Source: Synergistaceae bacterium
GTDB lineage: Bacteria; Synergistota; Synergistia; Synergistales; Aminobacteriaceae
Assembly: GCA_017470485.1 (NCBI GenBank)
Contig: JAFUYQ010000013.1
Coordinates: 124,001 to 188,000 of the forward strand
Direction: 5' to 3'
DNA: 64,000 nucleotides
In this document: positions 1 to 64,000 of the stretch, piece by piece
How the letters are laid out: every line of letters begins with the position of its first letter
Numbering within the stretch: the stretch's first letter is position 1
The notes under the pieces: model-generated
Database searches by the model: none
Seen by the model: the letters and a program-made list of their open reading frames with translations, nothing else
Told to the model about the DNA's origin: nothing
Program-made: the position numbers and the translations under genes

Positions 1-1
1 C

Positions 2-628
2 GGTGCGTCATTCGCTGCAACGAGTCCCGAAAGCATTATTGACGATGCACTCTCAATGCTCAAGGAAATCTCATCGGAAGAAGATGTCTCGTCAATGGCC
101 GATACTGTGAGGACTTCACACGCAATCGCAATAGTACCCTCAATGGTCAAGGCCGGATTCATCATCGGCGGCGAGTACGGCGAGGGCTTAATACTCCGTC
201 ACAAAGACGGCAAATGGTACGGCCCCAGCTTCTACAACATCGGCGGAGGCTCATTCGGATTTCAGATAGGCGCGCAGAGTGTTGCGCTTCTCATGGCGGT
301 CATCAACGAGAAGGGAGTCGGCGCGTTCACGGGAAGCAAAACAAAACTCGGCGGCGACATCGCTATAGCTGCCGGCCCTGTCGGAAGACGCGCTGAGGCA
401 GCAACTGACGCACAGGCTAAGGCTTCAATTTACAGCTACTCGATGAGCAAGGGGTTATTCGCAGGGCTGTCGCTCGAAGGCTCGGTAATCAGTATCAGCG
501 TAAAACGGAATAACGAATACTGGGGCGGTAAAGTCTCGGCCAAAGAGGCTCTTAATAAACCGGCAACTGACAAGAGAATACTTCCGCTGATTAAGGCACT
601 TGACGAACTCATTAAGAAAGCAAACTAA
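2..628 (+). CDS. SYLF/Ysc84-domain lipid-binding protein (5' end outside window)
   Basis: The reading frame is open to the left edge, and its first ATG inside the window (56) falls mid-protein, so the N-terminus is missing. The visible 200 or so residues match the SYLF (DUF500/Ysc84) family. There is a Gly-rich core around GGEYGEGLIL, then YGPSFYNIGGGSFGFQIGAQ, a segment about blocking or acting on GSKTKLGGDIAIAAGPVGR, and the SYSMSKGLFAGLSLEGS stretch typical of the family's C-terminal half. Family members bind phosphoinositides or membranes in eukaryotes; bacterial ones are usually exported and of unknown role. Whether this one has a signal peptide cannot be seen. A hairpin terminator follows at once, so it is probably the last gene of a rightward unit, convergent with yraN. 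Confidence 0.85.
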   Translation, partial: GASFAATSPESIIDDALSMLKEISSEEDVSSMADTVRTSHAIAIVPSMVKAGFIIGGEYGEGLILRHKDGKWYGPSFYNIGGGSFGFQIGAQSVALLMAVINEKGVGAFTGSKTKLGGDIAIAAGPVGRRAEAATDAQAKASIYSYSMSKGLFAGLSLEGSVISISVKRNNEYWGGKVSAKEALNKPATDKRILPLIKALDELIKKAN

Positions 629-642
629 AGCACAGCAAAAAA

Positions 643-682
643 TTAACAGGGAGCATTTCGCTTTGCCCCCTGTTTTTTTTTT
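643..682 (+). terminator. Rho-independent terminator after the SYLF gene
   Basis: AACAGGG (645-651) pairs with CCCTGTT around 667-673, followed by an uninterrupted run of T to 682. It closes the rightward SYLF gene and lies against the stop codon of the convergent yraN-like gene. Confidence 0.85.
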
Positions 683-1053
683 CAGCCGGTAATGTCCCTT
701 ATGTGTTCAATCGTCCAGTCCTCAAGATTATTTCTGTCATTAACCGTTATTCCCACAACGTCAATCCTCCAGAAACCTTCCCAGCCTATACTCTCCATGT
801 AGAGACTTCCTGACCTCTTGAGAATGTTCACCTTATGACCGTAAACTGAATCCGTTGCGCTCTGAAATTGATTTTCTGTTCTGCACCTTACCTCAACGAT
901 TACAAGCTCATCGGATTTAGGGTCTTCCGCGATTATGTCAAGTTCGCCGTATTTATTCCTCGCATTCCGTTCAAGAATCCTCCAGCCCAGCGACACTAAA
1001 TATTTTGCCGCAGTATCCTCCGCGTAACGTCCCAGAGTATTATCGTCTATCAT
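682..1053 (-). CDS. YraN / UPF0102 family putative nuclease
   Basis: At 123 residues this has the usual UPF0102 size. The restriction-endonuclease-like core is visible: GRYAEDTAAKYL at the N-terminus, then R-N-A-R-N-K-Y-GELDIIA and a strand reading IVEVRCR. The family normally has VEVK, so the catalytic Lys is replaced by Arg here. The family is thought to act on DNA or RNA, but no firm function is known. It is the last gene of a tight leftward run (FliK-like, FlhB-like, YraN), 6 bases after the FlhB-like gene. YraN homologs often sit next to rnhB, as they nearly do here. Confidence 0.85.
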   Translation of the reverse strand: MIDDNTLGRYAEDTAAKYLVSLGWRILERNARNKYGELDIIAEDPKSDELVIVEVRCRTENQFQSATDSVYGHKVNILKRSGSLYMESIGWEGFWRIDVVGITVNDRNNLEDWTIEHIRDITG

Positions 1054-1059
1054 AATTTT

Positions 1060-1350
1060 TCATCGCATTTTCGGCGGAACTGATGAGGCTTCCTTGTCGA
1101 GTTTATAGACCCACGCAAGAACCCTCGCTACTACTTCATATAGTTCTGAAGGAATCTCCTCGCCGAGTTCCAGCGAAATCAACGCTGATACAAGTGCCGC
1201 GTCCTCAACGATAGGAACATCAGCTTCAACAGCCTTCTCGACGATTTTACGGGCAATGAAGCCCTCGCCCTTCGCTACGACTTCGGGGGCCCGCATGGTT
1301 TTGTTATCGTACTTGACCGCTACAGCCTTATCGGGTTTATTGTCAGCCAT
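1060..1350 (-). CDS. FlhB C-terminal-domain-like protein (YlqH type)
   Basis: A 96-residue protein resembling the cytoplasmic C-terminal domain of FlhB/YscU, the substrate-specificity switch of flagellar and type III export. Visible motifs are AVAVKYD, APEVVAKGEGFIARKI and IPSELYEVVARVLAWVYKL. The membrane domain and the autocleaved NPTH loop are absent; the protein starts about where the post-cleavage fragment of FlhB would. Stand-alone copies are known as YlqH in Bacillus, next to a FliK-like gene and rnhB, the same order as here. Its role outside a flagellum is unknown. Confidence 0.85.
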   Translation of the reverse strand: MADNKPDKAVAVKYDNKTMRAPEVVAKGEGFIARKIVEKAVEADVPIVEDAALVSALISLELGEEIPSELYEVVARVLAWVYKLDKEASSVPPKMR

Positions 1351-1353
1351 TTT

Positions 1354-2460
1354 TCACACCGTTATGTCCAATCCGCGCCCTGCCGCTAAAATATCACGCG
1401 AATTTTCAGCGGCTCTCACCGCGATACCTATGAGAGTTACGGGGATACCGACTCCCTGAAGCTCCCTTCTGAGTTCGCGCCGTCTCTTTTCGATTAGCCT
1501 GCATGTTGAGGCTTTCTCAGCGTTTAGCGTCAAGTTACAGCTTTTACCGTCGCTCTCAACTAATCCGCCGACCTCGCCCAGCGTTGAGCCGGTAATCCCG
1601 AATCCTACCTGCCAGTATTTTTGACCTTCCTCAGAACTCGAACGCCCAACGTAAATTTTAGCGGTCATGTTCTGTGAAGCATTATCCATTAAAGGCCAGA
1701 AAGGCGCGGCAAGAAGTGCAGGATTTACTTCATTACGGGGCGATTTCATGAGGATTGACTGAGCCTGAAGAAATTTTGCGGTGTCATCGTTTCCTTCCTT
1801 CATTTTTCGGAGGACTTTAACGGGGTCATTGCCCTCTTTGGTTCGTTCCTTGAGTTCGCGGCGTATCTTGTTCCACATCTCAGTGGCTTCAGCACCGTTC
1901 ATGGCCGCATACTGGGACAATAACGAGGCGTTCTCAGCGGTCATAGGGACATCACGCGCCCATAACTCTATGAATGACGATAAACTTTCCTGACCTCCTG
2001 CTTTCCTCCAAGCGTCTTTTATTGCTGTGAGTACCTCATTGCTCAAGGGAAGTCCGCGAGACAAAAGGGCAGTTGCGAGTTCCCTGTCTCTTGCCGGAAT
2101 CTGTGAGAGGAATGAAAGTTCACCCTGCGAAAGTCTAAGCACCGGCACACCGTCAGGCCCTGAAGCGTCCCAGACAGCCCGGAAATGTTCGCCGGGTATC
2201 AATGAGAGAGTCGCGCGCGCCCTGAGTTCCTGCGGCACTCCGTTCACATCGACACGGACTAGATATGTTCCGTCCTGATTCATTCCCAAGACGCTGCCCT
2301 CTACTACCTGACCAGTTCTTACTCCGGCGAGCCTTGCGGCAATCTGCGAGGGCTGCTGAATCTGCGGCTGAGTCGAAATCTGCCCTTGACGTATGTTAGT
2401 GCTTATATTCTGCTGGGTCTGATTGTAACCGTTATCAATATTAACGTTTATCGGCGGCAT
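1354..2460 (-). CDS. FliK/YlqG-like protein with C-terminal hook-length-control-type domain
   Basis: A 368-residue protein whose neighbours (FlhB-like on one side, rnhB and rbgA on the other) match the Bacillus ylqG position. The first 40 residues are low complexity and rich in Gln, Asn and Ile. A segment around residues 45-110 (VVEGSVLG...YLVRVDVNGVPQELRA) looks like a small beta domain. The C-terminal 100 residues (WQVGFGITGSTLGEVGGLVE...LTLNAEKASTCRLIEKRRRELRRELQ) resemble the FliK C-terminal fold. There is no signal peptide or membrane segment. No flagellar structural gene lies in the window. The name is by domain resemblance and synteny; the function is unknown. Confidence 0.7.
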   Translation of the reverse strand: MPPINVNIDNGYNQTQQNISTNIRQGQISTQPQIQQPSQIAARLAGVRTGQVVEGSVLGMNQDGTYLVRVDVNGVPQELRARATLSLIPGEHFRAVWDASGPDGVPVLRLSQGELSFLSQIPARDRELATALLSRGLPLSNEVLTAIKDAWRKAGGQESLSSFIELWARDVPMTAENASLLSQYAAMNGAEATEMWNKIRRELKERTKEGNDPVKVLRKMKEGNDDTAKFLQAQSILMKSPRNEVNPALLAAPFWPLMDNASQNMTAKIYVGRSSSEEGQKYWQVGFGITGSTLGEVGGLVESDGKSCNLTLNAEKASTCRLIEKRRRELRRELQGVGIPVTLIGIAVRAAENSRDILAAGRGLDITV

Positions 2461-3151
2461 TAAAATTTCCCCTTTCCTGCAAAATTTTTCGGCAGAATGT
2501 CAGTCTGTGTTCATCAGTAAGTCCCAGCCTCTTAACCGTTTCCATGTGATTCATTGTCGGATAGCCCTTGTTCTTCTCGAAACCGTAATCAGGGTAAAGG
2601 CTGCTCATTTTTATCATCAGCCTGTCCCTTAACACTTTCGCGGCGACTGAAGCGGCCGAAACGCAGGGCACTAAATCATCAGCCCTGATTAACGCCCACT
2701 GCTTCAGCCCTAATTCAGGAAGTTCGTTAATTCCGTCAACGACCACGCAGGAAATTTTACTGTTAATATCCCCTGCGAGTTTCAGAACACTCTCGCGCAT
2801 TGCTGACAGTGAGGCATTGAGAATATTGTTCTGGTCAATGAACTTGTTGCTTGCCTTAAATGCACGCCACTTAACTTTCATTTCCTCCATAGCTCCGAAA
2901 ATCATCTCGCGTTTCTTCGGGCTTAAACGCTTTGAGTCTTTTAGTCCTAAATTAACGAGCTTTTCTTCCTGTTCAGGGGTAAGGAACACCGCGCAGGCAA
3001 CTACCGGCCCGGCCAATGCTCCGCGTCCGACCTCATCAGTTCCGATGACGGCTCCGTATTTTTCGAGGGGGCGGAGGAAGTCCCTTGCCTCTTCGGGTTC
3101 AGCGCGAGGGGGCAATATCAAATCCTCGAGAAATGTCAGTTGTCTCATCAT
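2441..3151 (-). CDS. rnhB: Ribonuclease HII
   Basis: Removes ribonucleotides from RNA-DNA hybrids and misincorporated ribonucleotides from DNA. The signature IGTDEVGRGALAGPVVA carries the catalytic Asp-Glu pair. The later acidic residues are in VVVDGINELP and in AAKVLRDRLM, and the family tail motif NKGYPTMNH is present. The frame is open further upstream to 3187, but a start there would overlap rbgA by 89 bases. The ATG at 3151 (or the adjacent one at 3148), with an AAAGGG upstream, gives an overlap of 53 bases and a normal N-terminus, so I chose it. Its 3' end overlaps the FliK-like gene by 20 bases, suggesting coupled translation. Confidence 0.93.
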   Translation of the reverse strand: MMRQLTFLEDLILPPRAEPEEARDFLRPLEKYGAVIGTDEVGRGALAGPVVACAVFLTPEQEEKLVNLGLKDSKRLSPKKREMIFGAMEEMKVKWRAFKASNKFIDQNNILNASLSAMRESVLKLAGDINSKISCVVVDGINELPELGLKQWALIRADDLVPCVSAASVAAKVLRDRLMIKMSSLYPDYGFEKNKGYPTMNHMETVKRLGLTDEHRLTFCRKILQERGNFNAADKR

Positions 3152-3959
3152 GAAAATCAACAGCCCTTTCACCGTCAGGAACTTCAAGGCAGAATTTCCC
3201 TAGTCTTCCCGAACTGAATGCCTCAATGAATTTCTGTCCTGCAAGTTCAGTATTGACTCTTCCGCCGGAGATTAAACAGCCGTATTTCCTTCCGATTAGT
3301 TCGAGAGTAACCGCCGGAATTTCATCAGGCTCAACGGGAATTAACGATGTCATATCCTTCTGCGTCAGGAAACTGATTAAAGACAGCGCGGCGTTCTCCC
3401 AGCCTCCGACTACCTCAGCTTTAGCGCACCCAAGCCACGACAAAATCAAATGCGCTCCTGCCTCAGCGTGGGGGTCAAGTATTCCCGGACTGTCAACGAT
3501 AAGCATCTCGGAATTTCTGTACCAGCTCACCGATTTTGTTACGCCCGGAATGTTTCCGACATCAGCCGATGATTTACCGGCAAGAAGATTCAGAAGCAAT
3601 GACTTCCCGACATTAGGTATACCGATGACAGCAAGCCTTACTTCCCTGTGAGGGGGCTTGAACTTCATGATTGCTCTGCGGATATTATTGAGTCCTTCTC
3701 TTTTTCGGAGGTCTGCGGAATACGAGAACTTCAAGGCGTTGAGCCACAGTGATAATTTCTGACTGTCGGCTAAATCCTTGCGCGAGAGAACGCGGATTAA
3801 CGGCTTTATTTTAGCGAGAGATTTTATCATCGGCGATGATGTTGACGAAGGAGCGCGGGAATCCCTGACCTCAATGACGACATCGAGTTTGCTGATGATT
3901 TCGAGGAGTTTCCGCGACCCTTTGGCCATGTGGCCGGGATACCAGACTGTACGCGGCAC
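3099..3959 (-). CDS. rbgA: Ribosome biogenesis GTPase A
   Basis: A circularly permuted GTPase (YlqF/RbgA) needed for late assembly of the 50S subunit. The family start WYPGHMAKGSRKL is clear. The motif order is permuted: the G4 equivalent comes first (SRKD, about residues 59-62, in place of the usual NKxD), then G1 GIPNVGKS (113-120), then G3 DSPG (156-159). The C-terminal half is shorter and less typical. The Asn-to-Ser change in G4 could loosen guanine specificity; this is inference. It begins 6 bases after lepB ends and overlaps rnhB. Confidence 0.93.
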   Translation of the reverse strand: MPRTVWYPGHMAKGSRKLLEIISKLDVVIEVRDSRAPSSTSSPMIKSLAKIKPLIRVLSRKDLADSQKLSLWLNALKFSYSADLRKREGLNNIRRAIMKFKPPHREVRLAVIGIPNVGKSLLLNLLAGKSSADVGNIPGVTKSVSWYRNSEMLIVDSPGILDPHAEAGAHLILSWLGCAKAEVVGGWENAALSLISFLTQKDMTSLIPVEPDEIPAVTLELIGRKYGCLISGGRVNTELAGQKFIEAFSSGRLGKFCLEVPDGERAVDFHDETTDISRGFDIAPSR

Positions 3960-3964
3960 GGTTC

Positions 3965-4510
3965 TTATTCCGGAATGCCTATGCGGTTAAGCGGCCAGTA
4001 ACGGAAGAATACAGGCCCTCTCATGTCGTCAATCGACGCGAAGCCCCAGTACCTGCTGTCCTGAGAGTTGCTTCTGTTGTCGCCGAGCATGAAGTATTTG
4101 CCTTCAGGAACTGTGAACGGTACTTCGGGGAAAACATTGCTCCTCCTGAGAGTGTAGCGGTCATGATTCTTCACGTAGGGTTCATCGGTGGGCCTGCCGT
4201 TGATGAAGACAATGCCGTTCTGAATATCAACCGTATCGCCCGGAACTGCTATGACTCTTTTCACGAAATCCCTTTCACGGTCAACAGGGTAACGGAAAAC
4301 ATATAATGAACCTCTCGAAGGCTCAAAGAAATGATTCCAGAACTTAGCGACAAGAACGCGGTCATTGATTTCGAGTGTCGGAATCATTGAGCCGCTTGGA
4401 ATCCAGAATGCCTGAACGATGAACGTTCTGATAATCATTGCGAGGACGAATGCCCATACTATAGTTTCGATTGCCTCGCGCCACCATGGCTTGACTGCCT
4501 CAGCTGCCAT
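3965..4510 (-). CDS. lepB: Signal peptidase I
   Basis: Cleaves Sec and Tat signal peptides at the outer face of the cytoplasmic membrane. One N-terminal membrane helix (about residues 13-35) is followed by the catalytic serine in SGSMIPTL (Ser41) and the catalytic lysine in RDFVKRVIAVPGD (Lys84). The C-terminal box GDNRSNSQDSRYWG is intact. At 181 residues it is of the short type. GAGGAG lies about 8 bases before the ATG. It heads the lepB-rbgA-rnhB run and appears to have its own promoter. Confidence 0.96.
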   Translation of the reverse strand: MAAEAVKPWWREAIETIVWAFVLAMIIRTFIVQAFWIPSGSMIPTLEINDRVLVAKFWNHFFEPSRGSLYVFRYPVDRERDFVKRVIAVPGDTVDIQNGIVFINGRPTDEPYVKNHDRYTLRRSNVFPEVPFTVPEGKYFMLGDNRSNSQDSRYWGFASIDDMRGPVFFRYWPLNRIGIPE

Positions 4511-4556
4511 TTTATTAACTCCTCTGTATTAATGTGAAATATTTTTCTACGAGTAA

Positions 4557-4585
4557 ATAATAACGCCTTAAACTTTATCGCGCAA
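4557..4585 (-). promoter_or_regulatory. Candidate sigma-70 promoter for lepB operon
   Basis: On the minus strand TTGCGC (4585-4580), a 17-base spacer and TATTAT (4562-4557) lie just beyond the upstream terminator and about 47 bases before the lepB start. The -35 matches only partly; position and spacing support it. Confidence 0.45.
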
Positions 4586-4623
4586 GAAAAAAAGCAGGCC
4601 TCATTCTCAATCTGAAGCCTGCC
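4586..4623 (-). terminator. Terminator after the rodZ-like gene
   Basis: Read leftward, GCAGGC (from 4622) pairs with GCCTGC (ending 4594) around an 17-base loop, followed by a seven-T run. It separates the yugP-to-rodZ unit from the lepB unit. Confidence 0.8.
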
Positions 4624-4632
4624 TTTATATTT

Positions 4633-5514
4633 TTATCTGCTTCTTCTCTGGACAGTGCTGTAAGTTCCGTCAGGGTTATAGAGATAAGTCTCAGAACGTT
4701 TCGCAGAAGGGTTAGCGATTCCGAGATCTCTTCCGTTGAGAATGATCTGTGCCGCTGTCGGACGGCCTATAACGACTCTTGCTGTCGAGTTCAAATCCCA
4801 CCGCATTGAGTCGCCCCTCTTCAGCGTCCTTCTGAAGACCGGCTGTGAAGTTCCGAAACTTACGCTTAGCCATACGTCATTGACCGCGTGAATCTCAAGG
4901 AAAGGATTAATTTTCGGTTCAGGTTCTTCGGAGACCGGCTCATCGACTGAGACAGTAACCGCCTGAATTTCATTCTCAGTTTCGGCTGAAAGGTCTGACG
5001 AAAGACTCTCTACAGGCAGAGAAGTACCGCTGTTTCCCGAAAAATTGAACGGCTTGAATTTGCTCAGGTCAATTCCGCCGTGATTAACCGCGTACCAGAC
5101 ATAAGCTCCTGTTCCGGCCAGCGCAAGAAGAAGAACAAGAAATACCCAGAAATGCGAGGCCGGTTTGAAGCCTTCGGGTATTGACGAGCCGTTACCGAGA
5201 ATTTTCTTGATGTCCTTACGGGGCTGACGGGGTTCATTCTGCCGTTTCGGCTGTGCCGAGAATGCCCTGTCAAGCTGTAACATGAAATCTTCCTGCAAGT
5301 CCTCAGAATTTATCAGCTTCAGGTAAGTTCTCACGAAGCCTTTTACGTAAACGACCTCCGGGAAATTATTGTACTCCCCGCTCTCAATGCCGCGAAGATA
5401 CTCAGGGCGTATTTTCGTTCTGTCGAAAACAGATTCGAGAGTCATTCCTAAATTTTCGCGGCGTTCCGTTATCATCTGCCCAAGTTCTTTGAGGGCGTCA
5501 TTACGTTCATTCAA
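4633..5514 (-). CDS. RodZ-like membrane protein with Xre-type helix-turn-helix
   Basis: Domain layout follows RodZ, the MreB-binding cell-shape protein. A cytoplasmic helix-turn-helix lies at about residues 8-75 (LGQMITERRENLGMTLESV...YLRGIESGEYNNFPEVVYVKGFVRTYLKL). A basic linker and one membrane helix (about 122-143) follow, then an acidic linker and a C-terminal beta domain of the DUF4115 type (WLSVSFG...RTLKRGDSMRWDLNS...). It overlaps rpe by 8 bases. mreB is not in the window, so the cell-shape role rests on domain order alone. Confidence 0.8.
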   Translation of the reverse strand: MNERNDALKELGQMITERRENLGMTLESVFDRTKIRPEYLRGIESGEYNNFPEVVYVKGFVRTYLKLINSEDLQEDFMLQLDRAFSAQPKRQNEPRQPRKDIKKILGNGSSIPEGFKPASHFWVFLVLLLALAGTGAYVWYAVNHGGIDLSKFKPFNFSGNSGTSLPVESLSSDLSAETENEIQAVTVSVDEPVSEEPEPKINPFLEIHAVNDVWLSVSFGTSQPVFRRTLKRGDSMRWDLNSTARVVIGRPTAAQIILNGRDLGIANPSAKRSETYLYNPDGTYSTVQRRSR

Positions 5515-6190
5515 GATTTTTCAGTTCCTCCTTTAGTTTTCCGCGCAGCCCCTCAAGCCATGAAGCAGGGTTATCCTCACGGAAGACCGCGCTCCCCATA
5601 ACGATTGCATCACAGCCCGAAAGAACCGCATTGATTATATTATTCTCGTTTATTCCGCCGTCGATTTCAATGAGGTAATTATATTTATGAACTTCACGGA
5701 GACTTGCGAGCTGCCTTACTTTTTCCAGAGATGAGCCGATGAATTTCTGGCCGCCGAATCCCGGAGTAACCGACATCACAAGCACCAAGTCAGCGAGTTC
5801 AAGAACGCTCTCAATCTGACTCGCTGGTGTCGGAGGGCATAAGGCAATTCCAGCCTTTATTCCTGCGTCCCTTATTTTCGAGAGAACGGCGTGAAGAAGA
5901 TGGCTCTCCGTCTCGGCGTGAACGGTGATTAACGATACGCCCGCGTCAATAAAGAGAGGCAGTACGGTTTCGAGTCTGTCGGTCATGAGGTGGGTATCAA
6001 TGAAAGCGTCAGGGTATTTCCTCCTCAATGCCTTAGCCAGCGAAGGGCCGAACGAAAGGTTACGGACGAAATGAGCGTCCATAATGTCAAGATGAAGCCA
6101 GTCAAATTTATTTTGAAGAGACTCAATGCTTCCTGAGATGTTCAGAGGGTCGGCACCGAGAAGCGAGGGGGCTAAAAGAATTTCACGCAT
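5507..6190 (-). CDS. rpe: Ribulose-phosphate 3-epimerase
   Basis: Interconverts ribulose 5-phosphate and xylulose 5-phosphate in the pentose phosphate pathway. It is a TIM barrel of 227 residues. Family motifs are LAPSLLGADPLN at the start, HLDIMDAHFVRNLSFGP (metal His and catalytic Asp), DTHLMT, LVMSVTPGFGGQKFI and EIDGGINENN, all intact. The start ATG is 3 bases after the PASTA gene stop. In Firmicutes rpe follows prkC and rsgA; here it follows a kinase-less PASTA gene directly. Confidence 0.96.
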   Translation of the reverse strand: MREILLAPSLLGADPLNISGSIESLQNKFDWLHLDIMDAHFVRNLSFGPSLAKALRRKYPDAFIDTHLMTDRLETVLPLFIDAGVSLITVHAETESHLLHAVLSKIRDAGIKAGIALCPPTPASQIESVLELADLVLVMSVTPGFGGQKFIGSSLEKVRQLASLREVHKYNYLIEIDGGINENNIINAVLSGCDAIVMGSAVFREDNPASWLEGLRGKLKEELKNLE

Positions 6191-6193
6191 GAT

Positions 6194-7450
6194 TTAATTC
6201 TTCCTTTCCTGCCACACAAATTCGCCGCCCAAGTAAATCGTAACGACGCATTCCTTAGAGTATCTTACATTTGTGCTTATGCTCTCGCCGCTTCTGACCT
6301 GCTTGTTCATGACATCGCGTTTGCCCGAAGGATCTGTAACCTCAATCCTAAGATTCATCGGTCTGGCAATCGGAGGCACTACGTAACGTATGTTAGCGGT
6401 CTTGCTGCCTCCTGATGATGAAGTTTTCTGAGTGCTTTGCTGAGTCTGCTTCGGCTGTGAAGGAGCTGAAGTTTTCGGCTGTGTCTGAGCAGTCTTTGCC
6501 GGTGCAGGCGTGTAATCATCACCGATAAATTCTTCTTCCTGCTGTTGAGCCGGTGAAGGCGGAGGAGTTTCGGCAGTTTTGGGCGGAGCGGACTGTGTTT
6601 GATTTTCGGTCTGAGGCTTGGGGGCTTGAGGTTTAGTATCCTGATTCTGCTGGCTTGTAACCCGTCTTGCCGTTCCGTTGGCGGTCGATGAAGTGTTCGA
6701 TTTAGAGTCCATGAAACCGGCCGGTCTTCGCTGAGTGGCAAGTTTCAAAATTACTCCCTGACCTGCGCGGAGAGTGCTTCCTGTTCCGGGTCTAGTCTCA
6801 ATCGCTAACCCCTCCGGCAGAAGCGGACTGTATACCTTATCGACACCCTGAATCTTCAGACCTGCGGCGGTAAGGACTTCGCGAGCCTCCTTCTCGGTCA
6901 TTCTGTTCACGTCAGGAACGGTGATAACTCCCGAAGCGTCCGCACCGTCCTGAACAAGAAGGTCAATTTTCTTTCCTGCCGGAACTTTTGAAGGGGCAGC
7001 AGGATTCTGAGCGATGACCTCACCGGCCTTTACTTTCGGTTCGCGAACCTTGACGACATCGCCGAGCGCGAATCCCTGAGCCTTAATTTCTTTCTGAGCC
7101 TCAGTGAGAGTCATTCCCTGAACGTCCGGGACTGCGTGAAGTTCGCCGCCCTTGCTGACCTGAAGAACGATTACCTGACCTTTTCGGAGTTCTGAACCTT
7201 CCTGAGGGGACTGAGCGAGTACGATTCCTTCTGGGAGAGTTGAGGCTGCCTGTTCGAGCTGGACTACAAGACCGAGTCTCTCAGCTTCGGCAACAGCGTC
7301 AACGGTGGATTTGTCGCGGAAATTCGGAATCTCTGATTTTCCTTCGGGCTTCATGAAGACGGTGTAGACAGCGATTGCGCCGGAGGCAAATATTATTGCG
7401 CTCACAAGGAAAAGTGTCGTTAATATAATTCCTCCGTTATGTTTTTTCAA
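6194..7450 (-). CDS. Membrane-anchored protein with three PASTA domains, no kinase domain
   Basis: A short cytoplasmic start (MKKHNGG), a single membrane helix (about residues 8-30) and three consecutive PASTA repeats (about 38-103, 104-170, 174-240) are visible; each carries the PDV or PNF strand and the Gly-x-x-Leu-x-x-Gly turn. A Pro/Gln/Thr-rich linker of about 110 residues follows, then a C-terminal 65-residue beta-rich segment with several Val/Tyr strands. PASTA domains bind muropeptides or beta-lactams in PknB/PrkC kinases and some PBPs. There is no kinase or transpeptidase domain. It overlaps the ankyrin gene by 4 bases. A cell-wall sensing or structural role is inference. Confidence 0.85.
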   Translation of the reverse strand: MKKHNGGIILTTLFLVSAIIFASGAIAVYTVFMKPEGKSEIPNFRDKSTVDAVAEAERLGLVVQLEQAASTLPEGIVLAQSPQEGSELRKGQVIVLQVSKGGELHAVPDVQGMTLTEAQKEIKAQGFALGDVVKVREPKVKAGEVIAQNPAAPSKVPAGKKIDLLVQDGADASGVITVPDVNRMTEKEAREVLTAAGLKIQGVDKVYSPLLPEGLAIETRPGTGSTLRAGQGVILKLATQRRPAGFMDSKSNTSSTANGTARRVTSQQNQDTKPQAPKPQTENQTQSAPPKTAETPPPSPAQQQEEEFIGDDYTPAPAKTAQTQPKTSAPSQPKQTQQSTQKTSSSGGSKTANIRYVVPPIARPMNLRIEVTDPSGKRDVMNKQVRSGESISTNVRYSKECVVTIYLGGEFVWQERKN

Positions 7451-8172
7451 ATTTTACCCTCCCTGTTTAATTCTTTTAGTTTTAAGAGTGCATTAGTACC
7501 CTTTAACTTTTCATTTTCGAGAGCGTGGTCAAGTGCGGATTTTCCGTCTTTGTCCCTTGCTGATGAGTCAGCTCCTGCGTTAATGAGAGTCATAACGACT
7601 TTTTCATTATTCATCATGGCCGCGAGGATTAAAGCGGTTCTGCCGTTGTTGTTGGGAACGTCCTCCGAACCTGCGTCAATAAGAATGTTCACGACTTCGG
7701 GATTGGGATTGTTCATAGCGGCGTAAAGCAGTGCGGTCATGCCTATGCTGTTTTTTGCTTTGACATCAGCACCGGCTTTCAGGAGAACTTTTACGGCTTC
7801 GGGCGAATTTTTGTTGGCGGCACCCATTATGGGAGTCAATCCGTCATATCTTGCGGCATTAACATCAGCACCGGCCTTGACAAGAATATCAATGACTTCG
7901 GCTTTATTGTCTGAGGCAGTCCACATTAACGCAGTGTTGCCGTCATAAGCCTTGAAATTAACGTCCGCGCCGTGATCAATCAACAGCTTCACGACTTCGG
8001 GGGTATTCTCTCGTCCGGCCATGAATAACGGAGTCGAGCCGAACTCATTGGCGGCATTGACGAAAGAATTTACATTAACGCCCGAATCGAGAACGTTTTT
8101 AATTTCCTGATATGAACCGTCGCAGCATAACTCAATAAAATTCTGTTCTTTAACTTTCTGGAATGTTGCCAA
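7447..8172 (-). CDS. Ankyrin-repeat protein
   Basis: 241 residues made almost wholly of ankyrin repeats, about six, with the recurrent pattern LLxAGADVNAxxxDGxTPLxxAA. The repeats run from about residue 15 to 225 and end in a charged helix. No signal peptide or membrane segment is seen, so it is probably cytoplasmic and binds a protein partner. It lies 16 bases downstream of rsmB and overlaps the PASTA gene (ATGA), so it is co-translated with a cell-envelope gene. In related gene orders I know, no ankyrin gene sits here. Confidence 0.88.
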   Translation of the reverse strand: MATFQKVKEQNFIELCCDGSYQEIKNVLDSGVNVNSFVNAANEFGSTPLFMAGRENTPEVVKLLIDHGADVNFKAYDGNTALMWTASDNKAEVIDILVKAGADVNAARYDGLTPIMGAANKNSPEAVKVLLKAGADVKAKNSIGMTALLYAAMNNPNPEVVNILIDAGSEDVPNNNGRTALILAAMMNNEKVVMTLINAGADSSARDKDGKSALDHALENEKLKGTNALLKLKELNREGKI

Positions 8173-8188
8173 GTTTATATAACCTCTC

Positions 8189-9514
8189 TTATTTTTTCAG
8201 TATCATCGAGCAATAGAAGCCATCAAGCCACGAATTGCCCGGCATAATGTAAACACCGTAAGGCTTTCCCCTTCTGAAGACATCGCCGCGCCAGTCAATA
8301 AGTCCCGAAACCTCCGCGCATTCTGAATGCCCCGAAAGAACTTCAGCGATTACATTTTCGTTTTCCTGTTTCAGGAGCGAGCATGTAATATAGAGGACGT
8401 AACCGCCTTTTTTGCAGAGGGTAAGAGCGCGTTCAAGGAGTTTTTTCTGAGTGATGACCATCGAGTCGAATTTGTCCCAGTTCAAACGCCATTTTGATTC
8501 TGGCTTTCTGTTCCATGTCCCCGAACATGAACACGGCGCGTCAAGAACAATAAAATCAGGCTCGTTCTCAGGCTCAAGCGATAAGGCATTGCCGGTCTTC
8601 ATCAATGAACGTTCCTTAACTCCCAGTCTTTCGAGTTCGTGAACGGCTGATTTTGAGCGGCCCTCAGAGATTTCCCAGCACTCAATTTTTGATGAAGGGC
8701 ATTCCTGAAGAATCTGTCCTGCTTTGACCCCTCGCCCCGAACACATATCGAGTATGTATCCTCCGTTCTTCGCGAACTTCCCTGCTAATGAGGCAGTAAG
8801 GATTGAGCCTTCAGACTGGACGGTGAATAATCCTTCGTTAAAGCCCCTGAACTTTGAGGGCATTATGCTTTCATTGAGCCTCAACGCGCCCGACAAATCC
8901 GAAGCCTGATAGCGGACTCCTTCAGAATCAAGAATGCCAGTTAATTCCTTCTTTTTTCCGGGCGATACCCTCAATGCCGAGTAAGACGGCAGCTCCATCA
9001 TGTCGAAGAGTGAATAAAGCTCCTGCCTCGTCCATGTCTTAGACCACGCAGGAAGACTCCATACAGGGATTCCGGCGAACATTGCGCGACCCTCCGCAGA
9101 AGGTGAACGGCGGAATTTTTCGAGCGTCTCCGCTCCCTTCTCGATAACTTTGTGGAGTACGGCATTGACGAGGCCGGCATATTTTGACGATGACCTGTTG
9201 CGCCTCAGATACTCGATTATTCCGTTGACCAGTACGCCGCCGGAAAAACGCCTTAATTCAAGAAGTCCTCCCGTCCCCATAATGACCGACATGTAAACGC
9301 TCGGGGGAAGTTTCTCTTTTGAGCGAAGATAGTCAGATGATATTTTCTCCCAAAGCTCGCGCCTCCTCATTAGTATGTATATCAATGACGAGGCCAGCGA
9401 AATATCAGGAGCTTTCATTTTCTCGCGGTCGGCTAAAATTCTCAGTGCTTCAGATGAAAATTTACCGCTGTTTTCGGACGTTAAAACCGTAAGTGCTGCT
9501 TCAATTCCGCGCAA
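8189..9514 (-). CDS. rsmB: 16S rRNA (cytosine-967-C5) methyltransferase
   Basis: Has an N-terminal NusB-like helical domain (about residues 1-150) and a Rossmann methyltransferase domain. The SAM-binding loop is LDMCSGRGVKAGQ; the two catalytic cysteines lie in DAPCSCSGTWNRKPE and in YITCSLLKQENE. Length (441) is normal. The start is TTG, with a strong GGAGG six bases ahead that lies inside the yugP end; yugP's stop TAA directly abuts it (TAATTG), pointing to coupled translation. Many homologs include an RNA-binding PUA-like piece; none is obvious here. Confidence 0.93.
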   Translation of the reverse strand: MRGIEAALTVLTSENSGKFSSEALRILADREKMKAPDISLASSLIYILMRRRELWEKISSDYLRSKEKLPPSVYMSVIMGTGGLLELRRFSGGVLVNGIIEYLRRNRSSSKYAGLVNAVLHKVIEKGAETLEKFRRSPSAEGRAMFAGIPVWSLPAWSKTWTRQELYSLFDMMELPSYSALRVSPGKKKELTGILDSEGVRYQASDLSGALRLNESIMPSKFRGFNEGLFTVQSEGSILTASLAGKFAKNGGYILDMCSGRGVKAGQILQECPSSKIECWEISEGRSKSAVHELERLGVKERSLMKTGNALSLEPENEPDFIVLDAPCSCSGTWNRKPESKWRLNWDKFDSMVITQKKLLERALTLCKKGGYVLYITCSLLKQENENVIAEVLSGHSECAEVSGLIDWRGDVFRRGKPYGVYIMPGNSWLDGFYCSMILKK

Positions 9515-10207
9515 TTAGTTCCTCCTCGAAGACCTGCTTATTAGTATAAGCCTCACCAGCTGCAATAACGACATCAATGCCGCCGCTATGTAAGTCCATG
9601 CCGCCGCGTTAAGAACTTTCCTTGCCCCCGACAATTCATCAGGCGATAAAGTATGAGTCTGTTCGAGGAGTTTCAGGGCGCGCGAACTCGCGTTAATCTC
9701 AACAGGAAGCGTAACTAAATGAAAGACTAATGCGCCCGTGAAAAGCATTATGCCGATATTAACGAGCATGAAGTTGCCCATTAAGAGGCCGATTACGAAC
9801 AGGGGCATTGACGCGGTTGAACATATATTCACGGCAGGAACGATGGTGTTTCTGAAGATTAATGGCGAATACATTTCATGATGCTGAATCGCATGGCCTA
9901 CTTCATGGGCTGCAACTCCTATTGAAGCTATGCTCCTGTTCCCGTAAACACCGTCAGAAAGATTCAGCGTTCTGTTTCTGGGGTCGTAATGATCCGTTAG
10001 ATTCCCTGATACATGATTTATCGGCATCGTTGACATTCCGTAGAGGGTAAGAAGCATTCTGGCAACGCTGTCGGCAGTAACTCCGCCCCTTGCGGGGATT
10101 TTGCTGTACTCGCTGAAGGTTGACTGAACACGCGACTGCGCCCACATTGAGAGAAGCAGCGCCGGAACAAGCAGTATCATTGTAGGATCTAATCCATAAC
10201 CTAGCAT
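9515..10207 (-). CDS. YugP-type membrane zinc metallopeptidase
   Basis: 230 residues with a first membrane helix (about 8-22), the family motif GVTADSVARMLL, and the zinc site AAHEVGHAIQH (HExxH). Two further membrane segments follow at about 125-165, with a last one near the C-terminus. The family is DUF2207-unrelated PF04298; substrates are unknown. It heads the yugP-rsmB-ankyrin-PASTA-rpe-rodZ unit. GGAGG sits ahead of the ATG. Confidence 0.9.
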   Translation of the reverse strand: MLGYGLDPTMILLVPALLLSMWAQSRVQSTFSEYSKIPARGGVTADSVARMLLTLYGMSTMPINHVSGNLTDHYDPRNRTLNLSDGVYGNRSIASIGVAAHEVGHAIQHHEMYSPLIFRNTIVPAVNICSTASMPLFVIGLLMGNFMLVNIGIMLFTGALVFHLVTLPVEINASSRALKLLEQTHTLSPDELSGARKVLNAAAWTYIAAALMSLLQLVRLILISRSSRRN

Positions 10208-10240
10208 TATTAATTCCTCCTTTAATAATCACGAAAATTC

Positions 10241-10249
10241 AGTATAGCA
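10241..10249 (-). promoter_or_regulatory. Candidate extended -10 promoter for the yugP unit
   Basis: Minus-strand TGCTATACT (10249-10241) is an extended -10 element about 35 bases before the yugP start. No good -35 is visible, which extended -10 promoters tolerate. Confidence 0.4.
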
Positions 10250-10267
10250 TAGCACTAAGCATTAAGC

Positions 10268-10855
10268 CTATTGACTCCAGACACCTAAATTTTTCTGTTT
10301 CGCCTCGTCCTGAAATTTCCTGAACTCGGTTTCATAACGCCTGTTAGGTTTTATTATCATCACTTTCGCATAGCCCCCCAGTAACAATTTTGCGTTGAAC
10401 ATTGACGCTCTCATTGTTTCCTCGTTAATGACGCTGGGATTCGCGAGCCAGACGTAAGCGAGATGACGGTTATACCTGTCCTGCGGTGATGAGTCGTACT
10501 CAAGCCATACTTGTCTTCCGTTCAATGAGTCCTTAGTGAATCGGCTCGCCTCTTTACCGTAGAACTGCACCGGCTTGTTAGGGTGAACTGTCTCAGGAGT
10601 ATCAACTCCGAGAAGCCTAACTCTTCGTTCCTGACCGTCAACTTTCACTAACGCCGTATCACCGTCAACTACCCTCGTTACGATTCCTGAGACGAAATCC
10701 TGACCGCCTCCGATGTCTGTCGTTACGTTACGGGAAATCGTGTTTCCGTCAAGGAAATATGCAAGTCCGGCAAGGATTAGTATTATTATTGCCTTCTTGG
10801 GGCCGAGAGACATCAGCTGACGGAAAACAGTGCCGTATGATTGTCTTCTGGCCAT
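10268..10855 (-). CDS. Membrane-anchored thermonuclease-family (SNase) protein
   Basis: A staphylococcal-nuclease fold behind a membrane anchor (about residues 16-33). Core motifs are IVTRVVDGDTALVKV, RVRLLGVDTPETVHP (catalytic Arg and Asp), then DRYNRHLAYVWL and NLGVWSQ at the end. Such proteins cleave DNA and RNA in the presence of calcium outside the cytoplasm. The frame is open to 10942 but that would run deep into the C69 gene; the ATG at 10855, preceded by GTGAGGG, gives 195 residues and a sensible anchor. It lies 2 bases after the C69 stop. Confidence 0.88.
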   Translation of the reverse strand: MARRQSYGTVFRQLMSLGPKKAIIILILAGLAYFLDGNTISRNVTTDIGGGQDFVSGIVTRVVDGDTALVKVDGQERRVRLLGVDTPETVHPNKPVQFYGKEASRFTKDSLNGRQVWLEYDSSPQDRYNRHLAYVWLANPSVINEETMRASMFNAKLLLGGYAKVMIIKPNRRYETEFRKFQDEAKQKNLGVWSQ

Positions 10856-10857
10856 GC

Positions 10858-12633
10858 CTAATCCCTCACCCTCATACGCACAACACCGGCATATTTTCTT
10901 CCCGACTTCTCGCGGATAATCATGTATAAATCCATGAAGCACGGCACTGAATCATTGCGCCACTCTCCGCCGGTGAACTCAAGAATCAAACTGCCCTTAT
11001 CCGTTCCAACCGATGAACATTCCGACCACTTCCCGAAATCCAAGTATGACGGGCCGCATTTGCATTCCTTAACGTCAAGGGAGTCGGCACTGATCTGAGA
11101 TGAAGGAATCATTACGCTGAATTTCTTTCCCTTTACTGCGGAAGTCAGAGCCTCGCCGGTCAGAATGCCAAGTTCATGCCTCATTGATTCTCTGAACTTG
11201 CTGAGTTCTTCGGCCTGACTTATAACGAATCCTTCCATCATGGCGCGAGCTATATCGGGGCTGTTTCGGATTCTGAGTTCGAGCTGGGAGTCGAGAGGCG
11301 CGAATTTCTTTTCTTCCTCCTCCTCGAACTCCCTGACTTTCTCATGAATGTAATCCGCTTTCTCATCGTAAAGAATATCGCAGGCCGCTTTAATCTCCAT
11401 TGCCCTGTACCATGCGTTATTCCTGTAATCCATATCAGCCGGTGATGTCGCGAAGTGTTCAGCGGTCGAGGTGTCAGCGTCCTTGTCCTCATAGCCCTCA
11501 GGAATCGAGGGGATACCGAAATACCACGCTATATACGGCGAACAGCAGGGGCTTCCGAGAGATTTACGGATAACGATTCTGTCGGGGTTGTGGCGGATCT
11601 GGAAGATTGAACTTTCGAGAGTCTCAGCGTTGCAGACCGTGAGGGGCTTGCTGAAATGGGGCGAGTCATTTCCGGCTGTGTACGATGATGAATCCTCGAA
11701 GTGAGTCCTGAGTATCTTCTTTATCATCTCAATGCTGACTGGGTGGGCAGGCTTTATCGAGAACGGAAGCGGTTCCCATTCCTGCATTAAGAGCGGCGAT
11801 AAATCAATGTCCAGTAACATCTGGAATGCCCTGACATGACGGTGGGTATTCTTCTCGTCAGCGTATGAGTCCTCAGCCTGATACACCCTCTTGAAATCGA
11901 ACGTTCCGTCTTCAGGCTTGTACCAGCCGCGTTTCACAGCATAGTCCACGAGTTCGGCGTAACCGTGAGCTTTCTTGTCCGGCTCGTGAATCGTGTAATG
12001 GTTCGGGATAACCGCCACTTCATCATCAGGGACTCTGTGAACCGCGTAATGTTTTCCGCGAACTGCCTGCATTACGAAAATTTCTTCTTTGTCGGCGAAA
12101 GCATAGCTTCTTCCGCTTGAGGCGTAACCGTATTTATCTATGAGGCGCGAGGCAATCTCTACGGCTTCTTTTGCGGTGTGGGCAGTCTCGGCAGTAATTC
12201 TTCTGAGGCCGTAACCGATTCCGCCGTCTGTTAATTCCGGATTGTCTTCACGGGATTCGGCGCAGTTGTTCGAGACGATGACGACACCATGACCGTTGAC
12301 GAACGAATCGCAGAATGAAGGGCCGGGATTCTCAGGGTCATAATATTTTGCTTCTGCCCAGAAAAGACTCGTTCTTGTTTCGGGCAGTTCGAGTTCAGCG
12401 AATGAAGGCTCAAATTTTGCCTTAGTACCCTGATGTCTCCTGAGCTTGTGAACGAGATGAGTCTGCATTGAGCATCTTCCCGGAGCGTCCTCGTTATGAC
12501 CCACGAGAACTTCACCGGTTGCGGAGGCGTTGCGGCCAACAAGAACCGTCATGCAGGCATTAGAGGGTGAGGCTTTAAGGATTAGAGCGAGGGTTACTGC
12601 GGTTAAGAGTGCCGGAAAAATTAATGACATCAT
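10858..12633 (-). CDS. Exported C69-family dipeptidase
   Basis: An Ntn-hydrolase of the PepD/C69 family. A signal peptide runs to SNA and the mature protein starts at Cys27 (ACMTVLVG), the N-terminal nucleophile; VGHNEDAPGR and the following dipeptidase core are typical. A C-terminal portion of about 100 residues after the helical EEEEEK region (with CKCGPS and an FTGGEW segment) looks like an added domain. The frame is open to 12684, but AGGAG 9 bases ahead of the ATG at 12633 and the signal peptide decide the shorter start. It likely degrades peptides in the periplasm. Confidence 0.88.
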   Translation of the reverse strand: MMSLIFPALLTAVTLALILKASPSNACMTVLVGRNASATGEVLVGHNEDAPGRCSMQTHLVHKLRRHQGTKAKFEPSFAELELPETRTSLFWAEAKYYDPENPGPSFCDSFVNGHGVVIVSNNCAESREDNPELTDGGIGYGLRRITAETAHTAKEAVEIASRLIDKYGYASSGRSYAFADKEEIFVMQAVRGKHYAVHRVPDDEVAVIPNHYTIHEPDKKAHGYAELVDYAVKRGWYKPEDGTFDFKRVYQAEDSYADEKNTHRHVRAFQMLLDIDLSPLLMQEWEPLPFSIKPAHPVSIEMIKKILRTHFEDSSSYTAGNDSPHFSKPLTVCNAETLESSIFQIRHNPDRIVIRKSLGSPCCSPYIAWYFGIPSIPEGYEDKDADTSTAEHFATSPADMDYRNNAWYRAMEIKAACDILYDEKADYIHEKVREFEEEEEKKFAPLDSQLELRIRNSPDIARAMMEGFVISQAEELSKFRESMRHELGILTGEALTSAVKGKKFSVMIPSSQISADSLDVKECKCGPSYLDFGKWSECSSVGTDKGSLILEFTGGEWRNDSVPCFMDLYMIIREKSGRKYAGVVRMRVRD

Positions 12634-12688
12634 AAAAAATATCTCCTGTCTGAAATTTACAGGTGCAACTATATCACGTTTCATAGCA

Positions 12689-12694
12689 TATAAT
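12689..12694 (+). promoter_or_regulatory. Candidate -10 box for the AsmA/TamB-like gene
   Basis: A perfect TATAAT 40 bases ahead of the chosen start, in the divergent gap between the C69 gene and the AsmA-like gene. No matching -35 at 16-18 bases. Confidence 0.35.
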
Positions 12695-12733
12695 TACTTC
12701 ATGTAACAAAATGAAAGGAAAGTGATTATCTTG

Positions 12734-15700
12734 ATGGCTGACGATATTCTTCTGCCGGAGCTTTACAAGCCGGAGCCGGTTCACAGAAGAAGGAACAGAC
12801 GCAGAAAAATCAATGCAGGCGGACACAAAAAAGGATATTTCTTCATGTTCCTGATAGCATTAGCGGTGGCAGGGGTATTATTTTCGTTTGCTGACATAGG
12901 CGGAAATATTGCTCTAAGCATAGCCAAGAATTTTCTCAGCAAGAACTTCCAGATAAAATTAACCGCCGAAAAAATTTCAGGCAATCCCGTAAGAGGCTAT
13001 ACACTTCATAACTTCGCGCTCACTGACGAACGGACAAGCAGAGATATTTTCTCAGCAGGTTTCCTGACGGGGAGAATTAATCTTCCGGCGGTCTTAACTG
13101 GAAATTTAAGGCTCTCGGAAATTTCACTCGGCGGAATCAGCATGGACGTTGAAAAATTTATCTCGGCAGTTCAGGATTTACAGCTACCGGAATCAGAACA
13201 TAAAAACGCTTCTGCCCCTTCGGTTTCTGAGGGAGGCAGTTTCGGAATTGCCCCAGCTTTCGCGGAGGAGGGCGGTTCGGAATCGCTTCCTGAAATTCCG
13301 ATTGACCGATTCACGGTTAAGGACAGTCATTTTTCATCTGCCTACGGGGTTTTCGATGTCAATGAAATCAAAGCTGACGTAAAGAATCTTGATATTGACG
13401 TGGACGGGAGTATTAACGGTCTTCCGCTGAAGGGCAGTATTGACATGGGCGAGTCGGCAGGTATCACCGCCGCGAACAAAGCTGAATTATTCTTGGGAAA
13501 AGGCAAAATTCTGATGACAGGCGGCCTCATTAACAACAGGCTTGATATTCATGCGTCAGGCGAGGATTTCGACCTCAAGGAAATTACAGCTCTTTACCCT
13601 TCAGTGCTGAAGTCTCAGGATTTCAACGGCAACGCTGATTTCACGGCTGAGATTACCGGCGGGACAGGCAGTCCGAAATTCACAGGCTCAATAAACTACA
13701 AAGGAACGAAGATTTACGGCTACCCTGTCGAACGGGCAAGCGCGAATCTCGCGTACTCCGACAACAGAGTATCGGTCAGCAACATTCAGGCCAGCGCGTT
13801 CAATATACCTGTTCAGGGCGAACTAGCCGCCGCAATGAGACCTAATCAGCCGCTCTCCGTAATGGTCAAACTTGACGGAACTGAAGCAAATCTTAACGGC
13901 CTCGATGAAATTCTCAGCATTCCCGAACTTAAAGCATTAAGCGGTAAAGTCTCGCTCTTTAACGTGAACATCAGCGGCCCTGTTAATGCTCTCAGCGGTC
14001 TTGTGAACTTCAACGCTCCGAAAATTACCTATGACGGGCGGTCATTAACGAATATCCGTGCCCAGATGAAACTCGCAAAGAGCGACACGGCGAATGTTGA
14101 CGGTAAATTCACGTTTGAGGGTGCGGCAGGCTATCTCAGCGGTAAAATAGCTTCTCTCCTCACTAACCCCGATATGAACATGACCGCAAAAATCGCAGGG
14201 CTTGACATAAAACGCATTGAGAGCATGATTCCAGACGCACCGCAGTACAAGTTAGGCGGTAAAATCACGGCAAGCGTTACGGTGAAGGGTACTGCCTCAA
14301 ATCCGAAGGTTACAGGCTCGTTGAGCAGCCCTGAATTTTCCGGCTGGGGTCAGAAAATCACAAAGCCCGAAGTGAATTTCTCATTTGCCGGAAAAACTCT
14401 CACCATCAGCAAGACCGAAGGAACTCTCAACGGTATGCCGGTCAATCTCAGCGGAACAATATCGCCCCTTCCGTCATCAAATCCGAATCTCAACATCAGT
14501 GCCACCATCACAATGACACCTTCGGCACTGAAAGCCTATGTTCCCGACATTGACAGCTACGGCCTGAAAGGTACAGTGAACGCAGGATTGAAGATTCAGG
14601 GGAATGCCGACAGTCCGGCGGTTAAGCTGCTTGCGGAATCGCCGAGCCTTGAAGCTATGAAGATGATAACGGCTAAAGGGCTGGAGCTTACAACGGCACT
14701 TGACGGAGATTTGTCGAAACTTGAGAAAATCAGCGTTAATGTCTCGGCAAAATCTTTATCGGCAAGCGGAGTTACCTTCACTGGAATCAAAGCGGACGTA
14801 AGCAAGAACGGCGACAGCATTAAACTTTCAAGCCTCAGTGCAAAGAGCGGTGAAGGTACTGTAACGGGTTCAGGGAATGCCTCAGTTTCGGGGAAATCGC
14901 CGCTTGATTTCAGTTTTGACTTCAAGAATCTTGCGCTTGCCCAGTTAGCTGCTTCATCAGGAATTGACCTTAAAGGCAGTCTTTCGGGAAGCCTTAAAGT
15001 TTCGGGGAAGAATGAAAATCCTTCCGTCTCATTGACGGCTGATGTTCCTTCTCTTAATGCAATGGGCTTCACTCTGAAGAATCTCATCGCTGAACTCTCA
15101 GGGAACACTGACAATATAACTCTGAAGAACGTCAAGGCTAATGTCGAAGGAGCAGAAGTTACCGCAGGAGGAAATATTCAGATTACCCCCTCGATGAAAT
15201 TGAATGTTACTCTCAACGGGAACAGCATTAATCTTGAGCAGTTATTGAAGAATTATCCGGCCATGAAGGGAAAACTCTCAGGGACTGCCGGACTGACATT
15301 CAATCTTACCGGCAACGAAAAGGCTGTGAACGGCAAAGGCTCTCTGACCTCAAAATCGTTAAAGGCTTTCGGGATTAAGATGAGCGATGTAAATCTGCCT
15401 CTTTCATATTCAGGTAACACGTTTGCGTCAAGGGGAGGTACAGCGAAACTTTACGGAGGAACGGCGAAGAACACATTAACGTTCGACACGGCCTCAATGA
15501 AATTCACTGATGAAATCGCGGCTGACGGTGTTGACGTGAACGGATTGATTCAAGATGTATCGGGCGGCCTCGAAGGCAAAGTTACCGGTACTGGAAAGCT
15601 GACCTTCAAAGTAACAGGTTCGGCGAAAGACAAGGTATCGTATTCCGGCAACGGTAATTTCTCAATGGGCTCGGGCGCGATAACCGGCTTCAAATGGCTT

Positions 15701-16426
15701 GACCTTTTCACGATGATTCACAAGTCGAACGGACTTAGATATGCCAGTGTCAACGCGCCGATGACGCTTCAGACCGGCAAACTAATCATCAAGGCCGGAG
15801 CGATTGCCAACGCCAACAAGAATGACGCACTTTACAGGTACGCTAAACTTTCAAGGGACGGAGCTGTGAATTTTTCGGGCGAGAAAATGACGATGGACTT
15901 CATGACCGAAAGCAGTGTTAATTACCAGCTCATCAATGCTATACAGGGAGGCACTAAGGGCGGAATTGAGTCTTTGCTGAAAGGCGGAGTATCAGGTTTC
16001 GGGGACAGCGTTAAGGCGTTTCTGTCGGGCGGACTTACTGAGGCTAAGAAGACAGCTTCAACGGGTGATTTCAGGACTGTAACGCTTCGGATTCACGGTA
16101 AAGCGGATTCGTTATCGTTCTCAGGATTTAAGATAAGCGAGCCGGAATTGAAAGAACAAGACAAGCCTCAGACTAATGAGCAGAAGCCTCAGCAGACTCA
16201 AAAGCAGAACCTTCAGGACGCATTGAAGGAGAAAGCAAAGGAGGCACTGCCCGACGAGCTGAAGAAGGCATTAAAGATTGAGACTCCGAAAAATAACACG
16301 CCTCAGACGCAGACGCAGAATAAAAATCAGCCTCAGCAGAATACAAGACGTAATGTTGAGGACGTACTGAAAGAGGAATTGCAGAAGGGACTACAGAAAG
16401 GATTAGGTGAGCTGTTCAAGAGATGA
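12734..16426 (+). CDS. AsmA/TamB-like envelope protein
   Basis: A 1230-residue protein with a basic start (RRRNRRRK), one membrane helix (about residues 35-55) and a very long region of short repeated beta strands of the AsmA/TamB/YhdP type. Recurring phrases are GxLSGSxKVSGxxxNPxVSLTAxxPSLxAxG and GTVxASVTVKGTASNPKVTGSLSSP. The end is Gln/Lys-rich, with the AsmA-like tail DALKEKAKEALPDELKKALK. Such proteins bridge inner and outer membranes and carry phospholipid. A GTG at 12722 is too near the AGGA; the ATG at 12734 is preferred though its spacing (14) is long. It overlaps the next gene by 4 bases. Confidence 0.88.
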   Translation: MADDILLPELYKPEPVHRRRNRRRKINAGGHKKGYFFMFLIALAVAGVLFSFADIGGNIALSIAKNFLSKNFQIKLTAEKISGNPVRGYTLHNFALTDERTSRDIFSAGFLTGRINLPAVLTGNLRLSEISLGGISMDVEKFISAVQDLQLPESEHKNASAPSVSEGGSFGIAPAFAEEGGSESLPEIPIDRFTVKDSHFSSAYGVFDVNEIKADVKNLDIDVDGSINGLPLKGSIDMGESAGITAANKAELFLGKGKILMTGGLINNRLDIHASGEDFDLKEITALYPSVLKSQDFNGNADFTAEITGGTGSPKFTGSINYKGTKIYGYPVERASANLAYSDNRVSVSNIQASAFNIPVQGELAAAMRPNQPLSVMVKLDGTEANLNGLDEILSIPELKALSGKVSLFNVNISGPVNALSGLVNFNAPKITYDGRSLTNIRAQMKLAKSDTANVDGKFTFEGAAGYLSGKIASLLTNPDMNMTAKIAGLDIKRIESMIPDAPQYKLGGKITASVTVKGTASNPKVTGSLSSPEFSGWGQKITKPEVNFSFAGKTLTISKTEGTLNGMPVNLSGTISPLPSSNPNLNISATITMTPSALKAYVPDIDSYGLKGTVNAGLKIQGNADSPAVKLLAESPSLEAMKMITAKGLELTTALDGDLSKLEKISVNVSAKSLSASGVTFTGIKADVSKNGDSIKLSSLSAKSGEGTVTGSGNASVSGKSPLDFSFDFKNLALAQLAASSGIDLKGSLSGSLKVSGKNENPSVSLTADVPSLNAMGFTLKNLIAELSGNTDNITLKNVKANVEGAEVTAGGNIQITPSMKLNVTLNGNSINLEQLLKNYPAMKGKLSGTAGLTFNLTGNEKAVNGKGSLTSKSLKAFGIKMSDVNLPLSYSGNTFASRGGTAKLYGGTAKNTLTFDTASMKFTDEIAADGVDVNGLIQDVSGGLEGKVTGTGKLTFKVTGSAKDKVSYSGNGNFSMGSGAITGFKWLDLFTMIHKSNGLRYASVNAPMTLQTGKLIIKAGAIANANKNDALYRYAKLSRDGAVNFSGEKMTMDFMTESSVNYQLINAIQGGTKGGIESLLKGGVSGFGDSVKAFLSGGLTEAKKTASTGDFRTVTLRIHGKADSLSFSGFKISEPELKEQDKPQTNEQKPQQTQKQNLQDALKEKAKEALPDELKKALKIETPKNNTPQTQTQNKNQPQQNTRRNVEDVLKEELQKGLQKGLGELFKR

Positions 16427-17037
16427 GAATGCTTCATGACCCTGTGAAATTATTGCTGACGATACCGGCGTTATTATGGGCATTGTCGTTCCATGAATTT
16501 TGTCATGGGTTTGCCGCCCGAATGGTGGGCGATCCGACTGCTGAACGTTACGGGAGATTAACGCTCAATCCACTGGCGCACTTTGATATTGTGGGGACGT
16601 TAATGCTTCTTTTCGTAGGTTTCGGGTGGGCGAAGCCGGTGCCGATTAACACGAGGTATTTCCGGCATCCCAGAAGGGATTTAATAATCGTATCGCTTGC
16701 GGGTATTGCCGGGAATATTTTAACGGCGGTGCTTTCGGTACTTTTCCTGCGTTTCATGGGGGAATACTGGTACGCATTGACGGGTAGGCCCGGCCTCACG
16801 ATAGTGGTGCAGATGATTAACATTAACATGGGACTGGCGGCATTCAATTTGATTCCGATACCGCCGCTTGACGGCTCGAGAGTGCTTGAGGCGTTTCTGC
16901 CGTACAAGTACATGGAGTATTACTACTGGCTTGAACGCTACGGAATGATAATACTTCTGGTTCTTCTGATGACCGGAATAATCAATGTGATTTTCGAGCC
17001 GATAATAGTATTTCTATGGAACTTCCTGCCGTACTAG
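16423..17037 (+). CDS. Site-2-protease-type membrane metallopeptidase (M50)
   Basis: 204 residues with about five membrane segments. The zinc motif is SFHEFCHGF (His24, Glu25, His28), followed by GDPTAERYGRLTLNPLAHFD, typical of the compact M50 subfamily, and the third ligand region NLIPIPPLDGSRVL. No PDZ domain, so it is not a classic RseP. It cleaves within membranes in the known family members; the substrate here is unknown. Its ATG overlaps the AsmA-like stop (ATGA). Confidence 0.93.
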   Translation: MRMLHDPVKLLLTIPALLWALSFHEFCHGFAARMVGDPTAERYGRLTLNPLAHFDIVGTLMLLFVGFGWAKPVPINTRYFRHPRRDLIIVSLAGIAGNILTAVLSVLFLRFMGEYWYALTGRPGLTIVVQMININMGLAAFNLIPIPPLDGSRVLEAFLPYKYMEYYYWLERYGMIILLVLLMTGIINVIFEPIIVFLWNFLPY

Positions 17038-17049
17038 AATGCAGATAAA

Positions 17050-17089
17050 AATTGCACCTCTTGGGATCAGCTCAAGAGGTGCGTTTTTA
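17050..17089. terminator. Bidirectional terminator
   Basis: GCACCTCTTG (17054-17063) pairs perfectly with CAAGAGGTGC (17073-17082). T-rich tracts follow on both strands (GTTTTT rightward, AATTTTT leftward), so it can end both the M50 gene and the convergent restriction gene. Confidence 0.88.
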
Positions 17090-17127
17090 TGCTGACTTAA
17101 TTTTGAAGGAAGCAAAGGGAGTCGCTT

Positions 17128-19737
17128 TCAGTTCGTAAATCTCTGCGCTAACTGCGAAAAAGATGAGTTTGCTCTTATCTCCCCTGCCGGAATGAACAGA
17201 TACTGCCAGTCCTTGAAGCCGTTTGCCCTGCTCCATCTGGAAGCAGCTTCGCAATACTTAATGCCGCGTTCTTTTTTGGCAATAACGTCAGGATCGTTAA
17301 TCCTGTCTTCTCCCTTAACTTCAGTCAAATAAATTGTGTTCTGAGTTTCCACGACAAAATCAGGTTCATATCGTCTCCCGTTTCCGTAAGTTATATTAAA
17401 CTCAAGCGGAGAAGGTCTGAGCCAGTTTTGAACATCTCTATCATTTTCGATGAGACGGGCAAATGTTAATTCCCCCTGATAGCTGTCAAACTTCGCTGAA
17501 TCGAACACTCCTTTTTTGATTCCTGTGAAAAGAACTGAACTTATACTGCCGGTAAAAGGTTCATAAAGATTTGCAGTCTGCTTGTGCTTGTAATCAGGTC
17601 TGAGATTATAATCACGGATACCAGTTACTTTTTCCTGTAAAAAACCATTTTCCCGATGGGAGTGCTTTAACATTTGTTTGTAAACTTCATTCGTTAATTC
17701 GTGCTTGTTCATCATGATTATGCTGCGCAGGCCGTTAAAACCATAGCGGTTCTCATAGTGATCACATAATTCCTTAATCAGCCTCAAAATAAGTCCTGAG
17801 AATCTTCCATAGTCGATTTCAGGCTTCCTGCAAAGTTCATCTAGCAAAATCCGCATAGGGTTGACCGAATCGAAATCAATCATATTTCCCTTGATGTATT
17901 TGCGGTCTTCCGCATCAACAAGGTTTTGAATCAGAAGGTCAGTATCTCCTATAGGTGTATGATTAAGCGGAGTTACATCTAAATGAAAATCATCGAAACC
18001 ATAATCATCGACTCCTGCTTCCGTAATTTTTATCTGCGGAATAGGAATAAAATGTTCCTTTGCCTGCTTATAGACCTGCCCTACCTTATCATTAAGCCAT
18101 GTATTTAACTGTAAAACGTTGTTCTTGTGTACGTCTGCAAGATCTTTATCCTCTGAGACAATCTTTTTCACTTCGTCAGCTATGAGAGTTTTACGCTCCT
18201 CATCACTCTCTTTAGCTTTTTCTGTAAAGGCTTCACTGACTTTCTCTTTAACTAATTTCTCAACTTTCTTCCTGAAAAATCCTTCAGCATCGCCAGATTC
18301 AGAAGCCGTATCAGCCTGCAATCCCCAAAACGTAAGCTGCGGTGAATCTGTCTTATCCAAGTCCTCAATATTAATCACATTTCCGGCCTTGAAGATTGAA
18401 TCTCCCCGTTGAGCCTCCTCAAGAATTTCTGCAAATTTATCATGAGCGGTCAGCATAACAGAATCAACGCTGTCATTGCCGGTTCTCTCCCCGTAGGGCA
18501 GCCTTAATCCGCGTCCGACCATCTGCTCGCGAAGTATTTTTGATGCCGCTGTCCTCAAAGGAACTATTGTGTATAAATTATTAACGTCCCAGCCCTCTTT
18601 GAGCATGTTCACATGTATAACAATCTCTATCGGGTTTGAGGGTTCTTCAACGCCAAGAAGAAGCCTTGTATTTCCTTCGCTCTCCGCGCCCTTCTGCTTT
18701 GAATGAATAATCAGTGTTTTGTATTTATACTTGCCTTTTTTGAAGTCGTCAGAACGGATATATTTTTCAACCCATTCCGCATGATTCGTATCTTTGCAGA
18801 CAACAAGCATGAAAGGTTTGACAATTTTCTTCTCGTGGGAAACCGCATATGCTTTCAAATTCTTCTTTGCAAGTTCATGCAGCACAATTCCATCATTAAG
18901 CATTAATTTATCGAGCTGTTCATCGCCGAAATTACGAAAATTTACATTTAACTTAGTCGCGGCAAAAGGCGTTCTCGTGTAACCGTCTTCAATAGCCTTT
19001 GAAAGCGGATATTCATAAACCACATTCTTGAAAAAAACTTGCTTGCTTCCCTTGTTCACTATGGGCGTTGCAGTCAGTTCCAAGCCTAGTGCAGGTTTCA
19101 GGTCGTTCAAGGCTGCTGCTCCGCGTTCAGCACGGTAGTGATGAGATTCGTCCATTATCAGAACGAGATCTTTCAATGAAGACAGGTAATTGTAAAAGGA
19201 TTCTCCTATAATTTCATTGGCCTGCCTCATTCTGGCACCCTCTTTATTGAATTTGTCGATGTTGTAGACAAAAATACGAATCCCTGCCGCTTCACTTATA
19301 GTAATTGTTCTCGCCCTGTAATCGTCCTCCGTGTATATTCTTGGCGGAAGCTCAAAGCACCCTAACCCCTTAAAAACGTATTTAGGATTGCTCGGTTCTG
19401 ATAAATCGCGCCTTAACTTCTCGTAAATTGTCGTGTTCGGGGCAGTAACAAAAAAATTCCGCATGTTGTGATTCGTGTAAAGGTATGCAATGAACGCTCC
19501 CATAAGACGGGTTTTCCCTACGCCTGTCGCAAGCGCAAATGTCAGCGACATGAAATCACGCTCAAAATTTGTACAGGTCTTATAAAGAGATTTGACGGCA
19601 TTCAGTTTTTCTTCAAGATTCTGGGAGAGATTAACATGGTTTAAGATATTGTCCAGAACGTTCAACGATTCAATCTGCGGTTTACGCAAAGACATTGAGC
19701 CGCTTATTTGAGACGGTGTGTAGAAATTTCCGTTCAC
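17128..19737 (-). CDS. Type III restriction enzyme, Res (helicase-nuclease) subunit
   Basis: Translocates on DNA and cuts after meeting a head-to-head partner at unmethylated sites. 869 residues with superfamily 2 helicase motifs: ALATGVGKTR (about 67-77), DESHH (about 195), ELTATPI, and the late motif QMVGRGLRLP. The C-terminal PD-(D/E)xK nuclease is seen as YEPDFVVET...YLTEVKG (about residues 790-825). It overlaps mod by 4 bases (ATGA), the standard mod-res order. No frameshift seen, so it should be functional. Confidence 0.93.
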   Translation of the reverse strand: MNGNFYTPSQISGSMSLRKPQIESLNVLDNILNHVNLSQNLEEKLNAVKSLYKTCTNFERDFMSLTFALATGVGKTRLMGAFIAYLYTNHNMRNFFVTAPNTTIYEKLRRDLSEPSNPKYVFKGLGCFELPPRIYTEDDYRARTITISEAAGIRIFVYNIDKFNKEGARMRQANEIIGESFYNYLSSLKDLVLIMDESHHYRAERGAAALNDLKPALGLELTATPIVNKGSKQVFFKNVVYEYPLSKAIEDGYTRTPFAATKLNVNFRNFGDEQLDKLMLNDGIVLHELAKKNLKAYAVSHEKKIVKPFMLVVCKDTNHAEWVEKYIRSDDFKKGKYKYKTLIIHSKQKGAESEGNTRLLLGVEEPSNPIEIVIHVNMLKEGWDVNNLYTIVPLRTAASKILREQMVGRGLRLPYGERTGNDSVDSVMLTAHDKFAEILEEAQRGDSIFKAGNVINIEDLDKTDSPQLTFWGLQADTASESGDAEGFFRKKVEKLVKEKVSEAFTEKAKESDEERKTLIADEVKKIVSEDKDLADVHKNNVLQLNTWLNDKVGQVYKQAKEHFIPIPQIKITEAGVDDYGFDDFHLDVTPLNHTPIGDTDLLIQNLVDAEDRKYIKGNMIDFDSVNPMRILLDELCRKPEIDYGRFSGLILRLIKELCDHYENRYGFNGLRSIIMMNKHELTNEVYKQMLKHSHRENGFLQEKVTGIRDYNLRPDYKHKQTANLYEPFTGSISSVLFTGIKKGVFDSAKFDSYQGELTFARLIENDRDVQNWLRPSPLEFNITYGNGRRYEPDFVVETQNTIYLTEVKGEDRINDPDVIAKKERGIKYCEAASRWSRANGFKDWQYLFIPAGEIRANSSFSQLAQRFTN

Positions 19738-21428
19738 TTCTCTCCGCTCCCTGTCATATCCTCAAAATCTAATGAAAGCTGTTCGCTGTCCTGCTGAACA
19801 CAGTCAGCTTTAACTTCTGCCCCGTCTTCTTCATCATCTGGCAGTTCAAAATCATCAAGTATGTCGTCTTCATCATTAAATCCTTCCGAAGGTCTGACAT
19901 TCAGATTGTAATCGCTCCTGCCGAAATCGCACCGGCCTAAGACCGCATGAGGTATTTTCTTCAGTGTTATGTTAGGCTTTTTAATTCCGCTGTCGCAGGC
20001 AGGGCAGGCAATTATCAAATATTCATCACTGTTCATAGTGTTGTGAATTGATTCGACAAGGTCTCTGCTAACGAAGCTGGGAGTTACGTATAAATAGCTT
20101 TTTTCGCTGCCCTTTGACTGTTTCCAGAATAGAGTTTCGTCAGGAGAGTATGTAAATCCCTCGTGAAGGGCTATAGCCTTTGCCAGCATTTCAGCGGTGT
20201 AGGCTTTATTGATTTTTGCCTGTCCGTATTCATCAACGTCAATGAGTGAAGGAGCTAACTCATAAAAACGATAGCCGCCTCCGCCGTTCCAGTTCACAGA
20301 CTTTGTTATTCCGCCCAGATCCTCGCCGGCAATGACTTTATCGAGTCTGGTTTTGCAATGTGTGTAAGCATGAGCGCCGATTTCAATTCCGATGTAGCGG
20401 CGGCCCATTTTGTGAGCAACTGCCGCTGTCGTGCCGGAGCCTAGAAAAGAATCAAGAACGAGGTCGCCGGGATTGGTGGCGATTTGCAATATGCGTTCGA
20501 TTAAGCGTTCTGGTTTTGGTGTATCGAATGCCTTTGCAAAAAATAAAGATTTAATTTCTTTCGCTGCCTCTGTATTATTACCGTAATCCACCCATATACT
20601 TCGAGTTTTAAGTTTTTTACACTCTGCCTCATCAAAGTAATTTATTTCATACGGTATCCAGCGTTCGTTTCTCTTTTCCCACTTAATATGTTCTGCATCA
20701 AGTGTTTCTGGTTTTTTTCTCCATCTACCATCACGTCCATCAGGAGCTTTAGGGAAAAAATCATTCCCATCAGGATCTTTGATTGAGTAATATAGCGATG
20801 GTCGGTCTTCTTTGTATGGCGAGCTTCCCCATTTTTCTAATTTTGTCAGACTTGCATGTCGACCATTAATAATCTTATTAAAATCTGTTTCATTGGGAGA
20901 AACTCTTTCGTCTTTAATTTTCCATGAATTCTTTCTGTAAACAACAATATACTCATGTTCAATTATGAGATATTCAGAATCCTGCCCTCCTCCTGCTTTT
21001 TTGCGCCATATAATATTCGCTACAAATTTATCTCTACCGAAAATTTCGTCCATGAGAACTTTCAAATAAGCCTGTTCATTATCATCAATCTGAACAAATA
21101 TAATCCCGTCATCAGAAAGTAATGTCCTCAACAGCTCAAGTCTGGGCTTCATTAAGTTCAGCCACGTTGAATGCTCAAAATTATCATCATAATGCTCAAA
21201 GGCAGAGCCTGTATTATACGGAGGGTCAATGTAAATGCACTTAACCTTGCCGGCGTACTGATGTTCAAGAGCTTTCAGAGCCATTAAATTATCGCCGTGA
21301 ATTAACATGTTTTCAGCCGCCGGGTCTTGTGAAACGTTCGAGAGTTCCGTGTTCTCAATCAAGATACGTGCCTCAGGCTTTACAGGCTCGTCTTTTCCCG
21401 GCCATGTGAGTTCGAGTTTGCTAGTCAT
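19734..21428 (-). CDS. Type III DNA methyltransferase, Mod subunit
   Basis: A beta-class adenine methyltransferase: the catalytic motif IDPPYNTG (about residues 68-75) precedes the SAM motif LDSFLGSGTT. The N-terminus KLELTWPGKDEPVKPEARIL is the common start of this Mod subfamily, which favours ATG at 21428 over a GTG at 21443. The target-recognition region between about residues 145 and 300 (roughly 20530-20995) is visibly more A/T-rich than its flanks, as expected of a segment exchanged between strains. A CxxC pair (IIACPACDSG) lies near the C-terminus, which is acidic. No simple repeat that could phase-vary the gene was seen. Confidence 0.92.
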   Translation of the reverse strand: MTSKLELTWPGKDEPVKPEARILIENTELSNVSQDPAAENMLIHGDNLMALKALEHQYAGKVKCIYIDPPYNTGSAFEHYDDNFEHSTWLNLMKPRLELLRTLLSDDGIIFVQIDDNEQAYLKVLMDEIFGRDKFVANIIWRKKAGGGQDSEYLIIEHEYIVVYRKNSWKIKDERVSPNETDFNKIINGRHASLTKLEKWGSSPYKEDRPSLYYSIKDPDGNDFFPKAPDGRDGRWRKKPETLDAEHIKWEKRNERWIPYEINYFDEAECKKLKTRSIWVDYGNNTEAAKEIKSLFFAKAFDTPKPERLIERILQIATNPGDLVLDSFLGSGTTAAVAHKMGRRYIGIEIGAHAYTHCKTRLDKVIAGEDLGGITKSVNWNGGGGYRFYELAPSLIDVDEYGQAKINKAYTAEMLAKAIALHEGFTYSPDETLFWKQSKGSEKSYLYVTPSFVSRDLVESIHNTMNSDEYLIIACPACDSGIKKPNITLKKIPHAVLGRCDFGRSDYNLNVRPSEGFNDEDDILDDFELPDDEEDGAEVKADCVQQDSEQLSLDFEDMTGSGEK

Positions 21429-21461
21429 TTTTTCATTTATCACTCTCTGTTTCTATTTCAA

Positions 21462-21509
21462 AAATTAAAAGGCAGGTTCGCCCGATATATTACCACAAGC
21501 AAACCTGCC
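21462..21509 (-). terminator. Terminator after the TrpB2-like gene
   Basis: Leftward, GGCAGGTT (21509-21502) pairs with AACCTGCC (21478-21471) around a loop of 23 bases, followed by TTTTAATTTTT. It separates the TrpB2-like gene from mod. Confidence 0.75.
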
Positions 21510-21533
21510 TAAAATTTATGTAGGAGGAGAAGT

Positions 21534-22910
21534 CTAAAGATTTACATTAGGAATTGCCGCAAAGCCTTTCGCTAAATCATCGTCAGTCGGAATGTAATCC
21601 GTCATTGTTCCGTTATTATACTTCTCATACGCAAGCATGTCGAAATATCCTGTTCCCGTCAGACCGATAATGATTGTCTTTTCCTCGCCGGTCTCCTTGC
21701 ACTTCAAAGCCTCATCAATCGCGACTCTAATCGCATGACTCGACTCAGGCGCAGGCAAAATTCCCTCGACCCTCGCGAACATTTCAGCGGCCTCGAAAAC
21801 GCTGGTCTGTTCAACCGCTCTGGCCTCCATCAATCCGTCATGGTACAGCTGTGAAAGTATGCTGCTCATTCCGTGATACCTTAATCCTCCGGCATGGTTT
21901 GCGCTCGGTATGAAGTCATGGCCGAGCGTGTACATCTTAGCCATCGGGCAGACCTTTCCTGTGTCGCAGAAGTCATAGGCGAATTTACCCCTTGTGAAAC
22001 TCGGACAGCTTGCAGGTTCGACGGCTATGAATCTGTAATCGGCCTCGCCCCTCAGTTTTTCGCCCATGAACGGGGAGATTAATCCGCCCAAGTTCGAGCC
22101 GCCTCCGGCACAGCCGATGATGATGTCGGGTTTAATCCCGTACTTCTTACATGCCGCTTTAGTCTCAAGCCCTATCACTGACTGATGAAGAAGTACCTGA
22201 TTCAGGACGCTCCCCAGTACGTACCTGTAGCCCTCTGTTGAAGTTGCGACCTCAACAGCCTCGCTTATTGCACAGCCTAACGAACCTGTAGTGTTTGGGT
22301 GTTCGGCATTGATTTTGCGTCCTATAGCTGTGTCCATTGACGGCGAAGGAGTAACGCTTGCCCCGTAAGTCCTCATTACCTCGCGCCTGAAGGGTTTCTG
22401 TTCGTAAGAGACTCTGACCATGTAGACCTTGCATTCGAGCCTGAAGAACGAACACGCCATCGCTAACGCCGTACCCCACTGCCCTGCGCCTGTCTCGGTC
22501 GTAACGCCTTTGAGGCCCTGTTTCTTTGCGTAATAAGCCTGAGCTATTGCGCTGTTGAGTTTGTGGGAGCCTGAAGTATTGTTGCCCTCGAACTTATAGA
22601 AGATATGCGCAGGAGTATCGAGGAGTTCTTCGAGGAATACCGCATGAGTTAAAGGCGAGGGGCGGTACATCTTGTAGAAGTTGAGTATTTCCTCAGGGAT
22701 TGGAATGTAAGCGGTCGTTTCATCAAGTTCCTGACGGATTAACTCATCGCAGAAAATCGGCCGCATTTCCTCGAACGTCAATGGCTTGAGCGTAGCAGGG
22801 TGAATGAGCGGAGCAGGTTTATTTTTCATGTCGGCCCTTACGTTGTACCACGATGAAGGGATCTCGGACTCGTCAAGATAAATTTTGTACGGCACTTTGA
22901 ATTTACTCAT
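21534..22910 (-). CDS. Tryptophan synthase beta-like PLP enzyme (TrpB2 type)
   Basis: Condenses indole with serine in characterised TrpB2 enzymes. 458 residues from the ATG at 22910. The PLP lysine is in NTSGSHKLNSA, with ETGAGQWGTALA and the phosphate loop GCAGGGSNLGG. The N-terminal extension with RPSPLTHAVFLEE is typical of TrpB2 and longer than classic TrpB. A GTG at 22922 sits only 2 bases from AGAGAG, so the ATG is preferred. No trpA or other trp gene lies nearby; it is a single-gene unit with its own terminator. Role as indole salvage enzyme is inference. Confidence 0.92.
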   Translation of the reverse strand: MSKFKVPYKIYLDESEIPSSWYNVRADMKNKPAPLIHPATLKPLTFEEMRPIFCDELIRQELDETTAYIPIPEEILNFYKMYRPSPLTHAVFLEELLDTPAHIFYKFEGNNTSGSHKLNSAIAQAYYAKKQGLKGVTTETGAGQWGTALAMACSFFRLECKVYMVRVSYEQKPFRREVMRTYGASVTPSPSMDTAIGRKINAEHPNTTGSLGCAISEAVEVATSTEGYRYVLGSVLNQVLLHQSVIGLETKAACKKYGIKPDIIIGCAGGGSNLGGLISPFMGEKLRGEADYRFIAVEPASCPSFTRGKFAYDFCDTGKVCPMAKMYTLGHDFIPSANHAGGLRYHGMSSILSQLYHDGLMEARAVEQTSVFEAAEMFARVEGILPAPESSHAIRVAIDEALKCKETGEEKTIIIGLTGTGYFDMLAYEKYNNGTMTDYIPTDDDLAKGFAAIPNVNL

Positions 22911-22949
22911 TGTAAAATTCACACTCTCTTTATTTTTATGTCGGGGCTA

Positions 22950-22980
22950 ATTATAAATCAGGGTAAAATTTTCATGTCTA
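22950..22980 (-). promoter_or_regulatory. Candidate promoter for the TrpB2-like gene
   Basis: Minus strand TAGACA (22980-22975) and TATAAT (22955-22950) with 19 bases between, or 17 to an offset TTTATA. TATAAT is perfect; the spacing is long. Confidence 0.35.
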
Positions 22981-23045
22981 GCATATTTGAGATTAAGATG
23001 ACTCAATTACGTTTTTGCAATCAATGTGCCGTTATCATTTTTTTG

Positions 23046-23054
23046 TGATAGAAT
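23046..23054 (+). promoter_or_regulatory. Candidate extended -10 promoter for the tig-clpP-clpX unit
   Basis: TGATAGAAT matches the extended -10 pattern TGnTATAAT with one change, about 80 bases before the tig start. A perfect 7-bp hairpin (TGCCCTG 23067-23073 with CAGGGCA 23085-23091) follows in the leader. Confidence 0.4.
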
Positions 23055-23133
23055 TTCCGTTAATTATGCCCTGTTTGAATTGTTCAGGGCAATTTGCAGA
23101 TTCACATTTCACAAAGGAGTCCTGAATTTCACA

Positions 23134-24507
23134 ATGAGAACAGAATTGCTGGGGCAGGAGAAAAACATCGTCAAAATCAAGCTCGAAATCGAAGCGTCCG
23201 AGTTCACCAAAGCTCTCAACAGAACTATTAACGAATTATCTCAGCAGGGTAATTTTCCCGGCTTCCGCAAAGGCCATGCACCCCGCAGAATAATCGAAAT
23301 GCGTTTTGGCCGCGAGGCTCTCTATAATGAAGCCATCGAGAAAATCATGAATGATGAACTTCGCCAGATCGTTGAGGATTACGAGTTAGACCTCATCGAA
23401 ACTCCGTCGCTCAACGTTACGGAGAAAATCGAGGAAGGAAAGCCCGTCATGTGCGAACTCACATTCGAGGTCAAGCCGGAAGTCGAACTGCCCGAAGTTG
23501 ACGGCCTCGAAATCGAAAAGGTCGTTACGGAAGTCAATGACGAGGCTGTTGACAGGCTCGCAAAAAGAATCAGAGTTCAGCTCGCAGACCTCAAGGAGAC
23601 TGACAGGCCGATACAGGACGGGGATTTGATTGACCTCGAACTCACAATCAGAGAAATTAATCCTGACGGTTCAGAGACCGCCGAACAGCCCAAGCCTGAA
23701 ACCACCCACGAGAAAATCAACCTTGCCGATGAAACAGTAAGAGTACAGGTTCGCGAGGCATTAATCGGAAAGTCAAAGGGCGATGAAGTCAGCGCAGTGT
23801 TTGACGTTGAGGAAGGACACGCCGACAGATCGCTCGCAGGAAAACACGTCTGCTACAAGATGAAGGTTGAGAACGTCTCAGAGTACATTCTTCCCGAAGT
23901 CAACGAGGAGTTCTACAAAAACGTCTTCGGCAATGATACCGACATCAAGGACGATGCCGCCTACAGAGCCAGACTCAGAAAGGACATCGAAGGCGAAGTA
24001 GAGCAGGAGAATAAATCAGACCTTTACAACAGAACTGTTGACCTCGTTTCATCAAAAGCTAAAATCGAACTGCCCGACAAGTTCATCACACAGCAGATTC
24101 AGTCAATGAGGGCTGAGGACGCGAACTGGGCGAAATCAAACGGCATTGACCTCAATACAGCGTTCGGAATCGGAACAGAGGAAGGCCGCAAAGGTTATGA
24201 AGCTCTCCTCAAAACACGCGCCGAAACCGCTGTCAGAAATGTCTTAGTGATGGACGAACTCGCAAAGAAGTTTGACATTCACATTGAGCAGGCTGACCTT
24301 GAGGCAGAATTTGAGCGCAGGGCTAACGAGCTTCATGTCTCAAAAGGATTCGTGGCAAAGTATTTCTATGAGAACAAGAATCAGTTAGACCGCCTTACTG
24401 ACCAGTTGAAATGGGACAAAACCGCTGAGGTATTAATCTCTCACATGACCGTCAAGGAAGTCAAAGAGCTTTCAAAGCCCGAAACCCCCGAAACTCAGGG
24501 AGAGTAG
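23134..24507 (+). CDS. tig: Trigger factor
   Basis: Ribosome-associated chaperone and prolyl isomerase. The ribosome-binding loop is seen as [14 protein letters not shown] (family GFRxGxxP), near residue 40. A shortened FKBP-like domain (about 150-250) and a long helical C-terminal chaperone domain follow. 457 residues. The frame is open to 23026, but AAGGAG before 23134 and homology of [11 protein letters not shown] to family starts decide the start. It begins the classic tig-clpP-clpX cluster with only 2 bases to clpP. Confidence 0.95.
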
Positions 24508-24509
24508 CG

Positions 24510-25094
24510 ATGTCCTACTACATACCGTACGTAATTGAACAGACAGGACGCGGCGAAAGAAGTTACGACATCTACAGCCGCCTCCTCAAGGACAGAATAA
24601 TATTTCTCGGTTCTGAAATCGTTGACGATGTCGCAAATTCAATCGTTGCGCAGATGCTCTTTCTTGAGAGCGAAGACCCCGACAAGGACATCAACATTTA
24701 CATTAACAGTCCCGGCGGAAGCGTTACGGCAGGGCTTGCGATTTACGACACAATGCAGTACATAAAGCCTCAAGTCTCCACTATATGTGTCGGACTCGCC
24801 GCAAGCATGGCCGCTATACTTCTTGCCGGAGGCGCAAAGGGTAAACGTCTCGCGCTCCCCAATGCCGAAGTCATGATTCACCAGCCTTTAGGAGGCGCAA
24901 GAGGTCAGGCAAGCGACATCGAGATTCAGGCCAAGAACATCATCAAGACTAAGGAACGAATGAACCGTATATTATCCTCTCACACCGGTCAGGACTACGA
25001 GACTATCGCAAGGGATACTGACAGGGATAATTACATGACTGCCGATGAAGCGTTGAAATACGGGTTAATCGACAAGATTATAGAGGCAAGATAG
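24510..25094 (+). CDS. clpP: ATP-dependent Clp protease proteolytic subunit
   Basis: Forms the tetradecameric serine protease chamber. The catalytic triad is visible: Ser99 in [11 protein letters not shown], His124 in VMIHQPLGG, Asp173 in [10 protein letters not shown]. 194 residues; the start [25 protein letters not shown] is typical with little or no propeptide. It pairs with the ClpX encoded 3 bases downstream. Confidence 0.97.
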
Positions 25095-25097
25095 AAA

Positions 25098-26501
25098 ATG
25101 CCCTCAGAGAAAAACAAAAAGAATCCTCCAAAAGAGGAATGCTGTTCGTTCTGCGGAAAACCGGCTTCAATGGTTAATGGTTTATTCGAGGGGCCGGGCG
25201 GTAAAGTCAAAATCTGCGACGAGTGCCTGACTGTCTTCAATATTATGATGGCCGGCAGGAATGTTCAGGCAGTGCAGATGCCCCCTGAAAATCCATCATC
25301 AGACCCGTTCGCGAACTTTAACACAATGATTCTCGGCAGTGATAACAGCGGAAAAACTGATACCCCTTATGAAGCTGTTTCGTCAAAAAACAGGAGAGCA
25401 GGTAAGGCAGAACCGGTGCGCTTCACGAACACCCCGATTAAACCGAAAGAACTCAGCGAATATTTAGACCAGTACGTTATCGGGCAGTCGAGAGCTAAAA
25501 AAGTTGTCTCCGTAGCTGTCTATAATCATTACCAGAGGGTCTGGAACAATTTAGACCGTTTTAACGCTGACGTTGAGCTTCAGAAAAGCAATGTTCTTCT
25601 TTTAGGGCCTACAGGTTCGGGAAAGACTCTAATTGCTCAGACACTGGCAAGAAAACTTAACGTTCCTTTTGCGATTGCTGACGCTACTACGCTGACTGAA
25701 GCCGGTTATGTCGGAGAAGATGTAGAGAATATTCTTGTGAGGCTTCTTCAGGCTGCCGATTACGATTTGAAGGCTGCCGAACGCGGAATAATCTATCTTG
25801 ACGAGATCGACAAGATTTCGAGAAAGTCCGAGTCAGCGTCAATAACCCGTGATGTTTCGGGCGAGGGCGTACAGCAGGCATTACTGAAGATTCTTGAGGG
25901 AACACTCTCGAACATTCCCCCGAAGGGCGGACGAAAGCACCCTCATCAGGATTTCATTCAGATTAACACGGAAAATATACTGTTCATCTGCGGAGGGGCA
26001 TTTGACGGATTAGAGCCGATTGTTGCGAGGAGGGAGCTTCAGAAATCAATAGGCTTCGGCGGCGAACTGGCCGAGAAATCAGGAAGCTATGAGATTCTCA
26101 GCAAGGTTCAGCCCGAAGACTTAGTAACTTACGGATTTATACCCGAACTTGTCGGGCGTATTCCAGTCCTCGTAACCCTCGAAGAACTCGACAAGGACGC
26201 TTTCGTAAGGATACTTCAGGAACCTAAGAACGCTCTTGTCAAACAGTACACGAAGATTTTTGAGATGGACGGCGTTGAATTAACGTTCACGCCAGAAGCT
26301 CTCGACAGGATTGCGGAACTGGCGGTGAAACGCAAGACAGGCGCGAGAGGACTCCGTTCAATAATGGAGAACATGATGCTTGATATAGAGTTTGAGCTTC
26401 CGTCAATGACAGACGGGGAGAAATCAGGCAGGAAGTTAATCATCACTCCCGAATACGTCAACAATCCAACAACACCGCTGAAAGAACTTCTGCATGACTG
26501 A
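25098..26501 (+). CDS. clpX: ATP-dependent Clp protease ATP-binding subunit ClpX
   Basis: Unfolds substrates and feeds them to ClpP. The N-terminal zinc-binding domain has cysteines at about 16, 19, 40 and 43. Then come Walker A GPTGSGKT (170-177), Walker [10 protein letters not shown] and sensor 2 [10 protein letters not shown]. The linker between zinc domain and AAA domain (about 60-108) is longer than usual. 467 residues. It overlaps engB by 8 bases. No lon gene follows, unlike many genomes. Confidence 0.97.
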
Positions 26502-27099
26502 GAGAATTTTCACGAAAGCCCGGATTGAGGCGACCTGCTTTAATCCGGGTCAGCTTATCCCCGAAGATATTAACATTCCCGAAATCGCTGTGGCCGGACG
26601 CTCGAATGTCGGCAAGTCCTCGCTGATTAACGCTCTTTTGGGGGCGAGGCTCGCCAAGACAGGACAGACTCCGGGAAAGACAAGGAGCATAAATTTTTAC
26701 CGTGCCGAAAGTCCTTCGGGAAGTCTCAGGATTGTTGACCTTCCGGGCTACGGTTACGCAAAGAGGAGCAAGGACGAGCGGAACGAATGGCAGAGGCTCG
26801 TCAGCGCGTACATGAGAGACAGGGAGAGTCTAAGGCTGGTTTGTCATCTTGTTGATTTCCGTCATGGCCTGCTGAAGAATGACAAGGAGCTTCAGGAATG
26901 GATAAGGTCTGAGGGGAAGAAGATATTTGTTGTCTTCACTAAGGCCGACAAGATCGCTAAAGGCAAGTGGCGGAGTACCCGTGAAGGTTACATAAGGGAC
27001 GGGCTTTATTCATACGATGTTCCCGTGATAACTTCGGCGGAGAAGAAGGAGGGTATCGACTCGCTGGGGGAGTTCCTCGTGAAGTTCGTGAAGGTGTGA
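26494..27099 (+). CDS. engB: Ribosome biogenesis GTP-binding protein EngB/YsxC
   Basis: A GTPase for 50S assembly. G1 is GRSNVGKSS (about 34-42), G2 [10 protein letters not shown]3 [16 protein letters not shown]4 TKADK, and G5 around TSAEKKEG. 201 residues, normal. Last gene of the tig operon by spacing and its overlap with clpX. Confidence 0.96.
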
Positions 27100-27158
27100 T
27101 ATAATGTCTTAAATTCAGCAGACATCAATAAAAATTCAGTAGAAAGGACGTAGACAAA

Positions 27159-27330
27159 GTGATTTTAGGCGGCTATAATCGAACCACGAACCACGAACCA
27201 CGAACCACGCTATAACTATGTCCTGATTGAGACTGAAAAACTGAATACAGAGACCGACGCTCTTACGTTTGGAGAATTATTGTCTGAACGTGAGGGCGAT
27301 TTTTTATGTCTGAAAGGAGACGTATACTAA
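27159..27330 (+). pseudogene. Small broken ORF interrupted by a heptamer-repeat insertion
   Basis: A GTG at 27159, 10 bases after AAAGGA, opens a frame reading VILGGYN. The frame then enters the heptamer repeat and stops at 27213-27215. A second frame (27211-27330) runs open as YNYVLIETEKLN...TFGELLSEREGDF...GDVY and ends in TAATG, overlapping the start of the next gene. Removing the 37 bases comprising the repeat block plus one copy of GCTATAA joins the two into one ORF of about 44 codons. I do not recognise the product. The TAATG overlap suggests it was once a coupled leader for the surface-protein gene. Coding status is inferred from frame openness alone. Confidence 0.5.
27173..27215 (+). 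repeat. Four tandem copies of CGAACCA flanked by GCTATAA direct repeats
   Basis: CGAACCA occurs four times head-to-tail (27180-27207), bounded by GCTATAA on both sides (about 27172-27178 and 27209-27215). The 37-base unit of one flank plus the block has the look of an insertion with a 7-bp duplication. Seven is not a multiple of three, so copy-number change would shift the reading frame. Confidence 0.9.
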
Positions 27331-29585
27331 TGGTCAAAAAAGTTTTAGCGTGTTTGTTGCTGCTGTTGATGGCAGCGTCGGGGGCTTGGGCGAGTACTAA
27401 CTTGTGGATACCGCATCACTCGATTGCAAGCATTACTGATGGGAAAGCAGATTATTCTGATGCACGATTCACTGATATGTATTTTCCTGTTCTCTACGAT
27501 GATGTACCTGTAACGAAAGAATTAGCTAAGATTACAGGCAGTCTGACAATTTCTGGAGGTAGGTATTCATTCTGGAACGGCACAGAACTTCAAAAAATCT
27601 CTGGAACTCCTATGACTTATAGGCTTGGGCTTGAGACAGGGCTTGATTCGGGCGATGAAACAGCATATCAGGCTTTCACTGAGGCAGGCAATTATTTACG
27701 TTGCGGAGTTGAGGCAGATAATGGGCTGAACGGAGTAACAATGAGCTGGAATTTCCCTGATAATCCATCAATGAACGGGACATATACGCTTCCTAACTTC
27801 ATGACAACTCAGGAACAGCTTGATTCGTGCGTGCTGTATTTTGAGTTCATTCCCTCAGAGACGGACGCAACAGAGATAACAGGCATTGCTTGGCGCATCG
27901 TGAATGCTTCTGACACTTCAACAGCAGTAGCTCAGGTTTTTAGAATGCGTTTCAACAATTTTGAAGTGTGGAACTATAACGAGGATAAAATCCTGAACGA
28001 CAGACCTCGCATATGGATTGAGGCAGGCGATAACCCTGAAGGTGTTTATAACTTCAGTACTCCGATAAAGGAGGCAGAAATATGCCGTGTAATGACAAGG
28101 CTTTATACCTATGATGAAGAAGGCGAAAAACTGTATACATGGGACTACTACACAAAGTCAGAACCCAACATGTACCTCTGGAAACGCCATGCCTCTGATG
28201 CCTCGCTTGTGAACGGTAAATCCGACTACAGCAATGCAAAATTCTCAAATGTATTCTTTTCCATTGAGAACAGCAGCCCTTCAAAAGCTGAAGAAAAACA
28301 CTTCGCTAATACAGGGAGCATGAAAATACCGGGCGGAAACTATACGCTTGTAAATGCAGATACAGGGGAAACTCTCGGTAATGTAACGGGTGATACCACA
28401 CTGACGCTGAGATTCGATTCGGAAGGTGCTATCGGGGCTGACTACGCAGAATATTGGCCTATTGATGACAGCGGAAAGTTCGTAGCGTTTGCAGGAGGAG
28501 CAGAGACAGGACTCAACGGCAAAACAATAACATGGACATTCCCCACAGCCCTTGAAGAACTGAACGGAGAAGGAGTAATTCCGAACTACAAGACCACAGC
28601 CGAGCAGCTCGCGTCAGGAGTGCCTTATATTGAAGTTGTCAGCGAGGACGGATATATCACGGCGGTAAACTACAAGATAGTTACGTCTAAGGACACAGCG
28701 ACAGAGATAAAACCGTTATACGGTACGGATTTCAGATTCCACTTTGACCACGCGACAGGAAAAGATGTATGGGGAAATACTTATCGTTCGAGCTGGCTGA
28801 AAGGTACAGCGTCCGGCACATATAAACTTGGTATTCCACAGCCTGTCGGCGCAGTGAAGCGCATTCGTGTACGTCTCCGCTCATACGAGGACACCACAAA
28901 TCCAGCAGTCTATCAATGGAACTTCTACCCAGCCGAAGCCCCCACGCCTCCGACTCCTCCTGTACCGTCTGATACCCTCGCAATCACGACAGCGAGTCTT
29001 CCTTCGGGTACAGTCGGAACGTCATACTCAGCGACTCTCGCCTCGAACAGAACAGGCGTAAGATGGTCAATCATCGGCAGTCTTCCTTCCGGCCTGAGCC
29101 TCAACTCGTCAACAGGGGCGATCACAGGAACGCCGTTAATTTCAGGGACATCGAGTTTCACGGTGAGGGCTGTATCTGGAACATTGAGCGCGGAAAAACC
29201 ATTGAGCATAACAATCAGCCCTAAGCCGACTCCAACTCTCACGATAACGACAACGAGTCTTCCTTCCGGCACAGTCTTGACAGCTTACTCAGCGACTCTT
29301 CAGTCGAGTCCTTCGGGAGCAGCATGGTCAATTTCATCGGGAACGCTTCCGGCAGGTCTGACTCTGAGCAGTACAGGGGTAATCTCAGGAATACCGATAA
29401 CAGCTGACAGGTACGAGTTCAAGGTGAGGGCGGTATCAGGCTCATTGAGTGCTGAAAAGAGTCTGAGCATTACGGTTAATGGGCAGGGAGGTATCAAAGT
29501 CGGCGGAGGAAGTAGCGGCGGCTGTGAGTCAGGGCTTGCGCTTTCTGGTGTAATTCTTCTTGGGTTCTTCCTCAGAAAACGTTAA
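27330..29585 (+). CDS. Exported Ig-like repeat protein with Synergist-CTERM-type sorting tail
   Basis: Signal peptide MVKKVLACLLLLLMAASGAWA, then two related domains of about 260 and 230 residues (first STNLWIPHHSIAS..., second NMYLWKRHASDAS...), sharing the patterns DGKADYSDARFTDMYF / NGKSDYSNAKFSNVFF and GLNGVTMSWNFP / GLNGKTITWTFP. A Pro-rich linker leads to two putative Ig (He_PIG) repeats beginning LPSGTVGTSYSATL and LPSGTVLTAYSATL. The end is GGSSGGC, a hydrophobic helix and RKR, the Synergist-CTERM pattern, expected to be processed and anchored at the surface. The ATG at 27330 has AGGAG 10 bases ahead; the frame from 27306 would lack a proper signal peptide start. Confidence 0.85.
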   Translation: MVKKVLACLLLLLMAASGAWASTNLWIPHHSIASITDGKADYSDARFTDMYFPVLYDDVPVTKELAKITGSLTISGGRYSFWNGTELQKISGTPMTYRLGLETGLDSGDETAYQAFTEAGNYLRCGVEADNGLNGVTMSWNFPDNPSMNGTYTLPNFMTTQEQLDSCVLYFEFIPSETDATEITGIAWRIVNASDTSTAVAQVFRMRFNNFEVWNYNEDKILNDRPRIWIEAGDNPEGVYNFSTPIKEAEICRVMTRLYTYDEEGEKLYTWDYYTKSEPNMYLWKRHASDASLVNGKSDYSNAKFSNVFFSIENSSPSKAEEKHFANTGSMKIPGGNYTLVNADTGETLGNVTGDTTLTLRFDSEGAIGADYAEYWPIDDSGKFVAFAGGAETGLNGKTITWTFPTALEELNGEGVIPNYKTTAEQLASGVPYIEVVSEDGYITAVNYKIVTSKDTATEIKPLYGTDFRFHFDHATGKDVWGNTYRSSWLKGTASGTYKLGIPQPVGAVKRIRVRLRSYEDTTNPAVYQWNFYPAEAPTPPTPPVPSDTLAITTASLPSGTVGTSYSATLASNRTGVRWSIIGSLPSGLSLNSSTGAITGTPLISGTSSFTVRAVSGTLSAEKPLSITISPKPTPTLTITTTSLPSGTVLTAYSATLQSSPSGAAWSISSGTLPAGLTLSSTGVISGIPITADRYEFKVRAVSGSLSAEKSLSITVNGQGGIKVGGGSSGGCESGLALSGVILLGFFLRKR

Positions 29586-29591
29586 ACATTA

Positions 29592-29627
29592 AGTCAGCCT
29601 CTCAAATTTCGGGGGGCTGATTTTTTT
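29592..29627 (+). terminator. Terminator after the surface-protein gene
   Basis: TCAGCC (29594-29599) pairs with GGCTGA (29615-29620), followed by seven T. It separates the surface-protein gene from rpsB. Confidence 0.85.
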
Positions 29628-29641
29628 GTGTCAAGCCCTTG

Positions 29642-29650
29642 TGATATACT
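29642..29650 (+). promoter_or_regulatory. Candidate extended -10 promoter for rpsB
   Basis: TGATATACT fits TGnTATAAT with one change, leaving a leader of about 100 bases before rpsB, which could house translational control by S2. No clear -35. Confidence 0.4.
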
Positions 29651-29757
29651 AACCATGCTTTGATTTCATGCGTTCATGTTTAATTAAAGGTGTCATGTGA
29701 TTGTCATGTGATTAAAATTGAGCGCAAGATTATAACCTTTAGGAGGATTAAGATTTT

Positions 29758-30573
29758 ATGGCAGTAGCAAGTATGAAGCAGTTGCTCGAATGCGGAGTCC
29801 ATTTCGGACATCAGACACGCCGCTGGAACCCCAAAATGAAACCCTACATCTTCACCGAACGTAACGGAGTCTACATCATCGACCTTCAGAAAACCGTTAA
29901 AGGTCTTGACCGCGCTTACGATTTCATTCGCGAGACAGCGGCGGCAGGCGGACACGTTCTCTTTGTAGGCACAAAGCGTCAGGCTCAGGACACAATCCGC
30001 GATGAGGCAACGAGGTGCGGACAGTACTACATCAACCAGAGATGGCTCGGCGGACTCATGACCAACTTCCCGACAATCAGGCGCAGAATCTCAAGAATGC
30101 TCGAACTCAGGCGCTACGATGAGGAAGGAACATGGGAGGAGTTCACAAAGAAAGAGACAGCCGCTCTCAAGAAAGAACAGCTTAAACTCGAAAAATATCT
30201 CGGCGGTATCGCTAACATGGCCGCCGTTCCCGACGCTATATTCCTCATTGACCCAAGACGCGAGGAGAACGCTATCGCTGAGGCCAGAAAACTTCACATT
30301 CCGGTCGTCTCGATAGTCGATACTAACTGCGACCCTGAGATGATTGACTACCCGATTCCCGGCAACGATGACGCTATCAGAGCAATCAAGTTAATTACCG
30401 GCTTAATGGCTAATGCTGTTATCGAGGGAAGACAGGGCGAGGACGCTGTTATTATTCCTGTTCAGGAACTCAGCGAACCCGAAGCCATCAGCAACGAGGA
30501 ACTCATCGCCGCAAGCGAGAGGCTCTACGAGAAATACGAAGGCAACATCGACGACGAAACCAGAGAGGACTAA
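29758..30573 (+). CDS. rpsB: 30S ribosomal protein S2
   Basis: Start [22 protein letters not shown] and the later [23 protein letters not shown] are family signatures. 271 residues including a somewhat acidic C-terminal extension. First gene of rpsB-tsf-pyrH-frr, with AGGAGG ahead of the ATG. Confidence 0.97.
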
Positions 30574-30580
30574 TACGACA

Positions 30581-31453
30581 ATGGCAGAGATTACAGCCGC
30601 AAAGGTTAAGGAATTACGCGAACGCACAGGCTCAGGAATGATGGACTGCAAGAAGGCTCTCGCCGAGACGAACGGCGACATGGAGAAAGCTATCGACTAC
30701 CTCCGTGAAAAGGGCCTCGCTAAAGCCGCTAAAAAGGCTGAGCGCACAGCCGCAGACGGAAGGATATTCCATGTTCTGAGCGATGACGGCAAACTCGGAG
30801 TTATGATTGAGCTTAACAGCGAGACGGATTTTGTCGCAAAGACAGACGAGTTCAACGGCTTGGGCAACACTATCACCGCCCACCTCGCCGCAAAATCATT
30901 CGATGACGTTCCCTCGCTTCTCGCGAGCGCACACGAGTCAGGAAACACGGTCAATGATTTAGTTACGGCAATCATCGCTAAACTCGGCGAGAATATCGTC
31001 CTCAAGAGATTCGCCCGTTATGACGCCGCGAACGGAAGAGCGTTCTGCTACATTCACAACAATTACAAGGTCGGTGCGTTGCTTGAACTTGACGCTGAGG
31101 ACAAGTCGGTATTGACGAAAGATGAGTTCGCCGAACTTGGGCATGAAATTTGTATGCAGATAGCGGCGGCGGCTCCTCAGTATCTAGTTTCAGAGGACGT
31201 TCCCGAAGATGTCTTAGACCGTGAAAAGGCAGTTTACCGTCAGCAGCTTTTGGACGAGGGCAAACCAGCCGACAAAATCGAGAAGATTATTCCCGGAAAA
31301 CTCAGGAAGTATTACGAGACTGTATGCCTCCTCGAACAGGAATATATCCGCGACACCGACAAGAAGGTCAAGGATATTATCGCTGAAACAGGGAAGAAAC
31401 TCGGCACTAAAATTACCGTCAGACGGTTTGAGCGTTTTGCGATAGGCGAGTAA
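30581..31453 (+). CDS. tsf: Translation elongation factor Ts
   Basis: Nucleotide-exchange factor for EF-Tu. The N-terminal signature is KELRERTGSGMMDCKKAL; the core LNSETDFVAKTDEF is intact. 290 residues from the ATG at 30581, 7 bases after rpsB. A longer open frame upstream lies wholly over rpsB and is rejected. Confidence 0.97.
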   Translation: MAEITAAKVKELRERTGSGMMDCKKALAETNGDMEKAIDYLREKGLAKAAKKAERTAADGRIFHVLSDDGKLGVMIELNSETDFVAKTDEFNGLGNTITAHLAAKSFDDVPSLLASAHESGNTVNDLVTAIIAKLGENIVLKRFARYDAANGRAFCYIHNNYKVGALLELDAEDKSVLTKDEFAELGHEICMQIAAAAPQYLVSEDVPEDVLDREKAVYRQQLLDEGKPADKIEKIIPGKLRKYYETVCLLEQEYIRDTDKKVKDIIAETGKKLGTKITVRRFERFAIGE

Positions 31454-31463
31454 GTGAAAAAAT

Positions 31464-31508
31464 CAATATCCCCAGTGTGAACGAAATTTCTACGCTGGGG
31501 ATATTTTC
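31464..31508 (+). terminator. Hairpin between tsf and pyrH, possible attenuator
   Basis: ATATCCCCAG (31466-31475) pairs perfectly with CTGGGGATAT (31495-31504); the following T-run is short (TTTTCG), so it may lower rather than stop readthrough into pyrH. Confidence 0.6.
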
Positions 31509-31532
31509 GTAATGAAGGGAGTCTGATACCTT

Positions 31533-32246
31533 ATGCCCAAGTATAAGCGTGTACTTCTGAAACTATCTGGTGAAGTTCTAGCCGGTGAAAAACATATCGG
31601 AATTGATTTCGGAACGGTTAAGAAATTCGCGTCTGACCTCGCTGAGATAAGGGAGGCAGGTATTGAACTGTCATTGGTAATCGGCGGAGGAAATATGATT
31701 CGCGGAAGGGACGCTGATGATTACGGCCTCGACAGGGTGAGCCTCGATGAAATCGGAATGCTCGGTACGGTAATGAACGCTCTTGCGGTCAAAACTGCCC
31801 TCGAAAGCATTAACGTTCCGGCAAAAGTCCTCTCAGCTCTCGGAATGCCTCCGGCTGCCGAAGCATTCAGCCGTAAACGCGCTCTCGAATATCTGAGGGA
31901 AGGCAACATTGTTTTATTCGGTGCAGGAACAGGACACCCTTTTTTCTCGACCGATACGGCAGCGGCTTTGAGAGCGTCTGAACTGGGACTCGACTGCGTT
32001 ATCAAAGGCACGAAAGTTGACGGAATTTATGACAAAGACCCTAACAAGTTCAAAGATGCTGTATTTTTCCCGAAACTGACGTATGATGAAGCTATTTCGC
32101 GGAACATTGAGGTAATGGACACGGCGGCATTTGCGCTTTGCAGGGAGAACAAGATTCCCGTGTGGGTGATAAGCATTAATGATTCAAACTGGGTCAGGAA
32201 TGTTAAAGAGGGCGCGGAAATCGGTACAATCGTGAAGGAGGATTAA
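31533..32246 (+). CDS. pyrH: UMP kinase
   Basis: Phosphorylates UMP to UDP; an amino-acid-kinase fold. RVLLKLSGEVLAG at the start, VIGGGNMIRG, and GAGTGHPFFSTDTAAALRA are conserved. 237 residues. Third in the rpsB group, 3 bases before frr. Confidence 0.97.
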   Translation: MPKYKRVLLKLSGEVLAGEKHIGIDFGTVKKFASDLAEIREAGIELSLVIGGGNMIRGRDADDYGLDRVSLDEIGMLGTVMNALAVKTALESINVPAKVLSALGMPPAAEAFSRKRALEYLREGNIVLFGAGTGHPFFSTDTAAALRASELGLDCVIKGTKVDGIYDKDPNKFKDAVFFPKLTYDEAISRNIEVMDTAAFALCRENKIPVWVISINDSNWVRNVKEGAEIGTIVKED

Positions 32247-32249
32247 ATT

Positions 32250-32807
32250 ATGGCGAAAGATGAACTTTCAGTATTGCGTGAGAATATGGACAAGGCAGTA
32301 GCGTTTTTGCAGAATGAATTTCTTTCGATACGGACGGGCAGAGCGCACCCGGGACTTGTCAGCGACATCAAGGTCGATTACTACGGAACGCCGACACCGA
32401 TAAAGAGTCTGGCAAACGTAACTATTCCCGAAAGCCGTTCGATACAGATTGCGCCGTTCGACAAGACAGTCTTGAAGGCTATGGAGAAAGCTATCCTTGC
32501 CGCCAACATCGGAATGACCCCTCAGAGCGACGGTCAGGTCATACGAATGACGCTCCCCGAACTCACTAAGGCGAGGCGCGTTGAGCTGACCAAGCTGCTG
32601 GCGAGGAAAGCTGAAGAAGCCAAAGTCGTTGTCAGGAATTACAGGCGCGATACGATAGAGGCACTGAAGAAGCAGGAGAAAGCCTCAGAGATTACCGAAG
32701 ATGACCTCAAGAAGCTCACGAAAGATGTTCAGGACATAACGGACGGTTACATCAAGAAGATTGATGAGGTCTACAAGGTCAAGGAGAAGGAAGTCCTTGA
32801 GGACTAG
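32250..32807 (+). CDS. frr: Ribosome recycling factor
   Basis: Splits post-termination ribosomes with EF-G. Typical 185 residues: FLSIRTGRAHPGLV, IPESRSIQIAPFDK and the C-terminal KLTKDVQDITDGYIKKIDE helix. AGGAGG-like AAGGAGG ends pyrH and serves as its binding site. Confidence 0.97.
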   Translation: MAKDELSVLRENMDKAVAFLQNEFLSIRTGRAHPGLVSDIKVDYYGTPTPIKSLANVTIPESRSIQIAPFDKTVLKAMEKAILAANIGMTPQSDGQVIRMTLPELTKARRVELTKLLARKAEEAKVVVRNYRRDTIEALKKQEKASEITEDDLKKLTKDVQDITDGYIKKIDEVYKVKEKEVLED

Positions 32808-32852
32808 CAATCTTGTAAAGGAAATCCAGAATCAGGAGGAAAAACAACTTAA

Positions 32853-33656
32853 ATGGAAGAAATCAGCAGCTACAATTCACCGGGTTACACAACGTTCAAA
32901 ATGAAGCTCAAAAAGCTGATCGGCATAGACCTTAACTCTTACAAGGAGCAGATTCACCGCAGGACTCACGAGTTAATGTCCCGATGGGGCTGCAAGAACT
33001 ATGACGAATACTACGACATGATGAGCAAGGACGAAAAGAGATTGCGCGAGTTCCTTGACCACCTCACAATCAACGTCTCCGAGTTCTTCAGGAATGACTC
33101 TCAGTGGTGGAAGCTCCGCGACAAAATCATTCCCGAACTCATACAGAAACGCCGCACTAAACGCCTCAAGCTCTGGAGCGCAGGCTGTGCAACCGGCGAA
33201 GAACCTTACTCACTCGCGATTCTCTCGGCTGTCTGCGGCCTCGATGCGATGAGTCCCGTTCTTGCCGCCGACATAGATCAGGGCGCAATCGCTCTCGCTC
33301 AGAAAGCCAATTACCGAAAAGCACAGCTCCTCAATGTCCCGAAGGAATATCTCGCCAAATACTTCACCACAAGGGACGCAGGCGCAACTTATGACGTAAG
33401 CCCCGAAATCAAACGCAGAGTTACATTCAAGCGTTTCAACATGATTGAGGACGCTTTCGGCGCAAACTTTGACATTATTCTTTGCAGGAACGTTGTAATC
33501 TATTTCACGTCCGATACGAAAGACAAGCTATATCACAAGTTCTATGACGCTCTCGCGCCCGGCGGATATTTCCTTGTCGGTTCAACTGAACAGATATTCG
33601 GCTATCAGAAAATCGGTTTCGTCTCAGCAGGCCCGTTCCTTTACACTAAGAATTAA
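32853..33656 (+). CDS. cheR: CheR-type protein-glutamate O-methyltransferase
   Basis: Methylates chemoreceptor glutamates using SAM. The N-terminal helical domain covers about residues 1-75, then the catalytic domain with LTINVSEFFRNDSQW, SAM loop LWSAGCATGEEPYSLAIL and FDIILCRNVVIYFT. 267 residues, normal. No chemotaxis partner lies next to it; it is placed in the frr-to-hypA run, 45 bases after frr. Confidence 0.93.
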   Translation: MEEISSYNSPGYTTFKMKLKKLIGIDLNSYKEQIHRRTHELMSRWGCKNYDEYYDMMSKDEKRLREFLDHLTINVSEFFRNDSQWWKLRDKIIPELIQKRRTKRLKLWSAGCATGEEPYSLAILSAVCGLDAMSPVLAADIDQGAIALAQKANYRKAQLLNVPKEYLAKYFTTRDAGATYDVSPEIKRRVTFKRFNMIEDAFGANFDIILCRNVVIYFTSDTKDKLYHKFYDALAPGGYFLVGSTEQIFGYQKIGFVSAGPFLYTKN

Positions 33657-33662
33657 CGCGCT

Positions 33663-34017
33663 ATGTACGAGTTCACGCTGACTAACTCGGTTAATGACGC
33701 TGTGCAGAGACTCTGCCGGCAGACAGGCTGGAGAAAAGTTCGGAGGGTAATGGTTAAAATCGGCGGAATGAGGAAAGTTAATCCCGAATTAATGGCCTTC
33801 ATCTTCGCCGCCGTCTCCAAAGATACTCCGGCTGAAGGCGCACTGCTTTCCGTTATGTTAATGCCGGTTACTGTCAAGTGCCATTCGTGCGGAAAAATCT
33901 CTGCCCGTGAAGACTCTGATTTCGTCTGCCCGTTGTGCGGAAGCCGTAACGTGCAGATATTATCAGGGCTTGAACTCAATATAGAAGCCCTAGAGGTGGA
34001 AAGTAATACACTAAATT

Positions 34018-34025
<8 letters not shown>
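33663..34025 (+). CDS. HypA-like zinc protein lacking the nickel His2
   Basis: 120 residues resembling HypA/HybF, the nickel carrier for hydrogenase and urease. The structural zinc cysteines are present (C73-x2-C76 and C89-x2-C92). In HypA the N-terminus MHE binds nickel through His2; here the start reads MYEF. The ATG is 6 bases after cheR stop and no alternative start restores the His. No hydrogenase gene is in the window. Possibly a HypA relative with a different job. It overlaps uvrD by 8 bases. Confidence 0.8.
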
Positions 34026-36051
<2,026 letters not shown>

Positions 36052-36590
36052 GTCAACGCTCTCAAAAATCCTCGCCTCCCTCATGAAGTGCAGGCTCATT
36101 AACGCTGACGCTTTAGCCGCTGAATTATGGGCGCGAAATGACGTTAAGGCTTCCGCAGTCTCGCGCTGGGGCGGAGGCATTCTTGACGCTGACGGAAAAA
36201 TAATAAAATCTGAAATCGCAAGGCATATTTTCTCGGACATCACCGAAAACAGATTCATTAACTCCCTGCTCCACCCCTTAGTCATGAATCAGATTCACCA
36301 ATCCGTTAATGCCCTCAACGATTCTAATCTTGTGATTGAGATTCCACTGCTTCCCGAAACAGGAAGGCCGGACTGGATTGACAAGGTAATTTTTGTCGGG
36401 GCAAGTTTCGGGTTAAGGGCTGAAAGGTGCAGAGTCTCAAGAGGCTGGAGCAGTGATGAACTCAGAAGGAGAGAAAAATTCCTGCTTCCAGATGAACAGA
36501 GATTATCAATCTGCGATTTCATAATTCATAATGACGGCAGCCTGTCTGATTTAGAGGGGCAGGCTGTGAAATTTTTACAGGAGAACTTTT

Positions 36591-38393
36591 ATGATGAACA
36601 ACACTAACGAAGTGCCGGAAAGAAAAGACATTCCCGAAAAATTCAAATGGAATCTTGAGGCAATATACCCTTCATTCGAGGAGTGGCAGAAAGTTTTTGA
36701 CGAGACATCAGCGAAAATTGACGCTCTCAAAAATTATGCAGGAAAACTCGGCGAAGGTTCCAAAATCCTTCTTGAGTTCATTAAAGCATTGGAGGACGCT
36801 TCACTTAACCTTGAGAAACTTCTGGTCTATGCCTCAATGAAAAGCCATGAAGACCTCAGAGAATCAAAGCCGGTTGAACTTACAGGGCTTGCGGAAAATT
36901 TAGCGGTTAAATTCGCTTCAGCCTCGTCATTCTTTGAGCCTGAAGTCCTTGCGCTGCCTCATGAATACATAAACGACTGCATAAAGAACGAACATGAACT
37001 CACGCGCTACGAGTTCTTCTTCCGTAAACTTCTTAGGGAACGCGAACATATACTTCCGCCGGACAAAGAAGCACTCCTCGCTAAGACCCTCGAAATTACT
37101 TCAGTGCCTGAGAACGCTTTTACCTTCCTGACCGATGCCGATATGAATTTCCCGGACATTAAGGACGAAAACGGCAACACCTCAGAATTAACCGAAGAAA
37201 GATGGTACAGGTTCAGCAGGAGCAGAAACAGACAGGTAAGACGCGACGCATTCATGGGGATTTACGGGACTTACGCGAAATTCAGAAACTCAATCGCGGC
37301 ATTATATTCCGGCTCGGTGAAGGGAGATATTTTCTACGCCCAGACACGAAATTACGCCAGCTCCCTCGATATGGCACTGTTCGGAGAGAATGTGCCCGAA
37401 GACGTTTACAGCCGAGTTGTTGACACCGCAAGGAAATATTCAGAGCCTCTTATGTACAGATTAGTGAGCCTCAGGAAAAATGTCCTTTCACTCGATGAGT
37501 TTCATTATTACGATATGAACGTCCCTTTGTCCGATGAGCCTGAGACAAGAATCGATTTCGATGATGCCGTTGAACTTGCGCTGAAAGCTCTTGCGCCTCT
37601 CGGTGAAGAATACCTTGATGATTTCAGGCGCGGAGTGTCCGAAAGATGGATTGACATTTACGAGAACAAAGGAAAAAGAAAAGGTGCTTACTCGTCAGGC
37701 GTTTACGGCACACACCCTTATGTCCTTCTGAACTATGACGGAACACTTCATGATGTCTTCACGCTGGTTCACGAAATGGGACACAGCCTTCACAGCTACT
37801 ACTCAAGGAAGTATCAGCCTCAAGTCTACGCCGATTACACTATACTTCTCGCCGAAGTGGCCTCCACAACTAACGAGGCTCTACTCCTCGAATACCTCCT
37901 CAAAAACTCAACAAGCGATGAAAACAGAAAGTGGCTTCTGAATTACTACTATGACATGGTGAGGACGACATTCTTCAGACAGGCAATGTTCGCGGATTTC
38001 GAGCGCACAACTCATTCATACGCCGAAGCCGGAGGAGTATTAACGCCCGATTACCTCTGCAAGCTCTGGGGGGATCTGAACGCTCAGTATTACGGCCCAG
38101 AACTTGTCATTGACCCCGAACTCTGCGCCGAATGGGCAAGAATACCTCACTTCTACTCAGCATTCTACGTCTACAAGTACGTTACCGGCTTCACGTCCGC
38201 CAATGCTTTCGCGTCATCAATACTCGCAAATGAGGACAGGGCAGTCGAGCGTTACTTGAAGTTTTTGCAGAGCGGAGGAAGCGATTACAGCCTCAACATT
38301 CTGAGGAGGGCAGGAGTTGATTTAACGAGTGAAGAACCGTTCGAGAGGACAATGAAATTCTTTGAGGAGAGACTGAACGCATGGACAAAATAA
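36591..38393 (+). CDS. pepF: Oligoendopeptidase F
   Basis: M3-family zinc peptidase of 600 residues that trims oligopeptides in the cytoplasm. Zinc motif LVHEMGHSLHSYY (HExxH, near residue 387), with the distal Glu in LAEVASTTNEALL. The start KFKWNLEAIYPSFEEW is typical. CAGGAG precedes the ATG by 7 bases. It overlaps the HAD gene by 13 bases. Confidence 0.95.
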   Translation: MMNNTNEVPERKDIPEKFKWNLEAIYPSFEEWQKVFDETSAKIDALKNYAGKLGEGSKILLEFIKALEDASLNLEKLLVYASMKSHEDLRESKPVELTGLAENLAVKFASASSFFEPEVLALPHEYINDCIKNEHELTRYEFFFRKLLREREHILPPDKEALLAKTLEITSVPENAFTFLTDADMNFPDIKDENGNTSELTEERWYRFSRSRNRQVRRDAFMGIYGTYAKFRNSIAALYSGSVKGDIFYAQTRNYASSLDMALFGENVPEDVYSRVVDTARKYSEPLMYRLVSLRKNVLSLDEFHYYDMNVPLSDEPETRIDFDDAVELALKALAPLGEEYLDDFRRGVSERWIDIYENKGKRKGAYSSGVYGTHPYVLLNYDGTLHDVFTLVHEMGHSLHSYYSRKYQPQVYADYTILLAEVASTTNEALLLEYLLKNSTSDENRKWLLNYYYDMVRTTFFRQAMFADFERTTHSYAEAGGVLTPDYLCKLWGDLNAQYYGPELVIDPELCAEWARIPHFYSAFYVYKYVTGFTSANAFASSILANEDRAVERYLKFLQSGGSDYSLNILRRAGVDLTSEEPFERTMKFFEERLNAWTK

Positions 38394-39214
38394 AACTCAT
38401 AGCGTTCGACCTTGACGGTACACTTTTCAATGACAAAAAGGAAGTTACTCCCGAAACCCTGAGAACCCTTGAACATGCCGCAGAATCAGGAATAGAGATT
38501 GTACCGGCCACAGGGCGTTTCTGGAACGCAATCCCCGAAAACGTCAAGGCCATGAAGTTCATTCGCTACATGATAAGCCTTAACGGTGCAGAAGTCTTTG
38601 ACATTAAAGAAATGAAATCGCTCTCATCATTCACGATTCCGATTGAGAGGGCTGAGACGATGTGCAGGGTATTCGATGAACTGCCGGTGATTTACGATTT
38701 TGTCGCCGGCGGTCAGGGTTACATGAAGCGCGAACACTATAACCGAATCCCCGAAACCATGATAGGCGAGTGGCAGGTCAAAGTCATGACGGACATGCGG
38801 AGACCTGTTGATGATATTTACGGCACGTTGAGAGAGCAGAAAGGCGTTCAGAAAATGCAGATTTACACGCTCGATAAAACGCTCCGTGAAAATTTACTGA
38901 AGTCATTGCCTCATGTCTTCCCTAATGTTTTATTCACCTCGTCAGTTCCTAACAACATCGAGATTAACGACACCAAAGCCAATAAGGGGGACGGGCTGCA
39001 ATTCCTTGCCGGATACTTAGGGATACCGCTTGAGTCAACGCTGGCGTTCGGGGACGGCCTCAATGACATAAGCATGATTAAGGCTGCCGGTATCGGCGCG
39101 GCCATGTCGAATGCTGTCGATGAATTGAAAGAGTCTGCGGACTACATTGTGCCGGACTGCAATAATGACGGCGTTGCTGAAGGGATAAAGAGATTTTGTT
39201 TCGGACAATACTAA
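38381..39214 (+). CDS. Cof-type HAD-superfamily hydrolase
   Basis: Motif I AFDLDGTLFNDKKEV, motif II/cap region, and motif IV GDGLNDISMIKAAGIGAAMSNA mark the Cof subfamily (IIB cap), which dephosphorylates sugar phosphates or cofactors. 277 residues, cytoplasmic. Substrate cannot be named. It overlaps both neighbours, in a run of overlapping genes from hypA-like to the lspA-like gene. Confidence 0.92.
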   Translation: MDKIKLIAFDLDGTLFNDKKEVTPETLRTLEHAAESGIEIVPATGRFWNAIPENVKAMKFIRYMISLNGAEVFDIKEMKSLSSFTIPIERAETMCRVFDELPVIYDFVAGGQGYMKREHYNRIPETMIGEWQVKVMTDMRRPVDDIYGTLREQKGVQKMQIYTLDKTLRENLLKSLPHVFPNVLFTSSVPNNIEINDTKANKGDGLQFLAGYLGIPLESTLAFGDGLNDISMIKAAGIGAAMSNAVDELKESADYIVPDCNNDGVAEGIKRFCFGQY

Positions 39215-39579
39215 CGGCGGCATTGTGCATTAATGTCGAGCATATAGGGAGGATATTATTCTCTAATCCCGACACGATAATTCATAATTACGGAATGGCA
39301 TTCAGTCTTCTGAAGGATTATCCTGTTCTTTCGACGGTGCTTTCGGGGGTGGCAATCGTTATAGTATCGCTGGTGTTTGTGTTTACGGAACTAAACGAGG
39401 CTGAACGCTTGGGGTACTCAATGATACTCGGAGGGGCTATCTCTAATTTTGCGGAAAAAATTCTTCTAGGCTATGTGATTGACTGGATACCGATACCGTA
39501 TTTTCCGCTGACAATAAATCTAGCTGATGCCGAAATATGTTTAGGAGCAATGATTGCGTTCTTGAATTTCAGAATGTGA
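39196..39579 (+). CDS. lspA: Short divergent lipoprotein signal peptidase (LspA)
   Basis: 127 residues, shorter than the usual 150-170, with four hydrophobic segments. NYGMAFSLL corresponds to the family NxGxAFSL box, and both catalytic aspartates are there: Asp96 in YVIDW and Asp111 in INLADAEI. The conserved DR of GGAxGNxxDR reads EK (GGAISNFAEK), and the first periplasmic loop is very short. The start is a TTG at 39196, overlapping the HAD gene by 19 bases; no ATG exists before the NYGMAF box except much later. Removes signal peptides from lipoproteins if active. Confidence 0.75.
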   Translation: MFRTILTAALCINVEHIGRILFSNPDTIIHNYGMAFSLLKDYPVLSTVLSGVAIVIVSLVFVFTELNEAERLGYSMILGGAISNFAEKILLGYVIDWIPIPYFPLTINLADAEICLGAMIAFLNFRM

Positions 39580-39586
39580 TGATGAC

Positions 39587-40024
39587 ATGAGAATATATCT
39601 TGATAACTGCTGTTACAACCGTCCTTATGATGACCAGAGCCAGATTAGAATTTCACTTGAGACACAGGCAAAACTGTTCATTCAGAAGCAGGTAGAAAGC
39701 GGAAGAATAGAACTTGTGTCATCGTACGTTCTAACCGCTGAGAACAGCATGAACAGAATCTTGTCTAAACAGGAGAATATCAGGAATTTCATCAGCAGGA
39801 ACTCAAAATACTATGTCAGTATCTCGCATAAAAATGAAATCGAGAACATAGCTGCTGAAATTATGCTGAACGGAGTAAAATTTATAGACGCATGTCATGT
39901 AGCCTGTGCTGTTTTTGCTGAATGCGGTTATTTTCTTTCAACTGATTACAGGCTTCTGAAGTACAAGACTGACAAGATAAAACTTCTAAATCCTATAGAT
40001 TTTCTTCTGGAATTGGGGGCGTGA
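39587..40024 (+). CDS. PIN-domain protein, probable toxin
   Basis: 145 residues of PIN nuclease fold with the acidic residues expected of the active site: Asp6 in IYLDNCCYNRPYDD, Glu52, Asp101 in KFIDACHVA and Asp120 in FLSTDYRLLK. Such proteins are usually RNases of toxin-antitoxin pairs. The next gene overlaps by 4 bases (GTGA), and is small, so a TA pair with the toxin gene first is likely. Pair function is inference. Confidence 0.82.
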   Translation: MRIYLDNCCYNRPYDDQSQIRISLETQAKLFIQKQVESGRIELVSSYVLTAENSMNRILSKQENIRNFISRNSKYYVSISHKNEIENIAAEIMLNGVKFIDACHVACAVFAECGYFLSTDYRLLKYKTDKIKLLNPIDFLLELGA

Positions 40025-40272
40025 TTAATGTGAATAATTCTATCGCGGAAAACACAATGGAACTCTACAACGAAGGTATATCGCTTCTTGCCAGCCGCAT
40101 GGGCGTTGTAAGAGCTGAACAGTTTATCTCCATACTTCTGCGCGAACCGTTCGATTATACGAAATGGCATCAGTCTATGGCTGATACTATGACTAAAGAG
40201 AGCTTCACAGAAATTGCAGAACAGGCTGAACTCTTAACACCCTATACCGGCGACATATCCACAATAATATAA
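40021..40272 (+). CDS. Small protein, probable partner (antitoxin) of the PIN protein
   Basis: 83 residues from a GTG start overlapping the PIN stop, with GGGGG upstream (a second GTG at 40030 is possible). Mostly helical: ENTMELYNEGISLLASRMGVVRAEQFIS, then FDYTKWHQ and acidic end. It is not a recognised DNA-binding antitoxin fold. Called by position and size. Confidence 0.65.
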   Translation: MINVNNSIAENTMELYNEGISLLASRMGVVRAEQFISILLREPFDYTKWHQSMADTMTKESFTEIAEQAELLTPYTGDISTII

Positions 40273-40276
40273 ACTG

Positions 40277-40310
40277 AAAAAACTCCCCTGCATTTTACGG
40301 CAAGGGAGTT
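40277..40310. terminator. Terminator between convergent PIN pair and Rrf2 gene
   Basis: AACTCCCCTG (40281-40290) pairs with CAAGGGAGTT (40301-40310). A run of T follows on the minus strand, so it mainly serves the leftward metY-rrf2 unit. Confidence 0.75.
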
Positions 40311-40316
40311 TCAACA

Positions 40317-40718
40317 TTATTTCATAAGGTCTGCAACTGTTATCCCCTCGAAGAAATCATTAATCATATTCCCCAGCTTCTCCCACATCGGAAGCGTTCT
40401 GCAATCAGCGGCTCGGCGGCATTCATTCGGATTGCAGCTAAGGCACGCCACCGGCGCAAGTTCCTCGTTCATCGCCGAAAGAACATCGCTGACCCTGCAA
40501 TCCTCCGGCCTTACGCAGAGACGATAACCCCCTCCGGCTCCGTGCTGTGCCTCAACAAAATTATTTCTGGACAGCGAAGCCATCAGACGTTCGGCATACT
40601 TCTTCGAGACTTCCTGACGTTCTGCAAGTTCCTGAGTGGTGATGTAACCTTCGTCAATATTCTCCGCAAGGTCAACAAGAAATCTCAGAGCGTACCTTCC
40701 GCGTGTCGATACCAGCAT
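40317..40718 (-). CDS. Rrf2-family (IscR/CymR-like) transcription regulator
   Basis: 133 residues with a winged helix (about 1-70; STRGRYALRFLVDLA, ISxKYAERLMASL-like recognition helix, GAGGGYRL). Cysteines at 92, 95, 100 and 106 fall where IscR binds its Fe-S cluster. Its ATG overlaps the metY stop (TAATG), so it is co-translated with the sulfhydrylase, as expected of a sulfur or cysteine-supply regulator. It probably regulates the operon; the operator was not identified. Confidence 0.88.
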   Translation of the reverse strand: MLVSTRGRYALRFLVDLAENIDEGYITTQELAERQEVSKKYAERLMASLSRNNFVEAQHGAGGGYRLCVRPEDCRVSDVLSAMNEELAPVACLSCNPNECRRAADCRTLPMWEKLGNMINDFFEGITVADLMK

Positions 40719-42007
40719 TATTTTACGGCCTCAAATCCCTTCTGAAGGTCAGCGAGAATATCATCAATGTGTTCCGTACCGATTGAGAGGCGTATTGTAG
40801 TGGGTCTTATTCCGCAGGAGAGAAGTTCTTTTTCGTCGAGCTGTGAATGTGTCGTGGACGCAGGGTGAATGACAAGCGACTTAACATCGGCAACATTCGC
40901 CAAAAGCGAGAAAAGTTCAAGGCTCTCTGTGAATTTCTTTGCGGTATCAGCATTGCCCTTGATGTCGAACGTAAATATTGACGCTCCGCCGTTCGGGTAA
41001 TACTTATTGTAGAGTTCCTTCTGCTTTCCAGTCTCAAGCGAAGGGTGATTAACGCGCTCAACCTGAGGGTGGCCCTTCAGGAACGACACGACCTTCAGAG
41101 CGTTCTGAACATGGCGTTCAACTCTGAGCGATAACGTCTCAAGCCCCTGAATGAAAAGGAACGAATTGAACGGTGAAAGACATGCTCCCTGATCCCTCAT
41201 CAGCGTTGTGCGAAGCTTTATGATGTAAGCGAGATTGCCTGCCGCCTGAGTGAAAACAACGCCGTGATAAGACGGGTTAGGCTTTGAGAGGCCGGGAAAC
41301 TTGTCATTCTGCGCCCAGTCGAAATTACCTCCGTCAACAACGACACCGCCCATCACTGAACCATGACCGCCGATGAATTTCGTAGCCGAATGAACGACAA
41401 TATCAGCACCGTATTCAATCGGCCTGCACAAAAACGGCGTTGCGAATGTGTTGTCGATTACCAGAGGGAGGCCGTGTTCATGAGCCACCTTAGCGACTGC
41501 CTCGATGTCGATGACATCAGAATTAGGATTGCCGAGCGTCTCAGCATAGAGTAATTTAGTGTTGGGCTTAATGGCTTTTGCGAAGTTATCAGGGTCGGAG
41601 GGGTCAACAAAAGTTGTGGTTAATCCCTGTTCAACAAGGGTGTTTGCGAAAAGGTTGAACGTTCCGCCGTAAAGGTTGGTTGACGAGACGACATGATCTC
41701 CGGCTGAAGCGATGTTCTGCACGGCGTAAGTGATAGCCGCCGAACCTGACGCTGTCGCGAGTGCTGCTGCTCCGCTCTCAAGTGCCGCAATGCGTTTCTC
41801 GAAAACATCATTTGTCGGGTTCATTAGACGTGTATAGATGTTTCCGGGTTCGGTCAATGCGAATCTTCCTGCCGCAGTAGCCGAGTCCTTGAAGACGTAT
41901 GATGTAGTCGCGTAAATCGGTACTGCCCGTGAATCTGTGGTTGGATCTGCGGTTTCCTGTCCTGCGTGGAGCTGGATTGTCTCGAACTTGTATTTATTGT
42001 TGCTCAT
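40718..42007 (-). CDS. metY: O-acetylhomoserine sulfhydrylase (MetY-type)
   Basis: PLP enzyme making homocysteine from O-acetylhomoserine and sulfide. 429 residues; HAGQETADPTTDSRAVPIYATTSYVF start, PLP lysine in HSATKFIGGHGSVMGG, and RLSIGTEHIDDI end. The typical MetY insertion (after the lysine) is present. An alternative is cystathionine synthase-like activity; the length favours MetY. No SAM riboswitch was seen in its leader. Confidence 0.93.
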   Translation of the reverse strand: MSNNKYKFETIQLHAGQETADPTTDSRAVPIYATTSYVFKDSATAAGRFALTEPGNIYTRLMNPTNDVFEKRIAALESGAAALATASGSAAITYAVQNIASAGDHVVSSTNLYGGTFNLFANTLVEQGLTTTFVDPSDPDNFAKAIKPNTKLLYAETLGNPNSDVIDIEAVAKVAHEHGLPLVIDNTFATPFLCRPIEYGADIVVHSATKFIGGHGSVMGGVVVDGGNFDWAQNDKFPGLSKPNPSYHGVVFTQAAGNLAYIIKLRTTLMRDQGACLSPFNSFLFIQGLETLSLRVERHVQNALKVVSFLKGHPQVERVNHPSLETGKQKELYNKYYPNGGASIFTFDIKGNADTAKKFTESLELFSLLANVADVKSLVIHPASTTHSQLDEKELLSCGIRPTTIRLSIGTEHIDDILADLQKGFEAVK

Positions 42008-42067
42008 TGTGCTTGTGTCCTTTCGTTATTCATTACACACCGGCTAAGTATGAAATTAATCGCAGAA

Positions 42068-42095
42068 ATTTTACACGGTTAATTCTCAAAGTCAA
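42068..42095 (-). promoter_or_regulatory. Promoter for metY
   Basis: Minus strand TTGACT (42095-42090), 16-base spacer, TAAAAT (42073-42068), 60 bases before the metY start. Close to sigma-70 consensus. Confidence 0.6.
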
Positions 42096-42231
42096 GCATT
42101 ACTGTCTATATTAGTGCCGATTGTATTGCTGCCTGTCCATAAAGCTATTTTTGATTAAAATAATTACTTTATTGCATAATTAATTATTTTTTTGAAGTTA
42201 AGCATATTATATAAAAAATTAAGCAGATTTT

Positions 42232-42258
42232 TTGACAAATTATCTTGTTAAGTATAAT
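42232..42258 (+). promoter_or_regulatory. Near-consensus promoter for the ATP-grasp cassette
   Basis: Perfect TTGACA (42232-42237) and perfect TATAAT (42253-42258) with 15 bases between, in a very A/T-rich zone (42120-42230) that could act as an UP element. It is 34 bases before the ATG. The stretch 42008-42291 otherwise holds only this and the metY promoter; two TTAAGCA boxes near 42198 and 42220 might be operators. Confidence 0.75.
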
Positions 42259-42291
42259 ATTGTGTTTCAAAAAGCACAGGAGGTTTTCGCA

Positions 42292-43617
42292 ATGACAGTA
42301 ACGGAAGAAGAACTTTGCAGACATTCAGACAGCGTGAACGAACAGCTTGCTCGCTACGGCGTGAGGTTCGGAATCTACAGGAACGGCGAATTTCATGAAC
42401 AGTTGTTCCCGTTTGACGTGATACCGAGAGTCATAGGTCATGAAGAATTTTCCTGCCTTGAGCGCGGATTGAAGCAGAGAGTTTCTGCACTCAACGAGTT
42501 CCTCAAGGATATATATTCGGAAAGGAAGATTATTTCTGACGGTGTCGTGGCCGAAGAGTTCATCTACTCAGGAAGCGGCTATCTGGCTCAGTGCGACGGT
42601 GTCTCGCCGCCGAAGGGAATTTATGCGCACATCTCAGGGATTGACTTAGTTCAGGGAAAAAATGGAAGCTGGTACGTCCTTGAGGACAACCTCCGCATTC
42701 CGTCAGGAGCCTCATACCCGATGATAGCCCGTGAACTCTGCATGAGGAGCATTCCTTCAGAGTTCGAGGGAAATATGGCTGAGGACAACAGGGATTACCC
42801 CGAACTCCTCCGGCGTACAATGGACTTCGTGAACACGGGCGGTCATTCAGTAATTCTCACTCCCGGCCGTTTGAACGCGGCATACTTCGAGCATTCGTAT
42901 TTCGCTGAACGCACAGGGGCAAGGCTTGTTACATGCGATGATTTGACGGTCGAGAATGATAAACTCTACTTCATCGACTATTCCGGCAGAAAAGAAAAAG
43001 TCGGCGCAGTTTACCGCAGAATCTCCGACGAATACATTGACCCCGTGAACTTCAACAGAGCGTCATTAATCGGCATTCCCCACATCTTCGACATCTACAG
43101 GAAAGGCAACGTAGCCCTTATTAACGCTCCCGGAAACGGCGCGGCTGACGACAAGGGAATATATTATTTCGTCCCGCGAATGATTAAATACTACCTCGAC
43201 GAAGAACCTATACTCCAAAACGCTCCGACATACCTCCCGTACTATGAGGGCGATATGAAATATGTCCTTGAAAATTTCGACAGCCTCGTTATCAAGGACG
43301 TTGCTGAGGCAGGAGGCTACGGGGTCGTTTTCGGGAACAAGCTGTCATCTCAGGAAAAGGATAACTTCAAGTCAATGCTCAAAGCTGAACCAAGAAGATT
43401 TATTGCTCAGGAAGTTATAGATTTCAGGGACATTGACATTTACGAGGAAGGCCGGAGAGTTCCGAGAAAGGCCGACTTCCGCGCGTTCGTCCTGATGAGT
43501 GATGAGCCTGTCGTCTGGAAAAGCGGCCTCACAAGATTTTCGCGGAACCCCGATTCTTTCATCGTCAATTCATCGCAGGGCGGCGGCTTCAAAGATACAT
43601 GGGTAATCTCAAAGTGA
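42292..43617 (+). CDS. Circularly permuted ATP-grasp protein (type 2; DUF404/407)
   Basis: 441 residues; the family is known from predicted peptide-ligase gene clusters with alpha-E and transglutaminase genes. Characteristic pieces are the DVIPRVIGHEEFSCLERGLKQR stretch near residue 45, FLKDIYSERKII, LEDNLRIPSGASYP, LINAPGNGAADDK, and KDVAEAGGYGVVFG near the end. It likely uses ATP to form an amide bond between a carboxylate and an amino group; the substrate is unknown. Start chosen at 42292 with AGGAGG ahead; an open frame from 42232 spans the promoter and is rejected. Confidence 0.9.
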   Translation: MTVTEEELCRHSDSVNEQLARYGVRFGIYRNGEFHEQLFPFDVIPRVIGHEEFSCLERGLKQRVSALNEFLKDIYSERKIISDGVVAEEFIYSGSGYLAQCDGVSPPKGIYAHISGIDLVQGKNGSWYVLEDNLRIPSGASYPMIARELCMRSIPSEFEGNMAEDNRDYPELLRRTMDFVNTGGHSVILTPGRLNAAYFEHSYFAERTGARLVTCDDLTVENDKLYFIDYSGRKEKVGAVYRRISDEYIDPVNFNRASLIGIPHIFDIYRKGNVALINAPGNGAADDKGIYYFVPRMIKYYLDEEPILQNAPTYLPYYEGDMKYVLENFDSLVIKDVAEAGGYGVVFGNKLSSQEKDNFKSMLKAEPRRFIAQEVIDFRDIDIYEEGRRVPRKADFRAFVLMSDEPVVWKSGLTRFSRNPDSFIVNSSQGGGFKDTWVISK

Positions 43618-43630
43618 AGGAGTGCTTTTG

Positions 43631-44230
43631 ATGTCAATATTATCATTCGGGAACAGTGAAAGATTGTTCTGGCTCGGACGCTACAGCGAGAGGGTTTACA
43701 CGGGCATACGCTCTTTTCTTGGGCGTTCTGGAACATGGAGCAGTTCAGCAGAGAAAACATGCTTTGATGACGGCAACAACGAATCGCTTTATTGCAGTCT
43801 GATTTTCGCGTATGACAATGCGATAGTTTTAAGGGACGAAATCGGCAGCGATACTTTCAGCTATATTCAAATGGCCGTCTATGAGATGAACTCGGCCAAG
43901 AAATCTCCTGCTCCTCTGCTTCATCTCCAGAAAGTCAACGACAACATAGCTGCGTTCTGGGGCATGGCCGACGACATAATCAGCGATGAGAACGTCAGGG
44001 GTATCATAAAGCTTGGCAAGAGGATAGAGCGCGTTGACCTTTACGCGCGGAACAATGCAGGGAATGACGAAATACGCCGCGAAGTCAGAAGGCTTACTTA
44101 CAGGATTGCGAAGACAGGTCTGCATTACAGCCGTGAAACTCTCGAAGGGCTGAATAAACTTGCAGAGGCTGAGAGCATTGACCGCCCCGAAATAATAAGA
44201 AAGGTTGAAAGCCTCATAAAATTTTCCTGA
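43631..44230 (+). CDS. Alpha-E domain protein (DUF403), short form
   Basis: 199 helical residues with the family start SERLFWLGRYSERV and the acidic-helix character (Glu/Asp-rich: RDEIGSDTFSYIQMAVYEM). The family usually runs near 300 residues, so about a third is missing or condensed here, with no frameshift seen. Families of this kind always pair with the permuted ATP-grasp protein. ATG chosen at 43631 with AAGGAG 8 bases ahead over GTG at 43622. Confidence 0.85.
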   Translation: MSILSFGNSERLFWLGRYSERVYTGIRSFLGRSGTWSSSAEKTCFDDGNNESLYCSLIFAYDNAIVLRDEIGSDTFSYIQMAVYEMNSAKKSPAPLLHLQKVNDNIAAFWGMADDIISDENVRGIIKLGKRIERVDLYARNNAGNDEIRREVRRLTYRIAKTGLHYSRETLEGLNKLAEAESIDRPEIIRKVESLIKFS

Positions 44231-44232
44231 TT

Positions 44233-45015
44233 ATGCGAAGACTTATATACAGCTATCATATGCACCTTGACTTTGAAACGCCCGTCAGAGAGCATAACTT
44301 CAAGCTGAGGTGCTTCCCTTCAACTGACGGTAGGCAGAAGATTTCCGATGAGCATATAAAAATCTGCCCTGTTCACTTCAGCACTTCGGAAAGGGATTCT
44401 TTCGGGAATATGTGCATTTACGGGACTGCTAAACAAATGCACTCCCGTTTTTCTGTTGACGTGAGCGGAACTGCTGAGATTGATATTAACTTGAGGATTA
44501 AGGCAGAACCGCACCAGACCGGAATATTCAAGTATGAGACTGCCTTAACCAGTGCCGGAAAAAACATCAGGGAGTTTCATAGGAGCTTTGAGCCGAGAGC
44601 CTGCGCCGGTGAATATGAGCGAGCCTTATACATGATGGGAATGCTCTGCGGAGAGTTCTCTTACGTCTCAGGAAGAACAGGGATAAATACAACAGCAGAG
44701 GAAGCCTTCACTATGAGGAGGGGAGTATGTCAGGATTACGCGCATATACTGCTTTCGCTGTGCAGGCTCGAACGTATACCATGCCGCTACGTCGCAGGAA
44801 TGATTCCGGGCGAAGGGGCAACTCACGCATGGACGGAAATTTTTGACGCAGGAACATGGCACGGGATTGACCCTACACACAACAGGGAATGCGATGACAC
44901 ATACATAAAAATTTCTTCGGGGCGCGACGCTCAGGACTGCGCGATAAATCAGGGCGTTTTCTACGGTGGAGGCAGACAGACTCAGGAAGTCAGGGTAATC
45001 GTCCGCAAAAAATAA
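44233..45015 (+). CDS. Transglutaminase-like cysteine protease
   Basis: 260 residues. The N-terminal beta region (about 1-120) is followed by the catalytic domain with Cys166 (RRGVCQDYAHILL), His198 (EGATHAWTEIF) and Asp213 (WHGIDPTHN). This is the bacterial transglutaminase/protease type seen with ATP-grasp and alpha-E genes. It begins 2 bases after the alpha-E stop. It may process or crosslink the product of the ATP-grasp enzyme; this is inference. Ends convergent with the PduO-like gene with only 9 bases between. Confidence 0.9.
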   Translation: MRRLIYSYHMHLDFETPVREHNFKLRCFPSTDGRQKISDEHIKICPVHFSTSERDSFGNMCIYGTAKQMHSRFSVDVSGTAEIDINLRIKAEPHQTGIFKYETALTSAGKNIREFHRSFEPRACAGEYERALYMMGMLCGEFSYVSGRTGINTTAEEAFTMRRGVCQDYAHILLSLCRLERIPCRYVAGMIPGEGATHAWTEIFDAGTWHGIDPTHNRECDDTYIKISSGRDAQDCAINQGVFYGGGRQTQEVRVIVRKK

Positions 45016-45024
45016 GCTCCCCTG

Positions 45025-45513
45025 TCATTCAGAGGAGCCGAAACGAATCTCGCGGCTGTAATCCTTCGGCAGGTACTTGTATGTCAGAACGTAAAGCGCG
45101 CTGCTCAGCCTGTTAAGAACATGGCATATCCTAAAACTGTCTTCACTCCCGAAAGCCCTCACAGCGCAAAGTTCACACTCTCTAATCATCGTCCTGAGAA
45201 AATTCAATCCGGCTGCCTCCCGTCCCATTTCATGATGAGGCAGAATATGACCCTTCCCGAAAAATTTTGCAGGGTTGTGCGAACGTCTGTGCAGTTCCTC
45301 GCCGTCAAGCCCCCATAGGATAATTGCACCTTCAAAAATCTTCTCCCCTGCCTCGCACCTCTGAAGACGATTCACAACTGCTCTTACTTCCTCAAGGTCA
45401 GCAATATATTCCTGAGAGTCTGAGTTAGCCTGAAGCATTATGATTCCGGCGTTGAGGCTGTCGAGTTTTCCGCGAAGCTCAATTCTTTCGGAGTCCTTGC
45501 CGTAAACTGTCAT
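45025..45513 (-). CDS. PduO-like cob(I)alamin adenosyltransferase-family protein
   Basis: 162 residues matching the PduO/MMAB helical bundle: [14 protein letters not shown] (family RVEAYGTVDELNS), [22 protein letters not shown], and [19 protein letters not shown] (family LNRLSDYLFVLAR). The N-terminal ATP-binding TGDxG stretch is missing; the protein begins right at RIELRG. The Arg after LNFLRT is kept. Adenosyltransferase activity is therefore doubtful. It overlaps argF by 4 bases (ATGA). Confidence 0.7.
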
Positions 45514-46448
45514 GCTCCGAGCGTTGCGACCATTACGGCCTTTATGGTGTGCATTCTGTTCTCGGCCTCGTCAAAAACTTTCGACCTCTCCGACTCGAAA
45601 ACTTCCTCCGTTACCTCAGCACCCTTAACCGCCGGAAGACAGTGCAAAAATATTGTCGTGTCCTTGCCGGTCGAGTTCATGATTTCGGCGTTGACCTGCC
45701 ACGCTCCAAGAAGCCTGTAACGTTCTTCCTTCAGTGCCTCCTCGCCCATCGACACCCATACATCAGTATAAACAGCGTCAGCACCCTTCACGGCCTCGAA
45801 CGGGTCATTGATTACTGATATTGTTGAATGTTCAGCGATACTCCGGCACTTGGCGAGAAGTTCGGGGTCAGGCTCCAATTCTTTGGGGGTGCTTATGACG
45901 TAATTAACTCCCATTTTCGCGCACCCTATCATCAGGGCATTGCTCATGTTGTTCCGGCCGTCTCCGAGATAAACCAGAGTGAGCCCCTTCAGTTTTCCGA
46001 AATTTTCACGGAGCGTCAAGAAATCGGCAAGCACCTGAGTCGGGTGGTCAGTATCAGTGAGTCCGTTCCAAACTGGAACGCCTGAATACTTCGCCAGTTC
46101 CTCGACCACTGACTGCTTGAACCCTCTGAACTCGATACCGTCAAACATTCTTCCCAAGACTCTTGCGGTGTCCTTAACGTCTTCTTTTGCGCCGAGCTGA
46201 ATGTCGTTTTTGTTGAGGTATTCGGGGAAAGCTCCTTCATCATTGCAAGCCACTGTGAAAGCACATCGGGTTCTCGTTGAGGACTTCTCGAAAATCAATG
46301 CTATATTTTTTCCGGCGAGAGTATTTCCCCGAATGCCAGCGCGTTTTTTAGCTTTGAGGTCTGCGGAAAGCATGAGGAGATAATCTATTTCGTTCGGGGT
46401 GAAATCCATTAATGTAAGGAAACTTCTTCCCCTGAGATTGACTGCCAT
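45510..46448 (-). CDS. argF: Ornithine carbamoyltransferase
   Basis: Makes citrulline from ornithine and carbamoyl phosphate. Conserved: [12 protein letters not shown] (STRTR), [11 protein letters not shown], and HCLPA with catalytic Cys. 312 residues. GGAGG ahead of the start. Could serve biosynthesis or arginine catabolism; no arcA or arcC is near. Confidence 0.96.
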
Positions 46449-46483
46449 TGTACCGGCCTCCTGTTATTCTGAGATGATTTGCG

Positions 46484-46503
46484 ATTATAGCACTGTGTAT
46501 AAT
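46484..46503. promoter_or_regulatory. Overlapping divergent promoters of argF and the PARG-like gene
   Basis: ATTATA (46484-46489, the minus-strand TATAAT preceded by TGC, an extended -10 for argF) and TATAAT (46498-46503, for the PARG-like gene) lie 8 bases apart, forming a palindromic pair. Each promoter's upstream region lies over the other, so they may compete. Confidence 0.45.
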
Positions 46504-46530
46504 ATTCCAGCGAAGGGAGTTACTTAAAAC

Positions 46531-47454
46531 ATGCCGGAAAAATCTCAATTAGTAGACATATTCACGGACACACAGCATTTTTACGGGACTAATGAAATTT
46601 TAAGGGAGGCTATAGAATTTTCAGTCTCAAACACAAAATTTTACCCGTCAGATTTCAGCATTGAAACAGAATCTCATAAAGCCGGTGAAATCCGTTTAAT
46701 TAAAGGCAGAACTGTAAAAACCGCATTGAACATAGCGCGCGAATTTCCAGATAAGAAAATAGCAGTCCTTAATTTTGCCTCGTCAACCGAACCCGGCGGA
46801 GGCGTTTTAGCAGGACACAAGGCTCAGGAAGAAAGCATATGCCGTTCAACAACTCTTTACCCCTCGATTAATACCGATGAAATGAAACTGGCTTATTATG
46901 TTCCGCACCGTGATGATTACGTTTTCACGGGCTGGGACGAGTGCATATATTCGCCGGGCGTTATCATCTGCCGTAATGACAGCGATAATTTACCGCAAAG
47001 ATTAAAACCTGATGACTTCGCTAAAATTGATGTCATTACCTGCGCTGCTCCCCACATAAGGGACGAAATCATAAAAGCTCAAGACCTCCTTTCACTTCAC
47101 ATTAAGAGGGCTGAGAGTATTCTAAGGATATGCGCTTTCAACGGAGCTGATATTTTCATCGGCGGCGCGTTCGGGTGCGGTACGTTCGGCAATGATCCCT
47201 ATATAGTAGCTTGGGCATGGCGCGAGGCTCTGAAGAATTACAGGGAGAAATTCAGCCTTACAGTTTTCGCCGTTCACTCAAAACAATGGAAGGACGGGGA
47301 CAATTACAAGGCATTCCGCAACGAGTTCCCCGAATACGTCTTTGAAGTGCCCGAAGAAAAACAGGAGCAGGAAGCCGAAGAAATCACTGAACCTGAAGAA
47401 ACTGAAATTGAAACTGAAACTGAAGATATGGACGATACAGACATGTTAATATAA
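46531..47454 (+). CDS. PARG-like macrodomain protein (TIGR02452 family) with acidic tail
   Basis: 307 residues. The bacterial poly(ADP-ribose) glycohydrolase signature is intact: NFASSTEPGGGVLAGHKAQEE, with catalytic Glu100 and Glu101, followed by CRSTTLYPS. A second Gly-rich phosphate loop reads IGGAFGCGTFGND. It should remove ADP-ribose chains from proteins. After about residue 270 comes a repetitive acidic tail of Glu/Thr/Asp, with no structure I recognise. The operon continues into thrC with 33 bases between. Confidence 0.88.
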   Translation: MPEKSQLVDIFTDTQHFYGTNEILREAIEFSVSNTKFYPSDFSIETESHKAGEIRLIKGRTVKTALNIAREFPDKKIAVLNFASSTEPGGGVLAGHKAQEESICRSTTLYPSINTDEMKLAYYVPHRDDYVFTGWDECIYSPGVIICRNDSDNLPQRLKPDDFAKIDVITCAAPHIRDEIIKAQDLLSLHIKRAESILRICAFNGADIFIGGAFGCGTFGNDPYIVAWAWREALKNYREKFSLTVFAVHSKQWKDGDNYKAFRNEFPEYVFEVPEEKQEQEAEEITEPEETEIETETEDMDDTDMLI

Positions 47455-47487
47455 TCCGCAGAAATCAACAGGAGGTAATTAATCACA

Positions 47488-48534
47488 ATGGGAGTATTGA
47501 AACATTACAGGGAGTTACTGCCAGTAACAGAAAAAACGCCTGACGTTAATCTTGAGGAAGGTTCAACGCCTTTAATCTATCTTCCGAGAGTCAGCAAACG
47601 ACTCGGCGACGGTGTGAAACTTTATGGGAAATTCGAGGGCTGCAACCCTTCAGGGTCGTTCAAGGACAGAGGAATGGTGCTTGCTGTCGCTAAAGCTCTT
47701 GAGGAGGGCAAGCGCGCCGTAATCTGCGCCTCAACCGGCAATACCTCAGCCAGTGCCGCCGCTTATGCCGCAAGTCAGGGTATATCATGCTTTGTTCTTC
47801 TGCCTGCCGGCAAAGTCGCTCTCGGTAAACTCGCTCAGGCTCTTATGTACGGCGCAAAGGTCATAGCAGTCAAAGGCAATTTCGACAGGGCATTGGAATT
47901 AGCGCGTGAGGGCGCGGAGAAGACCGGCTGTGCAATGGTCAACAGCGTCAATCCCTACAGACTCATCGGTCAGCGTTCGGGCGCGTGGGAAATCTGCGAT
48001 GTTCTCGGAAAAGCTCCCGACTGGCACGCCATACCCGTCGGGAACGCCGGCAACATCTCTGCTTACTGGGCAGGTTACAACGAGTACAAGAAGCTCGGAA
48101 AAATATCAAGCCTCCCAAGAATGATGGGATTTCAGGCCGAAGGTGCCGCGCCTCTTGTCTTCAATAAGCCTTGCCCCAACCCTGAGACAATCGCTACAGC
48201 AATAAGAATCGGAAACCCAGTCAGCGCACACTTGGCACGTGCGGCAGTCAGCGAGTCGGGAGGCGAGTTCAATTCCGTAACTGACGAACAGATACTTGAG
48301 GCTCAGAGGATTTTAGCGGCTGAAGGCGGTGTGTTCGCCGAACCTGCGTCATGCGCTCCGCTGGCAGGACTGCTGAAGCTGAAGCGCGCCGGAAAACTTC
48401 CTGACGGTATCACAATCACAATGGTATTGACCGGCAACGGCCTCAAAGATCCCGACACGGCCATGTCTCAGGTAGGGAAGCCGATTGAAATCAACGATAC
48501 ACTTGAAGACTTGATGCAGGTGCTTGGGGAATGA
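47488..48534 (+). CDS. thrC: Threonine synthase
   Basis: PLP enzyme making threonine from phosphohomoserine. 348 residues; LEEGSTPLIYLPR, PLP lysine in NPSGSFKDRGM, CASTGNTSASAAAYA, and the phosphate loop GNAGNISAYWAG. Start ATG preceded by AGGAGG. Overlaps thrB by 4 bases. Confidence 0.97.
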   Translation: MGVLKHYRELLPVTEKTPDVNLEEGSTPLIYLPRVSKRLGDGVKLYGKFEGCNPSGSFKDRGMVLAVAKALEEGKRAVICASTGNTSASAAAYAASQGISCFVLLPAGKVALGKLAQALMYGAKVIAVKGNFDRALELAREGAEKTGCAMVNSVNPYRLIGQRSGAWEICDVLGKAPDWHAIPVGNAGNISAYWAGYNEYKKLGKISSLPRMMGFQAEGAAPLVFNKPCPNPETIATAIRIGNPVSAHLARAAVSESGGEFNSVTDEQILEAQRILAAEGGVFAEPASCAPLAGLLKLKRAGKLPDGITITMVLTGNGLKDPDTAMSQVGKPIEINDTLEDLMQVLGE

Positions 48535-49463
48535 CTTTCTTGAAAGGGAGTTTAATACGCCTGAAAGTTCCTGCGACCACCGCGAATTTAGGTTCGGGCT
48601 TCGACACTCTCGGAATGGCTCTTAACCTCTACAATATTTTCACGGTCAAGGAGATTCTGCCGGAGGGCGAATACACTTCAGAGGTTTGGGGCGAGGGCGT
48701 TGACCTTCTGAGGGACGCAAAGAAAAACATGCTGGTAACAAGCTACCTCAAAGCCTGCGAGGAATGGGGCGTAACTCCGAAGGGGTTTGCGTTCGAGAGC
48801 TGCAACGCCGTTCCTCTCAACAGGGGGCTGGGAAGTTCGTCAACGGCTGTAGTTGCAGGGGTAGTGATTGCGAATATCTTATCGGGAAGGAATTTCCCGG
48901 AGGCTGAACTCCTCAGAGTAATGACCAAAATTGAGGGACACCCCGATAATGTAGTCCCCTGCTACATAGGAGGAATGACAGTTTCATGCTGGGACGGCGA
49001 GTCATTGAGGTACGTGAGACTTCCTGCACTGCCGGAGGATTTGAACGTTATTGCGGCTGTGCCTGACTTCGAGGTTCATACTGAGGACGCAAGAAGGATT
49101 CTTCCTGAGAGCGTTCCTTTTCGGGACGCGGTGTTCAATGTGAGTCATGCGAGCATATTGTGTGCGGCGTGGGCGATGGGGCGTTGGGATTTGCTGAGAG
49201 TCGGAATGGAGGACAGACTTCATCAGGCTCACAGAGCTAAACTTTTTCCGGGCGAAACAGGTGAAAAATTCTTCAGCGAGATAGCTAATCACCCCGACTG
49301 TATAGCAACGGCCATATCGGGTTCAGGGCCTACGATGATAGCGATAGTTCACGGCAAAGCAGGTAAACTCTCTGAGGCAATGTGCAGAATTTTCACTGAG
49401 GGCGGTTCATCATCACATTTCTTCGTATTGAGCTGCTCACCGTCAGGAACTTCGGCTGAATAA
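48531..49463 (+). CDS. thrB: Homoserine kinase
   Basis: GHMP kinase making phosphohomoserine for ThrC. VPATTANLGSGFDTLGMAL start, ATP loop PLNRGLGSSSTAVVAG, and the C-terminal SGSGPTMIAI. 310 residues. Its gene overlaps thrC, so the two steps are co-translated. Confidence 0.97.
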   Translation: MTFLKGSLIRLKVPATTANLGSGFDTLGMALNLYNIFTVKEILPEGEYTSEVWGEGVDLLRDAKKNMLVTSYLKACEEWGVTPKGFAFESCNAVPLNRGLGSSSTAVVAGVVIANILSGRNFPEAELLRVMTKIEGHPDNVVPCYIGGMTVSCWDGESLRYVRLPALPEDLNVIAAVPDFEVHTEDARRILPESVPFRDAVFNVSHASILCAAWAMGRWDLLRVGMEDRLHQAHRAKLFPGETGEKFFSEIANHPDCIATAISGSGPTMIAIVHGKAGKLSEAMCRIFTEGGSSSHFFVLSCSPSGTSAE

Positions 49464-49465
49464 AA

Positions 49466-49502
49466 CTAATCCCCCTGCCGTTCAACAGGGGGACTCTTTT
49501 TT
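49466..49502 (+). terminator. Terminator after thrB
   Basis: TCCCCCTG (49470-49477) pairs with CAGGGGGA (49486-49493), then CTCTTTTTT. It lies between thrB and the convergent receiver gene. Confidence 0.85.
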
Positions 49503-49511
49503 CTCACCGTT

Positions 49512-50210
49512 TTATTTCCCGTCGAAAAATCCCTGAATTATTCCTTTAATCTCTCTTAACGGCAGAGTCTTGAGCATATGTCCCTGAGGTTTGAGGGCTT
49601 CAATTTTTGCAATGCTCTCTGTGTCGGTCTTGGCAGTTAGGAACATCACCGGAATTTCAGCAGTCTGAGGATTCTTTCTTAATTCTTCGAGAACCTGAGG
49701 GCCGTTCATTTCGGGCATTTCGTAATCAAGAAGTATCAAGTCAGGTTTAGCCCTCGCCAGAATCTTAAGGGCATTAGCTCCCGAATTGGCCGGTAGAACT
49801 TTGTAGCTCGTACTCAATCCCTCCCTCAATGTCCGAATCATCACAGCGTCATCGTCAACAAGAAGCAATGTCCTTTGAACTTCTCCGGCATTAGCTGACA
49901 GCGCGGATAATTTTTCTTTGACCTCAGCGGCGTTGAAGGGCTTAACGATTCCCTCAGCGTCCTTAATTTCGGACGAGGCGATTTCGTTCTGGCTTCCGAG
50001 AAGGAACACTTTAGCCCCTTTTAATGCCTTTACTTTTCCGGCATTCTCAAGCCCTGCGAGGTTCACAAGAACTATTCCCGGCAAATGCTTCACCTCATCG
50101 CCCGAACGCGCAGGCAGTACCTCGAAAGTATCTCCCAGTGTCTTCACGAGCATGTCAGCACCCATTGAAGGTCTGTCGCTTATGTAAAGTATCTTTTCTT
50201 TCATGTGCAT
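49512..50210 (-). CDS. Double-receiver response regulator with degenerate first receiver
   Basis: 232 residues and no output domain. Residues 1-100 have receiver-like topology, but the phosphorylation site is Asn50 (VLVNLAGLEN). Residues 112-232 are an intact receiver: LLVDDDAVMI, phosphoacceptor Asp162 in LILLDYEMPEMNG, Thr in FLTAK, and Lys in MLKTLP. It lies 30 bases downstream of the hybrid kinase, its likely partner. Confidence 0.88.
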   Translation of the reverse strand: MHMKEKILYISDRPSMGADMLVKTLGDTFEVLPARSGDEVKHLPGIVLVNLAGLENAGKVKALKGAKVFLLGSQNEIASSEIKDAEGIVKPFNAAEVKEKLSALSANAGEVQRTLLLVDDDAVMIRTLREGLSTSYKVLPANSGANALKILARAKPDLILLDYEMPEMNGPQVLEELRKNPQTAEIPVMFLTAKTDTESIAKIEALKPQGHMLKTLPLREIKGIIQGFFDGK

Positions 50211-50240
50211 AAATACTTCCTTCCTATGATTTTCTAACCC

Positions 50241-53200
50241 CTAAATATCTTTCAGTGCTTCCTCCAAGCCGCTCCAGTCTGCGGCATCGGCACACATTGC
50301 AATTTTATTGAAGCGTTCGGATTCATTTTCGGGAATCTTGTAGCCTCTCAGCATGTCCATTATTCCGTCAATCGAATCGCTGTCGAACATCTCCGTGAAC
50401 TCCTTTATCGCCTCGTAAGCCTCATGAAGCCTCTCGGACGTTATTTCTTCTTTGTCATCGTCCTTTGCGAATCTGGCGGCGAGTTCCTCCTTGCACCTTC
50501 TGTAATTCGACAGCAAGTCGGGCGTTAAATCCGCAATGCTCGAAGTGTCGTTGTTGTTTCCGCATTCCTCAAGGTAGGCCGCCTGTCCCGAAAGCTCCAT
50601 AGCTCCGATTAATCTCGCCGAACTCTTCAGGGCATGTACCTTTATCGTGTAGTTCTTTATGTCGTCATTCTTCCAGAAAGATTCAATATCCCTGAGATTA
50701 TTGTCGATTGAGTTCCAGAACTGCTGAAGGGTCTTTGAGAGTATCGCCTCGTTCGCGCAGTTCTTGATAGCCTCGCTGTAGCTCAGTCCCTCAGCGTGAA
50801 CGTAAAATTCCTCAAGCTCAGAAAGTTCATGCTTTTCTTCTTCTTCGGGCGAAGAGTCAAATTCTTCCTGAAGGATTATTTTTTCGGAGGGCAGGTACTT
50901 TATTAACGCGGCTTCAAGGCTGGGGCCTTCAACAGGTTTCGAGAGGTAATCAGTGAATCCTTCGGCAAGATATTTGCTCCTCGCTCCGCTGACAGCGTCA
51001 GCAGTAAGACAGATTATCGGCGTTTCAGTATTCATTCCGTCAGACTGCGCCCGAATGCCTTTCATCGTCTGAGTTCCGTCCATTATGGGCATACGCTGAT
51101 CCATGAGTATGAGGTCGTACTTCTTCTGACGGGCTAAGTTCAAGGCGGTCTGTCCGCTGGAGGCTGTGTCGAGGTTAATATCTGTTTTGCTGAGAAGCCC
51201 CTCAATTACCGTCAAATTCATGTCGGTGTCGTCAACAACGAGGATATTCGCTTCAGGAGCTTTGAATGATTCCTGATAAGCCCTCATAGTGTGAACATAA
51301 CGGTTAAATTTGTCATGGAAGTTCCCTATCGGCTCATCAGCGACAACTCTCTGAGGAAGGTAAATAGTGAACGTTGAGCCTTTGCCGTATTCGCTCTCGA
51401 CCTCAATGCGCCCGTTCATGAGCTGAAGGAGGTTTCGGGTTATCGACAGTCCCAAGCCAGTGCCCTCGACCGTGTTGTTCTTGACCAAATCGATTCGCTC
51501 GAACTGCTTGAAGAGTTTTGGCAAATCTTCTTCTTTGATTCCGATTCCTGTGTCGCTGATCTTGAACACAAGGTTAATTGTCTGAGTGCCGTCCTCGCTG
51601 TAAGTTTTACCGCCTGAGACGTTCAAGGCCACGCTTCCCTCATGGGTATATTTCACGGCGTTGTTGAGGACGTTGGTAACTACCTGCCTGACTCTGATTT
51701 CATCGCCGTAAAGAACATCAGGAAGTTCCTCGTCAACCTTCACTTTGAACTCAAGATCCTTCTGCCGTGCCTTGAAGACAATCATGTTGGTAACGTCATT
51801 GAGGACTGAGCTTAACTTGTAATCGCTCTCGGCAATTTCCATTTTTCCGGCCTCAATCTTTGAGAAGTCGAGAATGTCATTGATTATTGAGAGAAGATTC
51901 TTCCCTGCGCTCTCGACGTTGCGGGCATAAGTCGTTATTCTGTCGCTTGTGCTTTCGCGGATAATCATTTCGTTCATGCCCAGTACCGCGTTGATGGGTG
52001 TTCTGATTTCGTGGGACATGTTCGCGAGGAACTCGCTCTTTGCGGAATTAGCGCGTCTTGCCTGCTGCATTGCTGCGTTGGCGAGGTCTAATGCCTCCTC
52101 AAGCTGTTCTGAACGTTCCTGCTGCTCCTTGTGAAGCCTTGTGGTGTCGGACACAAGAATGATATAGAAGCCCGGATTGACCGCGTAAAAATTGAACTGC
52201 TTGTAGAAAATCTTGTCGTCAATATCACAGGCAATATTGACCTCGTAGAGCGAATTTTTCTGAGTGCCGAATGCTATCGCGTCAGGCGCAAGCGAGTGAG
52301 CCATCTCATGAATCTGCTCGTCAGTTCCGTGAAGTATCGGGACAATCTCGTCATGAATGTATGCGTTGAAAGTATCGTGCATATTCTTCGGGAGAATGCT
52401 TCCTTCGGTGAGTTCACTGCTGACGGTTATGTGGTACCGCCCTATTGCCATGTAAGCAATCATCTCGAACTGACGGGCTAATATCTTGTCAACAATGGTC
52501 TGGTAAACTTTCGAGTTGTTGCACTCGCGCTCGGTTATGAAGGCAATGACATGGCCGTTCAAAGGGTTACGGGTCATCATTGCTGACAGTTCAACGTAAC
52601 AGATACTCCCGTTTGAACGCCTCGAAAGAAGAACCTGACGTGTTCCGATTTTGCCTTTAACGTAAGCGTCAAGGAGGGAATCAACGTTGAAGACTTCCAT
52701 GAGTTTCTTGCGCTCGATGAAATTGATGTAGTGTTTGGCTCTGGCTCTGAGCATCTCTGAGAATGCCTCATGTTCCTTGTCGGTCGGGAAAAGGTCTTTG
52801 CCTCTGACCTCTTCGAGAACGTCAAGGCTAATATCAGCCCTGAACATTCCGAGAGTGAATTTGTCCTGATGATAGAAATTCTGGCCTATTGAGTCGTAAC
52901 TGGTTCTGATTTTCTCCTCGTAATCCTTGAAAAGCGTGATGTCCGAGAACGTTATGTAAATATAATCGCCGCCGGAAATATTAATGAAAGCAAAGTGTGC
53001 GCTGCACCAGATGACATTATTTTTGGCAGTAATTTTTCTGAATTGTATTCTGTTGGATTTGTCAGGGGCTTCATGGTGGTCGAGCATGTATTGAACGAGT
53101 GGCAGGTCTTCGGGGTGTATTGTTTCCGAGAAGCTGCCTGATGAATTGAAACGTGCCGAATTTTCCTGAGTATCCTCCATCATCTGAGCGTATTCGGGCG

Positions 53201-53336
53201 AAATGAATACAGCTTCAGGCCGTCCGCCGTCATGGGAACGGATAAGGATTGTGCTGTTACCCAGCTGTTTAATGGTATCAATAAAATTTTTCTGTTCTTC
53301 CTGTCCGTCATGCTTCGGGGTTATAGAGCTGCACAT
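50241..53336 (-). CDS. Hybrid sensor histidine kinase with receiver and Hpt domains
   Basis: 1031 residues without a membrane segment, so a cytoplasmic sensor. Two or three PAS-like regions cover about residues 20-145 and 150-400, then a coiled helix and HisKA with SHEIRTP (His442). The ATPase region has NNAVKYTHEG, DTGIGIKEED and GTGLGLSI. The receiver has Asp746 (LILMDQRMPIMDG) and the Hpt domain has His901 (IKVHALKSSARLIGA). ATG at 53336 is chosen since AAGGAG lies just ahead of it; the upstream ATG at 53360 would place this site inside the gene. A full phosphorelay in one protein, with the double-receiver next. Confidence 0.92.
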   Translation of the reverse strand: MCSSITPKHDGQEEQKNFIDTIKQLGNSTILIRSHDGGRPEAVFISPEYAQMMEDTQENSARFNSSGSFSETIHPEDLPLVQYMLDHHEAPDKSNRIQFRKITAKNNVIWCSAHFAFINISGGDYIYITFSDITLFKDYEEKIRTSYDSIGQNFYHQDKFTLGMFRADISLDVLEEVRGKDLFPTDKEHEAFSEMLRARAKHYINFIERKKLMEVFNVDSLLDAYVKGKIGTRQVLLSRRSNGSICYVELSAMMTRNPLNGHVIAFITERECNNSKVYQTIVDKILARQFEMIAYMAIGRYHITVSSELTEGSILPKNMHDTFNAYIHDEIVPILHGTDEQIHEMAHSLAPDAIAFGTQKNSLYEVNIACDIDDKIFYKQFNFYAVNPGFYIILVSDTTRLHKEQQERSEQLEEALDLANAAMQQARRANSAKSEFLANMSHEIRTPINAVLGMNEMIIRESTSDRITTYARNVESAGKNLLSIINDILDFSKIEAGKMEIAESDYKLSSVLNDVTNMIVFKARQKDLEFKVKVDEELPDVLYGDEIRVRQVVTNVLNNAVKYTHEGSVALNVSGGKTYSEDGTQTINLVFKISDTGIGIKEEDLPKLFKQFERIDLVKNNTVEGTGLGLSITRNLLQLMNGRIEVESEYGKGSTFTIYLPQRVVADEPIGNFHDKFNRYVHTMRAYQESFKAPEANILVVDDTDMNLTVIEGLLSKTDINLDTASSGQTALNLARQKKYDLILMDQRMPIMDGTQTMKGIRAQSDGMNTETPIICLTADAVSGARSKYLAEGFTDYLSKPVEGPSLEAALIKYLPSEKIILQEEFDSSPEEEEKHELSELEEFYVHAEGLSYSEAIKNCANEAILSKTLQQFWNSIDNNLRDIESFWKNDDIKNYTIKVHALKSSARLIGAMELSGQAAYLEECGNNNDTSSIADLTPDLLSNYRRCKEELAARFAKDDDKEEITSERLHEAYEAIKEFTEMFDSDSIDGIMDMLRGYKIPENESERFNKIAMCADAADWSGLEEALKDI

Positions 53337-53403
53337 AAAATTTTTTTGACTCCTTAACATAATCTTGAGAGATATTCTATCCAGTAAATTATATTACTCC
53401 TGA

Positions 53404-53441
53404 TAAAAAAACGGACACCCATTTGAGTTTCAGGTATCCGT
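53404..53441 (-). terminator. Terminator after the DLH-like hydrolase
   Basis: Leftward, ACGGATACC (53441-53433) pairs with GGTGTCCGT (53419-53411) in eight of nine positions, followed by TTTTTTT. The rest of 53337-53475 shows nothing more. Confidence 0.82.
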
Positions 53442-53475
53442 ATTTTCATGATTTTAACGCACAGCGGTAATTAGT

Positions 53476-54555
53476 TTATAGCGTTCTTCCGAAAAATTCC
53501 TTCAGCTTTCCGATTTCCTTCTCGACATACTCAGGAACATAATAGGTCTGAATGTGGAATGCGCCGGGTATAAGGAATAATTCTTTGTCGTCAGTGCCTG
53601 TAGCCTTTTCGATAGCGTCCTCAGTGAGGTAGAGCGAATCGGCTGCGCTTCCGGCCATCATCAGAAGAGGAACGTTAATCAGCTTGATGTTGTCTGTAGC
53701 GTCCCACGACATTAATTCGGTGAGGCTTGAGCGAGTGTACTCAAATGTCGAATTTGGGTGCCTGTGAGTCTTCCCGTAATACTTCATGCCCTCGCGGTAA
53801 AGGTCATTAGCGATTGCGTTGATTGCCTCGTCAGTGAGCGAGTCAAAATCCACTGTCCCTGACGCTGAATCCTTTCCTCTAGCGTCCGAAGCCTGTTTGA
53901 GTCTCTCCTGAATATCTCTAATCTGCGAACTCATATAACCTTCGCGCCTTACCCGTCCGGTGTTGAACATGCTAAGAGTTGCAACGGCTTTGACTCTCTT
54001 ATCGCTCTTAGCGGCATTGAGAGTGTAGCCTCCGCCTCCGCAGATACCGAGCATTCCTATTCTGTTCACGTCAACGCCCGGATAAATCGTCAGAAGGTCA
54101 ACCATTCCGTGAATGTCCTCAGTCCTGAAGAAGGGTATGTCGGTATGTCTGGGCATTCCTCCGCTCTCGCCCTGATAGGCAGCGTCAGCGGCAACAGCGA
54201 TATAACCAGCCTCAGCGAGGCTCTGAGCGAATAATCCTGCGACCTGCTCTTTTACTCCGCCGTTGGGGTGAGCGACCGTAACAGCCGGATATTTTTTCGA
54301 GGGGTCATAGCCTGCTGGGGTATAGACGTTCGCGGCAATGGTTATCCCGTTGAGCTGGTAAGTTATCGGGTGAATGTTTACTTTTCCGCTGACGTTCTCA
54401 GTGATTGCACCGCTGTAGACGAGTCCCCAAGCGTTTGAGTTATGGGTCTTGGGCTGTCGTTCTGTGAAACTTCTGACGGGCATAATGTCGGCGAAAGCTG
54501 TTCCGCATACGAGCGTAAAGCATACGGCAACGATGAATATTACTGTGTACCTCAT
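53476..54555 (-). CDS. Exported alpha/beta hydrolase with dienelactone-hydrolase-like Cys nucleophile
   Basis: 359 residues with a signal peptide ending near FA22. The nucleophile elbow is GICGGGG with Cys172 where most esterases have Ser, as in dienelactone hydrolases; Asp306 (AGSAADSLY) and His334 (PGAFHIQTY) complete a triad. Secreted to the periplasm. GGAGG is 10 bases before the ATG. Downstream of the merR gene by 51 bases and probably in its operon. Confidence 0.85.
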   Translation of the reverse strand: MRYTVIFIVAVCFTLVCGTAFADIMPVRSFTERQPKTHNSNAWGLVYSGAITENVSGKVNIHPITYQLNGITIAANVYTPAGYDPSKKYPAVTVAHPNGGVKEQVAGLFAQSLAEAGYIAVAADAAYQGESGGMPRHTDIPFFRTEDIHGMVDLLTIYPGVDVNRIGMLGICGGGGYTLNAAKSDKRVKAVATLSMFNTGRVRREGYMSSQIRDIQERLKQASDARGKDSASGTVDFDSLTDEAINAIANDLYREGMKYYGKTHRHPNSTFEYTRSSLTELMSWDATDNIKLINVPLLMMAGSAADSLYLTEDAIEKATGTDDKELFLIPGAFHIQTYYVPEYVEKEIGKLKEFFGRTL

Positions 54556-54606
54556 GAGAATAATTCCTCCTGTAAAAATTTTCTGGAAGAATTTATTTTA
54601 CGGTTG

Positions 54607-55023
54607 TTACTGCCTGTCAAGCTCACACGAACACGGAAGAAGGTTGCTGAAATATTCTCTTTCGCCGGCGAGAACCTCATCATAAAATTCCTGTTTCCCG
54701 TCAATGTAGCGTATTGATTTCTTCAGCGTCTCAATCTGACTCTGAAGCCTCGTTCTTGTCCGTGAGAGCATTATTTTACGTTCGGGAATACTCGCTTCAC
54801 CCTTCAGGCATAAGAACATGTATTCTTTTATTTCAGCGATGCTCATTCCGCATTCACGGAGGCGGAGAAGGCTCTTAATCCAGCCTATATCGTTCTCGTC
54901 AAAAATACGGCGGTTAATCTTATCGCGCTTGACGTTCGGAACTAATCCGGCGTTGCAGTAGAATTTCAATCCCTGATAGGTCATTCCGGTTTCACGGCAC
55001 GCCTCCATCATCGTGTAAATCAA
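54607..55023 (-). CDS. MerR-family transcription regulator
   Basis: 138 residues: N-terminal winged helix (YTMMEACRETGMTYQGLKFYCNAGLVPNVKR; IFDENDIGWIKSLLRLRECGMSI) and a coiled-coil dimerisation helix, then the tail LPCSCELDRQ with two cysteines. The start is a TTG at 55023 with GGGAG 10 bases ahead; it keeps the IYTMMEA fold start, unlike the ATG at 55011. It lies divergent to the aldo/keto reductase gene. Confidence 0.9.
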   Translation of the reverse strand: MIYTMMEACRETGMTYQGLKFYCNAGLVPNVKRDKINRRIFDENDIGWIKSLLRLRECGMSIAEIKEYMFLCLKGEASIPERKIMLSRTRTRLQSQIETLKKSIRYIDGKQEFYDEVLAGEREYFSNLLPCSCELDRQ

Positions 55024-55066
55024 AACTTCATCACTCCCAAAATTTGAGCGTTATTTGCTATCGGTT

Positions 55067-55097
55067 AGTATAATCCGCGCGTAATTCGTAAAGTCAA
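55067..55097 (-). promoter_or_regulatory. MerR-type promoter with 19-base spacer ahead of merR
   Basis: Minus strand TTGACT (55097-55092), exactly 19 bases, TATACT (55072-55067). Long spacers of 19-20 bases are characteristic of promoters activated by MerR-family proteins. A clear dyad within the spacer was not found. Confidence 0.55.
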
Positions 55098-55175
55098 AAT
55101 ATATATTACAGGAGGCCGGCAAGACAGGCAAAAAATTTTTTTAGTTCAACATTTGTTCATCAGGAGGCAAACAGC

Positions 55176-56168
<993 letters not shown>

Positions 56169-56172
56169 ATTC

Positions 56173-57216
56173 ATGAAAACTTTTTTAGCAGTAGTATTTT
56201 CATTTATGCTGGTAATTCCGGCATTTTCAGGCGAACCGCTTGTTATTCAAAAGCAGGGCGTGTTTTCTTCGGGCGGAATAGTTACGGAACCGGTTTCCGG
56301 CGACTTCAATATTGCGGAAAACTGGCTTGATTTCACCCGTGCCGGCAACACCGCTCATGTTGACCACGCAAACACGTTCTACCAGATTCCCGAAGGCGAA
56401 ACGAAAACTCCAATCGTCTACCTTCACGGCTACGGCCAATCGCGTATTGGCTGGCAGTCAACACCTGACGGGCGCGAGGGCTGGAGCGATATATTCCTGA
56501 GAAAAGGGCGAGCGGCGTTCCTTGTTGACCAGCCCAGAAGGGGAGCGGCAGGTTCAACGGTCAAAATCGTAAACAACGAACAGGATACGCGAGCTGACGC
56601 TACGGAGTACAATCCGGGAGATCAGGCATGGTATACGCACTTCAGAATCGGGCGCGGAACTCCCAACCGCTACGAAGGAAGCCAGTTTCCGGCAGGCGAG
56701 GAAGCATTAAATCAATTCCTGCGTCAAATGACTGTGAACACGGGGAATTATGACGTTTCGATTATGGGGAGTGCTTTGAGCGCGGTTCTGTCCGATGTCC
56801 GAAAGATGACCGGCAAAAAAGCCGTCTACCTTACTCACTCTCAGGGAGGCCGCGTAGGGTGGGCGACCGATACGGAAAACATTGCGGCAATCGTTGCTAT
56901 TGAGCCGGGATTTGCCCCCGAAGTCGGAAGCGATACTTACAAAAAATTCGCGGCGGCTAAAATCCCTATGATTTTCTACTTCGGCGACTACATCGAGAAC
57001 GGCCCGAATGACATAAAAAGTACAGCGTTCTGGAAGAGCGTACTCGACCAGTGCCGCGACTTCGCAGAACACTACAACGCTGACGGCGGCGAAGCGACAG
57101 TAATATACCTTCCCGATGAGGGCATAAAAGGAAACAGCCACTTCATGTTTCAGGAATTGAACAACAGTGAGATTGCTGACCACATTGAGGCATGGCTTGA
57201 GAAACACGGGCTGTAA
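56173..57216 (+). CDS. Exported alpha/beta hydrolase
   Basis: 347 residues with signal peptide MKTFLAVVFSFMLVIPAFSG. Oxyanion region YLHGYGQSRIGW, nucleophile elbow LTHSQGGRVG, and a late His in GNSHFMFQEL. ATG at 56173 with GGAGG seven bases ahead; an open frame to 56089 lies within the reductase gene and would lack a signal peptide. Second gene of the rightward unit. Confidence 0.85.
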   Translation: MKTFLAVVFSFMLVIPAFSGEPLVIQKQGVFSSGGIVTEPVSGDFNIAENWLDFTRAGNTAHVDHANTFYQIPEGETKTPIVYLHGYGQSRIGWQSTPDGREGWSDIFLRKGRAAFLVDQPRRGAAGSTVKIVNNEQDTRADATEYNPGDQAWYTHFRIGRGTPNRYEGSQFPAGEEALNQFLRQMTVNTGNYDVSIMGSALSAVLSDVRKMTGKKAVYLTHSQGGRVGWATDTENIAAIVAIEPGFAPEVGSDTYKKFAAAKIPMIFYFGDYIENGPNDIKSTAFWKSVLDQCRDFAEHYNADGGEATVIYLPDEGIKGNSHFMFQELNNSEIADHIEAWLEKHGL

Positions 57217-57238
57217 AAACATAAAGGAGCATTCATTT

Positions 57239-58843
57239 ATGAAAAGAAAAATTTTTGTCTACACGTTTATTTTTGCGCTTGCGTTTGCAGGTTCAGCCTT
57301 TGCCGAAATACTTTCAGGGCCGGGCATTGCTGTCGTTGAAGTCGAGGGCGGAAAACTTCAGGGCTATATCCGCAACGGAATTTACACTTATCACGGCATA
57401 CAGTACGCAGAGACAGAACCTTTCATGCCTCCCGTAAAAGTAAAGTCATGGGACGGGGTTAAGCTCGCACTGAATTACGGAACGATGTCGCCACAGAGCA
57501 TTAAGCCTGAAGATGACATGTTTCCTGTTCATTACTACTGGCCGTTATGGGAAGGAAGAAATTACCCTCAGAGCAGTAACTGCCAGAACCTTAACATCTG
57601 GACACCGGCACTTGATAACGCTAAACGCCCCGTAATGGTCTGGCTTCACGGCGGAGGATTTCAGGCAGGCTCATCACTTGCTGAGGACGTTTACGACGGC
57701 GGGAATTTATCACGAAAAGGCGATGTCGTTGTCGTAAGCATTAACCACAGGCTTAACGTTTTAGGATTTCTTGACCTCTCGGCTTACGGAGAGGCGTACA
57801 GGTATTCCGGCAATCTCGGTATCATGGACATCGTTGCGGCTCTCGAATGGGTACGGGATAACATCGCTAATTTCGGCGGAGATCCTTCAAACGTAACATT
57901 GTTCGGTCAATCAGGAGGCGGCGCAAAAATTCTCACCCTCATGGGAACTCCGAAAGCTGCCGGATTATTTCACAAGGCAATCGTTCAGAGCGGTGCGGTC
58001 GAACTGATGGGTATAACTCTCCCGAAGAAGGAAGCGTCAAGAAGAGTTGCTGAACTCACGCTGTCTGAACTCGGTATATCATCTTCGGACGTTTCGAGGC
58101 TTGGGGATTTACCGTTTGAAGTTCTGAACGAGGCCGGCAATAAGGCAATCGCTGAGGCTGTGAAGGAAGGCCATGCGGTATTCTCGTGGTCGCCGGTTGC
58201 TGACGGTGATTTCATTCCTGAAGACCCTGTAGAGGGCGGCTTTTCTGAACAATCAGAAAATATTCCGATGATGATAGGCACAGTCCTTAATGAATGGGTA
58301 TCCGTTCCGCTCGTTGCGAACATGGCCGTAAATCAGAGCGACAACAAAAATTTCTGGAACGAGTCAAAGACAAACGAGAAACTTCACGAACGTTACGGCG
58401 ACAAAGCTGACGCAATCGTCAGAGCGTTCCTCAAGGCTTACCCGTACAAAAAGGCCGGAGATGCTCTTTACGTTGACACCCGTCTGAGAACCGGCGCGCT
58501 GAAAACGATGAATGTTAAGGCCGGACAGAGCGCACCGGTTTACGCATATGTATTCACGTGGGAGACACCTGTAATGGGAGGGTATGCGATGGCGTATCAC
58601 TGCTCTGAACTTCCGTTCGTCTTCAACAATATTGCTCTCAGCGAAAAGGCTACAGGAGGCGGAGAAAAAGCACAGGCACTCGCGGACAAGATGAGTAAAG
58701 CATGGGTTGATTTCGCGAGAACTGGTAATCCGGGCTGGGAGGCATACACTCAGGAGAACGGAGCGACTATGCTTTTTGATGATGAATCTGTTCTGACACA
58801 TCATCATGATGACGAACTGATGAGGCTTTTGACCGCAGAATGA
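57239..58843 (+). CDS. Exported type-B carboxylesterase
   Basis: 534 residues with signal peptide. Conserved: YHGIQYAET, QNLNIWTPA, WLHGGGFQAGSS, the nucleophile in LFGQSGGGAKI, and the His in MAYHCSELPFVF. The start ATG at 57239 is preceded by AAAGGAG. Hydrolyses carboxylic esters in the periplasm; natural substrates unknown. Confidence 0.92.
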   Translation: MKRKIFVYTFIFALAFAGSAFAEILSGPGIAVVEVEGGKLQGYIRNGIYTYHGIQYAETEPFMPPVKVKSWDGVKLALNYGTMSPQSIKPEDDMFPVHYYWPLWEGRNYPQSSNCQNLNIWTPALDNAKRPVMVWLHGGGFQAGSSLAEDVYDGGNLSRKGDVVVVSINHRLNVLGFLDLSAYGEAYRYSGNLGIMDIVAALEWVRDNIANFGGDPSNVTLFGQSGGGAKILTLMGTPKAAGLFHKAIVQSGAVELMGITLPKKEASRRVAELTLSELGISSSDVSRLGDLPFEVLNEAGNKAIAEAVKEGHAVFSWSPVADGDFIPEDPVEGGFSEQSENIPMMIGTVLNEWVSVPLVANMAVNQSDNKNFWNESKTNEKLHERYGDKADAIVRAFLKAYPYKKAGDALYVDTRLRTGALKTMNVKAGQSAPVYAYVFTWETPVMGGYAMAYHCSELPFVFNNIALSEKATGGGEKAQALADKMSKAWVDFARTGNPGWEAYTQENGATMLFDDESVLTHHHDDELMRLLTAE

Positions 58844-59766
58844 ACGTTATCATGAGAATTATTGCTGCCCTTGCGCTGTGTGTTGCAGTGTACGGGGCAG
58901 CCTTTGCGCTCGAAATCGTAAACGTAAACACGAAAATTACTGACGTTATTCATAATCCTGCTTTCGGCGGTTACGGACGGTTAATTTTTCCGGCTGACGA
59001 ATACTATTACAGCGGTGATACGCTCGGAGATTTGCGCCTTACATGGTACAGCAACATCAAACCTTCGAGGACTGTAGACATTGTGAACTACATGCTCGGA
59101 CAAGTTCAGAACGGCAGAAAAATATTTTACCGAATCTACCCCGATGATGACCCAAGAGCAGAGGATACGGGGCTGTTCTTCTTCAGGGGAAAAAGGGGAG
59201 CAAAGTTTGCTGTGTGCAATGCAGGTGGCGGATTTGTTTTTGTCGGAGCTATGCACGACAGCTTCCCTCACGCTCTCGAACTCTCGCGGAAGGGTTACAA
59301 CGCATTCGCCCTAATCTACAGACCCGGCGCGGAAACAGCATGTGAAGACTTGGCGAGGGCGATAGCGTTCATTCATGAGAACGCGGAAGATTTAGGGGTG
59401 GACGTTGAGGGATACTCACTATGGGGAGGCTCGGCAGGTGCAAGAATGGCGGCATGGCTTGGGGCTTACGGAACTGAGGCGTTCGGCGAGAAGAAATATC
59501 CCCGTCCTTCAGCCGTAATCATGCAGTACACGGGGCTTTCGGAAGTTACCGGCCATGAAGCTCCGACTTACGCATGTGTCGGAACGTCTGACGGTATTGC
59601 GCCGTACAGGTCAATGGAGTCATACGTGGGAAGGATTAAGGCTAACGGCACTGACGCAATGATTGAGGTATTTCGCGGATTGTCTCACGGTTTCGGGCTG
59701 GGCGAAGGAACTGCGGCGGAAGGGTGGCTGAACAATGCCGTGAAATTCTGGGAGAAGCGTCAGTGA
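58840..59766 (+). CDS. Exported alpha/beta hydrolase (esterase/lipase type)
   Basis: 308 residues with a hydrophobic signal (MRIIAALALCVAVYGAAFA). Nucleophile elbow LWGGSAGARMA, and His in RGLSHGFGLGEG; NAGGGFVFVGAMH is the HGGG-like oxyanion turn. It overlaps the carboxylesterase by 4 bases. An ATG at 58852 is an alternative start. It ends 10 bases before the convergent aminotransferase. Confidence 0.85.
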   Translation: MNVIMRIIAALALCVAVYGAAFALEIVNVNTKITDVIHNPAFGGYGRLIFPADEYYYSGDTLGDLRLTWYSNIKPSRTVDIVNYMLGQVQNGRKIFYRIYPDDDPRAEDTGLFFFRGKRGAKFAVCNAGGGFVFVGAMHDSFPHALELSRKGYNAFALIYRPGAETACEDLARAIAFIHENAEDLGVDVEGYSLWGGSAGARMAAWLGAYGTEAFGEKKYPRPSAVIMQYTGLSEVTGHEAPTYACVGTSDGIAPYRSMESYVGRIKANGTDAMIEVFRGLSHGFGLGEGTAAEGWLNNAVKFWEKRQ

Positions 59767-59776
59767 ACAGCCCCAT

Positions 59777-60862
59777 TCACATGCCCATCACTTCACGTAT
59801 TACGCTCATGCCCTCTCTGACGAGTTCGGGGTCAGCCTGACTTCCCATGTGTCCGATTCTGAAGACCTTTCCGGCTAACTTCCCGTAATTTCCTCCAACT
59901 GCCAGCCCCCGTTCACGCAATGCCATGTCGAACTCAGGCCATGAAAATTTTTCCGGCACATAGAAAGCTGTTACAGTCGGCGAGGAAATACTCTCATTCT
60001 TCGGGAACAGCCTCAGCCCGATTTCGCGCCCCATGTCCCGGCATAGCTTTGCTGATTCGTTGTGGCGTTTGCGGAAAGCCTCTACTCCTTCGCGGTTAAT
60101 CATGTTGAGCGAAATGTTCAGAGCCTTCATGGCCGCCCAGTCGTGAGTGTAAGGCGTGAGGTGTTCATCTGGAACATTCTTCCAGCTCAAGTACGATTCA
60201 TAGCCGGAATAGTTCACGTCCTCAATGACGCTCCAAGCTCTCTTTGAGATTGACGATACCGAGAGGCACGGAGGCATTGACAGAACTTTCTGGCTTCCGA
60301 GAAGCCCTATGTCGATTCCGCAGACATCAACATCAAGTTCCGCCCCTCCTGCGCTCGAAACGAAGTCAACAACGAAAAGCGCGTCAACCTCCCTCGCAAT
60401 CCTCCCTAAATCCTCAAGGCATGGTGTCAAAGTCCCCGAAGGTGTCTCGCAGTGAACAGCGGTAATAACATCAGGTCTGAATCTCAGAGCGTGTTCATAG
60501 ACTTTCTGAGGGTCTGGAACTTCATCATAAGGGAACGCGCAGACTTCTGCATTAACTCCCAGAGCCTCAGCCATTTCAGCGAAGCCCTCTCCGAATAATC
60601 CTGATGAAACGGCGAGCAGCTTACCGTCGGAACGTAACGTTGATTTCAGCGAACCCCATAAAATTGACATGGCCTCGCCCGAAGTAATTATGATGTCGTT
60701 TTCGGTGTGAAGTAATTTTTTGAGGAGTAATTGATTTTCCCTGTAAAGCCCGAAAAATTCCCCCTCCAAATCCGGGCTTGCATAATCATTGAGCCATGCG
60801 CCTTTGATTTCCTGAGGGACTCTTACCGGGCCGGGAACTAATCCGATTCTGTAACTCTCCAT
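59777..60862 (-). CDS. Class V aminotransferase (alanine-glyoxylate / serine-pyruvate type)
   Basis: 361 residues: start LVPGPVRVPQEI, ITSGEAMSILWGSLKS, VDFVSSAGGAELDVDVCGIDI and the PLP lysine in LLGSQKVLSMPP, followed by the C-terminal AVGGNYGKLAGKVFRIGHMG. Catalyses transamination with serine, alanine or a phosphonate; the exact substrate cannot be told. It overlaps the upstream exported-protein gene by 25 bases. Confidence 0.92.
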   Translation of the reverse strand: MESYRIGLVPGPVRVPQEIKGAWLNDYASPDLEGEFFGLYRENQLLLKKLLHTENDIIITSGEAMSILWGSLKSTLRSDGKLLAVSSGLFGEGFAEMAEALGVNAEVCAFPYDEVPDPQKVYEHALRFRPDVITAVHCETPSGTLTPCLEDLGRIAREVDALFVVDFVSSAGGAELDVDVCGIDIGLLGSQKVLSMPPCLSVSSISKRAWSVIEDVNYSGYESYLSWKNVPDEHLTPYTHDWAAMKALNISLNMINREGVEAFRKRHNESAKLCRDMGREIGLRLFPKNESISSPTVTAFYVPEKFSWPEFDMALRERGLAVGGNYGKLAGKVFRIGHMGSQADPELVREGMSVIREVMGM

Positions 60863-61314
60863 GATGACAATATCACCTCTGCAATTCTCAGTAGCTCATC
60901 TTTTCCTGCTGACGAGCTTTCGAGATTTAGAGTGATATTATCACCGGCATTAACGGCCAGTACAAGCGTCATAAATGATTGTTTTTCGATGATTGCGTTA
61001 TGCCCTGCAACGCTGAGAATTTCAAATCCTGAGTCGCTGGGCATCATTCCGTCATTGCTGTTTACTTTTTCGGGAACGTAAAGACTTCCTGCCCCTTCGC
61101 CCTCAGTGATGATTAGTTCGAGAACGCCTGAAGGATTTTCGCGCTTGTACGTCCTGTAAACGACTCGCCCTAATACTTCCTGATTGTACTCAGTGATTAA
61201 GGGCATTATGTTTTCAGAGGCCATGCGCCATTCACCTATTGCTTCAGGAATTTCAAGCGCGTAAACAGGGCTGCAAATCATCAGAATAATCAGTGCAAGA
61301 AATTTCCTTATCAT
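60838..61314 (-). CDS. Exported protein of unknown function
   Basis: 158 residues with signal peptide MIRKFLALIILMICSPVYA, then a small alpha/beta domain (GEWRMASENIMPLITEY, RTYKRENPSGVLELIITEGEGAG, VAGHNAIIEKQS...). No motif I can name. It overlaps the DUF4416 gene by 4 bases and the aminotransferase by 25, so it is in the same leftward operon. Confidence 0.75.
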   Translation of the reverse strand: MIRKFLALIILMICSPVYALEIPEAIGEWRMASENIMPLITEYNQEVLGRVVYRTYKRENPSGVLELIITEGEGAGSLYVPEKVNSNDGMMPSDSGFEILSVAGHNAIIEKQSFMTLVLAVNAGDNITLNLESSSAGKDELLRIAEVILSSWRVTESD

Positions 61315-61817
61315 TCTTTAACCTCTTTGAGCCATAATTTTCTGGTCTTCAGGAGAAATTCATCATAAGCACCGCTCGCGAAGTCAGGAAACGTATAATC
61401 AAAGCTCTGCCATTTTTTGAACCTGTAACGCATTGTAACTTCCGCAAAAATTCCGTCCCTCAAGTAAATTCTGTGTGCATGGTCTTTCGTTGAGGCAAGA
61501 ATCAGTCTTGCACCGTCAACATATCCCGGGTCGATATTAACTGCTCTGACCGGCTGTCTGCTTAATGCTTCAATCTCGATGGCCTGATGTTTCCAGTCAG
61601 CGAGTCCCCCTGCATTGACGAGTTTTGGGAAGCAAAGGAAAACTCTCGTTAAATCCGGCGAAATATCATCATAATAATTAGTCTTGTCGAACGGTACAGG
61701 ACTGCTGATAATTTCAGGCGTTCCCCATATTTCAGTGAGCTTCCCGATACTCCAGCCGAGTAAATCGTCATCGGGGTATAAAATCCCTGTAATTCGTTTC
61801 ACAAACGGTTCTTTCAT
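61311..61817 (-). CDS. DUF4416 family protein
   Basis: 168 residues: FVKRITGILYPDDDLLGW, PVPFDKTNYYDDI, NIDPGYVDGARLILASTKDHAHRIYL and MRYRFKKWQSFDYTFPDF are the family's hallmarks. Function unknown. Cytoplasmic. Overlaps both neighbours by 4 bases. Confidence 0.85.
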   Translation of the reverse strand: MKEPFVKRITGILYPDDDLLGWSIGKLTEIWGTPEIISSPVPFDKTNYYDDISPDLTRVFLCFPKLVNAGGLADWKHQAIEIEALSRQPVRAVNIDPGYVDGARLILASTKDHAHRIYLRDGIFAEVTMRYRFKKWQSFDYTFPDFASGAYDEFLLKTRKLWLKEVKE

Positions 61818-62773
61818 AAAACGTAATCCCTTTCATTTTCTCTTGACTGACCGGAGACTAACAGTGCCATTGCCTGAGGGCCTATGTTGCTTATGACATC
61901 ATCAGGTTTTCTTGCCGATAAAGGTTCAGGCTGTATAGGTTCTTCATTTACCTCTTGAATCTCGGAAGGCTGAGGGATTTCCGGCTTCGGCAATTTTGGG
62001 GGAACAGATTTTTTTCTGCCCGGCATTTGAACATCTAAGTAGCCTTGAAGCTGCCCCTGCCATTCACATGGACGGATATTCTTTTTTCTGCCTTCGGGAG
62101 GCGCGGAGAGTCTCTGCCATTTGCCGCCCTTAGCCTCGATTTCATGAATCCATGTCTGGCCAACTGCCGCCCACCATGTTATGTCCTGAGCGTCGGTCAA
62201 ATCATCGGTGCAGTCATCAACCGTGAAAATACCCGGCCTTAATTTCCTGAAAGCTATGAACCTCGCGCCGTTAAGCCCCTCAAGCCTCACGATAAATTCA
62301 TCGCGTTCGGGGAGTTCTGAAGCGTTCATTTTCTCAAGCCCTGAACCGAACATGCTCACCGCCGTATCATTGAGCCTCAGAACGCCTCTTGATGAAATCG
62401 CAAACGGAACAGGAGCGTCCCACCATGAGGGGTATTGAGGCTCGTCAGGGTACAAAGCTGTTTCGAGTGTCCCGACAAATGCCCCTGTAGTCTCAACGTA
62501 TAACGCTTTAAGCTCATCGGGGTAATCAATTTTCTGGGGGTCAACAGGACGGATAATCTTTCTTTCGGCCAACTGCGGAAGAGTTTTAATCATTGCGTCA
62601 GCACAGCCCCTTTCAACGAGAAAGACAAGCTGGCCTTTCGAGAGGACTATGACATCGCCGGAGTCAGGAATGTATACGGCATATTCGGCGGCGGAACCGA
62701 ACAATGTCCGAAGGAAATAAAGAAGCGTTGACTCAGGCGTAAGGGATTTGAGGGTGTTATCCAGAATATTCAC
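61814..62773 (-). CDS. Protein of unknown function, probable lineage-specific
   Basis: 319 residues, no signal peptide. A middle domain (VSMFGSGLEKMNASELPERDEF) may be PAS-like; around 230-285 it is Lys/Pro-rich and the tail is Glu/Pro-rich. I do not recognise it. It overlaps ftsY by 4 bases and sits between ftsY and DUF4416, hinting at a conserved neighbourhood role. Confidence 0.7.
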   Translation of the reverse strand: MNILDNTLKSLTPESTLLYFLRTLFGSAAEYAVYIPDSGDVIVLSKGQLVFLVERGCADAMIKTLPQLAERKIIRPVDPQKIDYPDELKALYVETTGAFVGTLETALYPDEPQYPSWWDAPVPFAISSRGVLRLNDTAVSMFGSGLEKMNASELPERDEFIVRLEGLNGARFIAFRKLRPGIFTVDDCTDDLTDAQDITWWAAVGQTWIHEIEAKGGKWQRLSAPPEGRKKNIRPCEWQGQLQGYLDVQMPGRKKSVPPKLPKPEIPQPSEIQEVNEEPIQPEPLSARKPDDVISNIGPQAMALLVSGQSRENERDYVL

Positions 62774-63699
62774 TGGCTGAGTTCCATTAATGCGCCGGCA
62801 AAATCTTCGGGGCTGAACGTCATTAAGTCGTCAGCACCTTCGCCAAGCCCTATATATCTTACAGGGACGTTTAATTTCCGGGCAATAGAGATTACGACTC
62901 CGCCTTTAGCTGTATTGTCGTACTTTGTGAGAATGATGGAGGTTACTGGGATAATTGAGTTGAACGTTTCGGCCTGAATGACTGAGTTTTGACCAAGTAC
63001 AGCGTCAAGCACTAAAACAGTTTCGAGCCTTTCGCTTCCTGCTTCACGGAGCAGAATCCTGTGAATCTTTCTGAGTTCCTCCATGAGATTATGTTTGTCA
63101 TGAAGTCTTCCGGCTGTGTCAACGATAAGGACATCAGCATTTGAACTTTCGGCGGACTTCCAAGCATCAAAGGCTACGGCTGCCGAATCGCTTCCCTGCC
63201 CCTGAGCAATCACCCTAACGCCGGAACGTTCGCCCCAGATTTTGAGCTGTTCGACCGCTGCCGCCCTGAAAGTGTCTGCGGCCGCAAGTATGACCTTCTT
63301 ACCCTCTTTTGCGTAAAGCGAGGCGAGTTTTCCTGATGAAGTTGTTTTGCCGCTTCCGTTCACTCCGGCCATGAGTAGGACTAGGGGAGTTTTTCCTTTG
63401 GAGATAGCGAAAGGCTGTCCCATGCCCTTAACGGAATTAAGCTCGTCAGTAATCTTCTTAATGAAAATATCTTTGAGTGCTTCGGGAGTTTTAATGCCTT
63501 TTGATTTTGACTCGGTCTTCAGGAAATCAATCATTTCCTCCGCGAAGTCGAGTCCCGTATCACCGGCGATTAACTGCGCTTCCAGACCGTCCCAGAAATC
63601 ATCATCAAATTTTCCTGACGAGAATAATTTTGAGATTCCATTGCTCCATTTTTCGCGGACACCTTTAAGGCTCTCGCGCAATTTTGCGAACAGTGCCAT
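62770..63699 (-). CDS. ftsY: Signal recognition particle receptor FtsY
   Basis: 309 residues with NG domain and little of the acidic A domain. G1 LLMAGVNGSGKTTSSGKLA, DTFRAAAVEQL, DTAGRLHDK. The G4 motif reads TKYDNTAKGG where the family nearly always has TKLDGTAKGG. Short N-terminal helix keeps KLFSSGKFDDDFWDGLEAQLI. Docks the SRP-ribosome at the membrane. Confidence 0.96.
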   Translation of the reverse strand: MALFAKLRESLKGVREKWSNGISKLFSSGKFDDDFWDGLEAQLIAGDTGLDFAEEMIDFLKTESKSKGIKTPEALKDIFIKKITDELNSVKGMGQPFAISKGKTPLVLLMAGVNGSGKTTSSGKLASLYAKEGKKVILAAADTFRAAAVEQLKIWGERSGVRVIAQGQGSDSAAVAFDAWKSAESSNADVLIVDTAGRLHDKHNLMEELRKIHRILLREAGSERLETVLVLDAVLGQNSVIQAETFNSIIPVTSIILTKYDNTAKGGVVISIARKLNVPVRYIGLGEGADDLMTFSPEDFAGALMELSQ

Positions 63700-63708
63700 G
63701 ATTCCCGA

Positions 63709-64000
63709 TTACCTTCCTGAGATTCGACGCATGAATATCAATTCATAACCGTACTGTCCTGATGTACTGTCCTGAGTTCTTCTTGAGCCGACAACCTGCC
63801 AGCCCTCGCGGCCTCTCTGAGACATTCTGTCGTTGAGATTGGGATCAAGAATGAAATCTATCGCGTACTCGTATGACGGTGCTGTCTCATGAACGGGAAC
63901 TGACTCAAGTCCTGAACTGTTCATTGCGAGCGAAGTGATTTTGTCTGAAAGCTGCATTAGCTGCCAGAGAATCAGCGAGCCTACGATGAGGGTAAGCCCC
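63709..64000 (-). CDS. DUF4177-like membrane-anchored protein (5' end outside window)
   Basis: The frame stays open upstream of its first internal ATG (63957) to the window edge, reading a hydrophobic stretch (LTLIVGSLILWQL) that is a membrane helix. The C-terminal part SYEYAIDFILDPN...QRGREGWQVVGSRR...YGYELIFMRR resembles DUF4177, a small beta domain. So the visible 97 codons are the anchor plus the domain; the true N-terminus lies outside. Ten bases upstream of ftsY. Confidence 0.7.
   Translation of the reverse strand, partial: GLTLIVGSLILWQLMQLSDKITSLAMNSSGLESVPVHETAPSYEYAIDFILDPNLNDRMSQRGREGWQVVGSRRTQDSTSGQYGYELIFMRRISGR

Follow-up and report, generated by a model that had tools for sequence, protein, structure and literature searches.

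The window analysed here, a stretch of 64,000 nucleotides, contained a series of control signals between two genes, all on the forward strand. The upstream gene was engB/ysxC (26494..27099; NCBIfam TIGR03598, E=2.3e-54). The downstream gene, considered below as the regulated one, encodes a signal-peptide surface protein with He_PIG Ig domains (27330..29585; PF05345, E=4.7e-20). Its tail, GG..C-hydrophobic-RKR, is similar to that of Synergist-CTERM proteins, the name given to the gene in a preliminary description of this DNA, but no NCBIfam match was obtained. An extended -10 element (P1, TGATATAAT) located at 27097..27105, its -10 overlapping the stop codon of engB/ysxC. A Shine-Dalgarno sequence (AAAGGA, 27143..27148) was followed by a second promoter-like element, TAGACA-N17-TATAAT (27151..27179, P2-like), which overlaps the leader start codon GTG (27159..27161). 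The P2-like element agreed with the consensus in 11 of 12 positions, a score not significant from that one sequence alone.

The array (CGAACCA)4.3 occupied 27180..27209, between TATAAT and GCTATAACTATG. It was detected by TRF with period 7, 4.3 copies and 100% matches, as the top-scoring tandem array in the 64 kb, and direct copies of GCTATAA were present on both sides; both the array and these flanks had been recognised in the preliminary description and are real. After the array we found an intrinsic terminator at 27258..27305 (CGCTCTTACGTTTGG / CTGAACGTGAGGGCG, then ATTTTTT; -23.8 kcal/mol). With its loop limit of 8, the standard terminator scan did not pick up this hairpin. The window also contained two further short tandem arrays of about two copies each, an 11-mer at 29691-29713 and a 13-mer at 63751-63775. 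A match to RGGANNGTAGACANNRTG at 59068 had neither an array nor a TATAAT at the usual distance, and was rejected as a cassette.

The frame starting from GTG 27159 is currently closed at TAA 27213-27215, after 18 codons (leader ORF 27159..27215), with the stop 42 nt 5' of the hairpin. Another frame, open after the array from 27211 to 27330, crosses the terminator, and its TAA overlaps the gene start as TAATG. When one copy is lost to leave three, or when the 37-base block is deleted, GTG 27159 comes in frame with 27211-27330 and a joined ORF of 44 codons ending in TAATG results; both cases had been predicted, and the frame bore them out. Four copies correspond to OFF at this locus, and three or six would correspond to ON. 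The joined 44-residue peptide also proved to have homologs in further species of the same genus (E=1.9e-15 to 1e-4), and the strong matches lay directly 5' of related signal-peptide surface-protein genes and carried an array of their own at the corresponding point. No family for the small ORF was found in Pfam or NCBIfam, and a search of known RNA families gave nothing more than a sub-threshold chance match elsewhere.

A genome search for other (CGAACCA)n blocks, suggested earlier, revealed no second copy in the 1.95 Mb genome. Arrays of other units were found in the same setting across the genus, forming 47 cassettes in 21 of 43 species (Synergistaceae MAGs), whose named relatives came mostly from goat or sheep gut. 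The array had first been described as a lesion breaking a small gene, a term that has to be dropped for a part of a conserved leader cassette. Through a DNA pattern for the start region, 21 cassettes of type 1 were collected in 10 of the 43 species; their named records were Synergistaceae, Synergistales or "Fretibacterium" MAGs, and the host, where stated, was goat or sheep. A looser pattern, GTAGACA-N17-TATAATC, gave type 2, with 22 cassettes analysed and four more cut by contig ends. Other genera of the family yielded nothing with the long type 1 pattern, and in 151 genomes of the order no species beyond this genus matched the shorter pattern exactly. One-mismatch matches in two other genera (G098 and G101) had no start codon at the usual place, and viral contigs lacked the exact cassette pattern.

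The order of parts was P1, Shine-Dalgarno sequence, TAGACA-N17-TATAAT containing the leader start, tandem 7- or 8-mers, and then either a terminator and a gene (35 analysed loci) or an in-frame gene fusion (six loci). The fused loci (L041, L052, L148, L150, L159 and L160) were without terminator, and one frame was joined to a long coding sequence. The repeat units included CGAACCA, CGAGCCA, CAAGCCA, CAGCTCA, CGATTCA, CGCTCAA, TCACGCA, TCGGTTA, CGCTCAGA and others. Unit length was 7 or 8 in nearly all cassettes (period 13 or 14 in two), the copies ranged from about 1.4 to 10, and arrays with differing units occupied the identical position across the 21 species, beginning at most 2 nt from the -10 box in every examined cassette. 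The 5' GCTATAA of the window belongs to the -10 box TATAAT and the 3' copy to a segment further downstream, both of them conserved, and in other members these flanks differ independently, for example GCCATTAC in L043. The flanks are therefore not a target-site duplication, and the mobile repeat suggested earlier loses this support together with that of further genomic copies.

The slot just 3' of engB held cassettes in several species with differing cargo (surface protein, FkbM methyltransferase, GNAT acetyltransferase), as seen in the upstream flanks of L041, L047, L048, L050, L052, L055 and L059, as if it were a favoured slot. A surface-family gene of locus L113 was free of cassette and array and carried a hairpin and T-run just 5' of it (about 1440-1500), possibly a relic or an ordinary terminator.

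The sequences around the leader start were conserved. The P1 motif TGnTAnnWT, with the conserved form TGnTATAAT, was present in 35 of 42 cassettes, compared with 8% in shuffled upstream DNA, and purine runs of the AAGGA, AAGGAG or AAAGG type preceded the start in the listed cassettes. The leader start, ATG, GTG or TTG, was at the fixed position of its type in 39 of 43 cassettes and was shifted 1 or 3 nt downstream in the other four. TAGACA was found in 42 of 43 cassettes and TATAAT, TAAAAT or TACAAT 17 nt later in 43 of 43, counts to be read with the caveat that the family was gathered by the TAGACA/TATAAT pattern itself. TATAATC is read as GGC TAT AAT C in one type and as GCT ATA ATC in the other; since types 1 and 2 use different codon frames, what is conserved is the DNA or RNA sequence and not the residues encoded. 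RNA from a promoter of the P2-like kind would not carry the leader start and would end at the terminator every time. We might speculate, with little confidence, that the P2-like element, at whose melted/start region the array begins in every examined cassette, is a working second promoter which drives hypermutability of the array or makes a short terminated RNA; the cassette would then be a portable switch that brings its own driver of slippage.

A hairpin with a T-run followed the array in all 35 analysed terminator loci. Hairpin scores were 24-39 in 32 loci, with weaker values in L050 (18), L162 (17) and L153 (15), and shuffled sequence mostly stayed under 15. Those type 1 hairpins for which the whole structure was folded gave -16 to -31 kcal/mol, and stem positions varied with pairing kept, such as CG, AT and GC at one position. 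For L147 and L172 the terminator was not assigned by the scan. Exactly one frame passed the hairpin and two stopped 5' of it in 34 of the 35 loci, compared with 10.6 expected from shuffles (30%), though many of these loci are related and thus are not independent tests. Grouped at 75% identity the leaders formed 14 clusters, and the one-open-frame pattern was seen in 13 of them (binomial about 2e-6 if the clusters were independent). The closed frames ended 20-78 nt 5' of the hairpin. L165 was the exception, with two crossing frames, and in L045 and L058 the open frame stopped inside the hairpin.

The genes behind the cassettes included those for Ig-domain surface proteins (PF05345), FkbM methyltransferases (PF05050), a GNAT acetyltransferase (PF13480; the cargo of the fused loci L041 and L052), TupA-like ATP-grasp enzymes (PF14305), Methyltransf_24 proteins (PF13578) and a GLUG-motif protein (PF07581). 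Judged by the family names, most of this cargo would serve in building or modifying the cell surface, where phase variation usually acts. Among the methyltransferase and ATP-grasp loci, the stop of the open frame was almost always -6 to +10 nt from the gene start (L171 is an exception). In most surface-protein loci besides the window, the open frame ended 19-158 nt inside the gene or 42-44 nt before it, or was fused, so the stop/start coupling is not conserved in these loci.

Open-frame arrays were found in 12 of 35 terminator loci (34%) and two of six fused loci; about one third ON is as random phase would give. One genome was used for each species, and the copy-number comparisons are therefore between species. 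In the sister species G010 and G030, orthologous loci with flanks 88-90% identical had 8.7 and 6.7 copies at two loci; at a third the unit and number both differed (CAGCTCA 7.6 copies, another unit 1.4 copies). Two paralogs in one genome (L149 and L152) carried 5.4 copies (OFF) and 7.4 copies (ON). The idea that copy number acts as a frame switch agrees well with these data, for array length sets the frame and the number differs between orthologous loci. Seven cassettes were located at contig ends (L154, L156, L164, L166, L053, L044 and L057), as would be expected if variable or repeated sequence had hampered assembly.

The DNA itself shows the parts and their order, the frame logic, the conservation and the fact that orthologous loci differ in copy number. 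From these we consider that the cassette is probably a phase-variable, translation-controlled transcription attenuator. P1 would yield an RNA bearing the leader ORF, and ribosomes would initiate at GTG 27159 and translate through the heptamers. Slippage would alter the number of 7-mers and thereby the frame in which the array is left. Two of the three frames would bring the ribosome to a halt 5' of the hairpin, the terminator would form and the gene would be off; in the third it would cross the hairpin and block the terminator, and RNA polymerase would pass and transcribe the gene. A ribosome in the open frame would finish at or near the gene start codon and may also couple translation. In the six fused loci, with the cassette head joined to a coding gene, the frame would control the protein itself. 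The pyrBI (pyrL) attenuator of E. coli is alike in that a ribosome on a short leader crossing an intrinsic terminator lets the polymerase pass, and differs in that its signal is UTP, acting through pausing of RNA polymerase, and not the number of repeats.

Switching of the surface gene through coupling was proposed in the preliminary description, which overlooked the terminator, both promoter-like elements and the spread of the cassette family across the genus. The overlap on which it was based is real: TAATG is present in the window and stop/start overlap occurs in nearly all enzyme loci. If coupling acted alone, the leader frame would only set ribosome arrival at the gene start and the hairpin would be incidental. 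We regard this as improbable, considering that hairpin and T-run are kept in every terminator locus analysed and that most surface-protein loci are without conserved coupling. Because the leader frame crosses the strong intrinsic terminator at 27258-27305, an attenuator is preferred to a switch by coupling only; and because surface-protein loci mostly have no stop/start overlap, attenuation is the feature common to all terminator loci, with coupling as an extra in many.

A promoter-type switch could also be imagined. In Haemophilus influenzae, 7-bp repeats lie about 100 bp 5' of the surface adhesin genes hmw1A and hmw2A, with two possible start sites (PMC2651432). The window likewise has heptamers upstream of a surface-protein gene and two possible start sites, but in hmw1A/hmw2A the repeats were reported to modulate promoter output and no leader frame or terminator logic was described (PMC2651432). 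By this model the array would lie at the P2 start site and copy number would tune transcription from P1 and P2, not the frame. Consistent with it, TAGACA-N17-TATAAT is retained whichever of the two codon frames reads it, and in every examined cassette the array adjoins the -10 box. However, the conserved start codon and the one-open-frame pattern would be left unexplained, as would the six fused loci with the array inside the coding sequence, and we consider it very unlikely. Disruption of a small gene by a mobile repeat, or by repeat expansion without function, would account for the closed frame in the assembly and the direct GCTATAA flanks, but is hardly credible with no other copy in the genome, other-unit arrays at the identical position in 21 species, and a conserved open frame and terminator.

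The attenuation logic itself is known. In Streptococcus gallolyticus pil1 it was shown by repeat-number variants, chloramphenicol, and start-codon and terminator mutants (Danne et al. 2014, PMC3894217), and the same logic was reported for pil3; the two loci carry the pentamer GCAGA in 13 and 22 copies in strain UCN34 and give two subpopulations (PMC3894217). The cassettes share with pil1/pil3 a leader ORF with its own Shine-Dalgarno sequence and start (near-fixed in all 43 analysed cassettes), repeats inside the leader with a unit not a multiple of 3, a premature intrinsic terminator before the gene, the window included, and a frame that sets the leader stop before the hairpin or within/after it. 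In contrast to these two pilus loci of one species, they are shared by 21 species and have 7-/8-mers of many sequences in fewer copies; a promoter-like element overlaps the leader start, the gene start is often overlapped by the leader stop, and the cargo includes enzymes. No sequence relationship is claimed.

The fused loci, such as the GNAT acetyltransferase loci L041 and L052, are comparable to Escherichia coli K1 neuO, in which a heptamer array in the 5' coding part lets the whole protein be made at repeat numbers divisible by 3, and whose product modifies cell-surface polysaccharide (PMC13001214). The repeat and gene family differ, and neuO is without a leader terminator, whereas the window array lies outside the coding region that it would switch and is followed by a terminator and a separate gene start. 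In the open literature, subscription papers aside, we found no other case of a repeat-slippage leader attenuator, and none in Synergistota.

New here are the phylum, the repeat units, the genus-wide cassette, the cargo and the promoter-like element overlapping the start codon. In about half the species of a gut Synergistaceae genus, logic of the pil1 type would recur with unrelated repeats as a standard cassette, placed before genes for surface proteins, for TupA-like ATP-grasp enzymes and for methyltransferases of the FkbM and other families. This suggests that random switching of such kind is a device able to evolve and to be moved between genes, rather than an isolated curiosity. Uncultured gut bacteria would thereby gain a system of surface variation that is open to testing and can be followed straight from metagenomic sequence.

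Relatives of the surface family in five other species of the genus had G or C homopolymers of 8-15 nt just upstream, at L104 (1409), L105 (minus strand, 1418), L109 (1275), L110 (minus strand, 1205) and L097 (1158). In L104, L105 and L110 the homopolymer separated a -35 resembling TTGACA/TTGACG from a -10 resembling TATAAT/TACAAT/TAATAT. The arrangement looks like another kind of phase-variation device, slippage in the promoter spacer, in the same surface gene family. In G101, which belongs to another genus, we found four identical copies of ATAGACAAGACCCCCCTATAAGCATATAAT (for example C1:53622-53655, L193), promoter-like and with a C-run in the spacer.
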